From the IMG/VR virus record IMGVR_UViG_3300025889_000667, positions 1-29,463 of that record: a stretch of 29,463 nt of DNA; one strand, given 5' to 3'. This stretch comes from a virus. Positions 1 through 29,463 of this stretch are shown one piece after another (position 1 is the first letter of the stretch; every line of letters starts with the position of its first letter). Both the position numbers and the translations under genes were made by a program. Under the pieces are notes generated by a model. It was not told the DNA's origin. It was given only the letters and a program-made list of their open reading frames with translations, and did not search any database.

Positions 1-16
1 GGTTTCCGCGCACGAT
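1..16. repeat. Left copy of 16-bp terminal direct repeat; possible cos end
   Basis: The sequence ggtttccgcgcacgat occurs here and again as the last 16 bases of the window. It ends 14 bases before the ATG of the small terminase gene, which is where cos lies in lambda-like phages. Either the assembly is circular with an overlap, or this is a filled-in 5' cohesive end read at both termini. Confidence 0.85.
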
Positions 17-30
17 TGCGAACAAAAGCC

Positions 31-555
31 ATGACCACCACCGCAAAACTCACACGCAAAAAGACTTCCAAGGCGCCTGCGCTGCTCACCATTGCCGATG
101 TGGCGCAAAAATTGGACATGAGCTACCACGAAGCCCGCAACTTTTTGGTGCGCGTTCCCATGGCGAAAACCGGCAGCCGTGGCGCTCACCTCTACACGCT
201 GGAGGCAGTTACCGAGGCGCGCAAATCAAGCGCAAAGGAGGCAAGCAACGAAGCACAACCTGGAACCAAAGAATGGCATGAGGTGGAGAAAATACGCCGC
301 CAAGTTGAAAAGCTCGACGTGGAACTTGACGGTATGCGCGGCAAAATGCTGGACCGCGAAGAGGTTAAACGCGCGACGATGGCGCTTTGTATGGAGTTTG
401 CCAAACACCTGGACGAAATGGAAAGCAAGCTGGCGCCCATGGTGGCAGGGTTGACGCCGACAGAGGCGCAACCTGTCATTGTGGCATACAATGCCAAATT
501 GCGCGAAACACTGCGAGCGCATACAAATCCCAAAACAATGCGAGCGAATGCATAG
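31..555 (+). CDS. Terminase small subunit, Nu1-like
   Basis: This 174-residue protein is the likely DNA-recognition subunit of the packaging motor. It would bind near cos and bring the large subunit to the DNA. After a basic N-terminus, residues ~18-60 read as a winged helix-turn-helix of the Nu1/MerR type (LLTIADVAQKLDMSYHEARN). A charged coiled-coil-like segment follows (~residues 80-130), as in lambda Nu1, where it serves dimerisation and contact with gpA. I chose the ATG at 31; an in-frame TTG at 16 is possible but lies in the terminal repeat. The stop overlaps the large terminase start by 8 bases, which supports the pairing. The family call rests on domain layout and position. Confidence 0.8.
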   Translation: MTTTAKLTRKKTSKAPALLTIADVAQKLDMSYHEARNFLVRVPMAKTGSRGAHLYTLEAVTEARKSSAKEASNEAQPGTKEWHEVEKIRRQVEKLDVELDGMRGKMLDREEVKRATMALCMEFAKHLDEMESKLAPMVAGLTPTEAQPVIVAYNAKLRETLRAHTNPKTMRANA

Positions 556-2269
556 CATCATCAGAGAATGCCTCGAAACGGCGTTTGCCGAAAAACAGAC
601 GGCAACGATTCCAGCCTGGGCTTTGGACAACATCCGCCTACGAGAATCGCCCTACGGCAACCAATTTCGAGCATCAGAAACGCCTTGGCTCATCGAGCCA
701 TTGACTGCGTTCGCAGACCCCAGCACCGAGGAAGTTGTTTTAAATTGCGCAGCGCAAACTGGCAAAACGGTATCCATGCAGGTGGCGATTGCATGGGCGC
801 TTGCGAATCATCCAGGTCCAACGATGACGGTGATGCAAGACGAAGATGCTGCCAAGGATTTCAGCAAAGAGCGCTTGATGCCAATGCTGGAAAGTTGCGC
901 AACACTGCGCAAACAATTCCCAACTGACAGGCACCGCAAAACAAACACAGAACTGTTTTTGACCACATGCACATTGAAGCTTGGTGCGGCAAACAACAAC
1001 TTTCTGCGCAGTTGGTCAATACGTTGGTTATTCGGTGATGAGGTCAGCGCATGGCGGCCTGGCATGTTGGCTAGAGCGCGCGCCAGAACAACGCGCTACT
1101 GGAACCGCAAACATTGGCTTTCAAGCACACCCGAAGAGGAAGGCAGCGATTTTGATGGCGCATTTCAAGCAGGAACTTGCGAGCATTGGCATTTGCGTTG
1201 CATGAGTTGCAACGACCTGTTTTTGCCTGCTTTTTACGAATGCCTGCAATGGGACACAGATGACACCACAAAGCCCAACGGCGTCTGGGATTATGAGGCA
1301 GTCAGCAAAACGGTGCGCATGGTTTGCGGGAAATGCGGACACGCTCACGAAAACACCGAAGCCAACTGGCGCGCCATGAGCAAAGGCGGATATATTGCAA
1401 CCAACGATAACCCAACGCCGCGCGTCCGCTCCTTCTCTTTTAACCAATTAGCCTTGCCGCCTTCTGTCATGCCTTGGGCAGACTTGGTGGTTGATTTTTT
1501 GCGCGCCAAGCAACACGCGGCTGGAGGATACATTCAACCATTGCGGGAGTTTGTCACGTTGCGCCTGGCAGAACCATGGAAAGCCACCAACCATGTGGAC
1601 ATCGAAAAAGTTGTTGTGAAAGACTACGAGCCAGGCGCTGAATGGGAAGAAGAAGCCACACGATTTTTAACTGTCGATGTGCAAGCCTACCTTGAGGAGT
1701 TTTGGGCAGTTGCGCGCTCCTGGAGCAAAACAGGCGCCAGCAGATTGCTTTCATTTCGCCGCCTGACATCGTTTGAAGAAATCGAGGCAATGCGCAAAGA
1801 ATACAATATTGCACCACAACGCACATTTTTGGATGTTGGTTATCAACGCGCCAGGGTTTTGGCAGAGTGCGGCAGGTTTGGCTGGATGGGGATGCGAGGT
1901 GAAGATGTGGTTGATTACGCGCACAGTGTCAACGGTCACACAGTGCGGCGCATGTTTTCAAAACCAACGCGCGTTAGCGCAACAGGTCGCACTGCGCCGC
2001 CTGTTTTCCGATGGTCAAACCCAACGACAAAAGATGTTTTGCAGTTGCTCAAAAGTGGCAAATCTCATCCATGGGAGGTTTGCGACCTAGGCGATTTAGC
2101 AGACGAGTATGCGAAACAAATTGATTCCGAGCGCAAAAAGGAAGTCATAGACAAACACGGACGGACCACATTGCGTTGGGTTTCATTTCGCGCCAATCAT
2201 GGTTGGGATTGCGAATTGATGCAAGTAGTGGCGGCCTCAATCGCCAAACTGTTTCAAACTGGCGAATAA
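548..2269 (+). CDS. Terminase large subunit, GpA family
   Basis: This is the packaging ATPase and nuclease of the lambda GpA type, 573 residues from the ATG at 548. Visible motifs are a Walker A-like AAQTGKT (~68-74), a Walker B-like WLFGDE (~160-165), two CxxC pairs (~218/221 and ~260/263) forming the zinc-binding insert usual in GpA, and FLTVDVQAY (~374-382), whose Asp is the first acidic residue of the C-terminal nuclease domain. It uses ATP to move DNA into the prohead and cuts the concatemer at genome ends. An in-frame ATG at 479 would overlap the small subunit by 77 bases and is less likely. A terminator follows the stop. Confidence 0.95.
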   Translation: MHSIIRECLETAFAEKQTATIPAWALDNIRLRESPYGNQFRASETPWLIEPLTAFADPSTEEVVLNCAAQTGKTVSMQVAIAWALANHPGPTMTVMQDEDAAKDFSKERLMPMLESCATLRKQFPTDRHRKTNTELFLTTCTLKLGAANNNFLRSWSIRWLFGDEVSAWRPGMLARARARTTRYWNRKHWLSSTPEEEGSDFDGAFQAGTCEHWHLRCMSCNDLFLPAFYECLQWDTDDTTKPNGVWDYEAVSKTVRMVCGKCGHAHENTEANWRAMSKGGYIATNDNPTPRVRSFSFNQLALPPSVMPWADLVVDFLRAKQHAAGGYIQPLREFVTLRLAEPWKATNHVDIEKVVVKDYEPGAEWEEEATRFLTVDVQAYLEEFWAVARSWSKTGASRLLSFRRLTSFEEIEAMRKEYNIAPQRTFLDVGYQRARVLAECGRFGWMGMRGEDVVDYAHSVNGHTVRRMFSKPTRVSATGRTAPPVFRWSNPTTKDVLQLLKSGKSHPWEVCDLGDLADEYAKQIDSERKKEVIDKHGRTTLRWVSFRANHGWDCELMQVVAASIAKLFQTGE

Positions 2270-2298
2270 ATTATTTAATAAATGCAAACTTGTCAGCG

Positions 2299-2326
2299 TC
2301 AGCGCTTAAGCGTTGGCGCTTTTTTC
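2299..2326 (+). terminator. Intrinsic terminator after the terminase genes
   Basis: A short hairpin AAGCG-TTGG-CGCTT (2308-2321) runs directly into a T tract ending at 2325. An alternative 5-bp stem AGCGC/GCGCT (2301-2305 with 2316-2320) uses the same right arm. It lies 30 bases after the large terminase stop, in a 98-base gap, so the terminase pair probably forms a separate transcript or is partly terminated before the head genes. Confidence 0.65.
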
Positions 2327-2367
2327 GTTTAAAGTGCTAGTTTTACACGTTTTACCCATATGGGCAG

Positions 2368-2625
2368 ATGGCGAGTGATATAACCGCATTTCTGAAACTG
2401 CAAAATGACGCTTACCTGCTCACCCTGAAAGGGCGGGTTGCGGACGCTATTTTGGCGGGCAGTGTCACCACATCATTTTCAAATGCATCCCAAAGTGGAA
2501 GCCAAGAGCTAGTCATGCCGACCGACGAACTTGCCGCGCAATTGACAGCGGTCCTAATTGAAAAGGGGCTTGCAAACGGCGCGACTAAACCAACCAGAAT
2601 GACATTTGCGAGGTTTGCCAGATGA
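2368..2625 (+). CDS. gpW-like head-tail joining protein (probable)
   Basis: This 85-residue protein lies between the large terminase and the portal, exactly where lambda places gpW, a small protein that binds the filled portal and lets tails attach. The sequence gives two helical stretches, one near residues 5-30 and one near 50-67, around a Ser/Thr-rich hairpin (GSVTTSFSNASQSGSQELVM). This helix-hairpin-helix layout resembles the gpW fold. Sequence similarity alone is too weak to prove it. The stop overlaps the portal start as ATGA. The assignment is positional plus fold pattern. Confidence 0.55.
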   Translation: MASDITAFLKLQNDAYLLTLKGRVADAILAGSVTTSFSNASQSGSQELVMPTDELAAQLTAVLIEKGLANGATKPTRMTFARFAR

Positions 2626-4070
2626 GCGCATTGCTAGACCACAACGGCAGACCAATTATTGCAACGCCTCAACCGCGTAAACGAGCAACAATCAACTCCC
2701 ACTATAGGGGCACGGAGAGCAACCGGTTCAGGACTTCGTTGCCATACATTGCCGCTGATATTAACCAGACACTAAACCGTGGAACGCGCCGCCGATTGAT
2801 GGCGTTTTCGAGGTGGCTTTACGCCAATCATGGCATGGTGCGCGGCGCAGTAAATGACGTTGCCCGATACGCTTTAGGAACAGGTTTGACACCTCAAAGC
2901 CAAAGCGACGAAGCCAAAGCATACGAAGATTATTTTGCCGAGTGGGGCAAGGTTTGCGATGTGGCAGGTCAATTCACGTTTGCGCAAATGCAACGAATGG
3001 CTTCCATTCGCATGGACGTTGACGGCGACATTGGCTTTTTAATGATTGGACGCCAAGATGCATTCCCGCAATTGCAGCTTGTCGAATCGCACAACATTGC
3101 CAGCGAAGGTTTGAAGTGGTCCGATGTCGGTCATGATGGCGTCCAGGTGTCACCGAGTGGCAAGCCTGTAGCTTATAACGTCAGAAGCGGAGATGATTAC
3201 CGAAGTATTTCTGCGAACAATTTTATCCTGGTTTACGACCCTGACAGAGTTGCGCAACTGCGCGGAGTTTCTGCTCTCACTCACGCAATCGACCACATCA
3301 GAGACGCAACCGATATTTTAGAATTTGAAAAAGTCGGCGTGAAAATGAACAGCGCCGTGGGTTTGGCTATTACTACGCAAGGCGGCATTGCCGACGATGG
3401 CAGCAGTTTAATCGAGGACGGCTATAGTGCGACCGACACAGGAACCGTTGCTTGGGACACTTTTCAGCCTGGCATGGTTCCAAGGCTCAAAATTGGCGAA
3501 AGTATCGAATCCTTTGCGAGCAATAAACCGTCACCGGCGTTTGCTGGGTTCTTGGAATACTTGCTCCGAGATGTGGCTTTAGGTCTTGGCGTTCCATATG
3601 AATTTATCGTGGAACCATCAAAACAAGGAACCGCATCAAGGTTCATTCTAGAAAAAGCCGCACGAAGATTTGAAGAACGCCAAGCCCTTATAACAAGCCG
3701 TTTTTGCAATCGCGTATGGGGTTGGGTTATTGCTCGCGGAATCAAGCGCGGCGACCTGCCAGCGTCATCTGATTGGTGGCGAGTGAATTGGCAGGCGCCC
3801 AAAAAAATCACCGTTGACCTCGGGCGCGAATCCAAGGCCAACCAGGACGCCATCAAGATGGGGCTTCGCACGATGCGCGAGGACACCGGAGAACGCGGGC
3901 ATGATTGGCAAGACATCCGCAATCAGGTCGAACGTGAAGCAAGCGACTTGCTTGAACGCGCAAACCGTCTTGCAGACACCTACAAAATCACGATGGACAC
4001 TGCGCTTCACCTACTGAGCCAGAGGACACCGAATCCAGTTTTTAATAATGACAGCGAAACTGACGCATAA
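2622..4070 (+). CDS. Portal protein, lambda family
   Basis: At 482 residues this is close to the usual size of lambda-family (gpB) portals. Twelve copies would form the ring at one capsid vertex through which DNA enters and leaves and to which terminase and tail connectors dock. Family features include an N-terminal tract with LMAFSRWLYANHGMVRGAVND (truncated pattern around residues 59-79), the MRMDVDGDIGF-type stretch SIRMDVDGDIGFLM (~127-140), QLQLVESHNI (~149-158), and the PYEFIVEPSKQGTASRFILE region (~325-344). It starts with a 4-base overlap with the gpW-like gene, and its stop overlaps the protease start by 23 bases, as in a co-translated head operon. Confidence 0.93.
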   Translation: MSALLDHNGRPIIATPQPRKRATINSHYRGTESNRFRTSLPYIAADINQTLNRGTRRRLMAFSRWLYANHGMVRGAVNDVARYALGTGLTPQSQSDEAKAYEDYFAEWGKVCDVAGQFTFAQMQRMASIRMDVDGDIGFLMIGRQDAFPQLQLVESHNIASEGLKWSDVGHDGVQVSPSGKPVAYNVRSGDDYRSISANNFILVYDPDRVAQLRGVSALTHAIDHIRDATDILEFEKVGVKMNSAVGLAITTQGGIADDGSSLIEDGYSATDTGTVAWDTFQPGMVPRLKIGESIESFASNKPSPAFAGFLEYLLRDVALGLGVPYEFIVEPSKQGTASRFILEKAARRFEERQALITSRFCNRVWGWVIARGIKRGDLPASSDWWRVNWQAPKKITVDLGRESKANQDAIKMGLRTMREDTGERGHDWQDIRNQVEREASDLLERANRLADTYKITMDTALHLLSQRTPNPVFNNDSETDA

Positions 4071-4827
4071 ACTCAACAATGATGTTTGGGCAATCCTGCC
4101 GGATTATCATGGCGCAATTGCGCGACAATTGCAGGAACATGACTATGACGGCAACGGTTACGAATTGCCGCGACCTGAGGAGGAGAGTGGCATTGCCATT
4201 ATTCACATTCATGGCGCAGTTGGTAAACTATTGACCGATTTTGAGCGCATGTTTGGCATGACCGATTATGACGACATTGCTGAACAAGTTGCTGATGCTG
4301 ACGCCAACCCGAACATCAATTCAATCTTACTTCACATCGACTCGCCAGGTGGAACCATTACAGGGCTTCCAGAGTTAGCGGCAAAATTGCGCAACGTCAG
4401 CAAACCTTTAGTTGCATACACAGAAGGCACAGCAGCAAGCGCGGCCTATTGGATTGCAAGCCAAGCAGACAGCGTTTTGTTAAGTGAAAGTGCCGAAGTG
4501 GGAAGCGTTGGCGTTTATGTTGCGCTACTCGACCAGACGGAATATTTGCGCAACATGGGACTAAAAGTCAATGCGGTCAGCGCCGGTGATAACAAGCTTG
4601 ATTATGCTGATTTTAAACCACTGAGCGAAGAGGCGCGCGAGCGATTGCAGGCGAATGTTGACAAGTGGCACGCAAGATTTAAGCAGGAAATCAACAACAA
4701 ACGCAACGTGCCAGAGGCAAGTATGACGGGCCAAACCTACGAAGGTTTAGAAGCCGTTGAGGCCGGACTTGCTGATGGAGTTGTGAACGACCTGGCCGAT
4801 GTCATTGGCCTTATGGCAAATTTATAA
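4048..4827 (+). CDS. Prohead maturation protease, S49/SppA (gpC-like)
   Basis: This 259-residue serine protease of the S49 family should process the scaffold and portal proteins inside the prohead. Visible features are HIDSPGG (~96-102), the nucleophile region GTAASAAYWIAS with Ser131, and AGDNKLDYADF with Lys183. The 52-residue spacing of Ser and Lys matches the Ser/Lys dyad spacing of single-domain SppA proteases such as that of Bacillus subtilis. The C-terminal TGQTYEGLEAVEAGLADG is typical of the family. Unlike lambda gpC, there is no long in-frame C-terminal scaffold domain; a separate coiled-coil gene follows 4 bases downstream. Confidence 0.92.
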   Translation: MTAKLTHKLNNDVWAILPDYHGAIARQLQEHDYDGNGYELPRPEEESGIAIIHIHGAVGKLLTDFERMFGMTDYDDIAEQVADADANPNINSILLHIDSPGGTITGLPELAAKLRNVSKPLVAYTEGTAASAAYWIASQADSVLLSESAEVGSVGVYVALLDQTEYLRNMGLKVNAVSAGDNKLDYADFKPLSEEARERLQANVDKWHARFKQEINNKRNVPEASMTGQTYEGLEAVEAGLADGVVNDLADVIGLMANL

Positions 4828-4831
4828 ACGC

Positions 4832-5251
4832 ATGAAAACAATACTCGATTTGGTAAAAGCAAATGTGGAGTTGAACAATTTAGCAACCAAGCTAGACGAA
4901 GCGACTGCCGCAAATCAAACATTGCAAACTCGCCTGGAGGACTTGAGCGCCGCACAGGCTGAGGAAACAGCAAAACTTGGCGCGCAACACGCCGAGGAAA
5001 TCGCAAGCCTTGAAAGCAAAATCATGGTCTTGGAAGAAGCAAATTTACTTCTTGAGGAGAAACAAAAGAGCGCAGACGAAAAGGCCGTGGAAATTGCGGC
5101 AAGCGTTGGCGTTGATACTCCAGTTGAGGAAGCAACCGAAAACGATGCGCCTGATGTCAGCGTTGAATCGCTATGGCAACAATACAATGCCATTGAAGGC
5201 AAACAGGAGAGGCGCGCGTTTTACATCGAAAACATCAAAAACAAACTCTAA
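4832..5251 (+). CDS. Coiled-coil protein, probable scaffolding protein
   Basis: The product is 139 residues, acidic and largely helical. A long heptad-like coiled coil spans residues ~8-85, an acidic Pro/Glu linker follows, and the C-terminus is ESLWQQYNAIEGKQERRAFY. That final motif resembles C-terminal motifs I have seen in scaffold-type phage proteins. The position between protease and capsid gene is where scaffold genes usually lie. The start at 4832 (MKTILDL) is preferred because it clears the protease stop; an in-frame ATG at 4799 would overlap it. Role inferred from composition and position. Confidence 0.65.
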   Translation: MKTILDLVKANVELNNLATKLDEATAANQTLQTRLEDLSAAQAEETAKLGAQHAEEIASLESKIMVLEEANLLLEEKQKSADEKAVEIAASVGVDTPVEEATENDAPDVSVESLWQQYNAIEGKQERRAFYIENIKNKL

Positions 5252-5257
5252 AAACAA

Positions 5258-6145
5258 ATGGCAAATTCACTCAACGGAATCAACCTGGCCGCCGTGGCGG
5301 AACAGAGCCTCGATTATCTATCCACACAGTTTCACCCATTGCGCGCGTTTGCGCGTGATTTCAGTGATGAAATTTCAGGACAAGGCGAAAGCGTCACCAC
5401 GCGCGTTCCTTCGTCCATGACCGCAAGCGACCTATCGACTGGCTACACTGCCAGCGATGTCACCAGCACTGCCAAGACAATCACCTTGAACAAATTCAAG
5501 GGATATTCAATGGCGTTCACCGATATGGAAGTTTCCAAGTCCGGCAACTTTGACTGGTTGTCCAGCGTGTTTTTGGGACCGGCTTTGGAGGTGACGCTTG
5601 ACGCAGTTATGGATGATTTGCTGGCGTTAGTTTTGAATGCGAACTACACCGCAAACGAAGTCATCACAGCAGCGAATTTTGACGCTGACGAAGTTGCCGA
5701 TTTGGCAGCCGATTTGACAACTGCCAAAGTGCCAAAATCAGAGCGCGCCTTGGTTTTGCCTCCTTCGTATTACGCCAGCGTCCAGAAGGATGCAATCGTG
5801 CAGGACGCTTCCAGCTACGGCACCGCAAGCGCAGTGCAGGAAAACGCTGCCATGCGCGTGCATGGTTTTAACCTCTACGAATACACAGGCATTCCGGCCA
5901 ACGGTGAAAACCTGGCAGCAATTGCCTTGCACCCAAGCGCTTTGTTGCTTGCCGCACGGACACCTGCCGCGCCTGCTGATGGCAGCGTTGAAGTACAGGA
6001 CATTGTTGACCCTTCAACCGGGCTTCCAATCCAGCTTCGTACTTTTTATGACAACGTGGCAGGAAAACATTACCTGACCATGGGAGTACTCTATGGGGTT
6101 GCTGTGGGTAATTCCGGTGCTTTGAAGCGCATCAAATCGGCATAA
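5258..6145 (+). CDS. Major capsid protein, copy 1 (P22 coat-like)
   Basis: This 295-residue protein has the look of the P22-type coat branch of the HK97 fold. Family-like segments are VTTRVPSSMTASDLSTGYTA (~46-65), ITLNKFKGYSMAFTDMEVS (~74-92, spine-helix lead-in), DAVMDDLLALV and HPSALLLAAR. It begins 7 bases after the scaffold candidate. The start context is A-rich (ctaaaaacaaATG) with no Shine-Dalgarno. It is followed 5 bases later by a clear paralog, and the two align end to end at roughly 40-45% identity by eye. Either copy could be the principal shell subunit; this one is closer to the scaffold and protease. Confidence 0.88.
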   Translation: MANSLNGINLAAVAEQSLDYLSTQFHPLRAFARDFSDEISGQGESVTTRVPSSMTASDLSTGYTASDVTSTAKTITLNKFKGYSMAFTDMEVSKSGNFDWLSSVFLGPALEVTLDAVMDDLLALVLNANYTANEVITAANFDADEVADLAADLTTAKVPKSERALVLPPSYYASVQKDAIVQDASSYGTASAVQENAAMRVHGFNLYEYTGIPANGENLAAIALHPSALLLAARTPAAPADGSVEVQDIVDPSTGLPIQLRTFYDNVAGKHYLTMGVLYGVAVGNSGALKRIKSA

Positions 6146-6150
6146 TTGAC

Positions 6151-7035
6151 ATGAGCAACACACTGGCAGGAGTGTCTCTGGAGCAGGTCAGCGAAATGAC
6201 GCTCGACTTGCTTGCGGATAACTTTTGGATGTTTTCGCTATTTGCTCGCAATTTCAGCGATAGCATCAGGGAGCGCGGTGACCGCACAGTTACACGCGTT
6301 CCCTCCAGTGTTTCTGTTTTAGATTTATCGAATGGCTACACTGCCAGCGATGTGTCGACGACCGAAATCGAAATTGAGCTTTCAAATTTCAAGGGCTTTT
6401 CAATGGCGTTTTCGGAATACGAAATCGCCAAAGCAAAGAGCGCGACAATCCTTGAAAGAACTTTTATTCGCCCAGCAATTGACGCAACAGCAAAAGCGGT
6501 TGCGGACGATTTACTGGCGCTGGTGACGCCTGGCAATTTTCCAACTTCACAAGTCAGGACAGCCGCCAATTTTGACAGTGACGACCTGGCAGATGCCGCT
6601 GCAACTATGACGGGCAACAAAGTGCCGCGCGGTTTGCGCAGTTGTATGCTGAACGCATCTTACACATCATCGTTATCCAAGGATGGAGCGATTGGTGTGG
6701 CAAGCGCATACGGGACACCGGCGCCCATTCAGGACAACATCATTTCGACGATTCACGGTTTTGGGATTACCGAATACCAAGGCATCCCAACCACAAACAA
6801 CTTGCAAGGCTTTTATGCGCATCCGAGCGCGCTTTGCATTGCGGCTCGACAAATTGCGCGCCCGAATTATGGCGGCGCCGAAGTTATTGATTCCATCGAG
6901 CCGCGCACGGGCTTGCCTGTGCAATTTAGAAAATTTTTCAGCCCGCGCGAGGGCAAATACTACCTGACTTGCGGCATTCTTTACGGAGTTGCCAAAGGTC
7001 AATCGAATTCACTTATTAGAATCACCAATATATAA
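6151..7035 (+). CDS. Major capsid protein paralog, copy 2 (P22 coat-like)
   Basis: This 294-residue protein is collinear with the preceding coat protein along its whole length. It shares TRVPSS, GYTASDV, FKG-SMAF, DDLLALV, AANFD, the HGF-YEY/TEY region, HPSAL--AAR, TGLP-Q-R and the C-terminal YLT-G-LYGVA block. Divergence is spread evenly with no truncation, so it is a full coat-fold protein and not a remnant. It may form pentons, co-assemble in the shell or act as a minor capsid or decoration subunit. The five-base spacing to copy 1 suggests tandem duplication and co-translation. Which copy dominates cannot be read from sequence. Confidence 0.85.
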   Translation: MSNTLAGVSLEQVSEMTLDLLADNFWMFSLFARNFSDSIRERGDRTVTRVPSSVSVLDLSNGYTASDVSTTEIEIELSNFKGFSMAFSEYEIAKAKSATILERTFIRPAIDATAKAVADDLLALVTPGNFPTSQVRTAANFDSDDLADAAATMTGNKVPRGLRSCMLNASYTSSLSKDGAIGVASAYGTPAPIQDNIISTIHGFGITEYQGIPTTNNLQGFYAHPSALCIAARQIARPNYGGAEVIDSIEPRTGLPVQFRKFFSPREGKYYLTCGILYGVAKGQSNSLIRITNI

Positions 7036-7036
7036 A

Positions 7037-7258
7037 ATGAACAGCAAACCGTCTTTTTGCGTGGGTTTTGATGCCCAGGGAAAACCCAACATAATCGCCG
7101 TTGGAGATGCCGAAACATGCAAGCAAGCCTTTATTGCCGAGCGCGACAATCCGAGCGGAAAATTTACAGGCATCAGCGTTTACCGTAAACCGCCATATTG
7201 GAAACGCGCCGACATAGCAATTAAGGCAAGCCCTAAAAAGGCCGCCGCCCGCAAGTAA
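7037..7258 (+). CDS. Small hypothetical protein after the capsid genes
   Basis: This 73-residue protein is not recognised. It starts with MNSKPSFCVGFDAQGKPNII and contains a GFDAQGKPNIIAVGDAETC stretch that suggests a small alpha/beta unit. It ends in a basic tail (KASPKKAAARK). Its ATG is one base past the capsid paralog stop, so it is probably co-translated with it. A head accessory role is possible from position only. The GC-rich tail codons also form the left arm of a potential hairpin described separately. Confidence 0.7.
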   Translation: MNSKPSFCVGFDAQGKPNIIAVGDAETCKQAFIAERDNPSGKFTGISVYRKPPYWKRADIAIKASPKKAAARK

Positions 7259-7310
7259 CACCTCGCTACCATTGGCGGCGCTCGTTTTTCTTGGTTTTAC
7301 GGGCGCCGCC
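7243..7310 (+). promoter_or_regulatory. Competing hairpins, terminator or attenuator candidate
   Basis: Three GC-rich arms can pair in two exclusive ways. Arm 1 (CGCCGCC, 7243-7249, in the last codons of the upstream gene) pairs with arm 2 (GGCGGCG, 7274-7280) and is followed by CTCGTTTTTC, resembling an intrinsic terminator. Arm 2 extended (GGCGGCGC, 7274-7281) also pairs perfectly with arm 3 (GCGCCGCC, 7303-7310), which would sequester the T tract in a loop. A ribosome finishing the upstream gene would cover arm 1. This may tune expression between capsid and tail genes; function is inferred. Confidence 0.45.
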
Positions 7311-7318
7311 TTTCCACC

Positions 7319-7963
7319 ATGGCAAACAATCGCATAATCAATTTGCGCAGTGGGTGGCTGTATGAAAAAGCAGACCACCAAACGCCAACATCGTTTACAA
7401 CTGTGAGCGAGGGCGCAACATTTGCCGCCGGTGAAACAATTTTCAGAGTTATCGCTGATGCACCGCAATACGATGCGCTTGCTTATACCATACAACGCAC
7501 CAATGAGAGCGGAAACTACGAAGACGTTTACAATATTCGATTAAATGTCCCAGATGGTAGCGGAACAACGCGCACAGATTGCTTCCACAGTGTTTCACAT
7601 AATAACCCGATTGCGCACACGCAATTCCAAAGCCAAACCACGGTTGAAAAAGGCGCGCATCACACGCGGGTTGCTTTTGACCAACAGGTAAGCCTGGAGC
7701 GCAGTTTAGGAATCGTTTTTGCTTATCAAGGCAACCTTTTCCGAGGCATCTGGAGCGGCAACACCGAAACGACACAGCTTGAGGAAGGTGGTTTATTGGA
7801 AGCGTACGATGTGACGTTGACAAGTTCGCGCCTTCAATGGGCCAACGCTTCCATGCGACCTATTGTGGGAGCAACAATTATCAACAACGGCAAGCGCTAC
7901 AAAATCGAAAACCTGGTAACGCTTGGCAGCGCCTACGAATTTGGGTTAATGAAAAAACAATAA
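7319..7963 (+). CDS. Head-tail connector candidate (gpFII-like C-terminus)
   Basis: This 214-residue protein lies after the capsid genes and before the gpZ-like gene, where lambda has its FI/FII connectors. The C-terminal half (~residues 140-210) has a beta-barrel pattern (YDVTLTSSRLQWANAS, RPIVGATIINNGKRYKIENL) reminiscent of gpFII-type joining proteins. The first ~100 residues are also beta-rich but unrecognised. It could instead be a larger neck protein or adaptor. The ATG at 7319 has no Shine-Dalgarno. The stop TAA shares its last base with the next ATG, giving tight coupling. The functional call is tentative. Confidence 0.6.
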   Translation: MANNRIINLRSGWLYEKADHQTPTSFTTVSEGATFAAGETIFRVIADAPQYDALAYTIQRTNESGNYEDVYNIRLNVPDGSGTTRTDCFHSVSHNNPIAHTQFQSQTTVEKGAHHTRVAFDQQVSLERSLGIVFAYQGNLFRGIWSGNTETTQLEEGGLLEAYDVTLTSSRLQWANASMRPIVGATIINNGKRYKIENLVTLGSAYEFGLMKKQ

Positions 7964-8628
7964 TGCAACTTGAAATCAATAGCGCAAGAATCAACAGGGT
8001 GCTTGACTCATACATTAAGCACAGCGGGCGCAGTTTCACAAACGAGGTCAACAAGCGTGCCTTTAACATTGCATTAAAATCAGTCAACAAAACACCAAAA
8101 GTCAGCGCCCAAAAAATCAAGCGCGACATGTTGAAGGGCGCCAAAGTTCAGCCAACAAAAAGCGGCAAGCGCAAAAAGCGCGCACCTCTTGCAGCAATCT
8201 TGACAAACTATTTTCGTGGCAAGCAGGGCAAAAAGGGGCTTTGGGGAGCACCTATGCAAAAAGCGGTTGACCGCGCAATTGAACACAGGGTTGCGGGGCG
8301 CGCTTTTATGGCAGCGGCATGGTTGGGCGTTGCGCGCGATATTGGTCCTTTTGTTTACCCTAGGCGCTCCGTTCGTTCCAAAACGCCAGTAATCGGTAGA
8401 GCTAAAGGAGACGGGCGACCGGAAAAGCGTTTAGGCTCAACGAAGCCAACGGCAAGCGGGACGCATGGCTCACCTGACAGCGCAAAAATCAGCAGGGTTC
8501 GCCAAGCGATGCAGATGGCAATTAACGCAGAAACGCGCGACATGCTGACTTATTTGCGCCGAAAAATCCCAAAGGAAATTCGAACAATAGACAAAACAGC
8601 CAGCACCGCATCGCTAAAAATTTCATGA
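7963..8628 (+). CDS. Minor tail protein, gpZ-like (probable tail completion)
   Basis: The product is 221 residues and strongly basic. The middle (~40-110) is Lys/Arg-rich (KSGKRKKRAP), and the helix-rich layout with NKRAFNIALKSVNKT and EHRVAGRAFMAAAWLGVARD resembles prophage minor tail protein Z or HK97 gp10-type neck proteins, which finish the tail end that joins the head. The start at 7963 sits in a TAATG overlap with the previous gene, and the stop overlaps the next gene as ATGA. The order FII-like, Z-like, U-like, tube supports the call. Sequence evidence alone is moderate. Confidence 0.6.
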   Translation: MQLEINSARINRVLDSYIKHSGRSFTNEVNKRAFNIALKSVNKTPKVSAQKIKRDMLKGAKVQPTKSGKRKKRAPLAAILTNYFRGKQGKKGLWGAPMQKAVDRAIEHRVAGRAFMAAAWLGVARDIGPFVYPRRSVRSKTPVIGRAKGDGRPEKRLGSTKPTASGTHGSPDSAKISRVRQAMQMAINAETRDMLTYLRRKIPKEIRTIDKTASTASLKIS

Positions 8629-9044
8629 GCTACCGAAGCCAATCAGAAAGCGCGCTAAAAACCTACTTTGCCAGCAAGGTTGGAGTGCCTGTTTACAGCG
8701 GCACAAGCGACCAGGTCAAAGGAATGCCTTGTGTTGTGGTTTCCTATGCAGGCGCAACAGAAAATCCACCGCGAACCGGTAACATGGATTTGACTTTAGA
8801 GGTGAGCGTGCAGAGCGAAATTGGCGATGAAGCGCAACCAGGCGCAATGGTGACACATGACGAAATCCTGGATGCAATTGGGCAAGCCATAAATTTTGAG
8901 GAGATGAGAACAATCAACACATCGGAAACAGATTTCCACATTTTTGAAATCATCGACCAGGGAGGCATTGAAAAGGATTTCGATGGCACAGTTTTGCGCG
9001 AGACGTTTACGTTCACAATCGCCTGCGCGTTGGGCAACTTTTAA
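8625..9044 (+). CDS. Tail terminator candidate (gpU / DUF3168-like)
   Basis: This 139-residue alpha/beta protein opens with a helix (SESALKTYFASKVGVPVYSG), then has strands containing MPCVVVSYAGA and MDLTLEVSVQSEI, a helix HDEILDAIGQAI and a C-terminal strand RETFTFTIACAL. That order fits tail terminator proteins such as lambda gpU, which cap the tail tube and set its end. Its place between the gpZ-like gene and the probable tube gene is the expected one. It overlaps the previous stop as ATGA. The assignment combines fold pattern and order; no diagnostic motif exists. Confidence 0.6.
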   Translation: MSYRSQSESALKTYFASKVGVPVYSGTSDQVKGMPCVVVSYAGATENPPRTGNMDLTLEVSVQSEIGDEAQPGAMVTHDEILDAIGQAINFEEMRTINTSETDFHIFEIIDQGGIEKDFDGTVLRETFTFTIACALGNF

Positions 9045-9063
9045 CAATTAAAAAAGAAAACAT

Positions 9064-9651
9064 ATGGCAAGATTTACCAAAGGAACGCCGATAACCTACG
9101 GCACGCACGGACCAGTTACAGCAGGAAATGTAAACCTTAAAGGCGTTGTTGCGCTCGAAATTATAGACGACAGCAGCGGCAGCGACACCACGCTTTTCCG
9201 AGGTGAAATGTATGCAAGCGAAATTCGCTTATCCTATGAGGCGGACACAAATCAATCGACAAACGGTGACGGTGAGATTGTTTCACATTGCACATATAAC
9301 CAGCGAAAAGTAATCAACCTAACGGGCGTTATTCTTTCGAACAATTCTGCCGTTTCAGTTCCCGCTGGCGCAGCAAGCACATTGGCCAAGGCAAACACAA
9401 TGTTTGCGGCGCCATTTTACGCAGGATGTCGCTTGCAAATTTCCCACCATGAGTGGAGCGAAATTAATTCGGACCTGCTGCCGCCAACATCAGAAAACAA
9501 CACAGGAACAGCATCCGGCGGCCTTGGCAACTTCACAATTACGAGCGCCGAAAAAACTCGCTCCAGTGCTTCATATGCGGAATGGAGCATCAGCGCAATA
9601 GAGTATCTCAACATCATTCACAGTGGCGGCAGTGATACGTCATCCAATTAA
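9064..9651 (+). CDS. Major tail tube protein (probable)
   Basis: The product is 195 residues and rich in beta structure, with Gly, Ser, Thr and Asn abundant. Phage tail tube subunits are usually of this size and lie between the tail terminator and the tape measure chaperone, as here. Features include an N-terminal strand set (ITYGTHGPVTAGNVNLKGVV) and a long charged beta hairpin (EMYASEIRLSYEADTNQSTN). The leader is A-rich (aattaaaaaagaaaacatATG), possibly a strong start for an abundant protein. The stop shares one base with the next ATG. It could be another structural tail protein; no specific motif was found. Confidence 0.6.
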   Translation: MARFTKGTPITYGTHGPVTAGNVNLKGVVALEIIDDSSGSDTTLFRGEMYASEIRLSYEADTNQSTNGDGEIVSHCTYNQRKVINLTGVILSNNSAVSVPAGAASTLAKANTMFAAPFYAGCRLQISHHEWSEINSDLLPPTSENNTGTASGGLGNFTITSAEKTRSSASYAEWSISAIEYLNIIHSGGSDTSSN

Positions 9652-10229
9652 TGTCTAACACTTGGGCAGAAACATGTGCGCCAGGTCACCATTATGTGGC
9701 TGGCGCCAAATTGCGCCCATTGACATTTGGTCACGCGATGCTCATGGAGCGCGTTGGTTTGTATGAAATACTGACACCATTGGAGTTTCATTGTTTTATT
9801 GGTATTTGTTCGCGCAACTATGACCAAGGCATGAATTGGTTGGGTTGGTTTCTTTCGCCAGTTGGGCAGTGGTATTACAAGCGCAAACCAATGCCAAAGA
9901 ACAAAAACGAGGCGCTTGCGCAAGCGATGGAATACCTGATTCAGGCGCAGCAAATTCCCGAACTCATAGGCAATGACGACAATGTTGCTTGTGGTGCCAG
10001 GTTTGGCGCGCCTTTACTTCAAACAATCCGTTCGACCGCGCTTGAGTTTTTGAACTACCAACCCGAAACAATAAATGATGCGCCATTTGGTCAATTGGTT
10101 TGGGATATATTGGCGCGCAACGAAATGCGAGGCGGCGCCAAAATAATACACGGAGAGTTTGCCGAAGGATTGGAGGCATTGAAGCAATTGCAAAACAACA
10201 AGAAGGAGCCCGTCAATGGGATTGCTTAA
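9651..10229 (+). CDS. Tail assembly chaperone-position protein (gpG-like place)
   Basis: This 192-residue mostly helical protein sits between the tube and tape measure candidates, the place of gpG/gpGT-type chaperones that coat the tape measure during tail assembly. It begins with beta-rich RPLTFGHAMLMERVG and continues with helices including NKNEALAQAMEYLIQAQQIP. The RPLTFGH-type start resembles other phage proteins found just before tape measures. I looked for a lambda-like slippery heptamer near the 3' end and saw none, so a frameshifted product is not supported. The stop overlaps the tape gene by 14 bases. Confidence 0.5.
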   Translation: MSNTWAETCAPGHHYVAGAKLRPLTFGHAMLMERVGLYEILTPLEFHCFIGICSRNYDQGMNWLGWFLSPVGQWYYKRKPMPKNKNEALAQAMEYLIQAQQIPELIGNDDNVACGARFGAPLLQTIRSTALEFLNYQPETINDAPFGQLVWDILARNEMRGGAKIIHGEFAEGLEALKQLQNNKKEPVNGIA

Positions 10230-11058
10230 TTTTAAACTTGGCCTGGACATTCGCGCCTTCAACGCTGGAATCAACAAGGCGCGCGCAAGTTTCAACGGTT
10301 GGTCAAAAGATGCAATGAAAGGCATCGGCGGGCAAATCGCGGGTGCAATGGCTTTGGAAAGCATTGTTCGCAATGTGGGAAACCTGTACGCAGACGCCGC
10401 CAAAATACAAAGGGAATCCATGGCGCTTGGCATTTCAACTGACGAGTATCAAGCACTGGGGAGGCAGGCCCGTCTGGCAGGCGTTGAAATTCAAGACCTA
10501 GTTGATGCCATGAATGACTTAAATGTTCGCCAACATGACGCGCTTGCTGGAAGTAAAGATTTCATCGAAATATTCAAACGCTACGGCGTTGAGTTTGGGA
10601 CCGAATTGCCATCTTTTATACGCGAACCCAAAGAGCTTTTTATGGAGTTCGCGAGGGGCATGTCTCAAAGTGGTTTAAGTCAGGGGCAAATTTTGCGCGA
10701 CCTTGACGAGACAATGAGCGACACAGGCAAGCGCCTGGCGTTTGGGGTAATGCAAGGGTTCTTTAATAACTTGGATTTAAACAACGTTAGATACAAAGGG
10801 GACCAGTTGGAAATGTATGCAGATGCATATCGAGAGTTTGAGCAAAACAAAGAAAACATCCAAGACACTGCCGCGCTAGTATTGTACAAAACCAACGAAG
10901 CCTTAGGAACCCTTTTTGGCAGCATGTATGCAGGAACTATGGGAATTACAGACGACCAACGCAACGTTAAACTTGAGCGCATTCTTCGAGAAAAACAAGG
11001 CGAGCAAACCAAAGTACTCAAATCAATTGAGCGCAACACAAAACCACTAGCACAATGA
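10216..11058 (+). CDS. Short tape measure-like tail protein
   Basis: This 280-residue protein starts with GLLNFKLGLDIRAFNAGINK, the kind of opening (a strand followed by a helix with regularly spaced residues) seen at tape measure N-termini. It continues with helices containing IGGQIAGAMALESIV and GISTDEYQALGRQARLAGVE, also usual in tape measures. The body is helical and ends with charged helices. Tape measures set tail length and are usually 600-2000 residues, so this one would specify a very short tail. No long hydrophobic or transmembrane region is seen. This start has a real Shine-Dalgarno (aagaaggag). The call comes from N-terminal pattern and position. Confidence 0.6.
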   Translation: MGLLNFKLGLDIRAFNAGINKARASFNGWSKDAMKGIGGQIAGAMALESIVRNVGNLYADAAKIQRESMALGISTDEYQALGRQARLAGVEIQDLVDAMNDLNVRQHDALAGSKDFIEIFKRYGVEFGTELPSFIREPKELFMEFARGMSQSGLSQGQILRDLDETMSDTGKRLAFGVMQGFFNNLDLNNVRYKGDQLEMYADAYREFEQNKENIQDTAALVLYKTNEALGTLFGSMYAGTMGITDDQRNVKLERILREKQGEQTKVLKSIERNTKPLAQ

Positions 11059-11936
11059 GCTTACACTTTAAAGGCAACACGAATTTAACTGTTGAAAATA
11101 TCGAGCGCACGTATTCGGAAGCCAACGGTTGGGAGAGCGTCTATGTTTACAAGGGTTTGTGGAGTATCATCGAAGCAGCAAAAACAAATAACGCCTATGT
11201 TGCAAACGCATCACGCGTTGAAGTTAAACAAGAGCCAGGCGGATACGGGACTCTTACCGTTACTTTTTCCAGCATTGACAACGAGATTATTGATACTCCA
11301 ACAAATGAGCCAGAGACTGATGTTTGGACATTTTCGCCGTTTGAGGTGCAGCGCAACATTTGGGAGAGCCCATATTACTCTGTTTTAAAATTTGTAGAGG
11401 ACCCAGGTCATATCCAAAAAATCATCACATCCGTTGAAAGTTACAATGCAAAAACAAAAACCCAAATGGACGCAGGCACCCGAGTTGGCGACCCTTATGA
11501 CGTGACGGAATTCATGTATGGCACAAACGGAGATACCAATCCTGATTTGCCTTTTGTTTACAGCCCGGAAATACAAACGAAGTCAACGCAACTTGCGAAC
11601 CGTCTAGCAGAAGGAACTGACACGTACGCAACAGACAAATATGCGTTGCGCAACACGAGAATTGTGCCAGGGAACACATTGCTTTCAGCGAACACATTTA
11701 GAACAGGGTGGCAGTGGTCCAATAATCGCCTGGTGGATTTTATTTTATCACAAAAAACAGAAGTAACAAAGTTTTCAATTTGTGGTGAATTGCTTGTTGA
11801 TTTTGCCGGAACTTATTGGCTCAAAAAGGCGCCAACAATGGCAGAACTAACAAATGGCAAAATTGAGATTTCAAGCGAATTTGTAAACATGCAAGCGCTG
11901 GAGTTGCCGACAGAATTGTTTCCGGTTTATTTATGA
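11055..11936 (+). CDS. Tail protein of unknown role after the tape measure
   Basis: This 293-residue protein is not recognised. It follows the tape measure candidate with an ATGA overlap, the place of distal tail or baseplate hub proteins. Composition is aromatic-rich and mixed alpha/beta (YVYKGLWSIIEAAK, TDVWTFSPFEVQRNIWESP). A central stretch with VGDPYDVTEFMYGTNGDTNP looks loop-rich. The C-terminus ends ALELPTELFPVYL, and its stop overlaps the next small gene as ATGA. It may correspond to the tail-tip ring that connects tube and fibres, but this rests on order only. Confidence 0.65.
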   Translation: MSLHFKGNTNLTVENIERTYSEANGWESVYVYKGLWSIIEAAKTNNAYVANASRVEVKQEPGGYGTLTVTFSSIDNEIIDTPTNEPETDVWTFSPFEVQRNIWESPYYSVLKFVEDPGHIQKIITSVESYNAKTKTQMDAGTRVGDPYDVTEFMYGTNGDTNPDLPFVYSPEIQTKSTQLANRLAEGTDTYATDKYALRNTRIVPGNTLLSANTFRTGWQWSNNRLVDFILSQKTEVTKFSICGELLVDFAGTYWLKKAPTMAELTNGKIEISSEFVNMQALELPTELFPVYL

Positions 11937-12148
11937 GATTTAAACGCCTACATGGTTTTAGTGTGCGCGGCATTTTGGACGCAATCCGCGCCTTGCAAGA
12001 TGCAGTTGAATCTTTGCAACCAAGGCAATCAAGTGGAAATTTAATAAGCCATAGCAGCACAGGCGTAACTATTAGAGGCGCTCGATTGGCGCGCAAGGTT
12101 GGAACATCAAGCGCACCTGCAAGCGACCAACCAGCACGCTGGCAATAA
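11933..12148 (+). CDS. Small basic tail-region protein
   Basis: This 71-residue protein has an N-terminal helix (VRGILDAIRALQDAVESLQP) followed by a Ser/Gly-rich stretch with TGVTIRGARLARK. Similar short helix-plus-tail proteins sit in tail tip operons of other phages, but no function is known to me. It starts in an ATGA overlap with the preceding tail gene and is the last gene before the break that separates the fibre gene. An inverted repeat CCAGcacgCTGG lies in its last codons (12131-12142); it lacks a tight T tract and is not called a terminator. Confidence 0.6.
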   Translation: MRFKRLHGFSVRGILDAIRALQDAVESLQPRQSSGNLISHSSTGVTIRGARLARKVGTSSAPASDQPARWQ

Positions 12149-12153
12149 CATTT

Positions 12154-12218
12154 TTGCACATTACATACATATATATATAGAGAATGCTCTAGTTAGAAAT
12201 AAACACTAAATTTGGAGA
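12154..12218 (+). promoter_or_regulatory. Promoter candidate and Shine-Dalgarno before the fibre gene
   Basis: The 74-base gap before the LamG gene holds TTGCAC (12154-12159), then 16 bases, then TATAGA (12176-12181), a sigma70-like arrangement inside an unusual TA run (acatacatatatatatag). A Shine-Dalgarno GGAG (12214-12217) lies five bases before the ATG at 12223, unlike most genes here. Together they suggest that the fibre gene brought its own expression signals. The promoter is predicted from sequence only. Confidence 0.45.
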
Positions 12219-12222
12219 TATT

Positions 12223-14052
12223 ATGGGAACTGAGACATTTACGGCTTTCAAGTCCGACGGTACTGCCTATAAGCTTAAAGGCAGAATACTAAGACACCTC
12301 GACAACGACCCCGTTACAGAAGCGGACAAGTCGAACATTCGCTCAACATTGGGCATAACTGGGCAGGGCGGCCTTGGTGACTTGTTGGCAGCAAATAACC
12401 TGGACGATTTGTCAAACGCTGCCACCGCACGAACCAACTTGTCGGTCAACTCTATTGCCGAGGATGCCGAAGCCATCGGCACTAAGTTGCTGGGGCCGTC
12501 AGTTTATTTTGACGGGACTAATGATTATGTGGAAGTCGCTGATGACCAGCGACTTAGCTTTACAAATGGGACCGATGACCTCCCATTCTCGGTGTCGGCT
12601 TGGGTGAAGATGGAGGACGCTACCAATTTCAGCGTTTTAGGAAAAAATGATGGCTCGATAGTTCGTGAATACCAACTAACGCTAGACGGTTCTGACAAGC
12701 TTCAGTTCTCCGCTTACACCGACAATTTAAACTACAGACGCTACGTTACGTCATCGGCATTAACCTCGTACGAGGGGAGTTGGATTCACGTAGCGGCAAC
12801 GTATGCGGGGGCTGGCCCTAATTCTGGTGTAGCATTCACTGCTGCCCTACCCATATTGTATATTAATGGTCAGTCTGTGGCGCTTTCCGATGAGTCAGCT
12901 GGAACATACACTGGCATGTCGGACACGGTAAAAAATCTCTGGATTGGCAGGACAGCGGGCACATACGCAAAGGGCCACATCCGCAACGTCCAAATTTTTG
13001 ACTATGAACTATCTGCAACCGAGGTGGCAGAGCTGGCTCGCGGAAATGAGCTTGGCTACAGTGACCAGTGGGGAGGTAATACTGTAGGCGCTGTTTACAC
13101 CAGTGACTTTTCAACTGACACAAACGGCAACACTGGTATTGGTGGCACCACCACAGGCAACATTGATGGGATTGGCGGGCAGAACGATAATTTGCGTCTT
13201 GCCATAAATTCTGCTACATCCGACCATTATTTCACTAAAGGCGGAGTATTTACGGTTGGCATCAGATACCGGATGGAGTTTAACTACTACATCCCAAACA
13301 CGAATGCGGTGCTAGACAGCATTTCCGCTGGTATAGGTGAAGCAGCAGAAAAGGTGGTGGCAGCACCAACGCTAAACCAGTGGAATCATTTTTCAGTGGA
13401 CAGCGTTGCTGTTGGTGGCCCGGCAACAGGCAGGTCTATTTATATTTTTGGGCGTGATGGAGGTGTTCGTTCGTTCGCGGGAAATGGCACAGATGTCATG
13501 TATGTGCGGAACATACAAGTCACCCAAATCGGAACTCTAGCCGACTTCCGCAGTGAGCGTTTTGATAGCTCGACGGGCAAATGGTATGACCTGTCGGACA
13601 ATGCTTTCGTTGGGACCAACTCCGGTGCCACGCTAGTTGGCCGTGAGGTGCCGGTATATGAGAGCAGTGGCACATTCACTCCGACATTAACTTTTGGAGG
13701 TGGTTCCACGGGGATGACTTTTACGGAGCAGGGTGGGTACTATACACGCATAGGTGACACGGTATTTGTGCGGGGAATCGTATTTTTGTCAGCAAAGGGC
13801 AGTTCAACCGGTTCTGCAAAGTTGGGGGGCTTGCCGTTTACTTCATCAGCCGCTGGGTCTGCTAGCTCTGTAGTGAGTGTCTACGCCACGTCTATGGCAG
13901 CACTTACCAGCTCAATAGTTGGTTTAGTTGATGACGGAGGTACGGGCATTACACTCTCAGACACAGGGGCAGCAGGAGCTGTAGACCTCGATGAAACCAA
14001 CTTCGGGAACTCATCCATTGTCCGTTTCTCCGCAACCTACCAAATCCAATAA
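12223..14052 (+). CDS. LamG-domain tail fibre / receptor-binding protein
   Basis: This 609-residue protein opens with a tail-attachment-type region containing ITGQGGLGDLLAANNLDDLS and AATARTNLS (~45-75), a pattern common in phage tail fibres. A concanavalin A/LamG-like domain follows (~residues 92-275), with SVYFDGTNDYVEV, FSVSAWVKM, WIHVAATYAGA and HIRNVQIFDYELS. A second beta-sandwich-like region covers ~285-440, and a Gly/Ser/Thr-rich C-terminal region ~480-609 resembles fibre tips. It likely binds a host surface glycan. It has its own leader, a real Shine-Dalgarno, and visibly different codon choice (more GGG, CTC and TCG codons) from its neighbours, signs of recent transfer. Confidence 0.85.
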   Translation: MGTETFTAFKSDGTAYKLKGRILRHLDNDPVTEADKSNIRSTLGITGQGGLGDLLAANNLDDLSNAATARTNLSVNSIAEDAEAIGTKLLGPSVYFDGTNDYVEVADDQRLSFTNGTDDLPFSVSAWVKMEDATNFSVLGKNDGSIVREYQLTLDGSDKLQFSAYTDNLNYRRYVTSSALTSYEGSWIHVAATYAGAGPNSGVAFTAALPILYINGQSVALSDESAGTYTGMSDTVKNLWIGRTAGTYAKGHIRNVQIFDYELSATEVAELARGNELGYSDQWGGNTVGAVYTSDFSTDTNGNTGIGGTTTGNIDGIGGQNDNLRLAINSATSDHYFTKGGVFTVGIRYRMEFNYYIPNTNAVLDSISAGIGEAAEKVVAAPTLNQWNHFSVDSVAVGGPATGRSIYIFGRDGGVRSFAGNGTDVMYVRNIQVTQIGTLADFRSERFDSSTGKWYDLSDNAFVGTNSGATLVGREVPVYESSGTFTPTLTFGGGSTGMTFTEQGGYYTRIGDTVFVRGIVFLSAKGSSTGSAKLGGLPFTSSAAGSASSVVSVYATSMAALTSSIVGLVDDGGTGITLSDTGAAGAVDLDETNFGNSSIVRFSATYQIQ

Positions 14053-14062
14053 TTTATAAACT

Positions 14063-14359
14063 ATGGACCCAAAAATTAATTATCTCAGAGGCCAAATCAG
14101 TGGCTTAACCTCACAACTCGCAGCCGACAACGGCAAGTCCGATGTCTTGAAGTTGCTGGGCAAAGCAACCTCGTTGCTCAACGCACGGGAGGAATTGCAA
14201 GAGCCCGTCAACCGCGCCAACGTGGAAGCATTGTTGACGCAAGTTGTCGCAGCAGTTGCGGCCTACAATGCCAACAATCAAGTTACAATTGATTCCGTTG
14301 AAAACATCATGTCGGGTTTTGATGCGGCTGTTGACGCGCCAGCACCAGCAGATGCATAA
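14063..14359 (+). CDS. Small helical hypothetical protein
   Basis: This 98-residue protein has two or three predicted helices (NYLRGQISGLTSQLAADNGK and a long helix containing RANVEALLTQVVAAVAAYNA) and a Pro/Ala/Asp-rich C-terminus. No membrane segment or catalytic motif is visible. It lies between the fibre and the holin candidate, 10 bases after the fibre stop. It could be a fibre chaperone or an accessory lysis gene; neither is supported by motif. Codon use returns to that of the surrounding genome. Confidence 0.65.
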   Translation: MDPKINYLRGQISGLTSQLAADNGKSDVLKLLGKATSLLNAREELQEPVNRANVEALLTQVVAAVAAYNANNQVTIDSVENIMSGFDAAVDAPAPADA

Positions 14360-14362
14360 AAA

Positions 14363-14563
14363 ATGCAAAGCGGTTGGGCGGAACATTTGAAAGTTGCTCT
14401 CGTTGGCGCCGTTGGTTTCAGCATAACCGGCAGCACACTGGACGAATGGATGCGTTTGGGAATTGCCTTTGCAACTCTCATTTATATGGGATTCAAGGCC
14501 GCCACCGCCGCCCGCGATTTCTTCAAAAACAAACACAACAACAATGATGAAAAAGTGGATTGA
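14363..14563 (+). CDS. Holin candidate
   Basis: This 66-residue protein has two hydrophobic stretches, roughly residues 10-26 (KVALVGAVGFSITG) and 31-50 (RLGIAFATLIYMGFKAATAA), and a charged hydrophilic C-terminus (FFKNKHNNNDEKVD). This is the size and topology of class II holins, which form lesions in the inner membrane to start lysis. It begins 3 bases after the previous stop and overlaps the following lipoprotein gene by 20 bases, an arrangement usual in lysis cassettes. The endolysin is about 6 kb downstream. Confidence 0.65.
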   Translation: MQSGWAEHLKVALVGAVGFSITGSTLDEWMRLGIAFATLIYMGFKAATAARDFFKNKHNNNDEKVD

Positions 14564-14990
14564 GATTGCCTTTTTATGCGCCGCACTGATGACGTTTAGT
14601 GGTTGCAAAACATTTGAGCAAGCCACCGGTTGGGCGTTGCAGCAGGAGGTTCAAACTCAAATTGTCGATGGCAGAGAAATCACCTCGACTAATTGGATTG
14701 TCAAACCATCAGTGGAAAACGGTTTGCGCATTACTGGGAGCATAGTGCCAGGCGCGGGCGGTTTGGTCAGTGAAGGCGTTATTGCAATGCTTGCAGCGCT
14801 GGCAGCCTGGCGAGGTCGCAAATGGAAAAAAGCTGCAATTGATGCGGTCAGCGCTGGTCAACAATTCAAGCGAGCGCTCGACAAAAGCAACGGAAAATCA
14901 AAAATCGCTGGCATTATTGACGGGCTTAAAACGCAACAAAAAAACAACGGCACATTTGGTTTTATCAAAAACATTTTAGAAAAAATTTAA
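14544..14990 (+). CDS. Phage lipoprotein with internal membrane segment (spanin candidate)
   Basis: This 148-residue protein has a signal peptide MMKKWIEIAFLCAALMTFSG followed by Cys21, which reads as a lipobox (FSGC, with an unusual Phe at -3). A second hydrophobic segment covers ~67-89 (GGLVSEGVIAMLAALAAW), then comes a basic, helical C-terminus of ~58 residues. Lipoylation plus a second membrane anchor recalls unimolecular spanins, which fuse the membranes at the end of lysis, but the span between anchors is short (~46 residues) and the tail after the membrane segment is long. ATGs at 14544 and 14547 are both usable. It overlaps the holin candidate by 20 bases. Confidence 0.65.
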   Translation: MMKKWIEIAFLCAALMTFSGCKTFEQATGWALQQEVQTQIVDGREITSTNWIVKPSVENGLRITGSIVPGAGGLVSEGVIAMLAALAAWRGRKWKKAAIDAVSAGQQFKRALDKSNGKSKIAGIIDGLKTQQKNNGTFGFIKNILEKI

Positions 14991-14991
14991 C

Positions 14992-15387
14992 ATGGCAGCT
15001 TCAACAATTCCAACAAGCGCATTTAGGGATTTTGCAACAAGCGCATTCGGCAACCAGGGATTAAACCTGAGCGACGCGACACAATACACGGTATTGACCA
15101 GCGGCGCAGGCAATGGTGTCAAATTTGAGTTCTCAACAGCAGGCTGGATGGTTTTGCGAAATTCATCCGGTGGCAGTATTACATATACCATAATAATGCC
15201 GGAGCCGACACAATACGCGAACTTGGGCGTCACATTTGACGACAAAATTATTACGGTTGCTGCCAATGAAATACATCTTGTAAGTTTGGATTCGCGCTAC
15301 AAACACGCTGACGGTTTTGTGTATGTCGAAACGAACACTGCCAGCGCCGCAAACTTGCAAGTTGTTAAACGCTACCGCATCTCTTAA
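14992..15387 (+). CDS. Small beta-rich structural protein (probable)
   Basis: This 131-residue protein is predicted almost all-beta, with segments GNGVKFEFSTAGWMVLRNSS, SITYTIIMPEPTQY and ITVAANEIHLVSL, ending ANLQVVKRYRIS. Small beta-sandwich proteins of this size with an 'asthmatic' pattern of alternating strands and a final YR-I are common in phage structural clusters and may decorate head or tail. The gene begins one base after the lipoprotein stop and precedes the large structural gene by 9 bases. The function is not identified. Confidence 0.65.
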   Translation: MAASTIPTSAFRDFATSAFGNQGLNLSDATQYTVLTSGAGNGVKFEFSTAGWMVLRNSSGGSITYTIIMPEPTQYANLGVTFDDKIITVAANEIHLVSLDSRYKHADGFVYVETNTASAANLQVVKRYRIS

Positions 15388-15396
15388 AATGCGCTT

Positions 15397-18300
15397 ATGG
15401 CGCTACAATACACAAGAGCTTCGACGGTGGCAGTTGGCGCGCCGATAACGAGCGCGCAATGGAATAAGCTTGCAACGGCTTTCAATGACCGACTGCTTGG
15501 CGGAGTCGGTGACCCAACCTACCGCTTGCATTGGTTTTGGCACTCGATGTTTCGCAATTTGCGAAATCAAAACGGATTGCTGTATGCGCCAGAGGATGAA
15601 TGGTGGAAAATTTACGCACATGTTCAGCCTGATGAAGCGACTTTTCCTGTAGCGCCAGCGGGCGACCCTGAAGGCGCCTATTTGGGCAACCCTGTCAATG
15701 GCTTTGTTTTTGGTAACGGAGACACCATTAAAAGCGAGCCTGGCCGCCTGTCTTGGGATGGCGTTGACCAAACTGGAATTTTGTTGCACAACGTTTCAGG
15801 CGCACCGGCAACCGATTCAGAAAAATGGGATATTGGGCGCTACCAACGCGGCGTAGTCGATGGCGCAAACGTCAACGACCTAAGCCTTGCCAATGCATTC
15901 CAGGCGGCCCGCGGGCATTTCACGTTTGGATTCTGGCGCTGGTTTCAGCGCTCCTATGGTGGATTTCTTCCCAAACCAGCCTACCTTGGCCAGTGCGCAA
16001 ACATGCCAGACATGCCAAGTTATGGTTTAAAATTCACGCAGACAGCAGGACCGACCACGACCTCGTATTCAACTTGCTATGGTGACGCTGGAGCCGTTTT
16101 TTCCTGGTGGCGAACTGCGCGTAATTACGTGCTTTTGAAATGGGACGGCACAATCGAATATCTACCCACCGATGAATACATTGAGGGACCATACGATGGC
16201 GAATTTGACAACGCGTATTTAGAGCATCCAAACGGTGAACAACTAGCAGTTGCGCTAAATTATTTTATAGAGCAATTTCGCGGAACGGAAGCAGAGCAAG
16301 CGGCAAGTGGCTACAAGGTTGAAGAAAAGGCTTTCGACTTCCAGGGATTTTTCGCGCGGCAATACTATCTTGCGCCAGCATATGGCGAGGACGATGGCAC
16401 TGGCACAATAGAGGCAACCTACGAGCGGTTTGAGTTCAACAACGCATACGGCGCAGGCACATATGGCAGCCTGGCGAGCAATGCCGCGCAAATTTACACC
16501 ATCCATTCCGGTTTTGTTTTGGCTGGCGTTTTGGCGTATCGAAACGCTGGCAGTGGCGCTAAGGAATTTGCGGTCGAAGTCAACGGCGCTGAGATTGGGC
16601 GCGTGACAATTGCAAACGGAAGCAATAGCGCCTCTTTATGGTTTGCGGCGCCAGCGGGCGGCCAGGTCAAAGTTAAAACCATCACCGGCATGGGCGCAAC
16701 AGATGAAACATACGTCGAAATTGCGGAGCTTCTGGAATACAAACCAGAGAACGAAGATGCGTATCTGGTACTACGCTGCGCCAGCGCTGACAATTCCACA
16801 AATGACGCCGAAGGGAGCGACACAACGCAACCCAAAGACATTTCAGATGCCTATTTTCGGCACGGCATGATTTACAACGGCACACGCGAGGATTTGCAGG
16901 ACGAAACTACCGCGCTTAATAAAAACCCTGTTTACCGTAGCGTTGCCGAAAAAGTGCGCGAGCGCTTGCGCATGGTGGACAGGCATGGACTGGTGGGGTA
17001 CGAAGTAAGCGGCGGCGTCAGTGTTTTGTATTTTAACCGGCGCGCGTTTGGATTGTCATATGCCGACCAGTTTGAAGGCATTGGCCCCTCACCAGACCCA
17101 GTTGCCAGCGGCGCAATACAAGCGGGCTATCAATACACGGTCACAGGTGGAACCAGCATTGTCTACAACGGAGCAACCATAGCGGCAGGCGCTCAATTCA
17201 CAGGCGCGTTTGGTGTAAAAACATACACCAAAACAGCAGGCACGGAATCAGTGTATGAATACGAAGGGATTCGCAACACATCGCCAGAAGGCGGCTATGA
17301 TAACCGCTGGAGTATGTTTTTGCAAAGTATGAGCTACCAGGCCGCCAGTGGTAGCGCATACAAACCAGACGCATACACTGACGTTGTGGGATGGGGACAT
17401 GACAGGTGCGCAATGTTTAGCGATGATTGGACAAATATTGCAGGCGCGGGCAATCCGCCAGGCAAGGAAATTTTGCCATTTGTCACGCCGTACCCTGGCG
17501 CTTATTTGCAGCGCAGCGAGAACCCAACAGGTTACCGATATTTGCTCAACACTCATGAGCCACCAGATGGATACAATGGCAGTGGCAATTTGGTTGAACA
17601 GGCAAACGATACTGATTGCGACACGTTAACAGAATCTGGAGACTGCACAGGGGTTGAAGCGCATTACAAAAGCTGCAAAATATATGAACCAGATTATCGA
17701 GTTGTAAGCGTCCGCGATGCAGGAAATAACCAGGTGCGCGTTGAGCTTGACCGGCGTCTGGAATACAACGAGGACGCGCCTGGGACAATAGTAAACACAA
17801 GCGCTAGCCGTAGCGCATACATCACCGCAGACAGCACAGGCGCCACCAATGGCGGCTACCGCACGCATGAAAACGCAGTTGTTGAATATTTGCGTTACAC
17901 TGTAGACGGTGGCGCAGATTGCGGGCAGCGCATCGGAGACTTCGCACCAGACGCATATTCAGGCAGCGGTTGGGACAGTAGCAGCATACAAGGCGCATGT
18001 ATGCCGCGCTTTTATTTCACGCGCCTGATTCCGAGAGTATACGAGGACAATAACGCAACATATCAAAACACTGACACGCTGATGCGCAGCGATGAGCTGA
18101 CCTGGTGCGAGACTATATTACGAGCGATTTGCGGCGGCTATGTTGACGAGAGCAGTACGAATTCCCAGCGGCAATATGTTGACGGCAACGGAAAGACGCA
18201 ATGCTATGACAAACGGCTCTATGATTTCACTTTTGAAAATTTGATGTTTGCCGCAAATGGAACGCAACATTTTCGCGAATTGCCGACAACAATTCGAGGT

Positions 18301-19071
18301 GATGCTTTCAAGGGTTTTGGCCCATTGCCTTCAATGCTGGCATATGCCGACCATTTCAATCAGCTTGCAAATGCAATCAATAAATTAAACCGCGCGCGCG
18401 TTTATTTGCCGGTTGATTTTCAGTACAAACACTATGACTACCTGAGCCAGGTGCCGATTGCAGTAAATAGTCAGACAACGCCAAACTGTGTTTCTGGCGC
18501 CGTTTGGGCAGACGGTCAGGTCTTTAGCGCAAACTGGTCACTAGTTTTTAATGATACAAACTGGAGGACCAGCGTCTCTCCAACTGGCAACGCCTACAAA
18601 CGGTGCTACATTGGCGACGATGGCGCAGGCAATTGTGTTCTGGAATGTGAGAGGCGCGATGTTCATTATCGTTTTGCGCTCGTCAATTATGCGCTACTCT
18701 CGATTCCAGATGACCTCAAAACGTTGATTAACTCCAACACTGCTTTGGGTTTTTCATGCATAGACGAATATCAAATTTACGACACGGAAAAAGCAATTGT
18801 GAGCAGTGGCAGCGGTTATGGCGCCGATGGCGCTGCAAATGGAGCAGAGGGTGACTATGTTCACTCTGGTAACTACTGGGACTGGACCGAGGAACCAGAT
18901 GCGTGGGTCGGGGAATGCGTTTTAAGCAGCGGTGGAATTCTGGAAGCTGAAAATCCACCAACCAGCAACTACGTAGACACGTTTATCGGTAGTTATTATC
19001 TAGGCGCGGGCAATAACCGCAACATAACGGCAAACAGCATCCAGGCGCTTGTGACGGTGCCGCTGGTATAA
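15397..19071 (+). CDS. Large tail or virion protein (1224 residues), unassigned
   Basis: This is the largest gene in the window. I do not recognise the full-length family. It starts VAVGAPITSAQWNKLATAFN, a pattern also seen at N-termini of phage tail-tip proteins. A Trp-rich region follows (FWHSMFRNLRN, FTFGFWRWFQRS). Residues ~344-448 look like a beta-sandwich (glycan-binding type) ending YVEIAELLEYKP. Around ~570-610 a short module with AGYQYTVTGGTSIVYNGATI recurs in many phage virion proteins. The C-terminal half has many Cys residues, often spaced as pairs. It most likely forms the central tail tip or a spike. No catalytic motif was found. Confidence 0.8.
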   Translation: MALQYTRASTVAVGAPITSAQWNKLATAFNDRLLGGVGDPTYRLHWFWHSMFRNLRNQNGLLYAPEDEWWKIYAHVQPDEATFPVAPAGDPEGAYLGNPVNGFVFGNGDTIKSEPGRLSWDGVDQTGILLHNVSGAPATDSEKWDIGRYQRGVVDGANVNDLSLANAFQAARGHFTFGFWRWFQRSYGGFLPKPAYLGQCANMPDMPSYGLKFTQTAGPTTTSYSTCYGDAGAVFSWWRTARNYVLLKWDGTIEYLPTDEYIEGPYDGEFDNAYLEHPNGEQLAVALNYFIEQFRGTEAEQAASGYKVEEKAFDFQGFFARQYYLAPAYGEDDGTGTIEATYERFEFNNAYGAGTYGSLASNAAQIYTIHSGFVLAGVLAYRNAGSGAKEFAVEVNGAEIGRVTIANGSNSASLWFAAPAGGQVKVKTITGMGATDETYVEIAELLEYKPENEDAYLVLRCASADNSTNDAEGSDTTQPKDISDAYFRHGMIYNGTREDLQDETTALNKNPVYRSVAEKVRERLRMVDRHGLVGYEVSGGVSVLYFNRRAFGLSYADQFEGIGPSPDPVASGAIQAGYQYTVTGGTSIVYNGATIAAGAQFTGAFGVKTYTKTAGTESVYEYEGIRNTSPEGGYDNRWSMFLQSMSYQAASGSAYKPDAYTDVVGWGHDRCAMFSDDWTNIAGAGNPPGKEILPFVTPYPGAYLQRSENPTGYRYLLNTHEPPDGYNGSGNLVEQANDTDCDTLTESGDCTGVEAHYKSCKIYEPDYRVVSVRDAGNNQVRVELDRRLEYNEDAPGTIVNTSASRSAYITADSTGATNGGYRTHENAVVEYLRYTVDGGADCGQRIGDFAPDAYSGSGWDSSSIQGACMPRFYFTRLIPRVYEDNNATYQNTDTLMRSDELTWCETILRAICGGYVDESSTNSQRQYVDGNGKTQCYDKRLYDFTFENLMFAANGTQHFRELPTTIRGDAFKGFGPLPSMLAYADHFNQLANAINKLNRARVYLPVDFQYKHYDYLSQVPIAVNSQTTPNCVSGAVWADGQVFSANWSLVFNDTNWRTSVSPTGNAYKRCYIGDDGAGNCVLECERRDVHYRFALVNYALLSIPDDLKTLINSNTALGFSCIDEYQIYDTEKAIVSSGSGYGADGAANGAEGDYVHSGNYWDWTEEPDAWVGECVLSSGGILEAENPPTSNYVDTFIGSYYLGAGNNRNITANSIQALVTVPLV

Positions 19072-19072
19072 T

Positions 19073-19522
19073 ATGGCAACCAACCCTTCAAGTTTTACCG
19101 CAACCGCAAGCCTTGGCAAAGTGTCGCTTTTGTGGACATCAAGCGGTGCAACCGAATACCGCATTTATCGCGCCACAGGCACAGGTGGGTATGTGTTAGT
19201 TTATACTGCAAATAGTAGCACGTTTTCACACATAGATTACGTGCCCAACTACACCGTAAGCGGAGCGCTGCATGATTACGATTACAAACTAGCGGCTTGG
19301 GATTCTGGCGGCGAGGCTTCAGGCGTTTTTGACAGCGTGACCATGCCCGCGCTGACGAGTGCAGACGTAAACTCAACCAGCGTCCTTGACACTGAGTTAA
19401 GCACCGGTAACGTCAGCAACACCTACAGCAACACAACCACCACCGCGACAATCAACGCGCACACTACCACTATATATGACGGACGAGCAGGGGCAACAGG
19501 CATCTACGACACGCCGCGCTAA
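19073..19522 (+). CDS. Fibronectin type III domain protein
   Basis: This 149-residue protein carries one FN3-like domain at ~4-92, seen in the strand pattern SFTATASLGKVSLLWTSS, ATEYRIYRATG and YDYKLAAWDSGGEASGV. A Thr/Ser/Asn-rich C-terminal tail (NVSNTYSNTTTTATINAH) follows. Such domains decorate phage virions and are thought to give weak, reversible contact with carbohydrates or host surfaces. It begins one base after the large structural gene and is probably displayed with it. The 3' end overlaps the next gene if that gene uses its upstream ATG. Confidence 0.8.
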   Translation: MATNPSSFTATASLGKVSLLWTSSGATEYRIYRATGTGGYVLVYTANSSTFSHIDYVPNYTVSGALHDYDYKLAAWDSGGEASGVFDSVTMPALTSADVNSTSVLDTELSTGNVSNTYSNTTTTATINAHTTTIYDGRAGATGIYDTPR

Positions 19523-19802
19523 ACTACGCCGACAGCGCATAGGTTTTAAAAAGCGCGAACATGGCGACATGCCAGGCTTTTCCGCAATGGCTAAAAACCT
19601 AATTGAGAGCGCCAAAACTCTGGCAACCAAAGGCATCAAAACTGCCAGTAAAGAGGAGCGGGAGCGGCGCTTGACCATTTGCCGCGAGTGCGAACACATC
19701 GAGAGCGCAAACACCCAGTTTGAGCGCTGCCGACAATGTGGCTGTGTTTTGGCGTTTAAAAGCGCGTTGGCCGCGCTTGGGTGTCCTCTTAAAAAGTGGT
19801 GA
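19476..19802 (+). CDS. Small zinc-binding phage protein
   Basis: The last ~45 residues hold a Cys pattern, CREC (69-72), CRQCGC (85-90) and CPLKKW (103-108), that recurs in small tail-region proteins of many phages, whose role is unknown. It should bind one or two zinc ions. The ATG at 19476 gives 108 residues and a 47-base overlap with the FN3 gene. The ATG at 19569 (MPGFSAMAKN) gives 77 residues, closer to the family size I recall, and may be the true start. The region between the two starts codes for a very basic stretch. It is the last gene of the structural transcript. Confidence 0.75.
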   Translation: MTDEQGQQASTTRRAKLRRQRIGFKKREHGDMPGFSAMAKNLIESAKTLATKGIKTASKEERERRLTICRECEHIESANTQFERCRQCGCVLAFKSALAALGCPLKKW

Positions 19803-19934
19803 TTTCCTAAGGCAAAAAAAAAGTCAAAAAAAAGTTGCTTGTTTGTATTGACAAACGAAAATGCGTATGAGACATTGCATCCGTTGACAGCAACGTAAAC
19901 AAACAAACGTAACAATAGAAAGACACGAAACGAA
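19803..19934 (+). promoter_or_regulatory. Regulatory gap at the start of the non-structural region
   Basis: This 132-base gap is A-rich. It holds a perfect inverted repeat GTTTGT-attg-ACAAAC (19841-19856) covering a TTGACA hexamer (19848-19853), and a second TTGACA at 19884-19889. Related motifs (aaacaaacaaacg, 19898-19909) follow. No consensus -10 sits 16-18 bases from either hexamer, so a standard promoter is not proven. An operator over a promoter is the simplest reading. No gene is visible in it. Confidence 0.45.
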
Positions 19935-20162
19935 ATGACAGCAATGAAAAAGTCAAAGTCAAGAATGCTAGTGTGCAGAGGATTTGGTGACACAGTGGAA
20001 AAAGGATGCAAAGCAAAAGCAAATTTTTTAACAAAAAGAGGGTATCCAACAACTTATGTTTTGATTGATAACACGCTTGAATCCAGCGGCAACCCTCCAA
20101 TGTTTGATGCATCCGGATTCATTGAAGAGGCTTTCGCCGGTTCTTGGGCTGAAACAAACTAA
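19935..20162 (+). CDS. Hypothetical protein opening the non-structural region
   Basis: This 75-residue protein is basic at the N-terminus (MTAMKKSKSRMLVCRGFGDT) and ends in an acidic, aromatic tail (FIEEAFAGSWAETN). No known motif is seen. An alternative start is the second ATG at 19944. It is the first gene after the regulatory gap, a position often held by early regulatory genes in phages, but nothing in the sequence tests this. A GC-rich hairpin follows the stop. Confidence 0.6.
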   Translation: MTAMKKSKSRMLVCRGFGDTVEKGCKAKANFLTKRGYPTTYVLIDNTLESSGNPPMFDASGFIEEAFAGSWAETN

Positions 20163-20170
20163 AAACCAAC

Positions 20171-20188
20171 GGGGCGAGCAATCGCCCC
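20171..20188 (+). other. GC-rich hairpin with GNRA loop
   Basis: A perfect 7-bp stem GGGGCGA/TCGCCCC closes a GCAA tetraloop of the stable GNRA class. It lies 9 bases after a stop codon and 26 before the next start. No T tract follows on this strand, so it is not a classical terminator. It may protect or separate transcripts. Confidence 0.6.
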
Positions 20189-20214
20189 AATAAATACCAA
20201 AACGTAAAAACCAT

Positions 20215-20727
20215 ATGCAAACACAGATGGACCCATTTAAATACGAAGGACAGGACACACCCGACATTGAAGCTGGGAGTGTCCCCGATTTTAGGGCTTT
20301 GCTGGCCCCAGATTTGGCAGCGGGCGGGCGGTTGGCCAAGTATGCCACCGCCATCGAAACCAGACGTTGGAAGATTGACCCGAACCCACACTACCACTGG
20401 GGGTGGCTATCAGCCATTGAGCATGTCTTGTCAGACGCGTGCCTTGTCGCCATGCAGTCTGGTGACTTGGCAGAGGCCAAGCAAATTGCCAAGCTTGGCA
20501 ATGAATTTCTTGTGCCGTTTGAATACGGCACCATCGGCAAGGCAGCGGGGCAAAAAGTCTCCCGTGCAATCCTTAACGCATTCGCGGGAGAAAAACGCCA
20601 CACGGTCACATATGCCGACCGTGAAGGCTCCGCAGCTACGTCCACACTCGACACTCCAGAGTGGGCCGAATGCCAACAAAATGCCGAAGTAGCAATGAAT
20701 AACATCCAGAAAGGGTTGGACGCATGA
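20215..20727 (+). CDS. Hypothetical protein upstream of the endolysin
   Basis: This 170-residue protein is unrecognised. A central helical part includes HYHWGWLSAIEHVLSDACLV and SGDLAEAKQIAKLGNEFLVP, reminiscent of a helical repeat, and the C-terminus is acidic (TPEWAECQQNAEVAMNNIQK). No enzyme motif or membrane segment is seen. Its stop overlaps the endolysin start as ATGA. The neighbouring gene alone does not justify a lysis function. A second in-frame ATG at 20227 is also possible. Confidence 0.65.
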   Translation: MQTQMDPFKYEGQDTPDIEAGSVPDFRALLAPDLAAGGRLAKYATAIETRRWKIDPNPHYHWGWLSAIEHVLSDACLVAMQSGDLAEAKQIAKLGNEFLVPFEYGTIGKAAGQKVSRAILNAFAGEKRHTVTYADREGSAATSTLDTPEWAECQQNAEVAMNNIQKGLDA

Positions 20728-21137
20728 AGCACCTATTCTTTCTATTGCTCACAACCGCGCCACTTCGCGCAGGCATTGTAGCTCTAACGATACTTGCCGA
20801 AGCGCGGGGCGAAGGCAAGGACGGCATGGCAGCGGTGGCAGCGGTCATTAACCAGCGAGCCATTAACCGCAACATTGGCGCGGAAGCTGTTTGCCTCCAA
20901 AAGTGGCAATTTAGTTGCTGGAACGGCAGAAATGAAGCGGACTTGCTGCACTTATACAAAAGCACAATGGCGCCCTGGGCGCTCTACCTTGAGCGCAACA
21001 TAACAAGAATGAATCGCGCCAAAATTGGCAATGCAGACCACTATTTTGCTGACACCATCAAACCGCCCTACTGGGCACGCGGCAAAAAGCCTGTGGCTAT
21101 CGTTGGAAAACATAAATTTTACAAACTGAAAAAATGA
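20724..21137 (+). CDS. Endolysin, SleB-type cell wall hydrolase
   Basis: This 137-residue protein matches the SleB hydrolase fold (PF07486-type), which cleaves the glycan chain of peptidoglycan. Visible features are LAEARGEGKDGMAAVAAVIN with the likely catalytic Glu26, VCLQKWQFSCWN, and the C-terminal ADHYFADTIKPPYWARGKKP plus HKFYKL. The N-terminus (MKHLFFLLLTTAPLRAG) is hydrophobic and may act as a signal or signal-anchor, so export might not depend fully on the holin. It is joined to both neighbours by ATGA overlaps and is the main lysis enzyme seen. Confidence 0.88.
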   Translation: MKHLFFLLLTTAPLRAGIVALTILAEARGEGKDGMAAVAAVINQRAINRNIGAEAVCLQKWQFSCWNGRNEADLLHLYKSTMAPWALYLERNITRMNRAKIGNADHYFADTIKPPYWARGKKPVAIVGKHKFYKLKK

Positions 21138-21652
21138 AGTTTTCAAGAGTTTGGGCAATGCCCAGTCATAACACTTTTTCAATAAAGCCAATTGGCAACT
21201 TTGTTAAAAGTTATTTAAAAAAATCAATCATTTCAGTAGACCCATTTGCAAGAGACAATACGTGGGCAAATTACACAAACGACCTTGACCCCTTAACTAA
21301 AGCAACGCATCACATGCAAGCTGAAGAATTTGTTTTCATGCTTCATCGTGAAAACGTTTTTGCTGATTTAGTTTTGTTTGACCCTCCCTACAGCCCAAGA
21401 CAAATCAGCGAATGCTACAAAGGAATCGGTTTGCCTGTTGGAATGAAGGATACCCAATCAGCGCTGCTTTATCGTAAAGTAAAAGACGCTTTGACTATGA
21501 TTTGCAAACCGGAAACAGTTGTACTTTCTTTTGGGTGGAACACTGTTGGAATGGGCAAGGGAAGAGGATTTGAAATCGAAGAAATAATGCTTTGCTGTCA
21601 TGGTGGAGCGCATAACGATACAATCTGTTTAGCTGAAAGATTTAAAAAATGA
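21134..21652 (+). CDS. Orphan adenine-specific DNA methyltransferase
   Basis: This 172-residue protein carries LVLFDPPYSPRQ with the DPPY motif at ~83-86, typical of N6-adenine methyltransferases. The start (VWAMPSHNTFSIKPI) and SVDPFARDNTWANYTNDLDP are characteristic of a compact phage methyltransferase group that lacks the usual full motif I region. It should transfer methyl groups from S-adenosylmethionine to adenines of phage DNA. No cognate restriction enzyme lies nearby, so protection from host restriction or regulation is the likely role. It overlaps both neighbours as ATGA. Confidence 0.82.
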   Translation: MKFSRVWAMPSHNTFSIKPIGNFVKSYLKKSIISVDPFARDNTWANYTNDLDPLTKATHHMQAEEFVFMLHRENVFADLVLFDPPYSPRQISECYKGIGLPVGMKDTQSALLYRKVKDALTMICKPETVVLSFGWNTVGMGKGRGFEIEEIMLCCHGGAHNDTICLAERFKK

Positions 21653-21816
21653 GAATTGACTGCAACGATTGCGGAAACGAACTCCAAGTTAACACGGTGA
21701 GTTGGCCAGACTATATTGACGTAATGCCATGCCAGCATTGCATTGCGTCTGAAAAGGAACAACTAATTGAAGACATCGAAAACGGCCGCATTTTATTAGA
21801 TGAAATCGGGAAATAA
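21649..21816 (+). CDS. Small zinc-ribbon protein (55 residues)
   Basis: Reading from the ATG at 21649, which overlaps the methyltransferase stop as ATGA, gives 55 residues. Cys5/Cys8 (CNDC) and Cys28/Cys31 (CQHC) form a C2-C2 zinc ribbon around a short loop, followed by an acidic helix (SEKEQLIEDIENGRILLDE). Such minimal ribbons often contact DNA or proteins in phages. The tight overlap on both sides (17 bases with the following gene) and the intact Cys pairs argue that it is real despite its size. Confidence 0.7.
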   Translation: MRIDCNDCGNELQVNTVSWPDYIDVMPCQHCIASEKEQLIEDIENGRILLDEIGK

Positions 21817-21961
21817 AAACGCGCTTAAAGGCGCCATGCCACTCAACAACCATGTGCAAATTCGCTGCACAACCAGCGACAAACAGCACTGGTGGAGCAT
21901 GGCCAGGGCAATGGGAATGACTCTTACCGATTGGATAAAGTACAAACTTAAACAAATTTAA
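21800..21961 (+). CDS. Ribbon-helix-helix-like DNA-binding protein (53 residues)
   Basis: This 53-residue protein overlaps the zinc-ribbon gene by 17 bases. Its pattern, strand HVQIRCT, helix SDKQHWWSMARAMGM and helix TLTDWIKYKLKQI, matches Arc/CopG-like ribbon-helix-helix regulators, where the strand pair reads DNA and the helices dimerise. It is a candidate transcription regulator; a site in the adjacent 210-base noncoding gap would make sense as its operator, but none is proven. It ends a methyltransferase-ribbon-RHH mini operon. Confidence 0.65.
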   Translation: MKSGNKNALKGAMPLNNHVQIRCTTSDKQHWWSMARAMGMTLTDWIKYKLKQI

Positions 21962-22171
21962 GCCGCCACAACTCCGCAAAAACTACAAAATCCTACCGTG
22001 TTTCCTGCATATAAAAATCCCACCGGCGGCGCAATTTCGCCCTGCGAGTGCAGGACCGAAAACATAACAATAAATAGCAATGTCTTAAATAGTTGACCCT
22101 ACGGCATTGCGAAATACGACAAGGGGCGGCGGCATGTTGGATACTAGTCGCCGCCCCACTCGAAAAACAGT
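21962..22171 (+). other. Noncoding gap with hairpins; RNA or origin candidate
   Basis: No convincing gene lies in these 210 bases. They hold a hairpin CCTGC-gagt-GCAGG (22041-22054), a strong 9-bp stem GGGGCGGCG/CGCCGCCCC (22123-22131 with 22149-22157, loop of 17), and a possible long-range pair GCCGCC (21962-21967) with GGCGGC (22025-22030). TTGACC (22093) and TACGAC (22115) are spaced 16 bases apart as a weak promoter just before the strong stem. The gap could be a structured RNA, a leader for the downstream genes or a DNA site. Confidence 0.5.
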
Positions 22172-22354
22172 ATGCAAAACGAAACACCAAAACCAGATTG
22201 GGACTACGATACACATGATAACTGGCAATGTATCAGCATGGCAGAAATCAACCGCGCCTGTGACCGATTTTTGGAATCACGAGGAGAATTTGTAGGAGTA
22301 GAGGCACAGCAGCGGTTTGCCAGGCGACCATTTAAAAACACCAAAACAGAGTGA
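22172..22354 (+). CDS. Small acidic hypothetical protein
   Basis: This 60-residue protein opens with a very acidic, aromatic segment (PKPDWDYDTHDNWQC) followed by a helix (SMAEINRACDRFLESRGEFV) and a basic end (RRPFKNTKTE). No family is recognised. It starts just after the hairpin-bearing gap with an A-rich leader (tcgaaaaacagtATG), and its stop is one base before the DnaA-like gene, so the two are probably co-expressed. An overlapping frame starting earlier (22107) looks like a shadow. Confidence 0.55.
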   Translation: MQNETPKPDWDYDTHDNWQCISMAEINRACDRFLESRGEFVGVEAQQRFARRPFKNTKTE

Positions 22355-22355
22355 T

Positions 22356-22658
22356 ATGACAAACACAATGGAAACACTCATCGAATTGACGGCACAAGAA
22401 TTTGGTGTCACTCAAACCGCCCTAAAGGGGCAATCGAGGTGTCAGGTTTTGGCAATCCCAAGATTTGCCGCATGGCATATTGCCTGGAAACATTTAGGTA
22501 TGACGCATAAATCAATTGCGGTTAATTTCGGCAAACGCCATGCCAGCACCATTCATTATGGGTACATGCAAGCGCACAGATTGCTGCAAGAAAATGGAAC
22601 TTTTGCAGAGCATTATCACAAAATTGAGCGCAAATTTGCGCAACAAACTACGGTATGA
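22356..22658 (+). CDS. Stand-alone DnaA domain IV-like DNA-binding protein
   Basis: This 100-residue protein matches the C-terminal DNA-binding domain of the bacterial initiator DnaA. Visible family features are a first helix EFGVTQTALKGQSRCQVLAI, the PRFAAWHIAWKHLGMTHKSI helices (~35-54), and VNFGKRHASTIHYG (~57-69), corresponding to the 'IG..FggRdHsTV' signature that reads DnaA boxes. The AAA+ ATPase domain is absent. It may bind origin-like sites in phage or host DNA, either recruiting or blocking replication factors. It overlaps the next small gene as ATGA. The start at 22356 follows the previous stop by one base. Confidence 0.8.
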   Translation: MTNTMETLIELTAQEFGVTQTALKGQSRCQVLAIPRFAAWHIAWKHLGMTHKSIAVNFGKRHASTIHYGYMQAHRLLQENGTFAEHYHKIERKFAQQTTV

Positions 22659-22792
22659 AACCATACTACCAAGACGACTTTGTGACGCTTTACCATGGGG
22701 ATTGCAGCGAAACGGTCGACGACAACAATGATTTCTTTGAAAGCGGAGGGGTGGAGTGTATGGAAGGTATGAATTCTGAGTTGGTGAAGTGA
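22655..22792 (+). pseudogene. Remnant of a DNA methyltransferase gene (N-terminus only)
   Basis: The 45-codon frame from the ATG at 22655 reads MKPYYQDDFVTLYHGDC, the characteristic opening of many phage and bacterial site-specific DNA methyltransferases. After residue ~18 it turns into an unrelated acidic stretch (ETVDDNNDFFESGGVECMEG) and stops. The catalytic DPPY/SPPY and SAM-binding regions are missing. A deletion that fused the N-terminus to other sequence is the simplest reading. It remains coupled to both neighbours (ATGA upstream, TGATG downstream), so translation through it may still matter. Confidence 0.65.
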
Positions 22793-23175
22793 TGAAATAC
22801 TCCTATAAATATTTGCTGCAATTGGCGCAGAACGCGAAAACCATACCTCCCATACCTCCGCAAAGCCCATACAAGGCGCTGATGGCGGTTTTGGACGTCG
22901 GTTTTGCACTCAAACGCCACCCATCAGGCCGCGGGGTGCTTGTTGTGGACGCCAATGGCGTCGTTCAACCTTGGCCTGAGCCACCGGCGAACATGGAGCG
23001 CTTTCTTGAGCTGACCTTTCTGGTGGTTCGCCGGGATGAAGCTCAACTCACCGAATGCTGGTGCCCTGATGAGTTGGTTAAGCAAGAGCTGTTGGCGCTC
23101 GGGTGGCAAGAGGAAGCCATTTGGACGCGCGAGGAGTGGAGGCAACAGCATTCAGGATTTTGTCAGAAGGATTGA
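22792..23175 (+). CDS. Hypothetical protein with proline-rich segment
   Basis: This 127-residue protein is unrecognised. The N-terminus has a helix and a Pro-rich linker (KTIPPIPPQSPY), then an alpha/beta part (LMAVLDVGFALKRHPSGRG, VLVVDANGVVQPW, ERFLELTFLVVRRDE) and a Trp-rich C-terminus (LGWQEEAIWTREEWRQQHS). The ATG shares a base with the upstream stop (TGATG). It lies just before the resolvase-like nuclease. A methyltransferase fragment is not supported: no motif of that family is present. Confidence 0.65.
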   Translation: MKYSYKYLLQLAQNAKTIPPIPPQSPYKALMAVLDVGFALKRHPSGRGVLVVDANGVVQPWPEPPANMERFLELTFLVVRRDEAQLTECWCPDELVKQELLALGWQEEAIWTREEWRQQHSGFCQKD

Positions 23176-23176
23176 T

Positions 23177-23548
23177 TTGAACAGCAAAAACAAAGGCAAA
23201 GTCGGCGAGCGCGAGATTGCGCAAATCCTGACGCACCAGGGTGGCTGGGAAGCAAGGCGCACCGGATTTATGCAATCGCAACAAAACCATGACGCGGCAG
23301 ACGTAGAATGCAAAGCGCTGCCAATCCATTGGGAGGTTAAACGCACAGAGCGCGTCAGTTTGCACGATTGGATTGCGCAAGCGAAAGGCGGAGCACATGA
23401 GGACCAAATACCAGTTGTGGCTTGGCGCAAAAACAACGCGCCTTGGTATGCAATCGTGCCGCTTGATGACCTAATAGAAATTTTGCAGTGCGCCGACATT
23501 GACGCGTTGCGAGTGCGACAAAAAAACAAAACGAAAGAAAACCAATGA
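23177..23548 (+). CDS. PDDEXK nuclease, Holliday junction resolvase-like
   Basis: Read from the TTG at 23177 this is 123 residues. It has GKVGEREIAQIL (~7-18, with a likely metal-binding Glu11), NHDAADVECK with Asp42, and HWEVKRTERV with Glu53 and Lys55, giving the D...ExK core of PDDEXK nucleases. WIAQAKGGA and VVAWRKNNAPW match the phage resolvase-like family that cleaves branched DNA before packaging. The only upstream ATG (23036) would overlap the preceding gene by 140 bases in another frame, so the TTG start just after the stop is preferred. Confidence 0.78.
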   Translation: MNSKNKGKVGEREIAQILTHQGGWEARRTGFMQSQQNHDAADVECKALPIHWEVKRTERVSLHDWIAQAKGGAHEDQIPVVAWRKNNAPWYAIVPLDDLIEILQCADIDALRVRQKNKTKENQ

Positions 23549-24360
23549 TAGCAACAAACAACGAACCATATGCAAGGTTTGAAATATGGACACCAGATGC
23601 AGCGAAACAAGCACTGGAAGCCAACACGAAAAACAGAAAACTCTACGACATGACGGTATCCTTGTATGCGCGAGAGATGAAAAACGGCAACTGGTCTGCA
23701 AACGGCGAAAGCATCAAGTTTGATGCCAGCGGACGACTTGTTGACGGGCAACACAGACTGAATGCAATTGTGCGGAGCAACACAAACCAGAGCATTTGCA
23801 CAGTAAGGAATTTGCCTCCCGAGGACTCAACTTTTACAACCATCGACTCTGGCATGAAACGCACTACAGCCAGCGTTTTGGCGATGGATGGCGTTTCGAG
23901 TTCGCCAGCAGTGGCTTCAATAATTCTTTTTGACTATAAAGTTAAAAACAAAATCATGCGAAGCACCAAATACGTTTTAAGCACTCAGGCGATTGTCCAA
24001 ATATACAGAAACAATCCAGAACGCTGGAACCTAATCCGAGAATATGCCGACAGCGTTTGTTCGTTTTTGCGCCGCCCGCCTTATGGGGCATTTGCAGAGC
24101 TGGCGTTATCTAAATGCGAACAATCGTTTCAATTGTGGCATGACAGTTTGCGAAATGGCACAGGTCTGGACGCTGGACATCCAATTCTCTCGTTGCGCAA
24201 TTATTTAATCAATCGTAACGCCGAAAAGGCGACCAACAATGAGCAAATTAGACTCCTACAATTCAATGCCTGTGTTTCCGCGTGGAACGCATGGCGGGAA
24301 AACAGAAAACTGAACACGGTTAGACCAAAAGCGAACATATACAACACAAACATTATATAA
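23545..24360 (+). CDS. ParB-like domain protein
   Basis: This 271-residue protein holds the ParB/Srx-like stretch LYAREMKNGNWSANGESIKF followed by LVDGQHRLNAIVRS (~65-80), the conserved GxHR-type box that in ParB relatives binds nucleotide. The remainder is helical and lacks a recognisable DNA-binding tail. Related phage proteins occur in recombination and DNA-modification modules, with unknown biochemical role. It overlaps the resolvase-like gene as ATGA, and the SSB-like gene begins 4 bases later. Confidence 0.75.
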   Translation: MIATNNEPYARFEIWTPDAAKQALEANTKNRKLYDMTVSLYAREMKNGNWSANGESIKFDASGRLVDGQHRLNAIVRSNTNQSICTVRNLPPEDSTFTTIDSGMKRTTASVLAMDGVSSSPAVASIILFDYKVKNKIMRSTKYVLSTQAIVQIYRNNPERWNLIREYADSVCSFLRRPPYGAFAELALSKCEQSFQLWHDSLRNGTGLDAGHPILSLRNYLINRNAEKATNNEQIRLLQFNACVSAWNAWRENRKLNTVRPKANIYNTNII

Positions 24361-24364
24361 AAAA

Positions 24365-24961
24365 ATGAATACAATATCAGACAAACCATCAAACAGTGCG
24401 CGCAAATTGGCGCCCAAAGGAACACACGTGGCTCGATGCATCTCCGTCATTGACTTGGGAACTGGCGAGGAAACATACAAGGGGGAAACCAAAATGCGCC
24501 GAATGTTAAACGTCACCTGGGCGCTGCCAAAATGCACGATTGAAATCGAAGGCGAACCAAAACCAATGCACATTTCAAAAAAATTTGCGGCAAGCCTCAA
24601 CAGTAAATCGACACTGCGCAAGGTGGTGGATGCCTGGCTTGCGCCCAGCGAAAAACAACTGGCAAAATTTGACCCTCTCGAAATGTTAGGCAAAGAAGCG
24701 CTCGTTACCGTGACCCATTACGAGCGCGCCAATGGCGATTTGGGTGCATCAATTGGCAGCGTTTCCAGCTTGCCCGATGGCGTAAATGTGCCAGCAATTG
24801 ATGCAGAACCGTGGAGCTACGACCCAAGCAACCCGAAAGTGAATTTGGACAAGCTATTGGAGTGGCAACGCGAAAGAATCGCCACATCGTTGGAATACAA
24901 AACAGCCACTGCCACACAACAACAAGAGGACGACGATGACGCCGATTCAATCCCGTTTTAA
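24365..24961 (+). CDS. Phage single-stranded DNA-binding protein (SSB-like)
   Basis: This 198-residue protein begins with an OB-fold-like pattern (THVARCISVIDLGTGEETYK, strands including MRRMLNVTWALP) and the core KEALVTVTHYERANGDLGAS. The C-terminus is a Gln-rich linker and an acidic tail ending DDDDADSIPF. An acidic tail with a terminal Phe is the docking peptide by which SSB proteins recruit partners. It likely coats ssDNA during phage replication. The next gene, the exonuclease, starts inside its tail codons, a usual sign of partner coupling. Confidence 0.8.
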   Translation: MNTISDKPSNSARKLAPKGTHVARCISVIDLGTGEETYKGETKMRRMLNVTWALPKCTIEIEGEPKPMHISKKFAASLNSKSTLRKVVDAWLAPSEKQLAKFDPLEMLGKEALVTVTHYERANGDLGASIGSVSSLPDGVNVPAIDAEPWSYDPSNPKVNLDKLLEWQRERIATSLEYKTATATQQQEDDDDADSIPF

Positions 24962-25757
24962 TTATAACTGTCAACTGACCGGCATCCATGTCGGCATGGA
25001 CGAAACTGACTACAGAGCGCAACCTGCACTGTCAACGAGTGAGCTAAAACTCATCACCAATCCGCGCCGTTTTTGGCAGCGGGCAACAGGGGAAACTGCC
25101 ATGCAACGGTCGCCAGCGATGGATTTGGGAACTCTGTTTCACACTTACATCCTGGAGCCAGACAGGTTTGCCAATGAGGTCACTGTCTGTCCTGATGAGT
25201 TCTCTGACAGGAGGACAAAAGTGGGTAAACAATGGTGGGAGCAACACGGCAACGCTAACACAATTCGCGAACCGGAATTCGAGCAAATTAAAAAAATGGC
25301 AAAGGCCTTTTTTCGGCTGCCAGACACGGAACACATTGCCGAATGGCAAACCGAATTGAGCCTATTTAGCAAGCGCGCTTGGCCAATTGCCAGCAAATGC
25401 AGAATTGACGCGTACGACGCGAAAACCGAAACCGTTTACGATATCAAAACCATTGCACCAGGCGGCGCTCATCCGCGCAAATACACCTGGCAAAGCAAGG
25501 ATTTGAAATATCATTGGCAGCAGTGGAATTATTGCCATTTGGCGCGACATGAAAACCTGCCTGTAAAAAAATGGGTTTGGCTTGTGGTTGAATCTGGTGG
25601 CGACTACCTAAGCGCAACATACGAGTTTGACCAAGAAACCGTATTCCAGGCGGGCAAGGAGGTGACGAATGCAATGGATACACTATTGCGATGCATTGAC
25701 AGTGACACCTGGCCCGACTATACGCCTGACAAACCAATGATAATTGGACTCTATTGA
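24936..25757 (+). CDS. RecE/YqaJ-like PDDEXK exonuclease
   Basis: The product is 273 residues from the ATG at 24936. The opening SELKLITNPRRFWQRAT is the 'lSxSxlkxl..sP..f' element of RecE-type phage exonucleases. DLGTLFHTYILEP (~63-75) carries the family GTxxH box, and CRIDAYDAKTETVYDIKT holds Asp158 and Asp169-x-Lys171, the PDDEXK active site. It would chew one strand of dsDNA to make 3' tails for recombination. An alternative ATG at 24996 clears the SSB gene, but overlap is usual here. No annealing protein was identified nearby. Confidence 0.85.
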   Translation: MTPIQSRFNYNCQLTGIHVGMDETDYRAQPALSTSELKLITNPRRFWQRATGETAMQRSPAMDLGTLFHTYILEPDRFANEVTVCPDEFSDRRTKVGKQWWEQHGNANTIREPEFEQIKKMAKAFFRLPDTEHIAEWQTELSLFSKRAWPIASKCRIDAYDAKTETVYDIKTIAPGGAHPRKYTWQSKDLKYHWQQWNYCHLARHENLPVKKWVWLVVESGGDYLSATYEFDQETVFQAGKEVTNAMDTLLRCIDSDTWPDYTPDKPMIIGLY

Positions 25758-26038
25758 AACGGTTTGACCGCGAGCATTGGCATAAATTAACGCCAATCAT
25801 GCAACAAGTGGCGCAACGGTTTTTGGTTAAAAAAATAAGCAGCGGAGACGCTGACGATTTACCTGAACTCGTTGCGCCATCTTTGATTAATGACGACGGC
25901 GCCGCTTTTGAATTATATGCTCGCAAGATTGCCGCCAGTCGAATTGACCCAGGCAAGGCGCGCTCTTTGTTGGAAGGGCTAAAGATGCGCAACTGCGAGG
26001 CTTTAAAGCAGCAAATAAAAAAAGCGGGAAGGTTATAG
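25754..26038 (+). CDS. Hypothetical protein with TTG start
   Basis: This 94-residue helical protein starts at a TTG that overlaps the exonuclease stop (TTGA). The next in-frame ATG (25799) would remove a probable helix, so TTG is favoured. It has a helix PIMQQVAQRFLVKKISSG, an acidic middle (DADDLPELV) and a basic helical end (CEALKQQIKKAGRL). No family is recognised. Position suggests a partner of the recombination genes; no motif supports this. Confidence 0.55.
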   Translation: MKRFDREHWHKLTPIMQQVAQRFLVKKISSGDADDLPELVAPSLINDDGAAFELYARKIAASRIDPGKARSLLEGLKMRNCEALKQQIKKAGRL

Positions 26039-26065
26039 AAATAACCAAAAAAATTTATACAAACT

Positions 26066-26230
26066 ATGAAAACTAAACATTGCGGAGGCTGCAACCAAAT
26101 CAAACCCGTCTCAGATTTTGCCAACAACAGCCGCGCAACTGACGGCAGGCAATACCATTGCAGGCAATGTCTTAACGCTTACAGCGTCGTACGCAAAGCG
26201 GCAATCAAAACAGGAACATGGAACAAATGA
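26066..26230 (+). CDS. Small zinc-ribbon protein (54 residues)
   Basis: From the ATG at 26066 the frame gives 54 residues with Cys6/Cys9 (CGGC) and Cys32/Cys35 (CRQC) around FANNSRATDGRQYHC. This 'CxxC..K..F..n....DG....CxxC' pattern is a well-known small zinc ribbon in phages and at the head of some HNH nucleases; here no HNH part follows. The basic C-terminus may bind nucleic acid. The stop overlaps the next gene by 13 bases, and the A-rich leader matches that of other genes here. Confidence 0.7.
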   Translation: MKTKHCGGCNQIKPVSDFANNSRATDGRQYHCRQCLNAYSVVRKAAIKTGTWNK

Positions 26231-26898
26231 ATGCCTACAAAATGAAAAAACCATTTATCCCATCATGGATTTTTGAGCAGGGTTTTCCAGCGCGCCATGT
26301 GGCCGTGTTGTGCTACGTGGCAAGCCGCGGCAAGTGTTTGGCGAGCCAGGCAACAATCGGCAAGGCGCTTCACATTGAGCGCGGCGATGTGGGGAAAATA
26401 TTGCGTGATTTGGTGGCGCACCAGTGGCTCGAAGTGTTGCCATTTGGCTACAATGGCAAATGGATAAAATGCCATAAATTAGCAGCCAAGGAGGGGATTC
26501 GTTTTGATGCACCAAAACGGTTTCGATGTAGCCATTTGGCTACACAAACTAATAACCTTATTAGCAATAGTACGCTAATAGGAGAGGAAAAAATGAGCAA
26601 CAAATCCAAAACAGCCAAGCAATGCTCTCAATTGCCAAAAAATGGTTCAATCAATGTAAAAGGGGTTTCGGAGCATAGCGCAGCGACCAAGGGCGCCGCC
26701 GAGAACGCGCAGAAAGGCACCAAGGAGGCATCAGAGCGCTCTGGTAGTATGATGACAGCAGGGGAAACAGAAGCCAGTGTTACAGGGCAATCTTTAACGT
26801 TAAAGGAAAGGGATAAGGTTTTGGCGGTCATTTTTAGCGATTTTGAACACATGCGAGGCAAACGGCCCGCAACGAGAAAGGCCGAAAAATGGGCATGA
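26218..26898 (+). CDS. Winged-helix replication initiator (O-like, probable)
   Basis: This 226-residue protein has an N-terminal winged helix (~12-90): HVAVLCYVASRGKCLASQAT, IGKALHIERGDVGKILRDLV and a wing LEVLPFGYNGKW. A Ser/Lys/Asn-rich low-complexity linker (~110-195) follows, and a short charged C-terminus ends just before the helicase. This is the layout of lambda O-type initiators, which bind origin repeats inside their own gene and hand DnaB to the origin. Direct and inverted repeats occur in its DNA (26437-26582). It overlaps the DnaB gene by 10 bases. An alternative start is the ATG at 26227. Confidence 0.65.
   Translation: MEQMNAYKMKKPFIPSWIFEQGFPARHVAVLCYVASRGKCLASQATIGKALHIERGDVGKILRDLVAHQWLEVLPFGYNGKWIKCHKLAAKEGIRFDAPKRFRCSHLATQTNNLISNSTLIGEEKMSNKSKTAKQCSQLPKNGSINVKGVSEHSAATKGAAENAQKGTKEASERSGSMMTAGETEASVTGQSLTLKERDKVLAVIFSDFEHMRGKRPATRKAEKWA
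26437..26582 (+). other. Candidate replication origin inside the initiator gene
   Basis: The 13-mer GCCATTTGGCTAC occurs twice, at 26439-26451 and 26531-26543, read in two different frames of the protein, so protein repetition does not explain it. The first copy lies in TTGCCATT-N7-AATGGCAA (26437-26459). The second forms GTAGCC-attt-GGCTAC (26528-26543). An AT-rich stretch follows with CTAATAA-cc-TTATTAG (26549-26564) and CTAATAGG (26575-26582). Repeats plus an AT-rich segment inside the initiator gene mirror lambda ori. Confidence 0.5.
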
Positions 26899-28181
26899 AC
26901 ACAATGCTAATGCCCGCCGAAGTACCCTATGCCCAACGCGCGGAGGCTGGCGCAATTGGTTGCTGTATTCTGGGCGCGTATCAGGATGCAGTTGCCGCTG
27001 GCATATGTGAGCGACATTTTTATGGTGAGGCCGCCAAAGAAGCCTGGGGCGCGATGGGCGCAATCGCTGAAAATGGTGATGACATAAACGAAATCAATGT
27101 CACGTCAAAGATACCGAAATCCGGCTTGTGGCTCTATGAGGCAATCGAGAAAGCGCCGACCGCTGGCAATTTGGGGTTCTGGCTTCCAGAATTGCAGGAC
27201 ACTGCAACAAGGCGCATGATTTATTTGCGATACTATGACGCATTGCACGCGGTCAGCGACCCCGAAACTGACACCAAAGAACTGCTTGCCAAGCTTGAAA
27301 GCGATTTCTTCGAGATTACAGCAGGGCATAGCGGGAAGGCCAGTGACCAGAAAAAGCGCTGGCGTGATTTTATCGAGTTACTCGAAACAGCATACCCGAG
27401 CGGTTTGCCGTCAACTGGCATCAGGACAGGCATGGACGCAGTGGATGACATATTGCGTGGATTTAAGCCCGGAAGCATGAACACGCTCGCGGCGCGCCCA
27501 GGGTGCGGAAAAACTGCGCTCGCATGTCAATTAGCGCTGAACGCGGCGCTGCAAGGCAAACAAGTTGTTTATTGGAGCTACGAAATGCCATTCGAACAAG
27601 TCATTAGTCGAATGGTTGCGAACCATAGCGGCGAGGATTTAGGGCATTACATGGAGACGGGGCAGGGCAATACTGCCAAAATTATCGAAAGCACAAAAAT
27701 AATTGCGCAGAGCAAACTCATAGTTGAAGACCAAGTTGATACCAACATTACGCAACTGCGAAGCCAGGCTCGGACACATGCTCGTGAGCGCAACGCGGAG
27801 CTGTTTGTTGTCGATTACCTGGGCTTAATTCCCCCAGCGTACAGGGGCAAGGACCGTGTAAGGGAGGTTGGCGAAATATCCCAGGCGCTGAAAAAGGCGG
27901 CACTTGAAACGAAAGTGCCTTTTTTGGTTCTTTGCCAGATGAACCGGAGCATTGAGGAACGCAGTGGTGAACCGAGACTGTCTGATTTGCGCGAATCGGG
28001 CAGCATTGAACAGGACAGCGACACCGTGAGTTTTCTTCATATGGACCCAAACGAGGAGCAGTTGACACAGTTGCTAGTCAAAAAGAACCGGCACGGAAGA
28101 ACTGGCAAGGTTGGCTTGAACTGGACAAAATGGAACGGACGCTTTGACTCATACAACGAACCAAAAACGGAAATCATATGA
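26889..28181 (+). CDS. Replicative DNA helicase, DnaB-like
   Basis: This 430-residue hexameric helicase unwinds DNA at the fork. The N-terminal domain spans ~1-145 (QRAEAGAIGCCILGA, ERHFY). The RecA-like motor domain contains GIRTGMDAVDDILRGFKPGS, Walker A ARPGCGKT (~202-209), YWSYEMP, the Walker B-type LFVVDYLGLI (~305-314), the CQMNRSIEERSGEPRLSDLR region (~350-369) and the KNRHGRTG finger. Length and motif order match DnaB/gp41-type enzymes. It follows the initiator gene with a 10-base overlap, as in lambda-like replication modules. No primase is visible, so host primase is probably used. Confidence 0.93.
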   Translation: MGMNTMLMPAEVPYAQRAEAGAIGCCILGAYQDAVAAGICERHFYGEAAKEAWGAMGAIAENGDDINEINVTSKIPKSGLWLYEAIEKAPTAGNLGFWLPELQDTATRRMIYLRYYDALHAVSDPETDTKELLAKLESDFFEITAGHSGKASDQKKRWRDFIELLETAYPSGLPSTGIRTGMDAVDDILRGFKPGSMNTLAARPGCGKTALACQLALNAALQGKQVVYWSYEMPFEQVISRMVANHSGEDLGHYMETGQGNTAKIIESTKIIAQSKLIVEDQVDTNITQLRSQARTHARERNAELFVVDYLGLIPPAYRGKDRVREVGEISQALKKAALETKVPFLVLCQMNRSIEERSGEPRLSDLRESGSIEQDSDTVSFLHMDPNEEQLTQLLVKKNRHGRTGKVGLNWTKWNGRFDSYNEPKTEII

Positions 28182-28705
28182 TTATTGGAATCTGTGGAAA
28201 AATGCATTCTGGCAAAAGCACATTTGCCAGATATTTAAGCAAGGAGTTGCCAAACTCACAAATTGTGAGCCTAGCGGCACCAATCAAAGAACTGGCGCAT
28301 TCGATAACATCGCCACGCAATGGCAACGATGCCAACGATAAAGAAAAAATTAGACCGCTATATCAAGCCATAGGGGAAACCATGAAACAACTATATGGAC
28401 AAAACTATTGGCTTAATATATTCGAGCATCATTATGCGCGGTATTTTGACGATAATAAAAAACATATAATTATTGACGACATTCGATTTCCGTTTGAGGC
28501 GAAGTTTATACAAAAACGACAGGGATACGTTGCAAAAATTGAAAGGGAGACTGACATGACCGACAATTCAAATCACGTCAGCGAATTGATGGTGAGTGAA
28601 GTTGTCGCAAATTGCGTCATTCGCAACAGAGGAACAATGGATGCGCTCAGGGAAACCGCTGTTTATCTCGCAAAAAAATGCCATGGAAATACAAACGCTG
28701 CTTGA
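28178..28705 (+). CDS. Deoxynucleoside monophosphate kinase
   Basis: This 175-residue P-loop protein begins MIIGICGKMHSGKSTFAR, with the Walker A GKMHSGKST at ~7-15. HIIIDDIRFPFEAKFIQKRQ (~96-115) matches the 'D.R...E...i' element of phage dNMP kinases. It would phosphorylate dNMPs (from host DNA breakdown) to dNDPs to supply phage DNA synthesis. Related P-loop proteins include adenylate kinase-like regulators, so the substrate is inferred. It is joined to the helicase by an ATGA overlap and overlaps the next gene by 23 bases. Confidence 0.85.
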   Translation: MIIGICGKMHSGKSTFARYLSKELPNSQIVSLAAPIKELAHSITSPRNGNDANDKEKIRPLYQAIGETMKQLYGQNYWLNIFEHHYARYFDDNKKHIIIDDIRFPFEAKFIQKRQGYVAKIERETDMTDNSNHVSELMVSEVVANCVIRNRGTMDALRETAVYLAKKCHGNTNAA

Positions 28706-29111
28706 TGACGCATTCAAATCAGGAATTCGCGACCCAATAAAATGGATGCGCAGTCGGGGACTCCAGATGTTTCACTGGCTCAAAGGTGCGTTTCCGCGCG
28801 GCATTCTGCCAAGCGATTGTGACGGGGAAATTGAAATCAACGGCAAGTTTTTGCGCCTTGAATTTAAGCATGACGAACTTGTGCGCAACAACATGATTCC
28901 GAAGGGGCAGGCAAGGCAGTTTCAGGCGCTCGTAAATACAGGAGTATTCACGATTTTTATCGTTGGGCATGATGATACAGGCAAACCGACATGCCTGAGG
29001 GTAATGCGAATGATAGACGGCGAGACGCGAGAGGACTACATGGATGAATGCGACACAGACCAACTCAAAGCCCTGGCTGAAAAGTGGAGCAACAAGGCGA
29101 GAAATCTATGA
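28683..29111 (+). CDS. PDDEXK-type nuclease (phage endonuclease family)
   Basis: From the ATG at 28683 this is 142 residues. The core LPSDCDGEIEINGKFLRLEFKH holds Asp45/Asp47 and Glu60-x-Lys62 in the D...ExK arrangement of restriction-like nucleases. GQARQFQALVNTGVFTIFIV then forms the helix and strand that follow the active site in T7 endonuclease I and VRR-type families. The substrate may be branched or damaged DNA. An earlier ATG at 28596 overlaps the kinase gene by 110 bases and is unlikely. The 23-base overlap with the kinase is typical of this block. Confidence 0.72.
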   Translation: MEIQTLLDDAFKSGIRDPIKWMRSRGLQMFHWLKGAFPRGILPSDCDGEIEINGKFLRLEFKHDELVRNNMIPKGQARQFQALVNTGVFTIFIVGHDDTGKPTCLRVMRMIDGETREDYMDECDTDQLKALAEKWSNKARNL

Positions 29112-29374
29112 TACATGAGCCGCATACGTATGACGAACCAATCGAGCGTAACTCGCCAGATTGTGCAGAGCAATGCAGTGCGGCTCTGTTGGAAATAATA
29201 AACTACATACTAGAGCCAGGCGGCAACTGCCAGAAAACACACATTCGATTGAGCGCCATAGCGGTTGAATTGCGAAGATTAAAGCCAACAGAAGCAGTTG
29301 AGCTATATGGAGTTAGCAGGAGTTCGATATGGCAGCACAGACATAAGTTTCGCAAGCATTTGGGGACGTTATGA
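29108..29374 (+). CDS. Helix-turn-helix protein upstream of the packaging genes
   Basis: This 88-residue protein starts in an ATGA overlap with the nuclease gene. The C-terminal helix-turn-helix reads TEAVELYGVSRSSIWQHRHK (~63-82), the '..A...yGvS..tv...' pattern of resolvase and transposase-like HTH domains. The first half contains a helical segment (CSAALLEIINYILEPGG) without known function. It is the last gene before the genome ends, so it could regulate late transcription, including the terminase genes across the junction, or contribute to terminus recognition. Neither is proven. Confidence 0.65.
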   Translation: MIHEPHTYDEPIERNSPDCAEQCSAALLEIINYILEPGGNCQKTHIRLSAIAVELRRLKPTEAVELYGVSRSSIWQHRHKFRKHLGTL

Positions 29375-29447
29375 TTGCAATTTATACATATATTAAAAGA
29401 CTGCATACCCCCCTGCAAAGGAATCTCTTGGAAGGGGTTACAACGCA
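29375..29447. promoter_or_regulatory. AT-rich leader and inverted repeat before the terminal repeat
   Basis: The 73 bases after the last gene contain an AT-rich run (tttatacatatattaaaag), then a short C-rich/G-rich pair, CCTGC (29412-29416) and GCAGG (29445-29449), with AAGG boxes between them. If the ends join, this region leads into the terminase gene and could hold its promoter and cosB-like protein-binding sites. No consensus -35/-10 pair is convincing. Confidence 0.35.
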
Positions 29448-29463
29448 GGTTTCCGCGCACGAT
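29448..29463. repeat. Right copy of 16-bp terminal direct repeat
   Basis: The last 16 bases are identical to bases 1-16. Joining the copies gives an uninterrupted run from the helix-turn-helix gene into the small terminase gene, so the window most probably represents one full genome unit. Confidence 0.85.

Follow-up and report, generated by a model that had tools for sequence, protein, structure and literature searches.

We have identified two adjacent, full-length coat genes, A and B, in the genome of a small tailed phage (the window, i.e. the whole 29,463-nucleotide stretch of DNA analyzed here). Because the pair is old, differentiated and constrained, and its loss was never seen, comparison of the sequences indicates that B serves a distinct function. 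In the reading that we prefer, and hold with middling confidence, the phage has a two-protein shell in which A would be the main (hexon) subunit and B a specialized minor subunit, most likely the penton. This suggests a head built from two kinds of tile, which to our knowledge has been established among tailed phages only for T4.

Results

ORF A (positions 5258–6145, + strand), the first paralog, encodes a major capsid protein of 295 aa. ORF B (6151–7035, +), the second and derived paralog, encodes a capsid protein of 294 aa, and the stop of A is separated from the start of B by the five bases TTGAC (6146–6150, +). Coordinates, lengths and the 5-base gap agree with an earlier description made from the letters of the window (the sequence-only reading). 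The same description recognized the two proteins as paralogs, and its estimate of 40–45% identity was slightly low: global alignment gives 140 identical residues out of 294 (47.6%) with one gap, a single residue near position 215 of A, and values across the two-copy phages range from 47 to 68%. A Pfam scan of A and B gave no match. In a PHROG scan, A matched phrog_283 (2e-29) and phrog_267 (8e-18), both annotated as "major head protein", and B matched the same two families (5e-17 and 3e-11), so the resemblance is not due to chance. Both reading frames are intact and full length in all relatives examined.

AlphaFold2 models of A and B were built on alignments of contig-derived relatives and are of moderate confidence (pLDDT 76.9 and 73.2, respectively); they are not independent of each other, because many alignment rows are common to both. 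The order of elements is the same in the two models: an N-arm helix, an E-loop hairpin (45–88), a spine helix (98–122), the A-domain and the P-domain strands. An HK97 fold is predicted for both proteins; a different fold for either of them, which would have refuted the sequence-only reading, is not seen. The conserved blocks noted in that reading are common to A and B, and so is the domain layout. Both genes also occupy the head-module position of an HK97-fold capsid gene, after portal, protease and scaffold.

Foldseek returned 251 PDB chains for A and 288 for B at E<=0.001, with phage capsid proteins on top and mycobacteriophage Douge gp8 as the top match for both. A family sequence profile also finds Douge gp8 (3.5e-15), making this protein (8ZDH) the nearest solved structure by profile as well as by fold. 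In Douge, gp8 is the only coat protein and bears an additional Ig-like domain at its C terminus (PMC13033339). The P22 coat shares the HK97 fold with A and B and is detected by Foldseek, but the matches are weaker (E about 1e-8 to 1e-9) and run across long gaps (>400 alignment columns). Unlike A and B, it is the product of a single coat gene, is about 420–430 aa long and carries an insertion (I) domain within the A-domain. This domain is absent from both A (295 aa) and B (294 aa), and it cannot fit into a protein of 295 aa when P22 chains have 412–429 residues. The label "P22 coat-like" previously given to the pair holds only loosely, as a structural and annotation link to P22; Douge gp8 is nearer and the insertion domain is missing.

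The head module is of the ordinary siphovirus type with a doubled coat gene, in the order terL-portal-protease-scaffold-A-B. On the + strand, it comprises the terminase large subunit of GpA type (569–2269; PF05876, 9e-36), on which the phage tree was built, a portal protein of the lambda family (2622–4070; PF05136, 3e-51), a prohead (head maturation) protease of the S49 family (4048–4827; PF01343, 8e-27; phrog_53, 2e-64) and a probable scaffolding protein of 137 aa (4838–5251), assigned from its position. The position of the latter is conserved throughout the two-copy clade, and it presumably organizes both A and B. Directly after the coat genes lies the gene of a small protein of 73 aa (7038–7258, +) with the core VYRKPPYWKR, which perhaps acts in head completion or decoration. 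It was rejected as a partner specific to the duplication, because diverged counterparts are found at the same place in single-copy phages.

The window begins with a 16-bp direct terminal repeat, GGTTTCCGCGCACGAT (1–16, +), and ends with the identical 16 bp (29448–29463, +). The starting base is shared by two related contigs (28.1 and 29.0 kb; L204–L207), each of which has its own form of the repeat at both ends; the last base of the repeat is T/T in the window and G/G and C/C in these contigs. One of the two continues at its end straight into AGATCGGAAGAGC, which we take to be Illumina adapter sequence. The end-matched repeats and the run-through into adapter mark real physical genome ends. 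They are best explained as filled-in cohesive ends, i.e. cos-type termini of about 16 nt just upstream of terS, and cohesive ends are expected from a lambda-type terminase. The window is apparently a complete linear genome of 29.5 kb.

Contigs with two coat copies measure 28.1–31.2 kb, compared to 28–39 kb for those with a single copy (longest 38.9 kb). Two-copy genomes are not larger than single-copy genomes. A gain in genome length therefore did not accompany the second coat gene, and a larger capsid as the reason for it is unsupported by the sizes. The same numbers bear on the idea that A and B each build a whole shell, one or the other being employed according to conditions or head size. 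The complete HK97 fold predicted for each protein would permit this, but the two genes lie in one operon with the start of B 1–24 bases after the stop of A in all relatives, the two-copy genomes are not the larger ones, and a second scaffold or a size-determination gene was not seen. We rate this as the least probable of the explanations weighed here, and the alternative shell sizes put forward in the sequence-only reading find no backing in genome length or in a size-switching gene.

Relatives were collected from four IMG/VR scans. The profile finds a tandem two-copy arrangement at 117 loci and one copy at 85, counts in which some contigs were fetched more than once and the one-copy loci include truncated contigs. 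The pair is present in IMG/VR in at least 55 distinct versions, which answers the earlier suggestion to search for relatives that keep it, and an assembly artefact is excluded by the many independent assemblies. Wherever a contig extends far enough downstream, an A-type copy is always followed by B. Relatives outside the two-copy clade, including the isolated Verrucomicrobia phage P8625 and prophages of Verrucomicrobiota, have one coat copy. The homolog in P8625, gp11 (NC_029047), is 41% identical to A and 33% to B and is annotated with the P22-coat superfamily. P8625, whose host group is the Puniceicoccales, has the same gene order as the window, terL-portal-protease-coat-small protein, but only one coat gene. 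It is a siphovirus with a head of about 47 nm and a genome of 32.9 kb (PMC4642752).

Terminase kin among bacterial genomes are mostly from Verrucomicrobiota, and the two-copy phages are small tailed siphoviruses that probably infect Verrucomicrobia/Verrucomicrobiota. A coat query against bacterial genomes found no close relatives of the pair. The coat family occurs in 25 of 388 genomes drawn from the phylum of "Verrucomicrobia bacterium LW23" (G023), one of the genomes with terminase kin, and adjacent coat copies occur in none of these 25. In the search of the Verrucomicrobiota phylum, coat domains of two genomes (G287:C1:79264-80157 and G036:C21:422408-423304) were found inside open frames of ~635–640 residues, which suggests that the coat is fused there to a second head protein, perhaps scaffold or protease. 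One two-coat phage contig, L210 (JAFMKU010000109.1), is part of a Candidatus Microthrix MAG. Its kin are Verrucomicrobiota phages, and it is probably mis-binned, or else comes from a distant host.

The TerL tree unites all two-copy phages in a single clade (100/100). In the MCP tree, the exact root of which is ambiguous with respect to the nearest single-copy group, the A copies (98/94) and the B copies (100/99) form separate clades, and the duplication must therefore be old. The two copies of L132, the deepest two-copy contig, grouped together in the first coat tree. After the addition of L210, L132_A joined L210_A (99/97) and L132_B joined L210_B (100/99), and the diagnostic residues in the two contigs follow gene order. 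In AU tests, one origin was not rejected (p 0.13 for A+L132_A; 0.05; 0.20), whereas the swapped order A+L132_B was rejected (p 0.006). An independent duplication in L132 is disfavored by the separation of its two copies once L210 is added, the diagnostic residues and the AU test. One ancestral tandem duplication is the simplest account of these trees, favored rather than proven; the alternative would be that the L132/L210 branch underwent gene conversion or, early on, a second duplication.

Codon comparisons indicate that A and B are both under purifying selection (median dN/dS 0.08 and 0.12, respectively). Against distant contigs, dN is in most cases about twice as high for B as for A, and synonymous sites between A and B are near saturation. 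The earlier statement that neither gene is decaying is in keeping with this and with the open frames in all relatives examined. The substitution rates also bear on the possibility that B is a matter of dosage or redundancy, either a passing spare or a protein that is no longer part of the shell and serves elsewhere, e.g. as a decoy for capsid-sensing defence. The faster evolution of B is what such a role has in its favor, and it is no direct indication. On the other hand, both genes are held by purifying selection in spite of near-saturated synonymous sites and clade-wide diagnostic differences, and in genomes of only 29 kb one would expect some relatives to have dropped a transient duplicate, whereas no loss was seen. 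We find this explanation very improbable.

In the subclade of the window, 40 sites are fixed differently between A and B. The outgroup majority residue is kept at 12 sites by A and at 3 by B. Fixed differences are relatively common in the N-arm and spine, where they affect 20 of 45 conserved sites, compared to 20 of 81 in the rest of the protein (Fisher p 0.03, with region borders that we set ourselves). The net charge is -14.2 for A, -12.3 for single-copy proteins and -5.9 for B. A is more acidic than B in 18/18 contigs; in L210, added later, the gap is small (A -7.3, B -5.1). The shift from A to B is located in the spine (+5) and the A-domain (+4). Residue 115, in the spine helix, is K/R in all 18 B copies, including those of L132 and L210; A copies have D/N at this position, and single copies D/N/T/E. 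In charge and at residue 115, A has retained the single-copy state and B is derived.

No clear Shine-Dalgarno-like site was found at the coat genes of the two-copy clade. The 5-base spacer in the window is compatible with translational coupling of B to A. The upstream fraction of adenine is 0.57 before A, in an A-rich stretch, compared to 0.35 before B, and A has weaker structure in the start region and a lower ENC (slightly stronger codon bias) than B; the p-values of these proxies are not independent, because the contigs are related. Taken as expression hints, they constitute weak evidence that A is more abundant than B.

Discussion

We propose that a single coat gene was duplicated in tandem once, in the ancestor of a small siphovirus lineage. 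The two would be expressed from a common operon, downstream of a scaffold and a protease that serve both, and be built into the same head. A would keep the ancestral role and make most of the shell (hexons). B, which would have changed most in the N-arm, the spine helix and the A-domain and lost much negative charge, would now be a specialized subunit of low abundance that most likely makes up the pentons of the eleven vertices, like gp24 beside gp23 in T4. The fold of B is complete, E-loop included, and a place in the shell is therefore the most likely one. A as hexon and B as penton follows from the T4 analogy together with the conservation of A and its apparently better expression; B has no sequence mark of a pentamer former, and its penton role rests on analogy, asymmetry and the weak expression proxies. 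We infer that both proteins are in the virion, A in a greater amount than B, with B at the pentons. Several points speak against our reading. B could reside outside the shell, and at 47–68% identity A and B could be mixed in one capsomer. Furthermore, a specialized penton protein is no necessity, since one protein suffices in related phages of similar genome size. Of the options in the sequence-only reading, a two-protein shell with a penton/hexon division is the best supported, with the placing of each protein a matter of inference.

The main rival, because A and B are still so similar, is a mixed shell in which they co-assemble in the same capsomers as ordered hetero-hexamers or by irregular tiling. 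Their 47–68% identity is far above the 17% of T4 gp23/gp24 (PMC12407261). Conserved blocks and domain layout are common to both, and the charge shifts in the spine and A-domain could give complementary A-B contacts. A natural HK97-fold precedent is the two-component encapsulin of Streptomyces lydicus, in which Enc1 and Enc2, like A and B, are shell paralogs encoded in one operon and separated by conserved diagnostic differences; unlike A and B, they form a bacterial nanocompartment rather than a virus, with irregular tiling within mixed shells (PMC12407261). The proxies, however, suggest unequal amounts of A and B. We know of no tailed phage with a mixed-capsomer shell, and an HK97-fold head made from obligate mixed capsomers was not found described for any virus. 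We regard a mixed shell as possible but rather unlikely, and an obligate partnership of the two proteins inside single capsomers is likewise unlikely.

B could also be another minor component of the shell or of a vertex, e.g. portal-vertex subunits or an assembly-initiation ring, with A making both hexons and pentons. The proxies for unequal abundance and the derived state of B would fit this, and the single-copy relatives show that one such protein can form both capsomer types. However, none of the core elements is missing from B, not even the E-loop, and this suggests that it packs in ordinary capsomers; we also know of no precedent in which a full-length coat paralog is confined to the portal vertex. 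Such a role seems improbable to us.

The preferred division into hexon and penton subunits takes T4 as its model. T4, a prolate myovirus, has a genome of about 145 kb or more (PMC13185644); gp23 makes its hexons and gp24 its pentons (PMC3012670, PMC5694885), and the two proteins are 17% identical (PMC12407261). The vertex protein gp24 is regarded as having been added late, and gp23 mutants can bypass it (PMC3012670). As in T4, two full-length HK97-fold paralogs are found in one phage together with a scaffold and a prohead protease, and, like gp23 and gp24, A and B are conserved and differentiated across their lineage. Unlike in T4, a genome of 29.5 kb carries the two genes side by side, the proteins are 47–68% identical, and the pair belongs to an unrelated lineage with a separate duplication. 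The PHROG matches are to 283 and 267 only, and phylogeny and tblastn tie A and B to P8625-like phages. The pair would work like the T4 system and is not a member of it.

No other tailed phage with an adjacent pair of coat paralogs was found in the literature searched, subscription papers aside, and none of the papers found describes such a pair in a small siphovirus. Here, an unrelated lineage with genomes of 28–31 kb keeps a tandem coat pair that is still 47–68% identical. The single-copy sister lineages represent the "before" state, so that the origin of a penton/hexon division, or of a mixed shell, becomes testable. Residues 115 and 34 and the N-arm/spine sites are candidates for the division of labor.

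Two further genes of the window concern the tail. A protein of 1224 aa (15397–19071) lies in the tail/receptor-binding region and has no PHROG match. The tape-measure protein (10216–11058), recognized by PHROG tape-measure matches, is very short (280 aa), which implies a short siphovirus tail.
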